In this document: positions 1 through 64,000 of the stretch, piece by piece
How positions within the stretch are numbered: position 1 is the stretch's first letter
Layout of the letters: each line of letters begins with the position of its first letter
NCBI GenBank assembly: GCA_023055425.1
Contig: JALGPY010000001.1
Span: 141,757,368-141,821,367, forward strand
DNA: 64,000 nt
From: Linanthus parryae
Lineage: Eukaryota > Streptophyta > Magnoliopsida > Ericales > Polemoniaceae
Direction: 5' to 3'
Notes under the pieces: generated by a model
What the model saw: the letters and a program-made list of their open reading frames with translations, nothing else
Told to the model about the DNA's origin: nothing
Databases searched by the model: none
Made by a program: the position numbers and the translations under genes

Positions 1-437
1 TAAAAAAGTTTATTTTCACTTTATTTATCTCAATTTTTGTAGGAGAACAAATATATTTATTTTTTAAGTCATTATTCTTTTCACCTCAAGGAAAGTGTCA
101 CGGACGATAAATGACATTCACGTCAATTAGCAAATCAAAATTACATCATTAATTTTCGTGAAAAATGTTTACTCTAATGCTCAATTTGAGATGGAGGGAG
201 CAGTTCTGGCGCAACAAACAGAAAAGAATTGCAATGATTAAATAATTATGAAATTGCATACTGTATTTTATAGGAATCTTGTCCACAAATTGTGAATGTC
301 TAAGAATATTAAATCTTTAGCAATCGCTTTATATGATTTTCGAACATTTGTAAGCTCCGACATCTCCACCAATAGACTATTGAAGATTATTTTTAACTCT
401 AACGTCAAGAGCAACGAGAGGTGTGATGATAATAATG
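1..437. other. Intergenic, no gene recognised
   Basis: AT-rich sequence with stop codons in all frames. I see no coding signature, RNA gene or clear repeat boundary before the MITE that starts near 438. Confidence 0.6.
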
Positions 438-886
438 CGGCTATTAGAGCAACTCTAAGAGAAAGAGCATAAGTTTGTGTCTTTGGACCAAATTTGGTCC
501 TAGATCAAAATATGCTCCTCCATTTTGTCGCTTGAGCTCTAAGTGTGAGGAGCAAAAGTGCTACTTTTTATGCATATTCAGTTATACATATTTTTCTCCT
601 TTTTTTCACGGTTAGAGTTGTGATTAGAAACGTTGATTTTTCTACAGTATGGGATCAATTTCTTTAATAGATCCGTTTTGAAATTTGGGAAGTAATCGAC
701 TTTTGAACAAAAGTGATTTTTTTTTTGCTCCTATAAACAGTGAGTCTCAAGTTTTCTCCTCCAAAAAACTGTCCTCGCTTTTGCTCCAACAGATGCTGTT
801 AGAGTTTTAAATTTTTGCAGGTTTGGAACAAAATTTGGTCCAAAACAGGTTTTTCTCCTTCTTTTGGAGAGCTCTTACAATAGCGG
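438..886. mobile_element. Degenerate MITE (GAGC...GCTC family, copy 1)
   Basis: The left end reads CGGCTATTAGAGCAACTC. The right end is an imperfect reverse complement of it (GAGAGCTCTTACAATAGCGG). The segment before the right end, GTTTTTCTCC followed by TTTTGGAGAG, matches the right end of the better preserved element at 3021-3365, so both belong to one family. It has no coding capacity. Boundaries are approximate and I found no convincing target duplication. Confidence 0.55.
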
Positions 887-1289
887 AATTTGGTTTTTAA
901 AAAAAATAGTTGTAAATCTTTAAGATCAAGTGAGACATAATGCCGCAATTATGCCGTTGTACACAATAACACATACTTAGACACTAATCACTTAAATTAC
1001 CACCTATTGACTGACTATCATACCATCCGCCCCAGGACTGTTGGACTTTTATCTTATTTATGAAAATGGAATTTTCGCAAGGTTGAAATGCTACACTTTC
1101 TTTGGGCAGAGAAATGCTAGAACTAATTGGGCTTGGGTCTCTCTATAAGAATACGGGGTTTAGAAAAGGCCTAATTACCTTTAACTTTTGGGCCTGACTT
1201 TATCATAGCTAACGTCAAATCCTCATCCAGCCCACACTGGGGTAATGAACCATATAACATTCTTTTTTTTTTCCTGAGATGTATGAACC
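887..1289. other. Intergenic, no gene recognised
   Basis: Low-complexity AT-rich spacer between two MITEs. No ORF with codon bias and no RNA gene seen. Confidence 0.5.
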
Positions 1290-1678
1290 ACATAAATTTT
1301 AGGAGTTTTTACCTTTAACCTAGATGTATTATTTAACTTATGATACTTAACCTACTGCATTATCAATTTATCATAAAAATCGCTTGTATTACTTAAATTT
1401 ATGACAAATAGCATATTTCAGTTAGTCTAAGCTACGAGAAGTAACGAGAATCGTGTAAGGACGCATTTGGCCTTATTTAATGAAGGGTACATGTCATGAA
1501 TGGTGCAAATGCGTCATTGCGTACGTTTACGCAATTTCCGTTACTTTCTGTAGCTGAGACTAGCCTATTTGTCACAAGTCTGAATAATGCATGTGATTTT
1601 CATGGTAAATTAATAATACAGCAGGTTAAAGTGTCACAATTTTAAATAATGCATGTGATTTTCATGGTACATTTATGT
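1290..1678. mobile_element. Foldback MITE with very long imperfect inverted arms
   Basis: Almost the whole segment is one imperfect palindrome. The left arm (about 1290-1455) and the right arm (about 1530-1678) match as reverse complements over more than 130 bp. Shared landmarks on the left are ACTTAACCTACTGCATTAT, ATGACAAATAGC and GTCTAAGCTAC. Within the right arm a roughly 30-bp motif (AATGCATGTGATTTTCATGG) is present twice, at about 1586 and 1648. Both ends begin ACATAAAT when read inward. No coding capacity. Confidence 0.65.
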
Positions 1679-1894
1679 TCGAACATGCAAGATGAGGATC
1701 TCATATTTTGCTTTTTATTTGTTGTTAATGAAATGGAGCATAAGACGACTATCAAGATTAATTTCTTTTGTTCTGTCATATCTTCTGGTATCAGGGATAG
1801 CTAGAGAGAAACCGGGGACGAGAAGGTGGGATGGGTTATAGGTTAATTTCCTGGCGGACGTAGATGACGGAGATCGTGATGGCCTAGTGGGCTA

Positions 1895-2085
1895 GGGCGG
1901 ATCCAGTATTGGACTGGTGGGGGCTATAGCCCCCACTCAACTTTTTAGAAATCGCATTTTTTCCCTCTTTTGTCATTTTTTTTTCAAATTAGCCCCCACT
2001 CAATTTTTTAAAATTTAGAGTTTACCGTTATTTTATTTAAGTTTTCTAATTTAGCCCCCACTGAAACGAATTCCTAGATCCGTGT
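1895..2085. mobile_element. Small MITE with TAGCCCCC motifs
   Basis: The left end GGGCGGATCCAG is mirrored by CTAGATCCG at the right end. Inside are three copies of the block (T)AGCCCCCACTCAA or ACTGA separated by T-rich DNA. About 190 bp, non-coding. The same TAGCCCCC vocabulary reappears around 6300-6425, suggesting another decayed copy there. Confidence 0.45.
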
Positions 2086-2250
2086 CCCTGCTGGTGGGCG
2101 GTGGCGGTGGTCCAGATGGATCTTGTCTTTGGTGGTGTGGTAGCGACTAGCGAGGATTGCGAATGAACGGTGGTGTAAGTTTAGTCAAATGACGTGGCGA
2201 TCAAACAAAAGTTTCAGTAATTATAAGTGAACATGGAGGGAATTTGAAAG

Positions 2251-2307
2251 ACAAAGTGATAGTGTTTATAAAAAAAAAAAAAAAAAAAAAAAATACAAAG
2301 TGATAGT
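2251..2307 (+). mobile_element. Poly-A-only retro-insertion with 13-bp target duplication
   Basis: The 13-mer ACAAAGTGATAGT occurs at 2251-2263 and again, identically, at 2295-2307. Between the copies is only a few bases followed by a run of 24 A (2270-2293). A 13-bp direct repeat plus an A-tail is the signature of LINE-type target-primed integration of an extremely 5'-truncated or template-poor transcript. Confidence 0.7.
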
Positions 2308-2524
2308 AGTTGTGGGTATCATCTCGCGTAGTCGCCAAACGCAACAGTCTATAAAATCTAAAAGACCCTTCTTAAGTCTTCAACAACAAAACTTGACAAC
2401 GTCGAATCTAACATAGTATGTCAAAACCATAATCCATATTCAAATTCATGGAACAAGATAGGAGGGCAGACATTCCAAAACTCCATAGAGATAACATAGA
2501 TTGGCACTACTTGAGTTTCATAGT

Positions 2525-2800
2525 TCAAGTACGGGGAGGTGGTGCAGTTCCTGGAGCGCGTGGTGGAGCACCTGGCCTTGGAGTATCCTCCCTGCGTCTG
2601 AAACGGACTGGAGGTTCACGGTTCCTCCTGTCAACGCGGGAGCGAACCCTCACAACCTTAGAGTGAATAGCACAAGACACACAGTACTGCATCTTCACAT
2701 ACAGCTTGGGCAATGTGTAGCCATCAGTTGCACAGTTCTCCTGGATATCTCTAACAGCTGCCTGCTCAACGATGTTCCTCACAAGGAATCTCTTGATTGC
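2525..2800 (-). pseudogene. RPS26: Ribosomal protein S26 (eS26), exon-2 relic
   Basis: Reading from 2800 down to a TGA at 2525-2527 gives 91 uninterrupted residues unmistakably like plant eS26: [18 protein letters not shown], then [20 protein letters not shown] and [11 protein letters not shown], and a Pro/Arg-rich tail. eS26 sits on the 40S subunit near the mRNA exit channel and is usually about 130 residues. The missing N-terminal part (about 35 residues with the first Cys-X2-Cys zinc ligands) would be in exon 1. Similarity begins exactly at AIKRF, a plausible intron/exon boundary, but the base pair before it is CG, not AG, so the splice acceptor looks broken. I could not see exon 1 in the next 1.5 kb upstream, which holds two MITEs. 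Intron-like sequence upstream argues for a DNA-level duplicate rather than a processed copy. It could still be functional if exon 1 and an alternative acceptor exist. Confidence 0.85.
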
Positions 2801-3020
2801 CGACAATAACAGAACACAGGTACTCGTGTTGACAAAAAATGAAAGTTGAGGGGTCAAACTGTTAAAGTTATGTAAAGTTGGGTACCAGGCTGCAATTTCA
2901 CTTTGCTGAAGGTGCAAGGAGCTTCCTTGAATTCGGTTAGTCGTAGTTTCCCACCAGCTGAAACACCAATTCCGATACTACGTGTCACTAAATGCACTCT
3001 GTGCAAAATCCAAGAAATTC

Positions 3021-3365
3021 AGAGCATCTCCAACAACAAAACGTTCTTTGGACTAAATTTGCTACTGCTCTAAATTTTACTCCTACACTTTTTGAGTTGT
3101 TGCTCCAGCAGTATGCCTAAATATAAGCCACCATTACTATATTTATTACTTTTTAGTTGTCACCATCAAACAATCAGTGGCTCAGGATTAAACTTGATTT
3201 TTTTTTATGTTTTACGCCATGAATAGTAGTCTTTAGTTTTGTCCAGAAAATAGGGCTGGTGTAAATTTATGCCAGCTTTTACACCACTGTTAGAGCTGGT
3301 TTTTGGACAAAACTGGGCTAAATATAGTCCAATGAACGTTTTTCTCCATCTGTTGGAGATGCTCT
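3021..3365. mobile_element. MITE with 15-bp perfect terminal inverted repeats (copy 2)
   Basis: Starts AGAGCATCTCCAACA and ends with its perfect reverse complement TGTTGGAGATGCTCT. The inversion continues imperfectly inward (AAACGTTCTTTGGACTA on the left, TAGTCCAATGAACGTTT on the right). 345 bp, non-coding. Same family as 438-886. Confidence 0.8.
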
Positions 3366-3540
3366 CAGGGTAGGGGAGCGAACTTCTGGGACTTGGGAAA
3401 TGTGTAGCATCATCGTCATCAAATCCTGAAAACAAAATGGATATTTCTAAGAAACATGAATGCCCGTTCTAATTTCCAAAGTTCATGCATATACAACCAG
3501 TTTTGTATTCTTTTCCTTCAATGCAATCATTTGCTTTCTA

Positions 3541-3894
3541 AGGCTCCGTCTGGTTGGTGGTAAAACATTTTGCTGTAAAATGTCTTACCCTGTTTTGGTG
3601 TTTTGGTGCTGTTTGTTTGGAGGTAAAATGTTTTCTTGTAAAATACTTTCCCTTAAATGATGTAAAACTATTTTCCGGAGAGTGAAGGAACACAACAACA
3701 ACCCATGCTAACACGTCCACCACCAATAACCACCACGATCCATCACCGCCACCAACTTTCACCGCCACCCATCACTGCCATTGCTGTCACGGTTCACTGT
3801 TTTGGCAAGTGTCAACCAAACACAAAAAATAATGTCGGAGAAAAAAAATTCATACACCCTTAAAAACATTTTACCGCGAACCAAACAGAGCCTA
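3541..3894. mobile_element. MITE with hAT-like termini
   Basis: The left end AGGCTCCGTCTGGTTGG and the right end CCAAACAGAGCCT form inverted repeats that extend about 30 bp (GGTAAAACATTTT mirrored by AAAACATTTTACC). The GGCTCTGTTTGGTT ending is common in plant hAT-derived MITEs. CTAAG flanks both ends as a 5-bp direct repeat. 354 bp, non-coding. Confidence 0.7.
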
Positions 3895-4640
3895 AGTGTT
3901 TCTACTTCTACCTGATAACAATTAAACTTGAGTATACCACCATCAATTATGTCTATCCCAACCCTGTCCTAGTGTAATACTCCTAGGTAAAGCCCGTCAC
4001 ACTGCAACGCTAGTGTAATATTAGGACAACGCGATGTCGCCATCTTTTGGGTTCATATTAGGTAAACCTCATCCGACTGTAAAACACATTAGAGAGATAA
4101 ATCAGTATGAGAAGACCTATGAGACAATTTTTAATAGCTCTATGGTGGTTTTCTGTCATATATTCCGTTTAAGGGTCTCATTTTGCAATTACTGTCATTC
4201 GATGTGTCATCACTGCCACTTGGCTCTGACTGATTGGTTGTTTTTACCTGGTTCTGTTATGAGCAGTAATTGTGTGAGACTGATTAGATTTACCTGTAAT
4301 TTTTCAGCAGTTTCTGATAATGCAATTTGAAGTGTTCTTCATCTTCTTTCTCTTTCCTTCTCCGTGTTTGAGTGAAATCTGATAAGATCCATGTTGACAG
4401 ACTCACATTTAAAAAGACAAGTACACAATCATTAAAATTTTTAAAACTAAACCACTTTAAAATTGCCAAAATACTTGGCATGCATGTCTTGCCAATTCAA
4501 CTACAACTCAAAAGATATTATATTTGTAATGATAATTAGATTTCGGTAGAGGTGTGAATGTTCGATAGTCATGGGTGAACCCAGCACCAGACGAGCACGA
4601 TTCACCGGACCAAATCAACCCCCAACCTCCTTCAAAAGCA
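3895..4640. other. Intergenic, no gene recognised
   Basis: AT-rich DNA. Short open frames here lack codon bias or recognisable motifs. No exon 1 for the eS26 relic was found in either strand. Confidence 0.5.
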
Positions 4641-6241
4641 GTAATTGATAGCACCTTTAAGGGTCTATAATTCTTTAGCATTTACCACATGATAATATGT
4701 ATTTAGAGAGTGTTTTGAGGCCAATGTTAGATATTATAGGTCGTTTTATCACTTGTTGCTACCATGTGCTATATTGTTAGTCCGGGCGTTTTCCATGCAT
4801 ATTTTATTGTTATTTGTCAAATATAATCGCTTGTATGTTTGTTCATGTTGTCTTGGCAGGAACGGATGCTAATCGATTGATAGGAGGCATGGAACGAACT
4901 TCGGAAACAATGGGAGCCCAAGTGGAGTCAAGAGAAGACGAATTGGAGGAGCTTGGATGACCAGTTTGCACTATTTTGATCATATCCGGATTTCTACAAC
5001 TCATTTGGGGGGTGAAACCAGTTCCGTATGAAAGTAGACTCAGATAGATTTCCAACGATAGGTCACGGAGCTAAATCTGAGTTCGGACGAAAAAGATATC
5101 GCGTTTTGAAGTCAGGAGCAGATTTCAGGGAGCTTTTGTGCAATTACTGAAGACTTCTGCGGGTTATGATTCAAGGACGACCTAGGGACGAAATTAATCA
5201 CCATTCACGCCTATTGAGAGCCAAGAAGAAGGAAGAGAGCAAGGAGACTCCATTGGGAGCAACCTCAAGCAAGGAGAACAGCCCGAATCGCGCCAATCTT
5301 CCCGATTTCTAGCGTTTGATCTCTTCTTCTCTCTTTTAATCACTTGTATGGAGAAACTTTGTTGTGTTGCTAAGATTATTAGTAACTAGAATTTTTGCTA
5401 GGCTTCTCTACAAAGCCTAGGGTTTATGTAGACAATATGTTTTCCGGATTTGAGACTTTGTTTCATGCTTTTGGATTTAGATTCATTGAATCAATTTTTA
5501 GTTTCTTGATATTGTTATTGAATCGAGTCTATTGACACGGCTATGTTATGATTTGTAAATCATGAGACTTAGGGTTCATTCATGAATCAATTTATGGCTT
5601 AATGTTAATGCCATTCTAGCTAATTGTTCATATGCTATGCTTAATCCTTAGCAAGAACGGAGTGATCAATCGGACTTGTTAATTAGCTAGCGAGTGCGTG
5701 AGAGCGAATTAGACCTAGCTGTGATGAGATATGAACAAGAATCCTTAATCACGGAGACTGAGAAGAGAAGTGTGTAGGATTGGCCTTAGTGGGTAGATTC
5801 GGTAGGAGATAGGGAGGTGTTCGTGTGTTGGTGGTCTGAGAGGACATCATTCCGTGCACTGTCGTTAGCCTACTAGAACGGACCGGTAGATGTAGGCATT
5901 ACCCGACTTAACTAGAGTAGGATTAACGTGTTACTTTGCTAATCCGGAAATCGTCTACTGCCCTATGTGATCTAGATATTGCCTACTTTCTCCATATTTG
6001 TGTAATAAAATAAAAAATACAAAAATATTAGTTTAGTTGTTCATTTTATTTCAGTCGCCTGTTTGAGGGTGACAAATATTTGAATCATCATTCTTTCCTC
6101 CTTTTACTGTATTCTCGGATAATAACTAATTAAATAATCTCAAGCTTGTCCTCGTGGGATCGATAACTCGGGGTTGAAATACTACCCTAAATAACTTGAA
6201 CCGTGCACTTGCGATAACACGTAAGAAATCGTGTCAGTAAT
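4641..6241 (+). mobile_element. Solo LTR (1.59 kb) with 5-bp target duplication
   Basis: The element 4646-6236 begins TGATAGCACC and ends AATCGTGTCA, so it has the TG...CA termini of an LTR. It is flanked on both sides by GTAAT (4641-4645 and 6237-6241). No gag-pol sequence lies inside. The body contains a lysine/glutamate-coding-looking leader and GTGGGATCGATAACTC near its 3' end, as in large gypsy LTRs. This is the product expected from recombination between the two LTRs of a full element. Confidence 0.85.
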
Positions 6242-6431
6242 AATCTCATTATATTGTAAATATACATAGAACAAGTATGCATATAAAGTATTTCTATTAA
6301 CAAAGTAGCCCCCCTCGACAAGAACCTTGCGTCCGCCACGTTCAAAAGCCCCCAGCCACGCCAATCCACCCACAATGTGGGGTTCGGGCGGGTTCAAGAC
6401 AAAGCAAGACCTCCAATTAGCCCCCGATTGT

Positions 6432-6873
6432 CCCTTCAGCAAGGCTGGCCCTATAGCTAGGCAGCTGAGGCAGCCGCCTTAGGCCCTCGGGCCGGCAGGG
6501 CCCCTATGTTCTACCTGTAATATTTTTTGTAAGATTGATATAGTTTATTTAAATACATACTTTAATATAAAAATTCGTAAAATTGTATGTTATGTATGTT
6601 AGTGTGGTGGTGCAGTCCTTTTGTCACAAGTTTGACCCAAGTTCGAATCTCGTAGATGACAGTGTGAAAATTTTAGTTTTTACTTATCAAAAAATTATAA
6701 GGTTGAAGAACATAAGTTAAACTAACCTGAATCTAATAACACACAATTATTAGAAGTTTACAAATATTTTTTTTAAACAAACTCTTTTAAGTGTATATAT
6801 TTTTTAATTGGGACCCCAAGTTTATTACTCACCTTTAGGCCCCCAAATGTCTTGGGCCGACCTTGCCCTTCAA
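6432..6873. mobile_element. hAT-type MITE with near-perfect 8-bp target duplication
   Basis: The element 6440-6865 starts CAAGGCTGGCCC and ends GGGCCGACCTTG. It is flanked by CCCTTCAG and CCCTTCAA, an 8-bp duplication with one mismatch, diagnostic of hAT transposition. It is non-coding. Near 6610-6665 it carries a tRNA-like B-box stretch (AAGTTCGAATCTCG). It sits in older repeat sequence rich in TAGCCCCC motifs. Confidence 0.75.
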
Positions 6874-6986
6874 CACCCCCCCCATTTCAAGTTAATTCTA
6901 CTTATCCTCCACTCTCAATTAGATTATTTTTTAAGTATTCTTAAACAATAAAAAACCAACTTATTGTTTAGTTTACATTTTTGAAG

Positions 6987-7864
6987 TGTTAGAAATGGAT
7001 AGTTAAATTCATGGAGAAATGGAAGCAAGCTTGGTAGCTTGAAGAAGCTTGAAACCAAGATAGTAATTAGTCCCACATTGGTACTCAAAAGGTGGGTACG
7101 TGGCTTTATATGGTTTCACACACATGGGTAGTGTATAACTACTAAAGTGTGTGGAGGACCATGGGTGTTCTTGTGTGCCTCGCGCACACACACGCGCGCG
7201 CCGCCTCGCCAAGCCTCGCCTCGGGTCGGGTCGAAGGGCGATTTGGGCGAAATGTCTCAGCGTCGCGAGACGACCTGGCGCGAGTGTATAAATCAGTTTT
7301 GGTCCACTACACACCAGTTTAATTTTTAATTAATGGGTGTTTTAGTAATGGAATCAAAATGGGTTTTGACCACATTAATGGGGATTAATTAGGACATAAT
7401 GGCATCAGTTTTCCATATCTGTTTTAAATGGTGAAAAACGATGGTCATTCGATTGTCATGCACGATTGCTTCTGACTTCTTTCTCTCTCTCAAAATCCGA
7501 TCTGATCTTGTGTTCTTGGCGAACTGAGGTGTTGATCGTCGTTGATCTTCGGCGTTGCTGTGACAAAGAAGATCGGAGTTGTTTTATCCTGGAAGGGTCA
7601 TCGCCGGCGTCCCAACACAGCGTAAGTGGGGGCGATTATCTCTTCAAGAACAGTCAGGCCTTCTAGCAAACCTGACGACTTAGCTGATTTTTCCAAATAT
7701 TATTATGGCGTGGATTAGAGGCATGTCTAATCTGCTTTATTTTAATCAGTTTCTAATATGTGTACTGTTTACCTTCATGTTTTGTTACCTGCGTTGCTTG
7801 TGCCATGTATTGTTAAATAAATTGGCATGTCTAAAATTTATAATTTTAGTGTTTAGATCCAACA
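6987..7864 (+). repeat. 5' LTR of the copia element
   Basis: Begins TGTTAGAAATGG and ends TAGATCCAACA, with TG...CA ends forming the inverted TGTT/AACA. A TATAAAT motif at 7287-7293 is a likely promoter box. A CA/CG microsatellite near 7183-7200 differs in length from the 3' copy. Confidence 0.95.
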
Positions 7865-7899
7865 ATCTTGAAGAGATAATCGGTTATTTGTTTAACAAA

Positions 7900-8795
7900 A
7901 TGGCAAGCGAAACTGAAAAATCTGTTGACGGTTCTCTACATCTGCTGTGGACACTGATTGGGTCACTTATACTTTTCCACAAGCTGTTGAATTGACTGGT
8001 TTACCAGAAAAATTCAATGGAGGCATCGACTTTTCTTGTTGGCAGAAAAAGCTGAAATTGTGGTTAACTATAAAGGGTCTATGACCTGTTGTGGAATATG
8101 AGAAACCGGTAGTGGATCAAGAAAAGGCTGATTCAGTTAAAGCTTTTGCGAAGTGGGCTGAGAAAGACGGAGTGGCTAGGGAGGCTATTTTAGCTGCTCT
8201 GTCGAACACTCTGTTTGATGTTTATTCATCAGATTCCTACACCGCAAAGCTCTTATGGGAAAAGCTGAATGAGACACATAATACTGACTCTCAGGGTCTG
8301 GAAAAGTAATATGTGTCTAAGTTTCTTGATTTCAAACTGGTGGACAATAAGTCCATGACTGAGCAGGTGCATGAGTTCGAGATGATTGTGCATGCTTTGA
8401 AGGAGTCTGGTATGGACCTTCCTGAAAAGTTTTTGGTTATGTGTATGATTGAAAAGCTCCCTAAGTCTTGGGAAGATTTTTGTCTATCCCTGAAAAGGCA
8501 AAAAGGAGAAATCACGTGGACTAACCTCATGCTGGACATCTCGGTGCAAGAACAACACAAGTCCAAACAGGGACATGTGATGCCAACAGAACATGGCAGC
8601 GCGAAGGTGAATGTTGTCACTGTTGGAAAGAAAAGGAAAAATGTTGTTAAGAAGGATGAAAATGATAAACCTAAGGATGACAATGACAAAGCCAAGAAAC
8701 CAAAGGAAAACAAACCATGTTAGTTTGGTGGGCAGGTTGGACATTTTAGCAAGAACTGCCCTAAAAAGAAAGCTAAGAAAACCGACGTGGTAGCG
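7900..8795 (+). pseudogene. Copia gag (capsid and zinc knuckle), broken
   Basis: ATG at 7900 opens the gag reading. Recognisable blocks include LPEKFNGGIDFSCWQKKL, LWEKLNETHNT, LVDNKSMTEQVHEFE and EKLPKSWEDF, typical of the copia UBN2/gag domain. A basic lysine-rich stretch follows, then a CCHC knuckle near 8717-8760. That knuckle is damaged: the residue after the first Cys is a TAG stop and the second Cys is Gly. At least one frameshift near 7990 and stops near 8080 and 8307 break the frame. Confidence 0.85.
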
Positions 8796-8929
8796 CAAGC
8801 GAATGCTGTGCTTGGAACCACAAGTGGGCCTGTGCTGAACATGGTTGTTGGTGAAGCTTCTGCTTCTGAAACCGACGTTAATCGGTATGTTACTTACAAC
8901 CCTGCGCTATTTTCCACATCTTTGTCAAA

Positions 8930-9462
8930 TGAATGGTTGATTGATACTGGAGCTAATGTGTATATTTGTGCTGACATTAGTTTATTTGTATCTTATCAAC
9001 AGAGTTGTGGTTTACGGTAAAGATTGGGACACGAGTGCCGCTCAAGTACTTGGAATAGGAAACGTGGACCTCAAGTTTCCTTCGGGTCTTATTCTATCCC
9101 CGACGAGAGTGCATCATGTTCCTGATGTTCTTAGGAACATAATAAGTGGAAGTAGATTAGTAGCTAGCGGTTTTGAGATTTCTTTGAAATGTAATAAAGT
9201 AGTTCTTGTTCATACTGGTACATTTTTTGGCAAGGGCTATTTGTCAGACGGTTTATTTGTAATCAATGCTGAACCCGTTTTGGGCACTTTAGCTAATGAT
9301 ATTGTTCCTTCTGTTAACTGCATTGAATCTTCCAATTTATGGCATGCTAGACTTGGTCACTTGAATGTTTGTGCTCTAAAGAATATGATGAATTTAGAGC
9401 TGATTCCTAAACACACCACAGAAAAGAATTTTAAATTTCAAGTATGTGTGTCTGCTAAATAA
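8930..9462 (+). pseudogene. Copia aspartic protease and GAG-pre-integrase, broken
   Basis: EWLIDTGAN at about 8930-8957 is the retroviral-type protease active site (Asp-Thr-Gly-Ala). A stop and frameshift follow near 9018. In the shifted frame come VPDVLRNIISGSRL and LWHARLGHLNVCALKNM, the conserved pre-integrase zinc-binding block (HxRLGH). A stop at 9460 replaces the expected continuation into integrase. Confidence 0.85.
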
Positions 9463-10116
9463 ACAAGGAAACCTTTTCATAATGTTGTTAGGGATTCAGA
9501 CTTGTTAGATTTAGTGCACACGGACATTTGTGAATTTGGTGGTGTGTTAACGAAGGACCAGTTTAGATATTTAATTACCTTTATAGATGATTGTAGTATA
9601 TATTGTTATGTTTATTTACTTAAACATAAGGATGAAGCACTTAGTAAATTCATTATTTATAGAACTGAAGTTGAATAACAAACTGGTAGGTACTTAAACG
9701 TTTGAGATCCGGAGTATACGAGTAACGCTTTTGATGAATTTTGTGCAAACAATGGTATAATTCATGAAGTTACTTCCCCATACTCACCTGAGTCTAATGA
9801 GGTTGCTGAACGAAAGAACATAACGTTTCAATATATGATTATCAGTATGTTCTTAAACTCTGGGTTGCCTAAATACTTGTGGGGAGAGGCTTTGAATACG
9901 TCTTGCCATATTCTGAATAGAATCCCTCTGAAACACAAGGATAAAACACCCTATGAGTTATGGAAGGGCAGGAAGGCTAGTCTTAATTATCTTCGTGTGT
10001 GGGGGTGCCTTGCTAAGGTACTTGTACCTGTACACAAGAGAAATAAGCTAGGTCCTAAGACTATTGATTGTATCTTTCTGGGCTATCGAGAAACCACTGC
10101 GGCTATGAGATTTTAG
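9463..10116 (+). pseudogene. Copia integrase core, broken
   Basis: The first catalytic Asp is in LVHTDICEFGG and the second in FIDDCS. The third block YSPESNEVAERKN shows Glu in place and Ala-Glu-Arg-Lys-Asn retained. The C-terminal part is KYLWGEALNTSCHILNRIP and LRVWGCLAKVLVP. Stops near 9676 and 9706 and frame changes inactivate it. Confidence 0.88.
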
Positions 10117-10429
10117 GTAGTAAAAATTTGACATAGACGGTATAGTGGCAAACACGATAGTTGAATTTCGTGATGCAACATTCTTTGAGGATGTCTACCC
10201 TATGAAGACTGGTATACCTCAAGATACTAAAGATCCATCTCACACATCGAGTTATATTCCTGATCATGTGGAAAAGATGACAAATGTGGGGGCGGAATCG
10301 AGTAGTAGGTCTGTCCCTGAGAAAGTAGAGGAACCAAGAAGGAGTAAGCGTGCAAAGGTAGTCAAGGAATTTGGAAGTGATTTTGTCACTTACAATGTCT
10401 AGGACGAACCTTTAAATTTCTGGCAGGCT

Positions 10430-11411
10430 ATGGATTCTTCTGAATCTAGGCACTGGAAGGGCGCTATAAAGAGTGAAATTGACTCTATTGTTTCTGATGG
10501 AACATGGGAGTTAGTTGATCTCCCTCCAGGGTGTTCTACTATCGGGTGCAGGTGGATCTTTAAGAAGAAGTTGAACCCCGACGGGTCAAATCGATAAGTA
10601 CAAGGATAGACTGGTTGCTAAAGGTTTTGTGCAAAGGGAAGGTATTGATTACTTTGATACATACTCTCCAGTTGCTAGGATGACAACAATCCGAATGCTT
10701 ATAGCATTGGCTTCGGTCCATGGTCTTACAATCCATCAGATGGATGTTAAGACAGCCTTTCTTCATGGTGATCTTGAAGAAGAGATTTATATGGATCAGC
10801 CTGAGGGGTTTGTTGCATCAGGCAATGAAAGGAAAGTATGTAAGTTAATCAAGTCCCTTTACGGCTTGAAACAAGCTCCCAAGGATTGGCATAAAAAGTT
10901 TGATGAAACTGTTTTGCCGTTCGGTTTTATTATGAATGAAAGTGACAAGTGTGTCTACGCCAAAGTTAAGGGTAGTGAATGTATGATTTTATGCCTATAT
11001 GTGGATGATATTTTGTTGTTTGAAACCAATATTGAGATTATTAATGAGACAAAAGCTTTCTTGACTAGGCATTTTGAGATGAAGGATATGGGTGAGGCTA
11101 GTGTGATTCTTGGACTGAAGTTGACTCAGTCAGCTGAGGGAATAACCTTATCTCAATCTCATTATATAGAGAAATCTATACTTGAGAAATATGATTATCC
11201 ACAGTGTAGAATCGCTAGTACACCCTATGATCCTAAAATTGCCTTAGTCAAGAATTCTTCAGGTGTACCTGTGTCTCAATTAAGGCATTCTCAGATTATT
11301 GGAAGTTTGCAGTATCTTGCTAACTGTACTAGATTGGATATTTCATATTCCGTGTCTAAGTTGGCTAGATATACTAGATGTCCAAACAGAACTCATTTGG
11401 GATGCTCTTGA
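10430..11411 (+). pseudogene. Copia reverse transcriptase, nearly intact frame
   Basis: The N-terminal RT block (HWKGAIKSEIDSI, CRWIFKKKLNPDGS) is frame-disrupted near 10590. From 10629 the frame is open for 260 residues: DTYSPVARMTTIR, the first catalytic block MDVKTAFLHGDL, SLYGLKQAP, and the catalytic YVDD at about 11000. IGSLQYLANCTRLDISY follows. A 1-bp shift near 11400 separates it from RNase H. Confidence 0.92.
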
Positions 11412-11926
11412 TAGAGTGCTTAGATATCTGAAAGGCACAATGTACCTAAGTTTACACTACAGGAGATTTCCTGGTGTACTTGAGGGGTACAGTGATGCAA
11501 GTTGGATAGCTAAGAAGTCCGGTTCCAATGGAGTGACTGGATATGTGTTCACCTTGGCAGGTGGAGCAATGTCCTAGAAGTCGAACAAACAGACTATTGT
11601 AACTCGGTCTACTTTTCAGGCTGAGTTGGGTGCGCTTGATGCCACGGGGACGGAGGCTGAATGGTTACACGGACTTATGTCCGCTATATCTGTAGTAAGC
11701 AAACCGCTTCCTGCTATTACTATTCATTGTGATAGTCGGACGACTATCGACAAGATTATCAGTAAAAAGTATAATGCTAAAACGAGGAGACACATCCAAG
11801 TTAGACTAAAGTCTATAAGGGGTTTAGTGTCTGATAGGATCATAGCTGTTGAGTTCATAGGAACTCGGAATAATACAGCTGATCCTTTGACTAAAGGACA
11901 GGAACCTGCTGTGGTCCTTAAGTTGA
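11412..11926 (+). pseudogene. Copia RNase H, broken
   Basis: Catalytic blocks are recognisable: LEGYSDASWI (first Asp), FQAELGALDA (Glu; normally EAEY), HCDSRTTI (Asp) and the end block VEFIGTRNNTADPLTKG. A TAG at 11575-11577 interrupts the domain. Together these show an RNA-degrading domain that followed the RT in the polyprotein. Confidence 0.9.
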
Positions 11927-12502
11927 GGTTGGGGATGGGACTAACAACCCATCGTAGTTCATCAACAGTGGGAACCCAATACACATGAGAGGAGATCCCT
12001 CGAAAGTGTATTCAATGTGGTAATAACAAGCTGTGAGGATGAACTGGTGGTACCTTTGCTACATAGATGATACATTTGTATCGGAGTCTATCCCCTGAAA
12101 ACCTAAAAGTTACTAATACTGCCAGGATAGCAAGAGTTATTTGAACTCTGAATGGGGTCAAGTCTTTTGACGAGATGGTGGCAGACATCTCTAGAGATTC
12201 CCAGCTAAGCGAATGTAATTGTGCGGTCGCAATTAGAGGAAAGGGTTATTCTTTGAAGCATTCGACGAACATGATGGAGACAAGACCATTAATGTCTCAA
12301 AGCCGTAGATTGGCACCATAGCCGTTGACTTGTCGTCTTCTATGGAGTATGATTACACTATACGGATTAAGATTCAAGGTGAAATATTCCATCTGAATCC
12401 GGTAGTCATCGAAGTAGAGGACTTAGGAGGGTTCGAACCCGGAAGGGTACCGACTCTGAAAACCAAGTCATGATGAGAACTCTGTGTGAATTTCTATATG
12501 AA

Positions 12503-12514
12503 ATTGTAGGGGAT
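12503..12514 (+). other. Polypurine tract of the copia element
   Basis: The stretch AATTGTAGGGGAT immediately precedes the TG of the 3' LTR at 12515. It is in the position and orientation for plus-strand priming, though only partly purine. Confidence 0.6.
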
Positions 12515-13420
12515 TGTTAGAAATGGATAGTTAAATCCATGGAGAAATGGAAGCAAGCTTGGTAGCTTGAGGAAGCTTGAAACCAAGATAGTAATTAGTC
12601 CCACATTGGTACTCAAAAGGTGGGTATGTGGCTTTATATGGTTTCACACACATGGGTAGTGTATAATTACTAAGGTGTGTGGAGGACCATGGGTGTTCTT
12701 GTGTGCCTCGCGCACACACACACACGCACGTCGCCGCCGCCTCGCCACGCCTTGCCTCAGGTCGGGTCGGACCGGGTCGAAGGGCGATTTGGGCGAAATG
12801 TCGCAGTGTCTCGCGTCCGCGAGGCGACCTGGCGCGAGAGTATAACTCAGTTTTGGTCCATTACACACCAGTTTAATTTTTAATTAATGGGTGTTTTATT
12901 AATGGAATCAAAACGGGTTTTGACCACATTAATGGGAATTAATTAGGACATAATGGCATCAGTTTTCCATATCTGTTTTAAATGGTGAAAAACGTTGGTC
13001 ATTCGATTGTCCTGCACGATTGCTTGTGACTTCTTTCTCTCTCTCAAAATCCGATCTACTTGTGTGTTCTTGGCGAACTGAGGTGTTGATCGTCGTTGAT
13101 CTTCGGCGTTGCTGTGACAAAGAAGATCGGAGCTGTTTTTATCCTGGAAGGGTCATTGCCGGCGTCCCAACACAGCGTAAGTGGGGGCGATTATATCTTC
13201 AAGAACAATCAGACCTTCTAGCAAGACCTGACGACTCAGCTGATTTTTCCAAATATTATTATGGCGTGGATTAGAGGTATGTCTAATCTGCTTTATTTTA
13301 AACAGTTTCTAATATGTATACTGTTTATCTTGATGTTTTGTTACCTGCGTTGCTTGGGCCATGTATTGTTAAATAAATTGGCATGTCTAAAATTGATAAT
13401 TTTAGTGTTTAGATCCAACA
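12515..13420 (+). repeat. 3' LTR of the copia element
   Basis: Same sequence as 6987-7864 with scattered substitutions and small indels (906 versus 878 bp). The TATAAAT of the 5' LTR is TATAACT here. Ends TAGATCCAACA, followed by the TGAAG duplication. Confidence 0.95.
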
Positions 13421-13446
13421 TGAAGTACTAGGTGTATGATGTAAAT

Positions 13447-13612
13447 ATTTAGGAAATTCCGAAAAGACGCTACTTCCTCTGGAACTTTTCGATTGTCTTT
13501 TTTCCACTGTTCACCAGGTCAAAGTGACGCGCTGATTTGATTGAGCAAAACAATGTAAGAATTTGACAATATTTTATGGTGTTGTAAAGTAAGGTTACTC
13601 TACAACACCATG
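13447..13612 (+). repeat. Short dispersed repeat, also found inverted in the GATA intron
   Basis: The core GAATTTGACAATATTTT (from about 13559) followed by a small palindrome (GTGTTGTA ... TACAACAC) matches, in reverse complement and over about 70 bp, the segment 39788-39855 inside the intron of the GATA gene. This suggests a small non-coding transposon-like repeat. Confidence 0.55.
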
Positions 13613-13865
13613 GAAATATACCAAAAAGAATGACATCATTTTGCTATCCAAATTACCAGGTCAAAGTTATATGGTTACATGTTAGCAAAGTCAAATGTGA
13701 AGTATCAGGCGAAACAGAGATAAAAAAATAAGAAAAATCATTTTGATTGTTTGAAATGAATAAGAAAAATCATTAGATAAATAGTAAAAAGGAATTAAAA
13801 GGATTTTGGAGGAATTAAATTCTGATATTAATCTCCAAAAAATTCTACTACGGCCCAAAAATTTA

Positions 13866-13900
13866 GGGCCATAGTTCAGTGGTAGAGCAATTGACTGCAA
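13866..13900 (+). pseudogene. 5' half of a tRNA-Cys(GCA)-like sequence
   Basis: GGGCCATAGTTCAGTGGTAG followed by AGCAATTGACTGCA resembles the acceptor 5' strand, D-arm and anticodon arm (GCA) of plant nuclear tRNA-Cys. It stops right after the anticodon; no T-arm follows. The fragment lies between two imperfect direct copies of a roughly 30-bp block (ATCTCCAAAA...TTCTAC), at 13831-13860 and 13900-13930. Confidence 0.6.
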
Positions 13901-14083
13901 TCTCCAAAATTCTACCACGACCCTAAAATTTTGGAAATTGATGATTTACTCCTGTCTTATGCTAAATTGCCAATATTCCCCCACTCTCAAATGAGGTATT
14001 TCAGTTATCATATTTAGGGAAAGCTAGGTGGCTAAATTTAGACTTTTTTTTTTTTTTTTTTAGGAGCAAAGAAATTTCATTAA

Positions 14084-17000
14084 TTATGGGCAGTCATACC
14101 CAAGACATCCAAATGAAATACATTTTTCAACCAATTGTGGGATAACCGAATAGTACGACATATCATCCTCAACATAGCCCTTCTTTTCAAAAGAATGGGC
14201 TAGCTGGTTGCCGTTTCTAGGAACAAAGGAATAAGTGATTTCACTAAACTGTTTGGCTAGTTGATTGCAGGTTTCCAGGACTTCCTTCATATCAACTAGT
14301 GCTGTTGCTAGCTTCATCTTCCCACAACTTCCAACCTTGAGTAGATTTATAGCTACCTGAGAGTCTGATTCTACTTCAACTTTCTCAAAGTGAAGTTCCC
14401 TAGCCAGTTCAAGACCACCCTGGACAGCCATGAGCTCTGAAATCAGCGGAGACCTTTGTCTGGGGAGGCGCTGATGTCGGGCCGCGATGAAACTCCCTTC
14501 ACTGTCGCGAATAACGAAGCCTACTCCCGTCGCCTGCCCAGATTCTGACCACGCAGCGTCCGAATTCATCTTGACTCGACCCATAGCCGGACCTTTCCAC
14601 CGTTTATCACCATCTTCAGGTTTCATGAAGCTATCACCCAACAAACCTCTGATTTTAGCTTCTTTAAACCAGTGGATATAATCCTTACCCATGCTAGCAA
14701 CTTCAGAGGGGGATTTGGAGATATTATTAAAACGTAAATTATTTCTTTGCCGCGGGATTGCCCAAATCGTAACCACGAAAGTTTCACAAATATCAGTCGG
14801 ATTGGTGCTCAGAACTGAGGCAATAATATCCCTTGCATTACCTGATAGTGAATGCGCAAACTCCCCTCCAATTGCATCAATCCAAACTCTCTGGGCAAAA
14901 CTACACTGGAACAAAATATGGGTCTCCGTTTCAAAGCCTTCTTCACAATTTTGACACATAACAGGAACTGCCATACCTCGATTTCTCAGATTTGTGGCCA
15001 CTGCTAGTGACGAATGCCAGGCCCTCCAAGTTGTTTGCAGCATTTTCTTTGGGATTTTGAGTCGCCAAAAATTTTTTAGCCACGGTCTATCAATATGACC
15101 CAAAGACGAAGATGGTTCACCTTTCGATTTCACAACCTGAGCTCGGTAGCCGGAGGCTACACTGTACAAACCATCATCCGAGAGACCCCAAGAGAATGAA
15201 TCTGGGGAGGTACAATCCTGCAATGGAATGGTTTTCATGATGTCCACATCAACTGGTAGCAAAAGTTGAGCCAACTTTGCTTCATCCCAACACTGTGCCG
15301 AATGGTTTAAAAGCGAACTAACCTTCAAATCTTCGCTTCCCATAGGGCAACTAGTAATAACCTGGAAAGTACTAAAGCGTACTCCGAAACGCATACGAAA
15401 TTTGAGTACTTGGAGCAACTTCTACATCAAGAATCGTGGAACTGCGATAATACTTGGCTTTCAACACTCGACTAATTAGACTACCCGGATTTCTCAGCAA
15501 TCTCCAAGTGTGTTTGGCTAACAACGCAATATTGAAATCATAGAAATCTCGAAAACCAATACCTCCATTTTATTTTGTTTTCTTCATCTTCTCCCACGCC
15601 ACCCAATTAATCTTCTTTTGACTTTCATCGCCACCCCACCAAAACTGGCGAACTAGGCGCTCAAGATCTAAGCAAGTCTTCTTTGGGATCAAAAAGCAGC
15701 TCATAGTGTAATTTGGGATCGCCTGGATGACTGCTTTGATAAGTACTTCTTTCCCAGCTGTAGATAACTCTTTTCCTTTCCACCTCTTCAATTTCCTTTG
15801 CACCCTTTCCGGTAAAAAAGCAAAGGTTGTCGTTCTTCGTCTTCCAATAGAGGTTGGTAGACCCAGATAACTATCATGCTCAGTGACAACCGGAACTCCG
15901 CAAAGTTGGCTCAATAAGATTTTGTCTTCCTCACTTACATAATCTGAGAATAATACTGAAGATTTCTCGAGATTAAGCCTTTGACCTGAGGCTTCTTCGT
16001 AATACTGCAATATCTCGCGGAGATTTGCAATCTCATCACTTGTGGCCTTCGTAAAAAGGAGACTATCATCTGCAAAGAAGAGGTGTGATATAATCGGACC
16101 ACCCCTGGATGCTGCAAGGCCAGAGAGACGTCCGTCCTGTACAGCAAGAGTCAAACTGCGTGAGAGAGTTTCACTAACAAGTAAGAACAAGTAGGGTGAT
16201 AATGGACACCCTTGTCGTAATCCCCTCTCTGGAATGATAGATCCCTGCACTTCACCATTAACGATGAGACTATAGGATACCATTGTCACACATTTCATGA
16301 CAATATTTATCCACCGAAGGCCGAAACACATCCTTTCAAGTACTGCTCGTAAAAAATCCCATTCTACTCTGTCATAAGCTTTACTCATGTCAGCTTTGAG
16401 GGCCAAAAAACCAACTTTGCCTTTCTTCCTGTTCTTCATGGTATGGAGGAGCTCAAAAGCTGTAATGGTGTTATCAGAGATGAGCCTTCCAGGCACAAAG
16501 GCACTCTGATTCTCTGCAATCAACGAACTCAGAATAGTCTTCAATCTATTTGCCATAGCCTTATTAACAATCTTATAAATTTTATTACATAAACTTATAG
16601 GGCGTAAATCAGTAGCTCTTCTAACTTGCTTAACTTTAGGAATAAGAGCTATAAGAGTATGGTTGAACCTGGCAATATCTCCATCTCCGTTCAGGATTTG
16701 TAGACAAGTGTCTACTACATCCGGACCCACTATGCTCCAATTCTTCTGGTAAAAAAGAGCAGGAAAACCATCCGAACCTGGAGCTTTCACAGGTGCCAAC
16801 TGCCCGAGTGCTTCGTGGACATCATCCCCTGTAAAAGGTTGATTCATGAAGTTGCGCTGCTCCAAGGATACCAGCTGCTCAATACCCGGCATCACCGGCT
16901 CCATCTGTAATCTAGTCGGATCGGAGGAAGTAAAAATAATTTTGAAATAATCTTCAAGAATACCAACTACCTGCTGTGGATCCTCCGTCCATAACCCAGC

Positions 17001-18142
17001 TCCATCTTCCAGGCCGCAAATGCGATTCCGAGCCTTCCGAATATTCGCCTTGCGATGAAAGAAACCTGTATTCTGGTCCCCTTTTTGCATCCACATCTCT
17101 CTAGATCTTGCCTCCACATCTCTTCCTCCCTGAGTAAGAGCTGTAGAATATCCTCCCTAATGGATTTAGCCTCCATCAGAGCCATAGATGTCTGAGACCC
17201 TTTGGTAATGGTCCGGAGCCGGCCACGCAACTGTTTGATCTGTCTCCTGACATTACCGAAAGTATTAAACTCCCATGTCTTCAAAGATCGTGCTATAGTC
17301 GGTAATCTGATATCAACTGGCTCGCCAGAAGTAGTCCAAGTGCTCGAAATAAGTTCCTTGCAGCCTGGATGGTGTAGCCACATTGCTTCAAACTGAAACC
17401 TCCTATTCACACGTCTTTCTGTCCCCGCCTCTAAGCTCCAGAAAGCTTCAATAGGAACATGGTCTGAAACTTCAGCAATCAAATGCTGAACCCTTGCCCT
17501 GCCGAAAGTATCAATCCACGTATCAGACACCAAACAACGATCAAGTCTCTCCCTGATTGCTGCTTCATCCCCTTGATTGTTGCTCCAAGTGAAGCGTGAT
17601 CCAGAGAAGCCCATGTCACGTAACTGTAGCCGATTGACAACACTACAAAAACCCTCTATCTGACTGAAGGGGACTGAGCGACCCCCTTCCTTCTCCAAGA
17701 TAGACGAGAAAGCGTTGAAATCACCAACTACACACCAGGGATTATCCCCTGGATAAAGCATCTCAAGAACCCTCCAAGTGTTATGTCTCTCGTTTCTATC
17801 AGGATCGCCATAGAAGCCAGTGAAAAAACCCTGTTTAGACGCATCCACTAAACAAAGAGTGCCATGTATATGATGATCAGACCAAGTATCCAGATCAAAA
17901 AGGACTGAATCATCCCACAGAAGGGCTAGGCCACCCCTCCTGCCCCCTTCACTTCCGTCACAATCTCTGTAAATGCCATTTTGAAAGCCCAATCTTCTCT
18001 TCACACGGTCCATCTCCTTTGCACACAGTTTGGTTTCCATCAAGAAAATCAAATTCGGCCTTTGTCTCCTCACAAGATCATGAAGAGACACGACGCTACG
18101 GGGGTTGCCAAGCCCCCGCACGTTCCAGCTTAGGAGATTCAT
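14084..18142 (-). pseudogene. LINE ORF2: endonuclease, reverse transcriptase, RNase H
   Basis: ATG at 18142 starts MNLLSWNVRGLG, the N-terminus of plant L1 APE-like endonuclease. METKLC, VVGDFNAF and SDHVPIEAF carry the catalytic Glu, Asp/Asn and Asp-His. A frameshift near 17110 (EEEMWRQ versus the downstream WMQKGDQNTGFFHRKA frame) separates it from the RT. The RT shows KAPGSDGFPA, LRPISLCN, SAFVPGR and the catalytic FADDSLLF. A TAA near 15572 and another shift near 15420 precede the zf-RVT block and a C-terminal RNase H with MNSDAAW, SELMAV and VESDSQ as acidic residues. The product would nick the target and copy the element RNA from the nick. The start overlaps the ORF1 stop by the four bases ATGA, suggesting termination-reinitiation. 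Confidence 0.93.
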
Positions 18143-19707
18143 GGCGCCTGGCTAGGCTGCATCGCAGCCTCAACCAATATAGTGGGTGGGTTCTTTGAGG
18201 CTGCCCCGTCCTTTTTCGGAATCTGTGATTCAGAAACCTGTTGTGTCATACCCTTTTGCAATCCATTAGCCGAGATCATTTGAGAATTTGCAAGTTTTAC
18301 GGTGCTAACAGAAGACTTTGGCATATTCACGTGGGCTTTATGACCTGGTACTATCTGTGGTTTAGTACCGTGATCAGTAGGCTTACCGAGAGTTGAGTTT
18401 GATTGGGAAGCCACTGATTTTGCTCCCTGACCAGTGGTGAGACCACTTCTTTCTCCACCCCCTCTGCCACGGGACACTCTACCTCCCCTGCCTCTTACTG
18501 CTGTCTGAGATCTCTCTTTACCCTTCGGATTCGGCGAAAGGTTAACTTCGCTGACCTTTCTCTTAGCCCCACCCACCGTTGTTCCCGCGGACTTCATCAA
18601 AGACTTCCCTTTAACCTGAGCCGATAGTTTACGACGTTGAGGGGGACTGCTATTGATTTCAGTTTTGGCTAGTGGGTTGTCGAAAGTCACAACCTGTTCT
18701 CGATCCCCCGCAGTAGTACTTCCCAGCTTGTCACTCATCACTGTTTCATCCGCCATGGGTGGTTGTCCGGTGGGGTTACTGTCATACTCGTCATCTGCCA
18801 CAGAGTCCAGGCCATCAGAAGACATTAAGTCCAGATCGTTCAAATTCCCTGCTAATTCTTCTCCTTGTTCCACATCCCATCCTTCTTCGTCTGAAGGAAT
18901 CTTCGAGCCCACCTTTGATGAAGTTTTTTGCCCTTCTACCGCCTCCTCAATGATATCAGCAAGACGTCTTTTTGGAGGGGGTCGAAAAAATAGCCATTCA
19001 CCGAAGCCAGGGTTCTCCCCAATCATCTCCTCCTCCGATTTGGTTTGCAGTCTTCATCGTAGTGTCCAAACCGTCCACACCATGAACATACACAGGAATG
19101 CGTTCAAATTTGAAGTCCAACCAAATCTTTCGGCCTCTAACTGATATATAACCCCCCCCCTTACCAGTGGTTCTGATAGATTAATCCGTACTCTCACTCG
19201 CATGTAGTCACCATCCGGCCCCGAGAGGATTCTATCATCTGTTTTCATTACTTGACCAGCACGGCTAGCAAAACGCTTGAGATCAGCCTCCGTTTGCAGG
19301 AACAGAGGGATATTTATTACTTGCATCCATGTATCAATAGTCTCAAGATCTACTTCATCAATACTAGCAGTGATTGTCCAATGTTTGAGAGCAAGAACAT
19401 TGTTATCGAAGATCCACGGGCCACCTTGAAGAACTTGCTCTAGAGAAGACATGGAAGGAAATTAAAAGATGAAGCAGTTGTTTCTTGGTTCGTGAATCTT
19501 TACCTTCTCACCTTCAGGCCATATCTTCTTGAAGAGGACCTTCATGGCCCAGACGTTGAAGCGAATCGGGAACAAAAACGATCCAATAAGACACGGTCCC
19601 AGGCCTTCCATCACATTTGTGCAGTACTCATCATCGTTAACATCTACATATTCTTCCACGATTGAAAGCTTCCCAAAACTGTGGGAGAGCCTATCCCCTT
19701 CATTCAT
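18139..19707 (-). pseudogene. LINE ORF1: DUF4283/zinc-knuckle RNA-binding protein
   Basis: A likely ATG at 19707 (MNEGDRLSHSFGKL) begins the protein; the frame is open further upstream without ATG. The DUF4283 fold is recognised by LEQVLQGGPWIFDNNVLAL and DTWMQVINIPLFLQTE. A stop codon near 19463 splits this domain. A CCHC knuckle CSWCGRFGHYDEDC (C-X2-C-X4-H-X4-C) can be read only in another frame around 19035-19085, so a frameshift precedes it. The C-terminal part (from 19026) is long, Ser/Lys/Gly-rich and disordered, ending in a TGA overlapping the ORF2 start. Family role: coating element RNA and assisting reverse transcription. Confidence 0.85.
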
Positions 19708-19903
19708 CGTGAACTTGCTTACCACTGACGCCTTCGTGCTCAAGATTTTAGTTCTTTGATCAGAGAGATCGGTGAGAAACAAAGATCTATGCAGCGGAGG
19801 AAAACTTGGAACCCTAGTCGCCCTTCACAGGTCTCCGGAAACTTCGGAGCTAGGTTACCCAGCGAAAAAAACTAAATTTAGACTCTTGGATTTAAAGGAA
19901 TTA

Positions 19904-19925
19904 TTCCCTCCGTCCCACCCGTTTC
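19904..19925. repeat. Stowaway-like terminal motif
   Basis: TTCCCTCCGTCCCACCCGTT follows a TA dinucleotide and resembles the CTCCCTCCGTCCCA ends of plant Stowaway/mariner MITEs. A related motif in reverse complement occurs at 30991-31014. GTCCCACCCGTTTCTT is repeated once more at about 19948. Confidence 0.5.
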
Positions 19926-20890
19926 TTAAATTTTCCTTATTAGGACGTCCCACCCGTTTCTTCAGACTTTTCTAAAATGGACAATTTTTACAGATAAAAT
20001 ACCATCTTACCCCTATTGTAAAAATATACACACTGATTTTTTATTGGCCCTAATTAATTTGGATTTCCAAAATAATCAAGTTAATTAGGCCCAATTGTAA
20101 CAACAGACTAATTAAATGAAATCAACACAACAACCCAAGCCACATTTTCATAACCCTAATCTATCATAACATCCACCCTTCTATAGAATCCTCTGTTCTT
20201 CAACAACACTATCATCTATCTCTATCTACTCACTTTTCTTCACATCATCCGCATAGATGGAGAGAGAGACGGACGTAAGTGTCGACGCCGCTTCCTCCAT
20301 CGCCCTCTCCTTCTCTCCTCGTCTTCGCGGTGGTGGTTGTAAGCGGCAAATTGATTTGTGGAGCGGCGGCGGTGGTGAGTGAGTCTGCCAAATAAATCGG
20401 GTAAGACTTTCTCCCTCTATCTTCTCTTCTCTTCTGCTAATTCTCTCTCTCTCCATCTCTCTTCTCCCTACTTACAGATCTGTTAATGTTGCTTCTATTC
20501 TCCATGTAGATAGATATGTGAAGGAAGACCATGGAGCTGGTGGAGGTATACCATGGAGGCGGCGGAGGACACGACGGTGGTTTATGTTCAATGGCTTATC
20601 ACCGATGCTCTCTTTTTCTTCTTATTCTTTCTTCTTCTTCTTCTTCTTCTTCAACTCCTTCCGTTCTTCCTTCCTCTTGTTTTTCTTACTTTCAGATCCA
20701 CTTTTACCTATAGATCTACTTCTGTTTATTTAATTTTTTTCTTAAGATTTCTTCTTGAGTTTTGTTGTTCTGTAAAAATTTGATGATAAATTTTGAGATT
20801 TGTGATGTAGTTGAATTTTGTCGGGGTTGAATCTTTCCGTGTTCTTGTTTGCGTGTTAGTTGATTCGTTTTTGGTTTGTGGTAATCTGTT
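19926..20890. other. Non-coding, pyrimidine-rich, leader-like sequence
   Basis: Contains CT-rich stretches (20230-20260, 20405-20470, 20610-20700) and a short frame starting ATG at 20257, followed six codons later by a strong splice-donor-like GTAAGT. It resembles the 5' region of a plant gene, possibly captured by a transposon. I recognise no protein in it. Confidence 0.4.
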
Positions 20891-21124
20891 GAGGAAAATA
20901 TTGGTCTTTAAACCGCCTACAAAGTTGGTCTTACCAATCTACCCGGTGGACTTTAAGTGAGGGTGGGGTCCATTATTATTATGGTTAACCGAGAAAATAA
21001 ACACCAAATATAAAATTAATCAACTTCTTATTAATTAAAACTTCAATTTTCCCATTACCCTCACATCACTATCACTCTCTGCACTCTCTCTCTCTCTCTC
21101 TTTGTAAGTGCGAACACCGTAGAA

Positions 21125-24100
21125 ATGTCATCACAGGCGAACCCGGGGAAAATCCAGACGACCTGGAGGTGTTATCCCTGTTCATCGGTGCTATTTCACA
21201 GTTCGTCTGTGTATTACCAAATACTTTTAAAAATGCCAACACTTATAAATTTCCCCACTCCCTGTCATCACAGTAGTGAGAGAAAATAATGGTAGGGTTT
21301 TGAATGTTAGGGTTGCAAGGGTATTGGTCCAAGTCAAGATCACACAGTGTATACATAGAGAAATTGCATGTAAATAACACTTACAAAATTTTGTGGATAA
21401 ATTTAGTGACACAATAAGTAACAATTAGAAGAAATAGTTTCATAACAGATTCATAACATATGAAATTTAACATACAATTTAACAATGTGTATAGATTGAA
21501 ATGAATACTAAATTGAATACTTAGATTTAATATTGTGCAGTTTATTAAGTTACCTATCTTAAAATCACTAACTTATAAATTAGGTATCACACTTTCTTAT
21601 TAATTGTACTAATTTGTCTTTTATATCCTAGGTGCAGTTACTTAAGGTTTCGGACTTGGGCCAATTTTCGGGAGGAGACGTACCGCTCCCGTTGTGCCAG
21701 GAACCGATCGAAAGAGGGAACATTAATACAAGGTGCCACATGAAATACTATCTGCACACCTTGCAATACCTTCGTGAGGACGTTCGGTCAGTGATCGAGA
21801 CTAGGCTCCCGCATTTCAAGTTCATGTGGGACCTTAATAATGGCGTGTTTAACTATCCGAGGCAGGTAGTAAACAGCATGCCGGTTCGTTTTGGAATGCA
21901 GGAGTTTTGCCTGGTGTCGGTGTTGAATTTTGGGAAAACCGACGGGCTAGCTGAGAAACTCACTGATTATAGTTAAGCCGCAAAGTACTTCCCGAATCAC
22001 AGGATGGGTACTAACATCAAAATAAGCAAGGTTGAAGATGCACTAAAAAGTTGAAAAATGAGAAAGACCTGAGCCCTGAGAAACTCACTGATTATGCTAA
22101 GTTGATGATGGCTTGCCTAATGGGGAGAATGGTGTACACGAGAAGCCACAAAAATGACATGTGCATGGATCCATTCAGGTTGTTCTCAGATCTCGATTGG
22201 GCTAACAGTTTCGGATGGGGGACGTACCTGTGGACAGATTCCCTTGCTCAGGCGAAGATACTAGCTTGGAAACGGCCATTGGATTCTGACCATCGCAGGA
22301 AGTATAACATGACTTGCTTCCCGCACATCTTTCTGGCATGGATTTGCGAGGCCATACCGAATCTTGGTGACAGGTGGGAAAGAAGAAGCAGGGTGTACCT
22401 CTACGGCCACGGTTGGCTAACTGGGAGTGGAGAGATTGCAATGCAACGTTGGAAGATGCTGCCAACTATTGGAAATCTGCAAAGAGAGTCTATCCAACTC
22501 TCTTGCCAACGAAAGAAGAGAAGCGGGAGCCCTACAGGGAAAGCTTCATTGAGCACCATCGTACTAACCCTGGCAATCCTCTTTTCCCACGGTGGACTGA
22601 AGTCTTTCAGCGAAATATAATAGTAGATGATTTACATGAGAATCGCCTCTTAGAACCTTCCTACAACTTCGATAAAGTAGTGATGGCAGCTGCCGTTGTA
22701 GAGGTAGCAGGTGAGGGTGATGATGTTCATGTGGAGCCTAGCCAGGAGAGGAAGAATAAGGGCAAGAATTTCGTCGAAGCACGCCAGCAGAGGAAGAAGA
22801 AGAAGGGCAAGAATGTCGCCGAGGCTGGCCCACAAAGGAAGAAGCGAAAGAGTGTTCTCATTGACAAATATGTATAAGAAGAGATAACTGAAACAATTAG
22901 AGAATCCCCTGCGGAAGTGTCTGATCAGCATAATGATGCAACTCCTGCACTCGAGGTCCCTATAGCTACTTCTCAAACCGGGGACTTTGAATCGTTAAAA
23001 CAACAATTATTTTCTCTAGTTTCGGAGGAGTTCAAGGCAGTTAACGGCACAATTCAGGGTGTATCAGATAAAGTCGACAAGCTTGGAGACCGATTAGACA
23101 ACGTCGAGCATGGCCTGAAATCCTTGCGAGAAATGGTTTAAGAAAAATCATGTGTATTATTGCAGCAAACCTCATAGAATCATGGTATGGTGCTTGACAA
23201 GTTGGACATAATTGGAAGAATGGCAAACATTACGGGAAATCTGGTGACGGACCTGTGGAAGGCTGGGCAAGGAATTCCCGTTGAGTCACAAATGCAATAT
23301 ATACCTCCCGAGCAGGTATATTTACAAGTGTGATTGGTGTTCGACTTAGTATGTTTTTAAAATGAACGTGTTCTTAATGTTTATGACATTTTATTGTTAG
23401 AATGCAGAGATTGAAGCAACCCATAGATCCAACGAAACACAAACAGGGGGATTCGAGCCAAACGAGCATGCAGGGACAAAAGAAGATGAGTTCAATCAAG
23501 TTGTGCCTCCAGCCACCGATCAAAGAGAATCAGGGGGTACGAGCCAAACGATACTGCAGAAACCGAAGGAGAGGGGTACGAGCCAAACAATACTGCAGAA
23601 ACCAACGGAGGGGGTTTCGAGCCAAACGATGCTGCAGAAAATCAAATAGGGGGTTCCGAGCCAAAAAATGATGCAGAAATCGAAGGAGGGGGTTCCGAGC
23701 AAAACAAGACAGCAGCCATCGAGTCAAAACTTTGCCGCGAAGAGGCAGGGGGATTCCAGCAAGCAGGGCCATAAAATATCCAATATGAAGGGGGATCCCA
23801 AGCAAAAGATGAAGAATTGATAGATCCTGAAATTGATAGCTATTTTGATGAAGATTACTCTTCTGTTGCAAAAGAGGGAGGCGTGGAGTGTCCAGAATTA
23901 AATTTAGATTTTCCTGAGAATTGGATACCGCACTTTGAGGCTCAAGAGCATAGAGATACGGAAGAATGTTGGACTCCTCAATCAACCTACGGTGATGACA
24001 AGCTAGATTTGTATGAAAAGATATATTCTCGTGATAAGCTGCATCCTGTTCGTGAAAGTGGGGTGACAGTTCTATGGCGGCGTGATCGGGCAAGAATTAA

Positions 24101-25024
24101 TTGGGAGAGAACCAAGTATGTGGCTACTGCTGAAAAAGGAATCGCCCGACGAATTTTTTATACAGTGTGTCAACCGGGGTACCTAATTTCCGGCACTTCA
24201 TGAGGAGGACAGACGACCAAATAGCGGCCTTCTGTGCTTGGCTGTATGATCCTGATAAGGAGTGGGAAGGTTTATATTGTGGAATTAATATTCGTGGTAG
24301 AGAATTCTTTCAGCAACTTAAAGCAGAGGATTCTGCTATTCAGTGGGGTCAGATGGACGAGATGACATATGTGATTAGGCGCATGTATTCAAAGAAAGTG
24401 CGCAAAGCTAGAATAGACACGGTGATTACTGACTACAAGTGGTTCCACGCGTTCATGAATAAGTCATTGAGTTACGAGGAGGTGAAGGAGCGCGTGACCC
24501 AATATTTTTTCGGGAATGAGCCTTTTCGGGGCACTGAGCTCGCCAAGGCTAAAAAGTGGTTCATGCCATGGTTTTCAAACATAACGACTAAAGGTCCAGG
24601 GCATTGAATTCTCATTTACAATGAATTCAAAGACATGGTGGTGCAAGTGTATGATCCACAAGAGCATTCTGGGATCAAGCAATGGGATCTGGAGCGTCTT
24701 TGCCAACATTTCCCTATGCTATTGAAGGACTTTGGTGGTTGCAGTGCCAGTCCTGAATTGTTGGAAGGTTTGTTGAAGATTCGCCATATCTTCAAGACGA
24801 AAGAGAAGAGGTTTGCTACCCAAAAAAGGCAGTCGACAGCCTGGTGTGTACTTCAAATGATTGAGTGCTTAATTCAGTCAAATCCGATTAGGGGTTGGAT
24901 AGGTGGGGAAGACAGACTCATCGACATGAAGATACATTACTGTACTACGATTTGGATGACTGCTTTCCACTTCCCTGTTTTGGATGGAAGAGGTGTGAGA
25001 CCGGACAAGACCTCCTTCCAATGA
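21125..25024 (+). pseudogene. DUF1985 / Ulp1 (C48 peptidase)-like transposon gene, broken
   Basis: A possible first exon starts with ATG at 21125 (MSSQANPG). An acceptor-like CCTAG at about 21631 precedes the main part. 21632-22370 matches the DUF1985 type: FKFMWDLNNGVFNYPRQVV, DPFRLFSDLDWANSFGWGTY, CFPHIFLAWICEAIPNL. A frameshift near 22374 leads to RLANWEWRD and a lysine-rich, nuclear-localisation-like stretch, stop at 22874-22876. A coiled-coil-like segment, a 39-bp repeat region and then an Ulp1-like C-terminus follow from 23817. The protease triad is suggested by GPGH followed by TGA where Trp is expected (24601-24607), YDPQEH (Asp) and WCVLQMIECL (Cys). ULP proteases cleave SUMO-like modifiers; the role of the transposon versions is unknown. 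Stops at about 21976, 22054 and 24607 inactivate it. Confidence 0.75.
23531..23720 (+). repeat. 39-bp tandem repeat encoding a 13-residue unit
   Basis: About five imperfect copies of GGGGGT(T/A)(C)CGAGCCAAAC... with a 39-bp period. In one frame they encode variants of GGFEPNDAAENQI / GGSEPKNDAEIEG. Because the period is a multiple of three, copy-number change preserves frame. It lies in the linker between the DUF1985 and Ulp1 parts of the transposon gene. Confidence 0.75.
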
Positions 25025-25084
25025 TATGTATTTTAATATGTATATCAGTTATGTAATGAAAATTTTGTTTTATTTTAATTGTCA

Positions 25085-25330
25085 TCGATAATGTACTGCT
25101 ACAACGACAACTGACAACAAACAGCGAACAACGACAATCGATAACAAACTACTACAATTTCTAACAAACAACGAACAACGACAATCGATAACAAACTACT
25201 ACAATTGCTAACAAACAACGAACAACGACAATCGATAACAAAGTAATACTACATTCTGCATCGATTACATACTACGAACAACGACTATCGATCACATATT
25301 ACGAACAATCTACAACGACTATTACGGTTC
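25085..25330. repeat. 47-bp tandem repeat between convergent transposon genes
   Basis: The unit CGAACAACGACAATCGATAA followed by CAAACTACTACAATT and CTAACAAACAA recurs almost exactly two to three times, then decays into related CGAACAACGACTATCGAT blocks. It is C/A-rich on the plus strand and lies between the 3' ends of the Ulp1-like gene (25024) and the transposase (25345). Confidence 0.75.
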
Positions 25331-25339
25331 AAAAGTTCA

Positions 25340-27851
25340 AGTTCTTTTTGAGTGTCCTAGCCGACCGCACTTGCTGCATCTTTATGAACCATTGCATCCC
25401 CGGTTTGAAAATATTTTTTCAGCTGTGGACTTGAATCTGGTCTCCTGGTCCCTTCCTGGTGTCACCAATTTCTTCGGAGGCAATGGCCGGAGTGCGCTTA
25501 TATCTGCAGGTAAAGTGTTTCTGTCCCACTGTGTCTGGTTGGGAGCAGTGTAAATCGTTCCGCTATAGGCCCCCTTAAAGTATTCTTTTGAATAATACAC
25601 GCTCGTATAGTTATACATGACCTCCATGTCGTGTTGCACATCGTAATTACCAAGCTTCCTAAGTTGAGATGCATAAGCACAAGCATGTACGCATGGGAAC
25701 CACATCTCTTGGTATTCTCCACACGTGCAACTCCCGATGACATTTCCAGGGCTAAAATCCACCACGTAACATTTCAGGTCACGATCTCTTACTTCGTACT
25801 CTGTGCAAGTGATTGGACGTACATGCAGCCCTCGAGAGTTGGTCCAATTCTTCAACATTGCCTCTTCCTGCAACTTAGTCAGAAACATCATTCCCATTTT
25901 CTCTAATTCTCCATTTCTCAAGATGAGCCATTGAGCCATTGTGTTGCATGCAAAGGAGAACAATTGAAGAGGCTTGCCGTTCCGTGCATCCAGAAAGCAT
26001 GATTTAATGGACTTTGCATGGTTGGAACAAAATTGTTCGAACCGCGCTGTCTTGCAAAAAGACCTAGCCCACTTCTCCAATCCGGCATCGCGAAAGTAAC
26101 CTTCAATCGTTATATTCTTCACGGTATGCACGTGTGATACAACAATGCCCATGTCCGACAAAGATGTTTCACAGATCTCCTGCTCGAAGGTATACACAAC
26201 TTTAAAAAAATATTTCTCCCACTTCTTCGTGGGGTAATGCGACAACCCGTTCATTTTCAGGTGATGATAGCAGTGGACATAGTTGGAAAGGGGGAACACC
26301 GCCTTAACATAGCTTGGTGTCGATCGAAAACAAAAGTCAGACCATGCATGTATGGCCTAATTTGTTGTAGTTTAGTCAAGAACCATGTCCATGCATCTGT
26401 ATTCTCGCGATCCACCAATCCCCACGCAATGGGATAGCAGTGTTGCTCGCTATCAACCATTGTGCACACAACCAACTGAACAGGTTCTTTCTTCATGTGT
26501 GACATATCAATCACAATTACAGGTCTCATATATTGTATACATGCAATTTGTGCACTGAGGGCCATGAAGCAGTACTGAAATACATTATCAGGGCTCACCC
26601 CAATATCCCACTTCGAACCAGGGTTCAAATCAGCGGTTAAATGCATGAACGCAGGTAGATCTGCATAATTTTGGGCCCTAGTGCCGCTAATTAGACTTTT
26701 ACGCTTTTGAATTGCAATCCATGACGTATGGTACGAGAATTCGGTGCCCATTTCTTTCGCAGTAGCCTGAACATCAGCGATTGAGGGTGTCTTTGTGAGA
26801 TCTTTAAACCGTCCCTGCAATTGCTTCGCTACAACCATGCTAGTGATGTTACGGTGCTTACCGTCAATCATAATTGCGGTACATGTGTGAATGGGATTGT
26901 GGTTCTTAAGGAAATAGTTCAAAACCTCTTTGATCTTGTACGCCCCCACCATCCACTTGCAGTTGTCATCACTACAACGCAGCACTATCCGCACAACCTC
27001 TCACTTGTAGACGTGAAAAGACTAAACGCTCTTAGCAGCAACTATCCTAATAGGCATTAATAGCACGTCAGGTCCGGCAAACAAATCTCCAATCTTCAAA
27101 ACCAGACTGACCTACCAATACCATCACTACCACAACCACTACCACCGGCCTCATCAACAAAACGAGTGCGGTCTATCTGCATAGTTTCCAATGAGAGATT
27201 GTTATGCATATTTGCTTCCTCTCTATCAGACATATCATTGTCATTTACTACATTGGTGGCGTTGTCATGATCGAAGTCAGGTGGACTGAGAGCAATACTA
27301 TTTTCTCCTTCTGCGACGACCAAGGGAGGGCCCATGTCGTAGGCATAGCCCTCGGGGATGATCTGCACACCGTGGAAGTATTCTTCTTCAATCAATGCAT
27401 GGGAGCTATTGTGTTCATCCACGGGAATCAGTTGCATATTTTGGTCATCCATCGGAATTGTCCCGTTATGTACTCCCTCAAGAGCTATATCTGAAATTAC
27501 ATTTTGTTGAAACTCATCCTCCAAAGTAACGTACATTCTAACTTTAAACCCCACAGTACACCAATCAAACAAATCATCGATTTGTATGTCATCACAAAGT
27601 ACGTTATGGGGGAACAAGTCTGCGTCGTCTATCAAGTGATGATAGTGTAAGACGATCTTCTTAGTAGACTCATGATGACCACCCATTCTAACTGAAACAT
27701 CTTCCTTCAATGACTCTACAGTAATGCCTTTACATATCTTGAAATGCGCTGTCTTCAATCTGTCACCCAAGTATTTGTACCTACCTTCGACACGATCCCA
27801 TGCACCGTTCCAGATGACAAGTACTCCTAAACTCTTCACCATCTCTGTCAT
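25340..27851 (-). pseudogene. MULE transposase (MuDR-type) with SWIM zinc finger, broken
   Basis: The N-terminal part (27851-27096) is an acidic leader beginning MTEMVKSLGVLVIWNG. The catalytic core (26994-26257) has VIVIDMSHMKKEP, the first DDE Asp with the usual DGTHLK changed to DMSHMK, and FVFDRHQAM, the second Asp. PIAWGLVDRENTDAWTWFL is the typical MULE core sequence. A frameshift near 26290 leads to VHCYHHLKMN. The SWIM finger CTCGEYQEMWFPCVHACAYA (C-X-C...C-X-H) is at about 25680. After a TAA near 25382 a CCHC knuckle CSKCGRLGHSKRT follows, its last Cys changed to a TGA. The product would cut and paste the element. Frameshifts and stops make it non-functional here. Confidence 0.9.
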
Positions 27852-27965
27852 GTATAAACAAATTTCACATGTTAGAGGATAACCATGAGATAATGTTTGT
27901 TTTTTAAATAAAGTTTAGGGTTTAAGAATAACCATAAGTAATAATAGTTATTTTTAATAATAAGA

Positions 27966-27990
27966 GTTTAGGGTTTAGGGTTTAGGGTTT
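27966..27990 (+). repeat. Short interstitial telomere-type repeat (TTTAGGG)3
   Basis: Three consecutive TTTAGGG units. More diverged TTTAGGG copies lie around 27913. They sit 115 bp upstream (in the transposase orientation) of the transposase start, so they may act as a telo-box-like promoter motif rather than a telomere remnant. Confidence 0.8.
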
Positions 27991-28036
27991 TTTAAATAAT
28001 AAACAGTTACACTCAAAAAATAATAAACAGTTCGTA

Positions 28037-28340
28037 GCGAAGACAGAAACGACCAACAGACATTGATCGTCACGATCTTCCCAATTGAATGACACAGACG
28101 AACCAGACGACCTTGGTCGTCTCTGTCTTCACAAGTGAATGTCCGGACGACCCTGTCTACCGACTTGGTCGTCTCCGTCTTCACAGGTGAATGACACAGA
28201 CGAACCCGACGACCTTGGTCGTCTCTGTCTTCACAAGTGAATGACCAGGCGACCCTGTCGACCGGACTTGGTCGCTCCGTCTTCACAAGTGAATGACAAA
28301 TACGAACCGGACCTTGGTCGTCTCGGTCTTCACCAGCCTT
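28037..28340. repeat. 50-bp/100-bp tandem array with GACGACC...GGTCGTC palindromes
   Basis: The block GACTTGGTCGTCTCCGTCTT + CACAAGTGAATG repeats about every 50 bp. Successive copies alternate in their linker (ACACAGACGAACC versus CCGGACGACCCTGTC), giving a 100-bp higher-order unit. Each copy can pair internally through GACGAC and GTCGTC. Confidence 0.8.
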
Positions 28341-28482
28341 GGAAATTGATAAGCCGCAACTTTTTTTAAATGTGGATAGATTTTCTAGATTATAGAAATG
28401 TATCCACATTATTACAAGCATGCACGCCACATTATTACACCTAGAAAACGTATCTGAGTCTCTTCATCTACCCTCCACCACT

Positions 28483-28489
28483 ATAAAAC
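28483..28489 (+). promoter_or_regulatory. Candidate TATA box (TATAAAA)
   Basis: CTATAAAACC lies 68 bp before the ATG at 28551 of the acidic ORF, with a C-rich presumed leader in between. Confidence 0.5.
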
Positions 28490-28550
28490 CAGGCACTTAA
28501 GAAACCCCCGAACCCCAATCTTCTAACACTCCAAATTCACTCCATCAAAA

Positions 28551-28919
28551 ATGTCCAAACCAAGCTCCCCACCTAAGGAGTACGAAACTGATCACAGTGA
28601 AGAAGAAGAAGAAGAAGAAGACGAGGAGGTGGAAAGTGATGACGAAGAGAACAGTCAACAGAAGGAAAGTGATGAAGAAGAAAAAAAGTCAAGAGGAGGA
28701 AAGTGAAGAGGACTTTTTTTGGTTATGCACTCAAAAAGGGTTCCGAAACAACCATACACTCGTCGGATGAAGACGAAGAAGACACGACTCACTAGACTAC
28801 TCTCCCACCACCTCCGCAGAAAAGAAAGAGACATGGGAGTGCTAGTGAAGAATCGAGAAGTGAGGATTGTAGCCCAGAAGAGTTTCCCTCGGATAAGAAG
28901 AAACCAAAAAAAAATGTAA
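28551..28919 (+). pseudogene. Small acidic (Glu/Asp-rich) ORF in the MULE, probably frameshifted
   Basis: The ATG at 28551 opens a 51-residue frame (MSKPSSPPKEYETDHSEEEE..., stop at 28704-28706) dominated by Glu, Asp and Ser. Past the stop, another frame continues in the same style: SSDEDEEDTTH, then a TAG, then PPPPQKRKRHGSASEESRSE and a basic lysine tail. Two homopolymer runs (A7 near 28681, T7 near 28714) are the likely frameshift sites. It resembles low-complexity acidic nuclear proteins, but I do not recognise a family. It is bracketed by the arrays at 28037-28340 and 29345-29690. It may be a captured host fragment or a third gene of the element. Confidence 0.4.
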
Positions 28920-29344
28920 TTTCTTTTAAGTTTTAAGTTTGAAATGTCAATTTAACCTCTTTTCAAGTTTAATTCAATTTCTTTTAAGTTTAATGTAATT
29001 TCTTTTAAGTTTTTGTTTATTTTTTTCTTAAGTAATTTGTTTATTTTATTTGTTCCAGTTTATACTATTTCACATTTATTTATGAGTGTCAGTAACATCA
29101 TACTATTTCACATTTAAGAGTGTCAGTAATTTATTTATTCGTGATGTAATTTCTTGAATAAATTTTTGTTGATGTATTCTTATACTATTTCTTATACTAT
29201 TTCACATTTGTTGATGTAAATTTCTTATACTATTTCACATTTGTTGATGTAATTTCTTAAGTTTTTATTCTTGGGGTTCTTCTGAAGTCTTCTGTTAGGA
29301 CAAAAACATGAAAGTCTTATTTGATTATTGTGAAGAGAATGGAA
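28920..29344. other. T-rich spacer with direct repeats
   Basis: Contains several copies of ATTTCTTTTAAGTTT and of ATACTATTTCACATTTGTTG. No coding signal. Confidence 0.5.
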
Positions 29345-29690
29345 GAGAATCAGACAGAGAAAACCTAGACTCACCGAGACGACCTGAGTGGGATGTCTGG
29401 GTCGTCTGGGTCGTGTGGGTGGTTCTCGGTTTTTTCCAGTTCACTCAGACATAGATGACCTAGACTCAGCGAGACGACCTGGGTGGGTCGTCTAGGTCGT
29501 CTGAGTGTTCCCTCAGTGATTTTTTAGTTCACTCAGACAGAGACGACCTAGACTCACAGAGACGACCTGGGTGGGTCGTCTGGCTCGTCAGGTTCGTCTG
29601 AGTGTTCCCTCGGTGGTTTTCCCAGACGATCCATATATTTTCTAGGTCGTCTCGGTCTTAGTGAATGAAGACCAAGACGACCAAGTCCAT
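29345..29690. repeat. ~95-bp tandem array, GACGACCTGGGTGGGTCGTC type
   Basis: Three units start with variants of GACCTAGACTCACCGAGACG, continue with CCTGGGTGGGTCGTCTGG and end with TTCACTCAGACA. It shares the GACGACC/GGTCGTC palindromic vocabulary of the array at 28037-28340 but with a longer period. Confidence 0.8.
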
Positions 29691-29836
29691 AGTCGTCGTG
29701 GTCTTACTCAAATCGTCCCCGACGAGTGTTACATTGGCATAACCATAATGGAAAACATAAAAAACAGATGAATATGAACACAGATAAATTTGAACACATC
29801 AAAATAAAAAGCAGAAATTTTAAGTAATAAGCTAAC

Positions 29837-30429
29837 ATTAGGATCAGGGGCGGAGCTATGTAGGGGCCAGGGGGGCACGCCCCCCCCCCCCCAAACTGTC
29901 CCGGAAACACTGGATAACTCTAAATTTTTAGCTATTTATAGTTGTGAACTTCTAAAATACATACATGTGCCCCCCTATTCAGACGTATTCAGTACTTTGC
30001 TCCAGCGGTTACGACTTTGGTTTATGAAGCAAGTTTCCAGAGTTCGAGTCTTGCTTGTTCTATTTTGTTTTTGGAAAAAAAAGTTTCATCGATTAATATA
30101 TAATTGTGCACCCCATTTGGTTATATTAATACTTTGGTCCAATGGCTACCACTTTTGTTTATGAAAGAAGTGACCTGAGTTCGAATCCTGGCAGCGCCAC
30201 TTCTTTTTTGGACAACAGAAGGTGTCATCTATTTTTTCAGACCAAATTTAATATACACAATTGCATCTATAATTTTTAATAAATAAACAATAAAATCATG
30301 ATATTTATTACACTATCCTAATTTTTATTCATTAAAAATATATACCCTCTCTTCACACACACACAAAAAAAAGTCGTGCCCCCCCCTCCTCCTCTTCACC
30401 TAAATCCTGGCTCCGCCACTGATTAGGAT
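29837..30429. mobile_element. Non-autonomous hAT element with perfect 8-bp target duplication
   Basis: The element 29845-30421 begins CAGGGGCGGAGC and ends CTCCGCCACTG. It is flanked on both sides by ATTAGGAT (29837-29844 and 30422-30429). 577 bp, non-coding. It contains two tRNA-B-box-like stretches (AGAGTTCGAGTCTTG, GAGTTCGAATCCTGG) and a C run near the left end. It is nested in the MULE. Confidence 0.9.
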
Positions 30430-30990
30430 CAAAAGCCACAACAAATACAACAAATGGAGATGAGAGACTCAGAGAGAGAAAATGTGAGAACTGGATAAAA
30501 CAAGAGCAATTGAGTGTGACAAATGAGAAGTTGTTCGATGGCATTAAGGTTGGAGTACGCTGAAATCATAAATGATACGGTTGGAGTAATTTGAAATTTT
30601 ACTTTGTTGGGTAGAGGTAGGTGAAAAATTGAATGTTTGTGAGGGAGAAAAAAAACACAATGAAGATTTGTAGTGAGAGAAAAAAAATGGAAGGGTATTG
30701 AATATGGTTGCAAGGGCATTGATGTCCTTGAACGAATTTTTGGCTGACAATAAAGGACCACTTGGTTGCTAATAATCTCCTTAGGAATCAAATTACCTAG
30801 CCGAGTAGATTGGAAATACCAAGTTTGGCCAAGAGTATAAAGTAAATACATGTTGGTAGAAAGACATTTGAACAAAAACCCTAATGTTGAGGGAGAGAGG
30901 CAGAGAGATGTAAAGGTGAATTATTGAAATGTTCAAGGGTATAATAGTCATTCCCACACGTTTTTAATAAAGTAACTTCAATTTTTTTTG

Positions 30991-31014
30991 AAGTAACGTG
31001 TGGGACGGATGGAG
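30991..31014. repeat. Stowaway-like terminal motif, inverted relative to 19904
   Basis: AACGTGTGGGACGGATGGAG followed by A-TA mirrors the TTCCCTCCGTCCCACCCGTT motif at 19904. Locally it also forms a hairpin with CCCACACGTT at about 30952. Confidence 0.5.
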
Positions 31015-33215
31015 ATAAGGGTGCAAAAGAGGACATCAAAGGTTAGTGAATAGTGAAAGGCTAAGCTACTTTATATAGATTTATTCTGCCTTTTTATGAG
31101 CTTAAAAATTTCCTACTTCACTGCATTTAGGGCGAGTTTTTGAATGTTTCTGTTAGCAGTACCGTCATTTTTTGACAGCAGAAACAATTTTTAGTCTGCT
31201 TAGTAAAAATTAAAATTCTAACTTCTCAGACAGTTTCTCTGCTCTCTCATAGCAACTTCCGGGAAGTTTGGGAGCGGGGTGGATATTTTTTCAGAACATC
31301 CTTTTAGTTAATTTTTTACAAACGATTTAACCTATAATTCTTAAAGAAAATATTTATCTTAATGGGTATGAGACATATCCCATGTTTTATCATTTTATTC
31401 TCTCACAGCAGATTCAAAGTTAATTTTACCAAATGCGTAGTTACTACTTCAACATTTTACCATAATATTCACGTAATGTTTACCAAACAACGTTTCATCT
31501 TAAATTTCACAACATTTTTCTCAAAGTGATTCTCACACGGCATTTGAGTTATAATATTCTCACTTTGAAAGTTGAAAAATGATGTTTCTGTACTTCATAT
31601 GTTCGTTCTCAAGTAGTGATTAATTTTTCGCTACGCAATACGAATGAGATCCGAATTCACTTCTCTGACACTTTAGTAGCAATCTACTGTGACTGTGATA
31701 CAAGGGCGTTGAGTTCTAGTCTCAACGTTAGGATTCAGGAAACAATGCGTTAAATTTAGTAATTCTAGCGTGATAGTATAATTAAGTCTATAATCGATCA
31801 TGCACATGGTATGAAAATTGATACATAAATATAAGTCGTGGTGTTACAAAAATGCTTAAGTTGCTATAACCAATCATGCACATGGTATTTGATACATAAA
31901 TATAAGTTCGACCATATCTGTTAAATACCAATAGTTTGTTTATATGGAATGAAAATCCTTGTGTAATGAAATATGATAGTATACTACATAAGTATAAGAG
32001 TAATAAGCATGACTCTGTTACTACAATGTCCAGAAAATGCTTAATTCACTAAAGCCTACCATTCTCATGTCATGATACATATTTTTAAGAATTACTCTCA
32101 TATTGTAAAATCGACCGCATTACCATAAAGTTTCTTTTGAAATTAACTGAATTGGTTATATATAATTAAGACATTGGAAGATACTAAATTCCCTTATTGA
32201 ACATGACATTAAGAAAAGGCGGCAAATGACGAGAAACTGAATATCCTGCCCATCTTGATTCTCTGGTGCGCATCAAGGAATTCTCACGATGTCTTTCTCT
32301 CTTCCAGCCATCATGCCCATCTGGATTTTCTGGTGCTGTCTTGGGGCGACTCAGGTTTTCTAAATATCCCACGTCGTCGATAGTCGGTTCGTGAAATTCC
32401 AATCGAATTCTTGTGAATGGAAGTATACTATACACAAAATCCCTCAAAACAGAATTTCTTTTCACCAATACCATCTCCTTAAACCACGTGACCTCTAATC
32501 CTTAGTGTGAACCCACTGTTGTTTATACCAATGACTAACATGACTGAGCCATTTGCATATAAAGGCTCTGGGTTTACCGATGGAAGAATGCGGCGAAGAA
32601 TGAAGGGGATTGATGCTGCTACTGCTCTGAGGAAATTGCCGGAGCAAAGAGATGTCGGGAGGGTCTGCGCACAGCAGCTGCGCTGCTGCTGTTGCCGCTG
32701 CCTCTTGTCGTCGGGAGAGAGTGCGACACTGAGAAAGGGAGTCATGGGGTGTTCTGGTTGCGGCAAAATAGAGCAGGGGGTGAATGCTTCAGTTGGGTTT
32801 TTTTGAGTGATTCGCTGAGAGGTTTTTTTAGGAGACGTGTAAAGTTAATAGAAGAACTCTTTTTTATTAGGGCTTTTAATAAAATTTTAGTGATTAAATT
32901 AACACACGGGGACAGTTTAGGTATTACAAAAGTATTAAGCACCACAAAAATCTCTATAAACTTTTAAATAGTAAAGATTTAACATTAAAAAATAACTTAT
33001 CACTAGTTATTATTGTTACTACCGTTGGATAAAAATAAATAAAAACATGTTCTAACAAAAAAAAAAAAAACATAGTGGGCTGGTCAACCCGTAACCTGCT
33101 GACTAGCCTGACCCCTTCAAAGAACATGTGTGTTCAAAAGTCATACCGGGCTAGTTCGAGCTAGGGGCACAAGAAGTCAATCCAGCCCGGTCCACCCCTT
33201 CTCTATCAACATAGC
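31015..33215. other. Intergenic, no gene recognised
   Basis: AT-rich DNA with old transposon-like phrases. A GC-richer patch at 32480-32810 is open in both orientations (95 and 99 codons) but shows no known motif and the two readings overlap completely, so neither is called. Confidence 0.5.
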
Positions 33216-33399
33216 TAGGGGCGGAGGTATTCATTGTCTCGAGGTGACACTTGCCCCGCTGAGTTTTCAAAAACTCCGCACGCATTTTTATTGATTATAG
33301 ATATGCTCCCACTGACTTCAAGTCCTTACACTAGTGTCAGTGTCATTGACTTTACGTAGAATATACTCGGCTTGTTTCTAAATTTTGGCTCTGCCTCTG
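33216..33399. mobile_element. Small hAT-like MITE
   Basis: Starts TAGGGGCGGAGG and ends GGCTCTGCCTCTG, resembling the CAGGGGCGGAGC termini of the element at 29845. Flanks AACATAGC and AAGCTAGC match at six of eight positions. It lies within older sequence full of GGCCCGGCCC-like words. Confidence 0.5.
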
Positions 33400-33888
33400 A
33401 AGCTAGCCCTTTCCCCTCGGCTTTTAAGCCCGGCCCAGCCCGCCCGATGAACCATATTAACACCTCTGGGTGTTAGAAACAGCAGTTAATGGCGACCACG
33501 TTGTGGCAACTAAGAAAGTACTAGTATTAGTTATCTCCTCTTGGATGTGTGTCAGTACTCAGTACTACTCCAGTAGAAATATAGTTGGGGAGAGGCTGAA
33601 CATCACAACATGCAAATATCCCTCATGCATGGGTGCCCATTGATAGGGCATAATAATACAATAAGAGGATATATTTTGTTAAGTTCATGTACGTGCATGC
33701 ATAATCAGAAAGAGAGAATCGATCTATTCTATGGAATAACGAACGATTAAATGCCTTCAAATATTCGAGCTCCAAGCATATCCCCCTTTGATAACTCAAT
33801 CGTGCATGATAGTACCATCATAAAATTCATCTATAAAAGTGTATACATTTGGAAGTTAATACAACAATGTCTCCCCCCAATCGTACAA

Positions 33889-35449
33889 TATCCAATAGGG
33901 TAAAAGACATTTTCGACCCTCCAATTATGGAGAAAAGACATTTTACCCCCTGATTTGTGGAAAAAGACATTTTGCACCCTTGTTAACGGATGGACGGTGG
34001 ACAGATACCACCCTTCTGTTACAATCCGTTAATATAGGGGTGCAAACTGACTTTTTGAGACCATTTTACCCTTACTGATTGTGGACAAATACCACATTTT
34101 TTGTTTTTATTATTGAATTCATCATGTTATTGGTGTTCTTGATCACCACCTCCACTACCACCACACCGCTGCCACCGCCACGACGACGACGATCTGAGGT
34201 TACACACATCACCACCATCTCTGTTTTAGCCGACAACCACCACTCCGTCCATCTTTTCGGCAAAGACAGTCCCAAATCACTAAACAACCAACTAAAGAGA
34301 CTATTATAGCCAAAACACAAGGCTGTAATAGCCAGCAAATGAGATCTGCAGCCAATTCCAGCCAACACCACATGACCGCCCAATTCTGCTTCAATTTCAA
34401 CTCGATCCCCAATCCCCCATTCAATCTCCAGTGTTGAATTCAACACTATCACATTTTTTTTCAAACCAAATAAAGCAAATCAAAGGTTATGTATCAGATT
34501 CTTCACACACAACAAAAACCATGGATAGATGATAAAAAAAAACAAAACCCATGAGTTACTTCTTTATGTAGAAGGTTAGCATATAGAAAAGAAGAGGAGG
34601 AGGAGGAAGAAGATCGCACCCTGCTTCGGGTGGGTCTGGAACTCCTCAATTCCTGCGTCAATTTCACTCACAACCACCATCACCACCAAGAGAACCCACC
34701 GCTGTCCACCACCACCACCGCCACTTCACCGACCACTCCGGCGAAACCCACAGATCCAATCACCCCCATCACCGTCGCTATTACCGACGACCTAGAAGGT
34801 CCCAGAAGCTAGCTGCGACAGAAGCGATTTGGATCTTGAGAAGCCAGTCCCTACCCGAGAAGGACCCGATGCAGAACCAACGGACCCATCTCCGTCCTCG
34901 TGCCTCGTCGTACGTCTGCACCCATAGTCACTAATCACCACCATCACAAAGCCTAATTCGCGGAGGTTCTTCACAATCTCCAACACCGATTCCCTGATCC
35001 ATCCGTCGAGGCTGAGGGCTCTCCGATTCGACGAAGAAACAGCGAAAGCAGCGGCGGATATTAGCGGATCTACGGAGAGGGGCTGTGAGTCGGATGTGTC
35101 GTGCGGCGGTTGATTCCTATGGTGTAGGTACCTGATGGGTTTCGTTGGGTTTCGTTGGGCGGTTCTTGGGTTTCGTTGGCCGCGAGAGAGAGAGAGGAAG
35201 GGCGAGAGCGAGTGAGAGATGGGAGAGATGATGCTAGGGTTAGAATGTGAGTGAAAGGAGAAGAAGGCAATTTATTGTGGAGTAATATCTCAATTTTAAG
35301 GGCTATTTTTGTCTTTCTATCCCTCCGTTTTGTTCTCTGTTAGTTTTAACTCTGACAGGGGTGCAAAGTGTCTTTTTCCATAAATCAGGGAGCAAAATGT
35401 ATTTTTTCCATAATTGGAGGGTGAAAAATGTCTTTTACCCTATCCAATA
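33889..35449. mobile_element. Pack-MULE-like element with perfect 9-bp target duplication
   Basis: The element 33898-35440 has terminal inverted repeats of about 90-100 bp: GGGTAAAAGACATTTTCGAC inward on the left, and the right end reads the same from its own side with few changes. TATCCAATA flanks both ends (33889-33897 and 35441-35449). Long TIRs plus a 9-bp duplication define a Mutator-like element. There is no transposase. The 1.35-kb interior is markedly richer in GC and CCACCA-type codons than the flanks and has gene-like stretches, so it probably carries captured genic DNA. Confidence 0.88.
34792..35100 (-). pseudogene. Probable captured host exon inside the Pack-MULE
   Basis: Minus-strand reading from about 35100 gives an open, protein-like stretch: TSDSQPLSVDPLISAAAFAV, RRALSLDGWIRES, VLEIVKNLRELGF. 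The composition and the hydrophobic-Ser start look like a real plant protein N-terminus, preceded on the same strand by a CT-rich leader (35265-35160). I do not recognise the family. It extends through VMVVISDYGCRRT and a Gly/Ser-rich part to the stop near 34792. Confidence 0.45.
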
Positions 35450-35830
35450 TCACCCAGACACAGGGATATGGTATCACGGGTATGTTAGTTAACATTTCAT
35501 AATCTACAAGAGGGCCGCTATGTTTCACCATTTTTCTTTCCCATTTAATTCTATCTCCAATGTGTCAAGATATGATTAATAATACCTATTTGTTTTAAGA
35601 TCTTTCTATAATTCATAGCACCAATCAAAAAAATTCACATAGACGGTAAAATTGAAGGGTGAAGAAAAAAAAGTGACTTTCACCATTTCCCAATCTACAA
35701 TAGTCAACAACTGTTTAACTACATTTTTTAGATTTTTTGAAGCTGTTTAATTACATGTTCATGTAGTGATATGATAAGTATAGAATGATCACGATAATCT
35801 TTCAACAATCATGTGTTGAATACAGAAGCA

Positions 35831-36224
35831 TTCTTAAAAGGCTTAATTACTTAGTGCATATCCCTAATTTGTCGAAACTATCACATTGCAACCTCCAGTT
35901 CTAGAAATAGCTGATTACATTCTCTATTTGTAAAAAAAAATGTCAATGTCAAACTGGGAATAAAATTCAATCATGCATCAAATTCGAATCCGACGGAGGT
36001 ATTTTTTACAAAGTGCACATCTTCTATGATACAATCACATCACATTGTTTGAGATAATGCCCTTCGAGTAGGTTAACTTTGCGAAGAAATTTCAGTCCCA
36101 GTATCACATTGACGTATTTTTTGCAAATGGGAGATGCAATCAGCTAGTTTTAGAATTGGGGGGTTGCAATGTGATAATTTCGACAAACTGAGGGTATGCA
36201 TTAAGTAATTAAGCCTTCTTAAAA
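35831..36224. mobile_element. MULE-derived MITE with perfect 9-bp target duplication
   Basis: The element 35840-36215 starts GGCTTAATTACTTAGTGCAT and ends in the near-exact reverse complement; the inverted arms run about 130 bp. TTCTTAAAA flanks both ends (35831-35839 and 36216-36224). No coding capacity. Confidence 0.92.
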
Positions 36225-38494
36225 TAACACACTTATGATAATACATCACCATGATACTGAATATCTACTCTTATCACAGCCCTTTCAAATTTCACCTAAG
36301 CATAATTTTCATTAGTAAGCTCGACTGACGGCTCTTGAATTCCTCCAAAGTTCGAACTGATCAAGACTTTTAGACAAAAACCAATAGACTTTTAAGTTTA
36401 CAAGTTCGGCTAACTCAACTTAAATTGTAATTAGTAGGTATATTCTTGACTTACAGTAGTAGCAGTAGTATCAGTATGTAGTTAGCATGTGGATGCATGT
36501 GATGGTGACGATATATCAGATGACTTTTAAATATTTCTATAAACTTCTGCTGTTGCTGCATCAAAGGAGGGAGGCACGTGACATCGGCTAACTTTTTTGA
36601 ACAAACCACCCTCCTCCTCCGCTAACTCTGCTGACCTAAAACAAGATAACACCCACAATTAGACTATTAACTAATAACATAGAATAATATAGTATGTTAT
36701 AATGTATTAAAAGAGGGGTTAGTGATGGAGTTCACTCTTTTGTAAAACCAGGAAAAAGACAACCACATAAATCATTTGGATTTAGATAGATTTTTTTATT
36801 TTATTTTTTGCACAAAAAAAAAACACTCGGCTTGCAGAAGCCAGCCTTTCATTTGCAGTGTAATTTACAAGTAGCATTAAGGATGTCGACAAATAATAAA
36901 TTTCTTATTAACCGTACTTTATTAGTAGTATTTATCTTGTAATTGTTAAATGAGTAGCGTTGTTACCATTACCAAGCAGAACCCTATGGATCAGCGATGC
37001 CTAGGATCACACATACACATTGGCATCTTCAATTCAATTGTCTCCTCAAACTCTCTCAACTTAATTAAACTAAACTAATACTAGCTAGTACTACGAAACT
37101 TAAACTAATCTCTCTCTCGATTTCGGGAACCAGAAAGGTTAGTGATTGGCAAGTGAAATTCTGTGCCATAAGATACGTCAATAAAAGGAACTGAATCAAC
37201 TTGGGCAAACATTGTAAAATAATATTACTACTACAGTACTACTACGAGTACTAGTATAATAGCAGTAACATGCATGCATGTTTTAACTATAGAAGAAGCC
37301 GTTACTGCTATATTTAAGTTTTCATCCAACATTCTCTGTAAAAAGTTATAACTAATAAGGTTACGAGAACCTTATACTCAGCTGTACTTTTGTAATGGAT
37401 ATAAATCCTTCACTGAATCTCATGGTAGATATGCATGAGTCATAATGATATAACGGCTTCTATTGCAAGATATATTGATTTATTTACCTTATCAGCTAGA
37501 TGAATATGTACTCCGAGGATGAAGTTTCATGCTCAAAAGTTGCAATCTTTTTAGTCCGAACACTATCAATTACGAATATATTCGGTAAAGACAACAAAAG
37601 CTCATTAGTCTATTTGTCGTACAAGGATTAAAAAACCTAAAGACGGGAAATAAAAATACTAGGTCGACGATTATAGATGTTAAAAGTGTATTTAGTTACT
37701 TGCATGTGCAAAAAGATTCCTACTATAGAATTACACTCCACGTTACACACTCTATTTGGAACCCCTATCTCTATGCGTGCAATAGGTTTTGTGTAAAGAA
37801 GGGAAAAGTGAAACTACTCAAGAAAAGAAGAGCAATGTGAATTAATCAATGATTTCCTAGAGTAATTCATACTACGGTATCCCCATCTTACATTGTTACA
37901 TTGAAATATTGTGAACTAAATGTCATATATAGGGATGTCAAAAAATTGTTAGCTCAATAATTAGCTCGGATCAATGCAATTACTAAGGACAAGGTCTCAC
38001 CGGTTATGGAGTTGCAGTTATTTTCAATATCAGACTGGGTTATATCACAGAAAGTTGGTTTTCTTAATTGTAAAGAATTCACTGAGCTTCACTTTAAAAT
38101 CAATTGGCAGTGAAAAAAGTAGCTTATGATATTTTTTTTTGAGGAACTTTAACCCATGATGTTTACTAATTCTTTTCTTCTTTTTGAATATCTGATGTAA
38201 GACTTTTTAACAGTTACAAAGTACTATAAGATTTAAGATCATGATATTCAAAAAAAGTTGAAAGAAAGGAAATGCACGAGTATCTAAATTTTAAAAACTT
38301 GGTTTAAGAATTTGCCAAATTTCGGCCATACAAAACTACGTAGATGTCATCAAGGAGTCTAGACTCTCTATTTTTTTTTTCTCCCTTTTCTTAATAATCT
38401 TAAGAAACAAAAAACTACAAAATTGGGAAAGTTAAAGGGTGGACAATGCTCTAGAAATTAAGATGGACTACTTGACCCGGATAACCATATTCCA
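36225..38494. other. Intergenic region 3' of the GATA gene, no gene recognised
   Basis: AT-rich with many stops. I see neither coding sequence nor clear transposon ends. The part next to 38494 must include the GATA gene's 3' UTR. Confidence 0.5.
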
Positions 38495-40233
38495 CTACAT
38501 TAGGTGACGATAATCCGGGCCGATGTGCTGGTGGATCAAGTAATCGTCACCGTTGGATACTTCAAACATCATGCCCGGATGAAGAAATTGCTGCTGGTGA
38601 TGATGATTGTGGGGCCTATGGACCTCCTTCTGTCTACGGAGCTCCATCACCTTCCGGTGCGAATTCGAATGTTTGGTCAACACAAAAGTCGGGCTTGCAG
38701 CGGGCCGGTACTCGGGCACGAGCCGACCCGACTTGTACCGTACCCCACACGCATTACAGAGTGTTTTAGGGCCCATTGGCCCTGTCCTCCACTGCGGCGT
38801 CTTATCAGTGGCGCAGTGGAGGCACCTCCTTCCATCGCCGCCACTCGTGGCAGCAGAATTATCTGCCACGTCGGCGACATCTTTCTTTTTCGGAGCTGAT
38901 TTGACAGTCTTCTTTCCAGAGTCGGTGTCCGATGAAGTCGGAGCAGGATTTTGGGTCGGAGAGAGGACCAAGAGCCGGGAGGCCCAGTTTCCGGGTGCGG
39001 CGCGTGAGCGCTTGCTGCGGGCCTTGCCGGGCACTTCAGGGCGGAATACCGGGTTGATTTGGTTTAGTTCGGGTTGGGATTGACGGGATTCCGATGCAGG
39101 GTTGGGCCGGGCATTGACGCCCGAAATCAGCTGCAACTTCTGGAATTCTTCACTGGAGAATGAGTCCTCCACAAAATTTGATAGCCACTCGAGCTCAGCT
39201 ACATCTTCATACTGTAACATTATCAAAATAATAATCATTAGTTGAAAATTAAAAAATATTCCCCAACAAATTGAAGATTAGGAAGACGTTGCAAATTAGG
39301 ACTATCAACTATTGTGGTATTATTGTTACTGTATCCTTTATTCATTCTCCTACTAAATATGCTCTTGTATTGCACTTAACTTTTACTTTTTTCAGCCCTC
39401 ACTTTATTTTTCAGTATTACCAGTAATAATTGGGGATAGACTAAATATGGTTCAAGTAGTACTTAGTATTAGTTAATAATGTGTTTAGCTGTTCTTAATT
39501 AATTTTCATGTCATTATTAAATAGTGAGATAGAAATACGATTATTTTATGTCTATTTGTAGCTTACCATCGTACTAAATATAACTCAGCTAATCTAATTC
39601 AATCCGATATTCAACTAATCTAATTCAGTCATGTTCAATCCGACCAGTTCCATAAACCAAAAATGTCATTAATTTGTAGCTTATGATCGTAGTATTTGGT
39701 CTGTTTCTCTTGAATAATCCCAATTTACTCTAGGGATATCACTTCGACTCGTTAATTTGGTCAACTAAACGACGCAACAATTCGGTAATCTTTTCCTGGT
39801 GTTGTAGAATTTGATACTCTACAAGACTATGAAAATATTGTCAAATTCGTGCAGTGTTTTGCTAACCAATTCACCGGATAAACTGAAGCCTTAGGAAATT
39901 CCGAGCAAAAACTACTTTTACCCGATAGAAAGCGCTAATAATGAAATAGAGAATTACCGGGACGCAGAGGTCGGTGGAGAAGTGAGCGTCAGTGAAGCTC
40001 CGGGACCCCAACTCGCCGGGAAAGTGATGGTTGTCATTGGCGGCGGAGAAGGAGGAGGAATTGCTGTCAAAAAGGGTGAGGGTGGAGGAATCGGCGGGGG
40101 CGTCGTCGTCTGCGGCGGTGTCGTCGTTGGGGTAGTTGAGGAGGTCGTCGATGACAAAATTGTCCGGGTTGTGGTGGTGGTGGTGGTTGTAGTAGTTTCC
40201 TGCAGCTTGGTAGAATTCTGGAGTAGTTTCCAT
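38495..40233 (-). CDS. GATA-type zinc-finger transcription factor (subfamily I/A)
   Basis: Exon 1 is 40233-39958 (92 codons, ATG at 40233, donor CCG|GTAATT). Exon 2 is 39211-38495 (acceptor TTACAG|TATGAA). They join in phase 0 to a 330-residue protein. Exon 1 is acidic with a His run and a conserved [11 protein letters not shown] start. Exon 2 opens [19 protein letters not shown], the conserved block of plant GATA2/4/9/12-type proteins, has a basic KARSKRSR stretch (likely nuclear signal), and carries the single type-IV finger C222-X2-C225-X18-C244-X2-C247 followed by the basic [15 protein letters not shown] tail. Such factors bind WGATAR sites in the nucleus; Arabidopsis relatives act in light and brassinosteroid responses. 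The frame is intact. The intron harbours the repeat shared with 13.5 kb. Confidence 0.95.
39788..39855 (-). repeat. Dispersed repeat inside the GATA intron
   Basis: Reverse complement of the repeat at 13546-13612, about three-quarters identical over 70 bp, sharing the exact word GAATTTGACAATATTTT and the CTACAACACCA end. Confidence 0.55.
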
Positions 40234-40480
40234 AGAAAAATTAATGTTTCTTCTTCTTCTATGTCTTGTAGATAATTTTCAGAAGAAGATTAAATGAGAG
40301 AGGGGGAGAGAAAGAGGGGAGAAGTGTGGGTGAGGGATAGAGAGTCAGTGAGAATGAAGGGAAGCTAGTTTAAGGGAAGAGATGTGGAGAGAAAGAGTGA
40401 AAGCCGCGAGGGTTTATCTGCGTTTGAAGGGGGACACACGGACACCTAAAATACATCACTCTATTTCTGCTCTTTTTTTT
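40234..40480 (-). promoter_or_regulatory. Leader and proximal promoter of the GATA gene
   Basis: On the minus strand the roughly 200 bases before the ATG are CT-rich (TCTCTCCACATCTCTTCCC and similar), typical of a plant 5' UTR. An A/T-only stretch at 40465-40495 is the best TATA-like candidate. Confidence 0.45.
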
Positions 40481-40489
40481 ATTTTTATT

Positions 40490-42400
40490 TTATTTTCTTG
40501 AGGGAAAAGGAAAAAGGAAAAGAAAAAAGAAAATTCCATGCTTTAATATTTACAGAATTGTTACTGCACTTGCTTCAAGAAAATAAAGAATTACTCCACC
40601 CAGATGAACGTACATTTTACTACTATGTATACACAAGAATAATGGTCTCATCGTGCTGCACTTTCTTACAACTAACTACCACGTAGTACAATATTGACGT
40701 TGGAAATAAAAAATTAAAAAAGTAAATGTGGATTGCTTCAAAACTACCATAATAGTTGATTCATTAAGTTTTAATTCAACTCCATTTTTACCGAGTCTCA
40801 ATGTGGATAAGCCCAGATAAATAGTCGACGTATTATGTTTGAATTTTCAGAAAGTTTAAACTAGATAATTTGAATAGTGGCATAACACAAGAATCTGTCA
40901 AAATTTTCAGTGACGGGTAAGTCGTACATTGAGGTTCATTGTAAGACTGGGAGTTGAAAATCAAAGGGGATCCAGTTGCGAACACTGACAATACGTTTTT
41001 TAATACATTAATTTTGAGTTCACATATATTTTTGGAGCAAAAGGTGGAGAGAGTCATCATAGTTGTCACTCTAGCACCGCCTAAGCCATCAGAAGGTATA
41101 TATAAATCAATTACACGTCGATCTCCTAGTGAAGTTCATACATACATTATGAACGTAAGATGATGCATTCGTAATTGTGCACGTACCTGCCAAATTTTTT
41201 TGCAGGTGATATGTAACAGTTAATAGCGTATTTATAATTTGAACTTCTTTCATATAAATTCATACAATATATATATATATATATGTTTGCAAATAGCACA
41301 TTACACGTATAATAAAAATTGACATATAATTCTTACAGTAATAATTTTAATCATTTTACTAACGACCATGCATGTTATCTAGCTGGTTCGTCGCTACAAT
41401 TCGTGCATTGTTGATTAGTGTCCAAGGCTACATGGCCCGAACTGCTTCTTCTTACATCCGTTAATTTATTAGATTAATTCACCTCGTAACTCACGCTTCC
41501 TTTTTTTTTCTTGTTTTATACAGAAGCTTACGACATCTCTTGTTTAAACCAATTTTTTTAATGCTGATATTTTTTATTTCTGAGCCCAATAATTGTTTTT
41601 GCTCTCTAGTAATCTAATCAAATCCTCCTGTTGCGAGCACGATGGGTTCCAGCTCGACATGTTCAGATTCAACGGCTCCGATGTGTCCTCGTTTTCACCC
41701 TTCTGACTCTTTTGCCACGTCAGGTTATGACTTTTTACCACACTATCCGACGTAGGAATGTTTCCTTACTTCTTCCGTCCGTTATGCACCGGCTTAGGTG
41801 GGTCCAATTCCACGCATGCACCAATCCCAAGTATCGGACACAGAGGATAACGATTTATACAATTTGTATAAAATTAATTAAAAATTACTATAAGTTGAGC
41901 AAAACTAAACATAATAAGCTGTTCAGCTTATTAATCTCATTTTGTGAGAATTATTAAAATGTTATAGTGTAAAAATTAATTGTAGAAAATGTTAGATTTT
42001 CTACAATGATATTCTACCTCATATATCATCATCTGCTTTATACACATATTTCTTATACATTTACGGACCGAGATCATAAGCTACAAATAATTAAGCTATG
42101 TTAAAAAAAAAAACATTTTCCGTAAGGCAGAACCCTAGTTCTTTTTTCATTATTAGCGTTGATTTTAAAAGTAGCATGACTGAAATTTGGTGCTTTTTTC
42201 CTCACTTTGCCTGGTTAAATTCGAATGTATAGAGGCTGAAAAAGTGAGAGCAACTCAGGGCATTGCTTGTCTTGTAGGTTTACTGTTTTATCCAAAGCTT
42301 ATTTTCCTTTAAATGTTAATTGTTTTATTTTTAATCTCTTGTCTTTTTTTCTAAAGATGAATAAAAATGAAGATACTTATTCGTAAGGGGGGTACAGAAA
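40490..42400. other. Intergenic region, no gene recognised
   Basis: AT-rich. A perfect (AT)n run lies at about 41268-41284. Short ORFs here show no codon bias. This is upstream DNA of the GATA gene. Confidence 0.5.
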
Positions 42401-42403
42401 CAG

Positions 42404-42661
42404 CACGTGAGGCAGAGTTGAGGGGTTTGTCAGCCAGCCATGTGAGTGTTTTTGGTTGGACCAATAGTGACGGTGGTCAAGGCCACGTGGCGAGTATCTG
42501 GTGGGACTGTTTCACGACTTTGTGATTTGGTGGGTAGGATTAGTTTCTTTCTTTCTCCGCAGCAGGTAAAAAAACGAAACGATAACGTGGGAGCACGTGC
42601 CGGTGTTGACACGTGAGTATCGGGATCGCACGTGCACCCTCCCCAAATGACGTGTCACGTG
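42404..42661. promoter_or_regulatory. Cluster of six G-boxes (CACGTG)
   Basis: CACGTG occurs at 42404, 42484, 42594, 42610, 42629 and 42656, four of them within 68 bp, together with TGACGTGT at 42648 and further ACGT cores. G-boxes bind bHLH (PIF type) and bZIP (HY5, ABF type) factors. The cluster is 2.2-2.4 kb upstream of the GATA start codon on the minus strand; the next gene (DUF1677) has its 3' end 3.1 kb away on the other side, so the GATA gene is the more natural target. Confidence 0.7.
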
Positions 42662-43955
42662 GAAAGGAGATTCAGGGTCAATTTAGGAATGATTTTACTG
42701 ATAGTACAATTGTTTTCTGACAACCGAAACAGTTTTAATGTGTTTGATATAAAAAAATTGCTTTTCGGATTCTGCTGTCCCACAGTGTTTTTTACACAAC
42801 AATTTTTAGCACCGTCACAACATTCTCAAACTAACTCTCAATCCTTTCGCTTCGACTCCTATGGAGTGGGAGTGTGGGACGCGAACCAAAGCCCAACCCT
42901 ACTCGTGGCTCGGGCTAATACTCAGAGTCAGGGACGTAGGCATGAATTAAAAAGTCTTGGGACACAATCCAAATAAATGAAATGTGGAGGTATTTCTATA
43001 AATTAACAAGGGCCATTACTAAAAGTTTTAAAATTATAGTGCGACAAGTACCACACCGAATAAGGTTCCGAAACTTTGGGAATTATTTTAGTGATAAAAT
43101 AGAATAATAACCACATCGACCCGGCTCAACCGATTAGTCATGTACCATCTCTGAATCACTGTTGGTGGTACGAAATACAAACACAATCTCGTATGAGTAA
43201 CATTGGTCAATTTGATTAACACCTGATATGGGGGAGGGGTTATCAAATCATATCTCCTCCTATATCCGCTACCAAAATGAGGCCAGAGTACATAGAGTTT
43301 TTCACATGAGATGTATGTTGGCAGGCGATCTTTTTTCTGTAAATTTGTTCATTCACTTTACTCAACATCCCTAAAATTATAAGATCTACATCTGGATTAT
43401 ATAGGATTTGCATAACCATAGATTTTTCTATTCTATTCTTTTTTTTTTGGAGAATTAGAACCAGAGAAATTATGTTTGCTAAAATTTCAATTGCAAAATT
43501 GAAAGTTGAAAGATGTGTCTGAGCATGCAAGGTATGGAATTGTTGAAGTGTGAGTGATGTTGTTGCAATTTCTCTATTTCATTTTTTTTTTTTCATTTCC
43601 TATGTTATTTTTATTTTCTTTACTTTGAGATCATAAGGCTACAATTTTCTTTTCTCAAAAAATAATAATAATGCTACACGTTAGGGCCACAAGAACGGGC
43701 CAGCCCAGATATATGGTTTGAACTATGGGCTAGATTTGTTAGTTTTGATGTTTTAAATGAAAGGGTTTGGCCTTCTGAAGGGTAAGTATGTGCCTATGTG
43801 GGGTCGAGTCGGTCGGGCATGTGTCACGATTTCCCTAGTCTAACGTCCCATGTTAAGTTTAGGCGGGGCAGGTTTCAAAGATTCGGGCATGGGTTTGACC
43901 CGATCCACTGACAAGCCTACTTTGATGATTTGTACAATCGGTAACTCTCCTCTTA
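42662..43955. other. Intergenic region, no gene recognised
   Basis: AT-rich with fragments resembling old hAT-type MITEs. No coding signal. Confidence 0.45.
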
Positions 43956-44346
43956 GAGCCTGTTTGGTACCAGTTGAAAATCTCAATAATCAGCTGAAAT
44001 AATTTGAAAAGGAAATCCAACTTAACCGATAATTACGATCTGTTTGGTATGAGCTGAAATTATAAATCACTAACTTGATCAATTTGACAAAATTTAAAGA
44101 GCTCTAAAGTCAAGCAATTGAATACGCATGTTTATAACTGAACTGTGATTATGCTAATCTAAAAAAATATCAAAATTATTTTTTAGAGATTTTAAGCTGT
44201 ATAATCCCCAATTTTGGAGATTCTATAATTGCACATAGATTATTTTAATCTACAAATTATCAAATTAAAATTTACAAGCATAACAAACAAGATTGTTAAA
44301 AAGTAGCCGATTTTGGATTAAAATCAGCGATACCAAACATGCACTT
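43956..44346. mobile_element. MITE with GAGCCTGTTTGGTA-type termini
   Basis: The left end GAGCCTGTTTGGTACC is mirrored by GATACCAAACATGCACTT at the right end. The phrase CTGTTTGGTA recurs internally at about 44038. About 390 bp, AT-rich, non-coding. Such ends are common in plant hAT-like MITEs; no clear target duplication. Confidence 0.55.
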
Positions 44347-44767
44347 AGTATAACTCTACTGAGCTACTCTTTATTTTGTCAACGAATATACTTAACTCAG
44401 AGTAACACATGTTATCAAACATCCCGCGACAGAATACTTGTTTAAGAATATTTTAGCGTAGACACACATCGTGCCTAAACAAATCCACAAAACATCATCT
44501 TTGTGGACAATTTTTAATTCACCGCTTAATCGTCTTGAGCAATCCTTGTCTCGTTAGTAGCCCCGTTATAGGGGCCTATGTTTTACTCTCAATCTATTGA
44601 CCGCACTTCCCTTGTCATCCTCTATCTATCTTTTCTCTCGCTCCACCTCCCCTCCTGCAAAGCTTGCCCTGTTTAAACCAGAAAACTCAATTTGTTTTCT
44701 GTATCATCATCGCGGTTAACACAAACACCATCAGCCACTATGGGTTCATGTACCTCTATTGAATCAT

Positions 44768-45504
44768 TGATTCTCGTTTGGGTAAGGGATAAACTCACAG
44801 GGATAAGAGATACACTTGAAATATGGTAGGATATGATTGTGCTGGAATAAAATAGGGAAAGTAAACTTTTGTTCTGAGTGTTTAGTTAGAGTATGATATG
44901 AGACAGAAAATAATGAGTGAAAATGATTATGTTGTCCTGAATTTGAATCCGTAATTGTTTGTCTTTTAAAACATTTTTCGTTATAGCTCACTAACAATTA
45001 TATGTTTTTTCTATTTTTATTCATCAACTTATATTTATTTCTTGTAGTAAAGTAAATAAAACTTTTGAATTAGAAGATGTTTATGTCTACTAAATAAAAA
45101 ATGCAAATATAGTAGAGGATGATGAATCGACTACAAAGCTGGTGGCGGTGGTCTGGTAGAGAGACATCGAACACAGACAAGAAGGGGGTTAGGGAGATAA
45201 GGTAGAAATAGAGAAGAAAGAGTGAACAGTAGCTGGTGTTGGATATTTGAAGGTTGTAATTTGATTCGGGTGATGAGTGCATTTTTTTGTCAAAATTTCA
45301 AGCTCTAACTTTTTCAGACTTTATACCTCGGGAGGAATGGTACAATTGTAAGGAGAAATGAATGCAAAGCTTGAGAGGGGGATATAACAGGGTACAATTT
45401 CATATTGTAGTTTATCCCGTATCCAAACACGAGATAACGAGATAAACTTTACAGGTATAAAATTATCCTCATCCCTCCCAATATCCCTTACCCAACAAGA
45501 CCTC
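44768..45504. mobile_element. Non-autonomous DNA transposon with GTTTGGGTAAGGGATA termini
   Basis: The left end CTCGTTTGGGTAAGGGATAA corresponds to the reverse complement of the right end (TATCCCTTACCCAACAAGAC). GATAAACT motifs near both ends add subterminal repeats. About 735 bp, no coding capacity. It lies just 3' of the DUF1677 gene. Confidence 0.6.
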
Positions 45505-45754
45505 GGTACTCCGCTAATGCATTGGTAGTTCTTAAATTGAGAGATTGATCGCATCTGAAACTGGATTACCACATTTATAGAATTGGTTAACATCAGTACA
45601 TGTTAATTTGTGAAGTATCATACATACACAACCAAACAAAGATCATCTAGAGCTACTATTATTGCGACAAATATGCTTCCATAAAACACAAGATTGATTG
45701 TTGTCAGAAATGACGACGGCGTTATAATTAGCGGCAGCGGCTAGCGAGTTCCGA

Positions 45755-46336
45755 TCACCTGTCCTCCCTAGTGATGGCCGGGATACAACTCGAGCTCCTA
45801 GCAAGACCACCCTTCTTGACACAGCCAGGGGCGGCGGCCTTCAAATCTCTAGGGCTAATAGACTTAGCCCTAATGGAGCTCTTCTTAAAGAGCTCCCTCA
45901 TAGCCTCAGCTTGGTACAACACAGGATAAGCCCTACCAAACCTGTTGAACTTAACACAAGCACTCATATGATCCTCCACTGCCTTCTCTTTGTTTCCTCC
46001 ATTCTTCACCATCTCTTCCTTCACAGCTTCTGAACACAACCCGCAAACAAACTTGCCCGAGAACTTGTCTCGGACTCTCTTCACGTAGTCGGGCGTGCAC
46101 TCCTCGGACATGCCACAACACTCGCACTTGGAGTCCTCGACGACCTCTGAGATGGGAGGGAGAGGGAGAGGAAGAGGGAGTTTTGCGACTTCAGAGAGAG
46201 ACTCCTCTTTGCTTAGTTCGAAGGAGATGTCGGAGATTGTTCTCTGGAGGCTCTCCATTGACAGCCTTGGAGGTTTCTGGACCTTGTTCATGCCGCTTTT
46301 CATGTAAGAACTCAAGCTCTCCACATTTGGTGCCAT
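45755..46336 (-). CDS. DUF1677 family protein
   Basis: A single-exon frame of 193 residues. The ATG at 46336 (MAPNVESLSSYMKSG) is preferred over an upstream in-frame ATG because a TATA motif sits between them and similarity of style starts here. The family core is a Cys-rich block, CECCGMSEEC at residues 71-80 and KFVCGLCSEAV around 96-105 (Cys 71, 73, 74, 80, 98, 101), a likely metal site, followed by a conserved helix HMSACVKFNRFGRAYPVLYQ. The N-terminus is Ser-rich with RLSMESLQRTISDISFEL. The C-terminus is basic with RSSSCIPAITRED. DUF1677 proteins are plant-specific with no established biochemical role; function cannot be inferred from sequence alone. The frame is intact. Confidence 0.93.
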   Translation of the reverse strand: MAPNVESLSSYMKSGMNKVQKPPRLSMESLQRTISDISFELSKEESLSEVAKLPLPLPLPPISEVVEDSKCECCGMSEECTPDYVKRVRDKFSGKFVCGLCSEAVKEEMVKNGGNKEKAVEDHMSACVKFNRFGRAYPVLYQAEAMRELFKKSSIRAKSISPRDLKAAAPGCVKKGGLARSSSCIPAITREDR

Positions 46337-46410
46337 AGCCAGAGAGAGAGAGAGAGATGGAACAGTAATGGTTTGAGAAGGTAGGTATAGAGCAATAGTA
46401 ATGGCAGATG

Positions 46411-46419
46411 TTATATATA
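46411..46419 (-). promoter_or_regulatory. TATA box of the DUF1677 gene
   Basis: TATATATAA on the minus strand, 75 bp upstream of the ATG at 46336, leaves room for a short leader that is CT-rich. Confidence 0.6.
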
Positions 46420-46979
46420 CTGAGATGATGGTCATGGTGGTATCTGTTTTCTTCAAGTAGGGGACCTCAGGCCATGCAAAAGTATGTGGATTGTAATCTT
46501 TGAAAGGCATATTTTTTCCACTTCTGTGGACTACAAGGAAGATCTCATGTAAGCATTAAATTGTTTGTGTTAGTGTTTTTTGTATGTGTGTGTGACAGAA
46601 GAGTAATAGTAGTAGCTAGGGTTCACAGGTATCTTGATGAGGGAGGGGGTGAAAAGGGTTCCTTTCTGGGTTTCTCTGGTGGAAGAGCAAGAGACTTGGT
46701 AAAGGAGGATTGGAAAAGCTTTGTGGTCATCTTCTTAAAGAAGAAAAGCAAAAGAACTTGTTTTAGTTACCTTTTGGTGAAAATAAAAACTGACTTTTGA
46801 TTCAAGTTGTTGAACTTTAAATTGTGACCACTGGAATATAGATAAAACCTATAACACATATAGCTATTTCATAGAAATTATGTGTACCTCATACTAGGAA
46901 CTCATTTCTTACCATCCAGCCCCAGTGACATTACTTAGCTAGCAAAGAGCCTGAGTACTGTATTAATCAGTTGCCAATC

Positions 46980-47340
46980 ATGGAGTCAAGATGGCCAGCC
47001 CACCGGCAAAACCGGCCCAGCCCGGCCCCAAAACCGTCCGGGTCGCATTTAGCCCCCAGCAGCTCGGCCCAAGCAACCCTCTTATTGACCATTTTAATCC
47101 GGACTGGCCCGGCCCCGAACCCAAAAGACTTTTAGCCCCTAACCGGTCTGGATCACTTTCCTCCCCCAACAGCCCGGCCCGGCCCCGAACCGCCCCAAAC
47201 CCAAGGGCTTTTAGCTCCCAACGGCCTAACTGGTCCGGATCACTTTCCTCCCCCAACCCGGTCCAGTTCCCTCCCCTCCTAGCCCACCTCCAAGCCCGCC
47301 CCCCATACCAGTCCAAATTGGCCCAATCCAAAGTGTAAGC
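46980..47340. other. GC-rich island of GGCCCGG words
   Basis: A 360-bp patch dense in CCGGCCC, CCCCGAACCC and GACTTTTAGCCCC phrases with two imperfect internal copies (about 47125-47180 and 47195-47255). It differs sharply in composition from its surroundings and is open in both orientations, an artefact of composition. Similar words occur near 33400-33460. Probably a transposon remnant. Confidence 0.4.
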
Positions 47341-48118
47341 ACCTTGGTTGGTTGAGACACATTTCACAATTTACATCATTCACTATTTCCAGGACAGGAG
47401 AGAGGGACCCTCAAGGTTGGGGTCCAGCATATTTTTTTTTATATACCACGAATATGGAGTAATCTTAACAAAGCATTTCATGAAACATTATGACATGAAC
47501 ACTGGCGCCGAGCTACTATATCCATAAAACCAATGGTAACGCAACAATCACTTAACATGCCCAGTTTCCTATCACAAGCAAGACATGCAAAACTCAAGAA
47601 ACTTTCACAGCATCAGGTAAACATTCCCACCAGAGTAAAAATTGTCTTAATATGGGGTGAAATCTCAAAATGATGTAAAATCAACATATATATATATATT
47701 TTTAACGGGCGTCTATGAGATAATGCTTCTCGAGACTTCTAAAGTTAACATGACCCTTCAGTAAGAGCAAGGGCGCAAAAACCAGTTGTAACAAAACTGC
47801 ATCAGGCAGATATATCTATACTTCTGTAACTACGCTGAGGTCTACCATTTTAATCAATTAACCCAGAAACTGACCAAATGCAATAAGAGGCTATCAGGTT
47901 CTTGTCTACATCCAACCTTCATTTGAGAGACTGGCATATACATCAATGCGCGCTCAAGGTTCCAAAAGAGAGTATTCACAACCATCACGAAACATCTACT
48001 AAGTTGGCCGGCGACATATTCTTCTCGAATGTACTCTTTCCTGAAACAAGACGCAACCACAACGGTGTTTTTAAGGAAAGCTGAACCCAAAATGTGAATT
48101 AAGAAAGAAAACTGAAAA
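47341..48118. other. Intergenic/3' flank of the SHH gene
   Basis: No coding sequence recognised. The part adjoining 48118 should include the SHH 3' UTR. Contains a short (AT)n run at about 47684-47699. Confidence 0.45.
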
Positions 48119-51100
48119 TTAGACATTGTTGTACAAGGACTCAACCTCGTAGTTGTCATGGTCGTATCGAATCGTGAAGAGACACCTGCATCCCCTTACA
48201 TCGTGCATTCTCCTTATGATGTCCACGATATAGGCGTCGTAGTATTTTGCCTCGTCCTCCCTCTCCTAATGAAATTAATACCCAAATAAATAGATAAATT
48301 AAACTAGGGCAGGAGACACCACTTAGTCACTTACACTACTACCATGTTATTTATTGCATTCATTTATAAATTAGATCAGAAAACTAAAATTACCTGAAAG
48401 CAGAGTACCAGATCTCCAGCTTGAAGCTTTTCACAATCTGAATTCTCCAAAGGGATTGAGCGTGGACGGATATCCCTTCCGACTCTAATCCATTCGTCAT
48501 CGCTGGCTCCAAATCCTACGAATCTTACCCGAACTTCCTGTAAGAAAACATTGTATGTCAACTTCGACTTTCACATTATCTAATATGGTGCAATTGCAAC
48601 AACTAGTGTACTTCGCTTCCAGCCAAATCAAGAAATATATGTATTCAAAAAACATGTACAAATAGTAATATACGACAATATTAGAAGACACAGATTCCAC
48701 ATTCAATTGTACCCCATAGTGCCAAAAGATCAAACATGGCAAGATGTCTTCTGACATGCATTGAACTGGATCAACATTGTACTGGTGATGTATCATGAGA
48801 AAAATAGGGAAACAGAGTATTAAAACCAAGGGTTTCTTCAATTTCCGTAAACAATCACAACAACTACACAGGAAGCATATATGAGTAGCAGCCCAATCAC
48901 AACGGATGAAGCAAGTTTTTTATATACCTCAGAAGAAGCAGGAAAACATAAAAGAGAAGACAAGACAAACCGAATACATTTTCAGCTTCTTATGCTCAGT
49001 ACTAAAACTCAATGAACACAACTTGTCTATAACAAATCAGATGTGAACAGGAATAGTTATGGTCTCTCCATCTATGCTATTGAATTATCTCTAAACTTGA
49101 GATATTATCTCGTCTTTGGTTTGGTATTTGACATCATTCGGAATAATTTTAAGATAAATCGGAGCCAATCATTTTGTCAGCATTTTCATATCTTCATTAA
49201 TTCTATTATTCAACTGATAGTATACTCAAGACTGTTACCCTTCCTCTGCAAACTATAGGTTTAACACTAATTCTAGTGAAAAAAGCAGCGGCAGTATAGC
49301 ACAAGTCGAACAGTTTTTGCACCTATATAAATAGTAAGGCTTTGAGTTGGTATTTCAATTACTTACAGGTTCATCTGGACGAAGATACCTGAGGCCAACA
49401 AGTTCCTCCACATCATACCTGTAGAGATACAAACATTCACATTAGCATCTGTTTAAAGTCTGGACCATGTCTTCAACACGGTGTGTGTATACAAAAATGT
49501 ATCAATAATTAGAAAATCATGGAAACTTCTCACAACACAATACAAATGATTCATTGAAATGGTAACTCGAGGCCATATACTAATATGTTCTTTTCTATAA
49601 ATGTATATAAAAGTTAAAAGTTTAAACACTGGAAGAAACAGGTCTCCTCTAAGATGTCAACTTTTCATACATCTCTTAGTCCCATCTACAGTAGAAAATT
49701 CATGGCAACATGACAAATGCGGTTCAAGTATCTACCGGTATTATCAGAATTATACTAATAGCTGTTTCAGTTATGAGACCCTCTGTATATAAGATATGCA
49801 CTCAGATGAGGAACTGATCCGAAAAACTTGGCGCATACATTAATCAAATTCAACTTTGCATTAAGGAAAGTACAGAACTCGGCAACCAAAACTAATGCAT
49901 ATTTCTGGAGCCCCATCTATGTGCTTTTAAAGTACATGATACAAACAATTAGCAAATTTCATCGGGATGAAAAGGAATAAAATTGAACCCCACATGCAGC
50001 AAACACGACCCAAAGAAAAGAAGAACACCAATGTTATTGCACAGAGAGGAAGCAATTACAAAATTTTCGTGACCAAAAAAATGAAGAGCTATGTGAGGGT
50101 TTACCATGCTTTATCTAAAGAAGACCTGGCCTCATATTTGAACTTTGACAGATCTGGAACCTTTTCTCCTGCTTCTGGAACTAGGATTGTCAAAACAAAT
50201 GCTATTCATAAGAAAAGTCAAAGGAAGTACAAAGGCCTGGAAGAGAAAACTCAAAGCAATCACAAAGCATAAGGCCATGGAAACAAATGTACCAGCATAT
50301 CTTCACAATGGAAAAAGATAACAGACAGTGATGAAGATCTTCAGCAAATAATTATTCTAATTTAGTGGATAGACAAAATCATATAAGTTTCACACACTTT
50401 TCACATATTTCAAAAAATATATATATATATAAGTTTCACACACTTTTGAGCCAGTTTCATAAGACTTCAATATTTCCGGACAAATGGTCGTGCAACTTGA
50501 GGTCTAATTCTGGATTCAGAAAGGTCTTGAATCAAATCGCTTCACCATTTTTCTCTGGTCGCACCTCAAAGTACAACCACCGTTGATTTCAGTTCTGCAC
50601 TTATATCAATTTTGCTTAATAAATAGACTCAGATCTTTTACCAAAGTACAACCACCTAGTTCCTGTGTGCCTCTCCAGGTTATAGATGCCCAAGGAGCTG
50701 CCCCCATTTGCAAGGCAGTGATTTTAACAATCTCAAGATATGAAATCAGCATGAACTATAAAGTGAATGCCCTAATCTATGATCTTTTAGGGGTATCTAA
50801 ATTTCCAACAGCAACAGCGTAACTGACTTTTGTGCCGTTTGTCATTTTAAATTTGAGTATTCATATGCATGTTGCAATGAGAACTAGGAAGCTAAAATAA
50901 TGTTTACAACACTTCATTAAAAGATTCCGTTCCTATCTACCTCCCACACCCGAGCCACCCAAAGGAGAATTCAGAACGTGTGTAACACATAACAATGTCC
51001 AAGGGACAGCTCCTAAAAGAACTTTCCATCAGATTTTAAAAAGTAGAATCCCATGTTTTGTCCATTTTCTTTTTATTTCACATTCTTAGACTAAATTATT

Positions 51101-54100
51101 AACCCCAAACTGAATCGTTGGTCCTAGAGAATGGAGCAGAACTCTAAACATGTATCAGAGTTTTAATGCACCTTCGTATTTACAGGATCACTAGGCCGTG
51201 CATTTTGTTTATACAAACAAAAATAATAATAAAAAATCTACTACCATTCAACTCATTACAAGGCTTCTCTGTAGCTCTCAGAACGCATCTGAAGTTTCAT
51301 TACAGGTCCCCAAACATACTAAAGCCGAAGAGTATCAGTATTTATGTTTCTTACTTTTAGAGTCAACCAAGATATCAGTCTGTTGTAGACGGCCTTCAGT
51401 ATTATCAACCCCCCTAGAATTAATAAGTAGAGCTAGGGGAACCGGTTAGTATCATTATCCAAGCGGTCCCGTAAGCTTGTTTAGAAAGCTCTACCATGGG
51501 AACCAGAGGCCATGTGTAATTAGCTTCTCACATAATACTAAAGACTAACCACTAAGTCAAATACCTTTAGAAACTTGAGGACTTTCATTGTCTTTGATCG
51601 GACGATTTTTATCATCAACCAATTGCTCCTGATCATTAGCTGATAAACAGAGGCCATGTGTAAATATCTTCTCACATACTACTAAAGACTAACCACCAAG
51701 TCAATTACCTTTAGATAGTTGAGGACTTTCATTGTCTTTGTTCGGACGAGTTTTATCATCAACCAATTGCTCCTGATCATTAGCTGATCTAATATTGTCT
51801 GACTGATCCGATTGCCGCCTATTTTGAAACCAGCTTTGTACCTAAAGTGTGATAATAACAACAGGAGTTCCACAAAACAGTTATGGGCATGAAATTAAAA
51901 CAAGTTTTACATAGCCGGAACAAGGAAAAGAAGATGAGAGGGAGAACCTCAGCCCATTTCACTCTAGGTTTGCCAGCTCGGCCTTGAGAGCTGCTGAAAA
52001 CAAGTTTCAAAAGAAACGTCAAATTCTGGAAATACATTGATAGTGCATCCATTGTGAAGAATTCATTTGTTACATGCATGCTTATGCTTAACAGGAGTGA
52101 AAGAAAATCACCTGAATTGTTTGGCAAGTCTTTTACAGAAATCCTGATCAAGAGATTGTTCACCAGACTCTTTGTATATTTTCTCCATCTTCTCAATCTG
52201 GCAAGGGTGGGGAGCAAAACAGAATCTGGTTATGTGCATCTTAATCTCCAGAAGGATAGAATTCAAGGTAAATAAACATGGAAACAAACTAAAATTTGAC
52301 ACCTCTATGCCTACATAGAAAACAAACGATGTGTTTTCTGCTGACAGCGGTGATGGAAAACCAGTCTAGCTTTTATGTTTCTAGAAATTACCATATAAGT
52401 CATTCGTCGTATAAGATATCTAAGAACATGCACTGCTAGATTTGTGGGTCTTAACAAGAAGCCATTATCTCGAAGCTCATGATAACAAAAACCTACAAAA
52501 ATATTCTTAACATGGCACCATATGTTTATAACAATCTGGAGTGATAAATGTTACATGCCCTAGCAAACTCTGATGCGTCCCAATACATGCTATACAGTTT
52601 TACCTTTTAGGCCTTTCTCTATCAGCAAGATGTAAAAAAGAACAAAGGTTACATATCAAAAGACTACACAGAGCTTCCATGCTCAATTGGCTAAAAATAC
52701 ATAATCAAGAGCTAAGACCCACAGAAATTTGTAAATGTTGGTGGGTACTTGAACCCTCCTGGCTACCAGACCCTGCCATGCCATTTGACATGACTCCAAT
52801 TACCTTCTGATAAGGCAAGCATGTTACAACATGCAAACACAATCTTAATCCCCTATCAAGTCCAAAAGACTGTGCAAGGGTAACCGCACTCATTACGCTT
52901 TAGGTATTCCAGAAGCATTTCGCTCACCGTTCAAAAACATTGTCTTGATGAAGCAAATTTACTGGCAAATAACTTCTTTTATGAGCTCCTATGACTACAG
53001 GACTAAGTGCTTTTGAAAGACCTCTTCCTTGGTTCCTTCTGAGAACAAAGAAGTGCAGACCTGCGCAAGCTTAGCAGGCAGGTCCTGTAGCATCTCCCAA
53101 TATAATTAAGGAGTGCCTTTTAATATTGTAACGCAAAAAAGAGGAGCAAGAGCTTCAGAAATTCTATGCCAATATAACTATTTTTCTCAATCACTTGTAT
53201 TGTTCATTATATACTTTTCAAATCTGTGAAAGATCTTTTTACTACTTTACATCTATGTTTTCAGGCTTCGGCTAAACGATAAGCTACAAGCTATAGTCCA
53301 ATTTGAAAAAATAATAATTTTTTATCCTTTATGTAAGAAGCAGATGATTTATTTCTTTTACTTTCCTTTCCCTTGCAAAGTTCCGGTCCAAAAACATCCT
53401 ATTAGTCTTGTAGAAAATATGAACAAAAAGAAAAACCAAAATTAGAATCCAAGTGCTTGTGTATGGAAATCTGAGAGCTATGTGAATCTTAAGGGACGTA
53501 CCAAATTGGCGGCTTGAATCGATTTTCTTGGCTTTAGTCAAATTCTAAAAGCAATTTAGAATAGGCCAGCAATAACCAGATGCATTTAATCAACAAATGA
53601 AAGACTTCAACCATCGTAAACGACAAAATCAACGTTACTAAACGACAAACGAACCTTCCATGAATGCAAAGCGAAAACTGAATGTTAGCATAAATTAGGA
53701 AAGATACAGAAATCGACAAACACCCCTCTATCCTGCTTACTTCGACACCACGCCAAGGACTCCCCCAAGTGAAGTTTTAGCAAAATTACGCACATTGACA
53801 TCATTGCTAAATTCCCTATAGAACCAATGAATTGCACCTTTTGATCTACATTTATGCCTGCAACTAGTTCTAGGCTTTTGATTAAATATGCAAAATCATA
53901 AATATGCACTTTCATTAATCTCAATAACAGCACATAAAAATTTCATTAAACCCAGAAAAGAACATGGGAGAAAACAAAAACCCATCAAGTATTTCAGCAT
54001 TCCATAACATAAACACATGTAATCAGTCATCAAAGAAGATGGGTTTTGCCTGCAAACTAGGGTTTCATTGATACAACAAACAATTACACACCAGACCCAT

Positions 54101-54320
54101 TTCACCCTCTAAAAACAATTAATCATAGCACAAAAAATGGAGTGATTCACCTTCAATTCAGGCAAAAACGGAACCACCCAACGTTGAAACAAAAAACAAC
54201 CTCTGGAACTCAAAACCCAGTAATGATAGGCATTGGAGAGAGCGAAAGGAGTTGCGATTATACCTCTGGAGTGGTGAAGCCAGAGTGGAGCTTTCTGTCT
54301 CTCGGGCGAAGGCGAACCAT
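48119..54320 (-). CDS. SAWADEE HOMEODOMAIN HOMOLOG (SHH1/SHH2-type)
   Basis: Eight exons: 54320-54264, 52197-52112, 51993-51948, 51841-51709, 50180-50105, 49418-49367, 48537-48394, 48265-48119. All use GT-AG introns with consistent phases, giving 741 bp and 246 residues; the Arabidopsis relative is of similar size. Residues about 12-75 form a divergent homeodomain (FTTPE|IEKMEKIYKESGEQ, recognition helix VQSWFQNRRQ at 64-73). Residues about 119-246 are the SAWADEE domain: FKYEARSSLDKAWYDVEEL, RFVGFGASDDEWIRV and H219, C224, C226, likely zinc ligands. SHH1 binds H3K9-methylated, H3K4-unmethylated histone tails and recruits RNA polymerase IV for siRNA-directed DNA methylation. The acceptor of exon 3 is a tandem CAGCAG, allowing one Ser more or less. 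Intron 1 is about 2.1 kb. The C-terminus (VESLYNNV) is short. Confidence 0.93.
51504..51788 (-). repeat. 141-bp tandem duplication inside the SHH gene
   Basis: Copies at 51504-51644 and 51648-51788 both start CAGAGGCCATGTGTAA and end ATTAGCTGAT, with roughly ten differences. Each copy contains the 3' part of exon 4 (ANDQEQLVDDK...), its splice donor and the start of the following intron. Confidence 0.93.
51565..51639 (-). other. Potential in-frame alternative exon 4b of SHH
   Basis: The duplication joins intron sequence to duplicated exon sequence, creating the acceptor-like CTCTGTTTATCAG directly before CTAATGATC; the copied donor AAAG|GTATTT ends it. The exon would be 75 bp, phase 1 at both ends, adding 25 residues (ANDQEQLVDDKNRPIKDNES...) between residues 107 and 108. 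No stop codon is introduced. Whether it is spliced in cannot be told from DNA. Confidence 0.55.
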
Positions 54321-54349
54321 GGTCACCCCCAAATCGGTGAATTGCCGGA

Positions 54350-55597
54350 GAGAAGCGTTTTGTTTTTGTATCTATGTGTCTCTGAATCAGAGGGAACCCA
54401 GAAAGTGAAGTGGGTGGTTATGGGGTTTTCATCTTCTCTCTGGTGGGCAATGGAGATGGAGGAGGAAGAAGAGGAGGAGGAGGGTTTTTGTACTCGTTGT
54501 GGCAGAGAGAAACCGAGCGGGCTTTTGTGTGGAGAAGTTTCTGTCAGGAGAATATTTGTACTAACTACTAAGTACTATATTACTTTGCTTTTATTAATTC
54601 AAATTAATTACTACTTAATTATTGGGTACTCCTAACTCCTAAGAATTGATGAGTATGGTATTATCAATGAGTTAACTTGTTTGAATAAGAATTAATCAAA
54701 TGACTGAATGAATGTAAACTCGGCTACGCTGTTCTAAGTCTGAGACAGGTACGTATGTTCAAGGAAAACTTGGCAGGGTCGGGCTACGTTGCGGAGCACA
54801 TATATTATGCTTTTCTTTTTTAGAAATATATATTATGCTTGAATCACACTGTAATAAACTTTGTACAACGAATATACGTAGAAAAAAAATCTATATTTGA
54901 CATCAGAAGACTTGTGACATCCTTGTACTGAGTCCTCAAATGACTCACGTAAAGAAGGTCTAAGCTTATATGCATTGGCCCACATAGTGCCCCGAGAGGG
55001 CCCGGATGAAAGACATGTGCTTACATGAATGAAAGAAAGACATATTAATTGAGTTTTTAGTTGTTTCCTAGATGAAAATGCGTTTATATCTTTCAGATCA
55101 AATCAAATAAAGATGTAGGCTAAACTGGAGCCCAGTGAAAAGCAAAGCTCGGCTGCCGACTGAGTGGTTGCTCTACCATAGGTTATCGAAGTCTCGTTTA
55201 TTAGGGATGGAATACTTGTTGTTATATGCTTTGCTAACGATATGGAACATGTCTCTCCATACGAAAAGGTCTGATGATGATAAGCATATAGGGTTTCGAA
55301 CGCTCACTTATGAGGATAATGATGCATCAGCGAGATTGTTAAGCATTTTTCATACGATGCTCAAGCTATAATCCAACTAAATATTTTTTGGTATCAATGA
55401 TCTGATTTTCTGAACTTAATGAATTATATTCGCACGTTAATTTTTTTCTAATACTTTGTCAAAGGCTCATAGTAATGAAAAGGAAAAACCAGCTCACATG
55501 TAGTAGTTCGTATAGCTAAACACTTTGTAATTTAGGAATATAACCAATGATGTTGTTCCGGATGATATATGATAGATAAAATTCGTTACAGGGAAGA
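54350..55597. other. Intergenic region upstream of SHH, no gene recognised
   Basis: Contains the SHH promoter and leader on the minus strand (CT-rich near 54460-54400) and AT-rich DNA. A 78-codon frame at 55135 shows no known motif and is not called. Confidence 0.5.
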
Positions 55598-56076
55598 GCA
55601 TGGATGGCAACGGATAGAGTTTCAAACTGATCAGCATATTTTCAAATTGGATCCACAATGATTTGGATCGGGCCAGATTCATATCAAATTACATCGGATT
55701 CGAATCGGACTATCTGTCAGAGCATAGAGAATGATATTGTCATTTCATTTAATCTAATATATTCATGAATTACAATCAAAGTTAGATTAATTTTCACTTT
55801 ACAAGTTTAAATTCATCCATTTTATTATAAGAGAATCACATTTATGTAAAATTCATGATGTTATTTAAAGTAAAGATAGTAAACAACATATTTATTAACA
55901 TATTAATGCGTGTATATTATTAAATGTCTTAGATAAAAGAACATAATCGGATCGGATCAAGTTTTACGGATCACAAACAAACGTGTTATTCATATCCAAT
56001 CCAATTATAAACTGACCATATCTGCTCCATTCGGGTTAGATCATGCTGGATACCTTATCGAATTCTTGTCATCCCT
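55598..56076. mobile_element. Probable DNA transposon relic with GGATGGCAA termini
   Basis: The left end GGATGGCAACGGATAGAG is mirrored by TATCGAATTCTTGTCATCCC at the right end. The interior is full of GGATCGGAT/ATCCAATCC words, a pattern common in plant non-autonomous hAT-like elements. Boundaries are approximate; no target duplication seen. Confidence 0.45.
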
Positions 56077-56139
56077 AGAGTGAGGAGCTAGCTCCATTAG
56101 AGTAGGTAGAATAAGAGGGACCAATGTGAACTAAGACGA

Positions 56140-56391
56140 AAATATGGAGGGCCCTTGTCGATATATTGAGAAATATGCCTGCAGTGACAAACATGGAACT
56201 TCATCATCATCATTCTTGATCAATTTTGTTGTAGAGAGATTCAGCTCCACACTCCATCGTCGGGACGAACTTCCATTGCGGTCTCTCTCTCTCTCCCTCA
56301 ATCCCTCTCTGGATAGACGTGAAGATTTCCTCACCGCAACCTCTCTCTCTCTAGACCTCCGAGGAAGACGTGCATTACAGTGTCCGTTTCA
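56140..56391. other. CT-rich non-transposon segment before the gypsy element
   Basis: Contains CTCTCTCTCT runs and a frame rich in Ser/Leu/Arg. It could be a gene leader, but no protein family is recognised. It ends where chromodomain sequence begins at 56392. Confidence 0.35.
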
Positions 56392-56634
56392 GGGAACTAT
56401 GCTGCTTCTCCCACACTCCCCAATGTAGGTCCTGAGGGTCAATTTCTGGTTGAACCAGTGGCTATTCTGGATAGGAGGTTAGCCAAACAGGGAGCTACCT
56501 CTATTGTACAAGTTCTGGTCCAATGGTTCAATTTATCTCCAGCTGAAGCTACTTGGGAGGACTACTACAAACTGAAGAGTCAGTTTCCCCAATTCAAAGC
56601 TTGAGGTCAAGCTCTTTCTGAAGCAGGAGGGACT
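56392..56634 (+). pseudogene. Chromodomain (3' end of gypsy pol), truncated extra copy
   Basis: Encodes [20 protein letters not shown] and then VLVQWFNLSPAEATWEDYYK, ending FPQFKA and a stop at 56602-56604. This is the chromodomain that targets chromovirus integration. The same sequence recurs at 61620-61863 before the 3' LTR. Here it abuts the 5' LTR directly, so it is the tail of a second, otherwise missing, element unit. This copy has no internal stop, whereas the downstream one has. Confidence 0.88.
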
Positions 56635-57148
56635 TGTCAAGGTTACTGATGTCAGGGACTAAAGTGCACTTCTTCTCAAACTGTGGTCGTATGTTTAGGA
56701 CTAAAATGATAGAAGTCCTAAACTGTGGTCGTGAAATTCGGCTAGCAGTAACTGTAGGATCAGATCAGAGCTTGATTTGATCCGTCCATTCTGTTAGCCA
56801 TTTTAGTTCAAGTCTTAAGGGGGACGACGCCGTTTCTTTTGGCGCCAGACGCAGCAGCCACCTCAGCTTCTCTCCGAGCGCTGATTGGAGGAGTATTCAA
56901 CGGCTGCTGACTCAGCCAGTCGTTGCCTAGTTTACTTAATTACAATTGCCTCCCCCTTTCTTAATATAAAAGGGGTTTTGTAATCATGAACAATTTATGA
57001 AATATTACATTCACTTCCCTCCTTATGTTTGCAACTATTCTCTCTATATCTAAATCTCAGATCTCCTTTCTCTCTCTCTCTCTTGTCTCCGACTCATTTC
57101 TGATCACTTCCTCACTGGAAAGTGCTTGTGAGTGTCAAGAACCTCACA
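56635..57148 (+). repeat. 5' LTR of the gypsy element
   Basis: Starts TGTCAAGG, ends ACCTCACA. TATAAAA at 56965-56971 is the probable promoter, followed by TAATCATGAACAATTTATG and a CT-rich leader. Confidence 0.9.
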
Positions 57149-57152
57149 AGTT

Positions 57153-57165
57153 TGGTATCCGAGCC
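57153..57165 (+). other. Primer-binding site (tRNA-iMet type)
   Basis: TGGTATCCGAGCC differs at one base from the TGGTATCAGAGCC complement of plant initiator tRNA-Met and lies 4 bp after the LTR. Confidence 0.85.
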
Positions 57166-57190
57166 TGGTTTCGAGCTCCCAAGGGCAATT

Positions 57191-58380
57191 ATGGTATCCA
57201 GGAAGAAGGATCAACAGGTAGATCCAACAGATCCAGAGGTTAGGGTTAATGTGATGGATGAACGACTCAACGATGTTGAAAACACCATCGATGAGCTGCG
57301 AGTCCAGTTTGTGAGCTTCGATGAAGGTATAAACCACAAATTCTCTGAAATCTCTATGAATTTGAAAAGAAAATTAGATTCTGGAATTGATAGAATTGAG
57401 CACAAATTCGAGGAACAATTTCGTCGACTTCTAGCTGGTAATCGAACTATGCATAATTCTAAAAACAGAGAAAAGATTGAAATCAATGGAGAAGGAATTG
57501 GTATTGGTGAGACATCTGGAGATGGACTATTTAGGAGACTTGAAAATGTGCCTAATTCATCTTTTAGATATGTGATGAAGGAAGAAGACAATGTGTGTGT
57601 GAGAAACTACACTGCATCCTCCATTCCTATGCCTAAAATTAAGTGTCCTAAGTTTAGTGGCAGTGATCAAGTGGGATGGTTACAAAAGACTGAGAGATAT
57701 TTTCAAATTTACAAGATGAATGATCAATAGAAACTAGTACTGGTTTCTTTACACTTTGAAGGGGAAGCAGAAAGCTGGTTTAGAGCTGACATTGCAGAAT
57801 TAGATAATTTGTCCTGGTCACAATTTGGGGATTATTATGTACTGAGTTTGCTGAACCTGGACATGAGAATCTTCTAGAGGAATTCAGCAAACTAATGCAA
57901 CACTCTACTGTATTGGAATATCAAAATAGGTTTGAAGCAATTAGACCAAGAGTAAAGGCCATGCTTCCCTGGATGGATGATAGGTACTTCATTAAAAAAA
58001 TTCTAAGTGGACTCAAGCCTGACATACAAAGTGCAGTTCCAATTTCCTCAGACCCTGTCACAAGCCAAGGCTATGGCTAGGCTACAAGAGGTGCATGTGT
58101 GTTCATTAGAGCAAACCATATAGAGTAATGTGAAGGGGTGGATCAAGCAAAACAATCACAGCACCACAGGGACAAGAAACAAAGATGGGTCATGGTGGCA
58201 AGGCAAAGAGGAAAATGTGGTAGGAAGCAAGTAAAACTCACTCAATCACAAATCCACACCAGCATTCAAAAGGCTCACAGCTGCAGAAATGAAAGATAAT
58301 AGGGATGAAAGGTTATGTTTATATTGTGATGAGTCCTACACCCCTGGGCATAAATGCACTAAGAAGGCAGTATACCTCCT
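57191..58380 (+). pseudogene. Gypsy gag with zinc knuckle, broken
   Basis: ATG at 57191 (MVSRKKDQQVDPTDPEVRV) leads into a coiled-coil-like charged region and then PKIKCPKFSGSDQVGWLQKT, the start of the retrotransposon capsid domain. A TAG at 57728-57730 and shifts near 57840 break it. LHFEGEAESWFRADIA and IKKILSGLKPDIQ remain readable in pieces. The knuckle CLYCDESYTPGHKC is at about 58315-58356. Confidence 0.85.
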
Positions 58381-58495
58381 CATTGGCAATGAGAAATAGA
58401 TGGAAACCTAAGAGGAGGGAGTTGCATTTGTTTCCGAAGGAGAAGAAGTTGGTAAAGAAGTATCTGAAGGCAATGAGCCACTTCCTCGCATATTT

Positions 58496-59047
58496 GTGCA
58501 AGCCATGTCAGGTTTTACAGCTGCTGAAACTATTAGGATCAATGGGCACATAAATGGTAAAGAGGTGCATATCTTAATTGATACAGGGAGCACACATAAT
58601 TTCCTTGATCAGCAAACAACAAGAAGGGTAGGGTGCAGGGCTGCAGAGAGCAAACCCATGCAGGTCACAGTAGCTGATGGAAGTGTGATAAACAGTTCAG
58701 GGATTTGTCATCAAGTGCATATACAGCTGCAGAAGTGCAACATACAAACTGACTTGAGAGTGCTACCACTAGGTGGTTGTGATTTGGTTTTAGGGGCACA
58801 ATGGTTGAAAGAAATAAGTCCCATTTCACTGGATTTTAACACTACGGCTTTTGGTTTTTATTACCAAGGACAAAAAGTGGAGATAGCTGCTAGCAACAGG
58901 CAAAGGGCTGTAACAAAAGTACAGTTACATGTAATGCAGAAATACTGCAATCAACACTTGCCAGTACTTACTGCACAGTTGTATACCATCAATTCAGTAG
59001 CAGAAAAACAAGACATTCCAGCACCACTCCAGCTCATCATACAATAG
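58496..59047 (+). pseudogene. Gypsy aspartic protease region
   Basis: A 183-residue open stretch contains VHILIDTGSTHNFLD, the active site Asp-Thr-Gly-Ser, and LGGCDLVLGAQWLKEISPIS, the conserved downstream flap/ILG region. It ends in a TAG before the RT linker. Confidence 0.88.
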
Positions 59048-59059
59048 TTACAAGACATC

Positions 59060-59722
59060 TTTGAGGAGCCCACACAACTACCACCTAAGAGAGCACAAGA
59101 TCATCAGATTCCTTTGAAAGAAGGGGCAAATCATGTTTGTTTAAGGCCTTATAGGTACCCATTTTTGCATAAGAATGAGATGGAGATGATGGTCAAGGAG
59201 ATGTTACAAAATGGAACCATACAGCCAAGCACAAGCCCCTTTGCTGCTCCAGTACTTTTAGTCAAGAAAAAAGATGGCACTTGGAGGTTTTGTGTGGATT
59301 ATACTGTTAAGAAAAAATTTCCTATTCCAGTTATAGATGATCTCATGGATGAATTGGGAGAAGCCTCAGTGTTTACTAAACTGGATTTGAGAGCTGGTTA
59401 TCACCAAGTGAGGATGGTTGATCATGACATATATAAGACAGCTTTCAGAACTCACCAAGGGTTATATGAATTTAGTGTCATGCCATTTGGCCTCACAAAT
59501 GCCCCATCTACTTTCCAGTGTCTCATGAATGAAGTCTTCAAGGAATATCTCAGAAAAATGGTGCTAGTCTTCTTTGATGACATTCTGATTTACAGTTATA
59601 GCATGGAAGACCACAAACAACATCCGCAATCTGTATTTTCCACTATGAGACAGCACCGGCTAGTTGCCAAGAGGAGAAAGTGCTCATTTGGCATGGAATC
59701 TGTAGAATATCTGGACACATAA
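59060..59722 (+). pseudogene. Gypsy reverse transcriptase, internally deleted
   Basis: Recognised by FAAPVLLVKKKDGTWRFCVD, FTKLDLRAGYHQVRM, MPFGLTNAPSTFQ and the catalytic FFDDILIYS. After VDY the expected conserved RxLNxxT segment is missing: the frame jumps directly to TVKKKFPIPVIDDL, an in-frame deletion of roughly ten residues of the fingers. Frame lost at about 59720. Confidence 0.9.
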
Positions 59723-59765
59723 TCAGTAAGGAGGGGTTTAAACTGATCCTAATAAGCTGCAAGCC

Positions 59766-60290
59766 ATGGCTAATTGGCCAATTCCAAAGAATGTTAAAGA
59801 GCTGAGAGGGTTTCTTGGCCTAACAGGGTATTATAGGAGATTTGTTAGGGGTTATGGTAATATTGCCAGACCCCTCACTCAGCTGTTAAAGAGAGGTAAC
59901 TTTGATTGGGGTAGTGAAGCAACTGACTCATTTGAGGCTCTCAAGAAGGCTATGACTACTAAACCTGTGTTGGCATTCCCCAATTTCAAAGAAGTGTTTG
60001 TGGTGGAAACTGATGCCTGTTATGATGGGATTGGAGTTGTGCTCATGCAACAACAGAAGCCTCTACCTTATTTTAGTAAAGCCTCGTCAGCTAAACACTT
60101 GGGAATGTCCACTTATGAAAAAGAGCTGTTAGCTCTATTCAATGTCATAACTAAATGGAGATCTTACTTAGAAGGTGCCAAATTTATTATCAAAACTGAT
60201 CACCACAATTTGAAATTCTTATTGGAGCAAAAACTCACCACTGTCTTGCAACAAAAAGTGGATTACCAAACTGTTGGGGTCGCACTATGA
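59766..60290 (+). pseudogene. Gypsy RNase H
   Basis: Connection block [18 protein letters not shown], then RNase [30 protein letters not shown] and [12 protein letters not shown] with catalytic acids. The usual ETDAS reads ETDAC. Confidence 0.9.
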
Positions 60291-61440
60291 TATACAATAC
60301 AAGAAGGGACAGGAGAACAAGGCTGCATATGCATTATCTAGAAGAGCCACTTTGAAAGGTGCTATTGTGGCTGAGTGTGCTCTCATAACCACTGTAACAC
60401 CAAAATGGTTGCAGGAGGTTAAGGACAGTTATAAGGAGGATGAATGGGTATTGGAGAAGATAGCCACATTGGCAATTGCCCCTAACTCCTTACCTGGTTT
60501 CAAGTTACAAGATGGTGTACTCAAGCAAGACAGCTTATTGTATGTGGGCACTCACACCAAACTCAGGGAGCAGATGATCAAAGAACTTCATAATACTGGT
60601 GTAGGAGGTCACTCTGGTATTTTGGGAACCTACAAGAGAGTCGAGCTTCTCTTCACATGGCCTGGTCTCAAAAAACAGGTCAAGGATTGGGTTAAGCTTT
60701 GTGACATTTGTCAAATGATGAAAGCTGAGCACTTACCTTACCCTGGTTTCTTTCAACCATTGCCAATCCCAGAAAAACCTTGGGAGCACATAGCTATGGA
60801 TTTTGTAGAAGGGCTACCTGCATCTGAGGGTAAGACTATTATCTTGGTGGTTATTGACAAATTATCTAAGTATGGGCATTTTATTTCACTTTCCCACCCT
60901 TACACTGCCGAGAGTGTGGCTGATTTTTTCTTCCAAAATGTCTGCAAACTTCATGGACTTCCCAGTTCTATAGTCAGTGATAGAGACACAGTCTTCCTTA
61001 TCCATTTCAAGAATTCTCTGTTTAAACTAATGGGGACTCAGCTCAAGTACACTATTGCCTATCACCCTCAGACTGATGGGCAGAGTGAGACACTAAATCA
61101 ATACTTAGAACTTAGAAGTCTATTTAAGGTGCTTGAGTGGTGACAGGCCCAAGAATAGGGCTAAGTGGCTATGCTTGGCTGAGTGGTGGTATAATACCAA
61201 TTACCACTCAGCACTGCAGTTAACCCCATTTGAAGCACTTTATGGGTTCCCTCCTAGACATTACAACTTTCACTAGCTTAACAAGTCTGGTCTACCTGAA
61301 GTGGATGCTTTTTTCAAGGACAGAGCTGCCTTGTTACAGTTACTCAAGGACAATTTGGCTAAAGCTTAAGAGAGGATGGTCCATTATGAAAATAAGCACA
61401 AGACTAAAAGGGTTTTTCAATAAGGTGATTGGGTTTTTCT
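60274..61440 (+). pseudogene. Gypsy integrase
   Basis: The zinc-binding HHCC module is seen as LHNTGVGGHSGILGTYKRV ... CDICQMMKAEH. The core has AMDFVEGLP (first Asp), SDRDTVF (second Asp) and YHPQTDGQSETLNQ (Glu). After about 61135 the C-terminal part is frameshifted: WYNTNYHSALQLTPFEALYG can be pieced from other frames. Confidence 0.9.
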
Positions 61441-61619
61441 GAAATGCAACCCTACAGGCAGAGTTCTATCCTACTAAGGAGCAATTACAAGCTTTCTGCT
61501 AGGTTCTATGGGCCCTTTTAGGTGTTACTCAAAGTGGGCAAAGTGGCATACAAACTAAAACTACGTGATTCCTCCAAGGTACACCCTGTGTTTCATGTGT
61601 CTCAACGGAAGAAAGCTTA

Positions 61620-61863
61620 TGGGAACTGTGCTACTTCTCCCACACTCCCCAATGTAGGTGTTGAGGGTCAATTTCTTGTTGAACTAGTGGCTATTCTGGA
61701 TAGAAGGTTATCCAAACAAGGAGCTACCTCTACCGTACAAGTTCTGGTCCAATGATTCAATTTATCTCCAGCTTAAGCTACTTGGGAGGACTACTACAAA
61801 TTGAAGAGCCAGTTTCCCCAATTCAAAGATTGAGGTTAAGCTCTTTCTGAAGCAGGAGGGACT
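61620..61863 (+). pseudogene. Gypsy chromodomain, mutated copy
   Basis: Same sequence as 56392-56634 with stops, for example TGA replacing Trp after VLVQ at 61753-61755 and TAA in the following SPAEA block. So the downstream copy is more decayed than the upstream one. Confidence 0.88.
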
Positions 61864-62368
61864 TTTCAGGGTTACTGATGTCATGGACTAAAGTGCACTT
61901 CTTCTCAAAATGTGTTCGTATGTTTAGGACTAAACTGATAGAAGTCCTAAACCGTGGTCGTGAAATTAGGCTAGCAGTAACCGTAGGATCATATCAGAGC
62001 TTGATCTGATCCGTCCATTCTGTTAGCCATTTTAGTTCAAATCTTAAGGAGGACGACGCCGTTTCTTTTGGCGCCAGACACAGCGGCCACCTCAGCTTCT
62101 CTCCGAGCGCTGACTGGAGAGTATTCAACGGTTGCTGACTCAGCCAGCCGTTTCCTAGTTTACTTAATTACAATTGCCTCCCCCTTTTCTTAAAAGGGGT
62201 ATTGTAATCATGAACAATTTATGAAATATTACATTCAATTCCCTCCTTATCGCTGCAACTATTCTCTTTCTATCTAAATCTCAGATCTCCTTTCTCTCTC
62301 TCTTCTCTCCGACTCATTTCCGATCACTTCCTCACCGGAAAGTGCTTGTGAGTGTCAAGGACCTCATA
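61864..62368 (+). repeat. 3' LTR of the gypsy element, TATA box lost
   Basis: Aligns end to end with 56635-57148, but the first TG has become TT and the terminal ACA has become ATA. The TATAAAAGGGG of the 5' LTR is reduced to AAAAGGGG here by a small deletion. Confidence 0.88.
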
Positions 62369-62454
62369 GTTTTGATCGAAACTGAGAGAATTTTTGTGGG
62401 TTTACCTTCAAGTTCTGGTTTATGCTGTCTTTTATCACCTTTTATCATTTGCAG

Positions 62455-62672
62455 AGACGGGCATTGGGTTTGAAAGGAGGCAGAAGGAAACGTGGAGATA
62501 TTGAGGGTCCTCAGCTTTCGGTTCTCACAGAGGGTTCTTCGCCGGCGAGGGGTGGTGGTGATTCCGTGCCCAAAACGGAAGAGAAGTCAGTGGTGATTCA
62601 TAGCGGTGGTGTTAAGGAACTGTTTGAGCAGGAGGATCAGTTTGTCACCCCTTGGACCGTCTCCGTCGCTAG
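62455..62672 (+). CDS. Partial: N-terminal exon resembling plastid NADP-malic enzyme
   Basis: An acceptor-like TCATTTGCAG precedes an open stretch ending with donor GCTAG|GTCATT. The encoded end VIHSGGVKELFEQEDQFVTP and WTVSVA resembles the conserved block just before GYxLLRDP...NKGLAF in plant NADP-malic enzymes (malate + NADP to pyruvate, CO2 and NADPH; chloroplast or cytosol). The split codon AG|N would give the expected Ser of SVASGY. The upstream basic, Gly/Arg-rich part (RRALGLKGGRRKRGD) could be the end of a transit peptide. No following exon is visible by 64000, and the gypsy element sits immediately upstream, so either the gene continues beyond the window with a long intron or this is a disrupted relic. 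Identification rests on a short block and is tentative. Confidence 0.5.
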
Positions 62673-62776
62673 GTCATTTTTCAATCTCCATTGTTATAAT
62701 CAGTTTTAGTACATTTTTGTTGAACTTTTTTGTTTTTCATTGGTATGGGTAGTTGAGAAGGTCGAGTTTAGCAGAA

Positions 62777-62889
62777 ATGAGAATGTTGCGGTGGATGAGT
62801 GATATAACTATGGAATATATGCGACACAATGAAAGGGATTAAAATGAGAGAACCGTTTGAGGTGGGTTGATCATGTGTATCGTAGGCGA
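62777..62889 (+). pseudogene. Relic of a LINE reverse-transcriptase C-terminus
   Basis: MRMLRWMSDITMEYMRHNER in one frame and ENRLRWVDHVYRRR in another recall the conserved end of plant LINE-like RTs (MLRWM...RWFGHV.RR). The two halves are out of frame and nothing else of the element remains. Confidence 0.6.
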
Positions 62890-63180
62890 TACACATGGGA
62901 GTAAGAACAAAACAACCCTTGATGGAGACAATAAGATTTAATCAAATGAAACCTAATGGAGAAAATGAGTCTGGACTGTAGGAATCCATGGGGTTCCATC
63001 TCAAAACCAATTGGAAATGATGGGAGTAGCCCATGACACTTATTAATTCTTTTTGTTCCTCTTGGATGTCCTATGTGGGACTTCTCAGCATGGACAAACG
63101 TCTGCAGAAGTTTGATCCATAGCTAACCTTGGTTAAACTGGGAAAATGCTTGTTGCTGACAAGGGTAGTGTTTGTTTTTT

Positions 63181-63345
63181 GAGAATTCCTACAGAACCCA
63201 CCGTTATATTTCACTTATCTCCCGATCAAATGTAAAATTCGCAAAGGCATTTACAACCAAGAGATTCTGTTTAAAGGGTAAAAATTATCTTATACCAATT
63301 TTTCATTTGAGTGAGAGATACCGGTGGGTTCTCTAGTATTCTTGT
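63181..63345. repeat. Short inverted-repeat element
   Basis: AGAATTCCTACAGAACCCAC at 63182 and the reverse complement of 63310-63345 (AGAATACTAGAGAACCCACC) match over about 35 bp with a 95-bp loop. MITE-like; no target duplication identified. Confidence 0.5.
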
Positions 63346-64000
63346 TCTTATTCAATTACAGAATATTTCCTTATTTTCAGAATATAACATATAGGGGTAG
63401 TTTTATCACATTCATTGTAGCAAAAAGTTAAAACATGTACGTCACAAAGGGAATGATAGGCACACGAGACTTGGCATATTAGCTTACCTCAAAGAAAATC
63501 AGCAAATACAACGAGTAGCTCATATTCGTAAATGAACATTTCGTCTAGGAACCCGTTTCATACAATTACGGATTCCTAGTCAAGAACACATTTATTGGGT
63601 ACGAGTTCATGCAATGTGTTCTATATGACTTAAATGGAATGTTCTCACAAATACGAAACCGACAAAGAAAATTTAGACGTTTTGTTTGCTTACGAAATGT
63701 AGTGTTATACAAGGTGGTTAATAAAATAACAAAATAAACATATAAATAAATAATGAAGTCGGAAAGTATAAATAAATAGCCAAATAATACGCCATTACTA
63801 GTTTATACAATACGTAAGTCGGGAAGTACATCTTTAAACCAAAAATTCATAATTGTAACATTTGTAGTAGGAAAGATTTTCGTGTAATTTCATGAAAAGC
63901 TTTCTTACGTTAACAGTAGTAGAGTTTGAACATATACATGTATTACACCCAAAAAAAAAGTTTATTCACAACAACTTTAACATCTAATATATGTATTATG
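63346..64000. other. No gene recognised to the window end
   Basis: AT-rich DNA without coding signal. It could be intron of the putative malic-enzyme gene or intergenic. Confidence 0.45.

What the first reader, a model, noticed from the sequence alone, without database searches (positions are those of the whole stretch)
51504..51788. Intragenic duplication creates a phase-compatible extra exon in an RdDM histone-reader gene
A 141-bp tandem duplication in SHH copies the end of exon 4 plus its donor. The junction places a pyrimidine-rich acceptor (CTCTGTTTATCAG) before the copied exon part. The new exon (51639-51565) is 75 bp, phase 1-1 and stop-free, so inclusion adds 25 residues in the linker between homeodomain and SAWADEE domain. 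This would be a recent route to a new isoform of a Pol IV recruitment factor.
Basis: partly seen in the sequence, partly recalled or inferred. Interest (0 to 1): 0.75.

Follow-up and report, generated by a model that had tools for sequence, protein, structure and literature searches.

The report
Duplicated exon end in plant SHH1
A plant gene for a DNA-methylation chromatin reader carries an old 141-letter tandem copy of the end of one of its exons, which could be spliced in as a spare 25-amino-acid piece of a floppy linker, but nothing yet shows that the plant does so.

Summary
Two 141-bp copies (51504-51644, 51648-51788; 9 mismatches, 144-bp spacing) span the exon 4/intron 4 boundary of an intact nine-exon minus-strand gene. 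The junction creates CTCTGTTTATCAG, and the predicted 75-nt exon 51639-51565 is phase 1-1 and open. The gene belongs to the SHH1 clade, not SHH2, by tree and apparently by synteny with a DUF1677 gene. At about 7% divergence the duplication is probably millions of years old rather than very recent, which also argues against an assembly error. The donor is good; the new acceptor is mediocre, and the intron it would define is 69 nt, against at least 105 nt for every native intron. None of the 120 listed homologues (of 609 found) carries this repeat, and no transcript could be examined. If included, the 25 residues extend a linker predicted to be disordered and very variable in length, so an effect on Pol IV recruitment is not implied. 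Most likely it is a neutral passenger with an optional, weakly used cassette exon. Exon or intron birth by boundary-spanning tandem duplication is already known, with a close mirror case in a potato RNA-dependent RNA polymerase gene.

The parts
47999..54320 (-). SHH1 gene, 9 coding exons: 54320-54264, 52197-52112, 51993-51948, 51841-51709, 50180-50105, 49418-49367, 48537-48394, 48265-48146, 48040-47999; 251-residue protein
   Evidence: all introns GT-AG, no internal stop; Pfam SAWADEE and Homeodomain; SHH1 clade
51709..51841 (-). exon 4 (133 nt, phase 0 in, phase 1 out): end of the homeodomain and first part of the linker
   Evidence: Pfam
51648..51788 (-). duplication copy A: last 80 nt of exon 4, its donor and 61 nt of intron
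51504..51644 (-). duplication copy B, 132 of 141 identical to A
51645..51647 (-). 3-nt junction (TTT on the - strand; GTT at the corresponding place after copy B), completes the new acceptor tract
51640..51708 (-). would-be new 69-nt intron, GT...AG, YTNAY branch-site candidate TTTAC with A 22 nt from the 3' end
51565..51639 (-). candidate cassette exon, 75 nt, phase 1-1, stop-free; adds ANDQEQLVDDKNRPIKDNESPQVSK
   Evidence: splice scores
50181..51564 (-). remaining part of intron 4 (1384 nt) after the candidate exon
45755..46510 (-). DUF1677 gene, apparent syntenic neighbour of SHH1 in several eudicots
   Evidence: Pfam; same-contig hits

Best explanation
Shown from sequence: a tandem duplication of about 144 bp across the exon 4/intron 4 boundary of SHH1 copied the last 80 nt of exon 4, the donor and 61-64 nt of intron. 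The joint put an intron tail (CTCTG-TTT) before the exonic ATCAG, making a candidate 3' splice site that neither parent end had. Inferred: the duplication persists mainly as a neutral intronic passenger. The default product is still exon 4 (copy A) joined to 50180, giving the 251-residue protein. Copy B acts as an optional, weakly used cassette exon. When the 69-nt intron is removed and the copy-B donor is joined to 50180, a 276-residue protein with a longer linker results. When the copy-B donor is used without removing the 69 nt, the third codon after the copy-A lysine is a stop (109 residues, no SAWADEE domain), and the mRNA would be expected to be degraded.
For: Geometry and reading frame of each product. 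With approximate recalled Arabidopsis matrices donor B scores 4.1 (donor A 5.2; native range -0.4 to 5.9) and acceptor B 1.3 (native -1.2 to 6.7; the native intron 4 acceptor is -1.2); it is the only symmetric open pseudo-exon at its own thresholds in the gene's introns. Reasons to think it is weak or optional: with a matrix from the gene's own introns the acceptor (3.1) is below all eight native ones (4.2-12.5, which trained the matrix) and 65 of 297 AGs do as well; the 69-nt intron compares with a native minimum of 105 nt. No sign of coding constraint on copy B: 4 differences in 80 exonic nt versus 6 in 64 intronic nt (Fisher p 0.34), three of the four exonic ones changing an amino acid (read). 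At one linker site the Asn shared by 52 of 120 homologues (27 have a gap there) is kept in A and is Ile in B.
Against: With the recalled matrix the new acceptor outscores the native intron 4 acceptor it competes with, and it lies much nearer, so inclusion could be common. No indel or stop has entered copy B despite 7% divergence, which would also fit use of the exon. At a second linker site copy B's Val is found in 9 of 120 homologues, one of them the Rhododendron protein P0021 (SPQVS), while A's Leu is not among the six commonest residues, so the sites do not all point to A as the conserved copy. No RNA data were available.
Confidence: 0.53

Rival explanations
1. Exon B is a regularly used, possibly regulated cassette exon, so the plant makes two SHH1 isoforms differing by 25 linker residues.
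For: Complete productive geometry; the only symmetric open pseudo-exon at its thresholds with the recalled matrix (one of two in intron 4 with the gene's own matrix); about 2.2% of 11280 modelled breakpoint pairs would give an equally good in-frame acceptor; some homologue models have extra residues at about this exon junction, e.g. Camellia P0005 and P0006.
Against: None of the 120 listed homologues (of 609 found) carries this repeat; acceptor mediocre with the gene's own matrix; short intron; copy B shows no coding constraint.
Confidence: 0.27
2. Exon B is now constitutive: the gene has gained an intron (69 nt) and an exon, and the normal protein is 276 residues.
For: Donor A is strong and the nearby acceptor B outscores the distant native acceptor with the recalled matrix; TTTAC branch-site candidate at -22, the same motif as the putative branch site reported in the potato RdRp case (PMC4974935, section 5 read).
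Against: 69 nt is well below the native intron minimum of 105 nt and, from recall, near the functional limit of plant introns; no sign of coding constraint on copy B.
Confidence: 0.12
3. Splicing liability: two competing donors make a share of transcripts that retain the 69 nt and stop early, lowering SHH1 output.
For: Donor A 5.2 versus donor B 4.1; distal-donor-only product is 109 residues with an early stop; the gene sits on a fast-evolving branch.
Against: Old duplication retained with the rest of the ORF and splice sites intact.
Confidence: 0.06
4. Assembly artefact (false tandem copy).
For: Only one sequence of this locus was available.
Against: Nine scattered substitutions over 141 bp; a mis-assembled repeat would be near identical, unless divergent haplotypes were joined.
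Confidence: 0.02

Closest known systems
[quoted passage not shown] abstract and section 5 read)
   Same: Tandem duplication crosses an exon-intron boundary, the copies differ at ten sites, most splice signals are inherited from the parent, and the putative branch site is TTTAC.
   Different: Mirror image: there the copied part carries the 3' splice site and a cryptic donor is recruited; here the copied part carries the donor and the joint itself makes the acceptor. There splicing was shown by 106 RNA-seq reads and the gain was polarised on a tree; here neither could be done.
Tandem duplication of AGGT-containing exon segments (Rogers model as described in PMC4974935; Drosophila cases in Lehmann et al. 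2010, PMC2891723, passages read)
   Same: Tandem duplication supplies both ends of a new intron.
   Different: Here the intron interior is largely old intron sequence, not intronised exon.
Whole-exon tandem duplication giving alternative exons (search listing only)
   Same: A second, phase-symmetric copy of coding sequence downstream of the parent exon.
   Different: Only the last 80 of 133 nt of exon 4 were copied, so the two copies cannot be mutually exclusive; B can only be added after A.
SAWADEE HOMEODOMAIN HOMOLOG 1 (SHH1)
   Same: Homeodomain plus SAWADEE domain, SHH1 clade.
   Different: Long branch, and 17 of 97 highly conserved positions changed.

Membership tests
SHH1 orthologue | N-terminal homeodomain and C-terminal SAWADEE domain | tested here: met
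   Pfam Homeodomain 25.4 bits (cut-off 22.9), SAWADEE 142.9 bits (cut-off 28)
SHH1 orthologue | Falls with SHH1 and not SHH2 | tested here: met
   Tree of 45 rows (24 of the 120 listed SHH1-type hits and 20 of the 120 listed SHH2-type hits, chosen by hand): branch between the sets 100/100; window grouped with six SHH1 rows that are Ericales from recall (96/88). Set labels follow the names given
SHH1 orthologue | Conserved gene neighbourhood | tested here: met
   SHH1 and DUF1677 hits appear to lie on the same contig (same organism and contig length) in 11 species, compared by eye: Dillenia, Xanthoceras, Tripterygium, Tetracentron, Dipteronia, Reevesia, Ricinus, Melia, Paulownia, Rehmannia, Quillaja; serial gene numbers, where given, are about 2-10 apart. 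In others, e.g. Pistacia, Flemingia, Malania, Gossypium, the listed hits are on contigs of different length
SHH1 orthologue | Association with Pol IV, role in RdDM | not testable with these tools
   Needs protein and methylation experiments
SHH1 orthologue | Histone-binding and zinc residues of the SAWADEE domain kept | tested here: inconclusive
   31 of 34 columns invariant in the 65-row alignment A1 are kept; F121, F137 and H140 (P0002 numbering) are changed. Which residues bind histone or zinc is from recall only
Intron or exon gained by tandem genomic duplication | Tandem duplication that crosses a splice boundary and supplies the splice signals | tested here: met
Intron or exon gained by tandem genomic duplication | New junctions seen in RNA | not testable with these tools
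   No transcript data; none of the 120 listed homologous proteins carries the repeat
Intron or exon gained by tandem genomic duplication | Absent from outgroups, present in a clade | tested here: inconclusive
   Absent from the 120 listed proteins, but the best-scoring relatives are only about 60-62% identical; no genomic DNA of relatives was reached
Mutually exclusive duplicated exons | Two complete interchangeable exons | tested here: not met
   Only 80 of 133 nt are copied; joining exon 3 to B gives a premature stop

The most novel reading that the evidence does not exclude
A fast-evolving SHH1 in an unsampled, probably Ericales-related plant lineage uses a boundary-spanning tandem duplication to make a second isoform with a doubled linker segment, altering the spacing between the homeodomain and the histone reader and so the targeting of Pol IV.
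Probability: 0.12. Interest if true: 0.6.

Novelty: new member of a known kind. Interest (0 to 1): 0.3.

Why it matters
It is a clean natural example of how one tandem duplication can supply a donor, an intron body, an acceptor and a frame-neutral exon at once, in a gene of the RNA-directed DNA methylation pathway. Whether the exon is used can be settled by RT-PCR. If used, it would complement the potato RdRp case of intron gain by boundary-spanning duplication, with the opposite polarity.

Tried and rejected
Rejected: assembly error (scattered substitutions); SHH2 identity (tree); a divergent non-syntenic paralogue (the DUF1677 neighbourhood appears shared); mutually exclusive exon use (premature stop when exon 3 is joined to B); a dispersed repeat as source (no other copy in the window).

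Led nowhere: naming the species. The 120 listed DUF1677 hits are only 59-72% identical and come from scattered taxa, and the best-scoring SHH1 hits are about 60-62% identical, so only an Ericales-like placement of SHH1 is supported. The 'own genome' search did not complete. No Rfam family reached its gathering score in the window. Paper searches for 'partial exon duplication' (5 papers), for SHH1 with alternative splicing (16 papers, 12 listed), and for exonization with tandem duplication (5 papers) showed no report of SHH1 exon duplication in their listings (titles and abstract starts only). The minimum length of plant introns is recalled; the two papers opened for it only cite Goodall and Filipowicz 1990 in their reference lists. 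Splice matrices are approximate values from memory; one search repeats the control with the gene's own sites, with a less favourable result for the acceptor and one further decoy exon (51012-50941). The chance model uses the recalled matrix.

Full report
Observation. The window holds two head-to-tail copies of 141 bp, 51504-51644 and 51648-51788, with 9 mismatches and a start-to-start spacing of 144. Three bases lie between them, so a 144-bp unit with 10 mismatches describes it equally well. No clear microhomology is visible at the ends (read by eye). The unit has no other copy in the window.

Gene. On the minus strand nine exons from 54320 to 47999, with GT-AG introns, give an open reading frame of 251 residues plus stop. 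The protein has Pfam Homeodomain and SAWADEE matches, and its SAWADEE part matches the solved Arabidopsis SHH1 chain and chains named HB transcription factor, whose domain sequence is 100% identical to a maize protein named SHH2. A tree of 45 rows (24 of 120 listed SHH1-type and 20 of 120 listed SHH2-type proteins, chosen by hand) puts the window protein inside SHH1 with 100/100 support between the two sets, next to Camellia, Actinidia, Bertholletia, Rhododendron, Diospyros and Sarracenia. The neighbouring DUF1677 gene appears to lie on the same contig as SHH1 in 11 species, judged by organism name and contig length (compared by eye; in other species the listed hits are on different contigs), so this looks like the syntenic orthologue. 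The distinction matters: SHH1 acts with Pol IV (PMC3141008, passages), while Arabidopsis SHH2 was found in a SWI/SNF complex and not with RdDM components (PMC9170682, passages).

The gene evolves fast. Its end branch is 1.22, against 0.21-0.94 for the 24 other SHH1 rows. It departs from 17 of 97 positions that are at least 90% conserved in the 120 hits; the next highest count is 13 with gaps left out, and the median is 2 with gaps counted. Of 34 columns invariant in an alignment of 59 SHH1 and 6 SHH2 proteins it changes three.

The candidate exon. Exon 4 (51841-51709) ends in phase 1. The junction of the two copies reads CTCTGTTTATCAG|CTAATG, and an exon 51639-51565 of 75 nt enters and leaves in phase 1 without a stop. 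Since the copied part is coding sequence read in the same frame, 'open' follows from a length divisible by three and is not independent evidence. In a model of 11280 breakpoint pairs, 7.6% gave an acceptor as good and 2.2% an in-frame one (recalled matrix).

Splice signals. With approximate recalled Arabidopsis matrices donor B scores 4.1 (donor A 5.2) and acceptor B 1.3 (native range -1.2 to 6.7), and no other symmetric open pseudo-exon reaches both values in the eight introns. With a matrix from the gene's own eight introns the acceptor is weaker than all native ones (which trained the matrix), 65 of 297 AGs do as well, and one further decoy exon appears. The new intron is 69 nt with a TTTAC candidate branch site at -22; native introns are 105-2066 nt.

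Products. Exon 4 to 50180 gives 251 residues; with exon B, 276. Using only the distal donor gives an early stop at 109 residues. Skipping exon 4, with or without B, gives a premature stop.

Age and constraint. Ten of 144 differences give a Jukes-Cantor distance of 0.073, or 5 to 24 million years at assumed rates of 7e-9 to 1.5e-9 (rates recalled). Differences are not significantly rarer in the exonic than in the intronic part (4 of 80 versus 6 of 64, p 0.34). Three of the four exonic ones change an amino acid, at three codons (read). Two of these codons can be held against relatives, and they disagree. Copy A keeps the Asn found in 52 of 120 homologues at that column (27 have a gap there), where copy B has Ile (6 of 120). 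At the other, copy B's Val occurs in 9 of 120 and in the Rhododendron stretch SPQVS, while copy A's Leu is not among the six commonest. So which copy is the more conserved is not settled.

Would 25 residues matter? In a model of the Camellia homologue P0002 built on those 59 SHH1 and 6 SHH2 proteins, residues 76-112, the linker, are below pLDDT 50, while most of the two domains is above 80. Linker lengths in the 115 of 120 hits that could be parsed run from 25 to 217 residues, and 6 of 115 are at least as long as the 78 residues the extended form would have (window linker 53). One unnamed protein, P0023, has its own exact ten-residue tandem repeat in the linker, and Dionaea P0040 has a 20-residue near-repeat at 60% identity; no other of the 94 hits long enough for the 20-residue test exceeds 35%. 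Seven hits (P0005, P0006, P0033, P0057, P0061, P0076, P0111) show extra residues about this exon junction, by eye; these are database proteins whose exon borders I did not see, not proven isoforms. So an added 25 residues is the sort of change this protein tolerates.

Known kind. Potato RdRp gained an intron by a tandem duplication across an intron-exon boundary, with RNA-seq proof (PMC4974935, abstract and section 5). Drosophila has cases from exonic duplications (PMC2891723, passages). The present case is the mirror image of the potato one, without RNA proof.

Verdict.

Noticed in passing
47999-54320 (-): The SHH1 gene lies on a long branch and changes 17 of 97 highly conserved positions although its frame and splice sites are intact; accelerated evolution of an RdDM factor in this lineage may be of more interest than the duplication.
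   Followed up: partly
45755-46510 (-) and 47999-54320 (-): SHH1 and a DUF1677 gene are neighbours here and appear to lie on the same contig in 11 other eudicot species.
   Followed up: partly
10629-11411 (+), 14084-18142 (-), 26257-26994 (-), 59114-61143 (+): Transposon remains by Pfam: an RVT_2 reverse transcriptase (copia type), endonuclease, RVT_1, zf-RVT and RVT_3 ORFs (LINE type), a MULE transposase, and RVT_1 with Integrase_H2C2 (gypsy type; its rve match is just below cut-off). The type names are mine.
   Followed up: no
28059-28333 and 29398-29589: Diverged tandem arrays of about 50/102 bp and 88 bp units whose consensus units share GGTCGTCT.
   Followed up: no
38495-39238 (-): GATA zinc-finger gene (Pfam).
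   Followed up: no
proteins P0005 and P0006 (Camellia): Two Camellia SHH1 database proteins carry extra segments at the place that corresponds to the exon 4/5 junction here, which may reflect cryptic exons in the same intron.
   Followed up: partly
proteins P0023 (unnamed) and P0040 (Dionaea): Independent internal repeats in the SHH1 linker of other plants, so linker lengthening by duplication may recur.
   Followed up: partly
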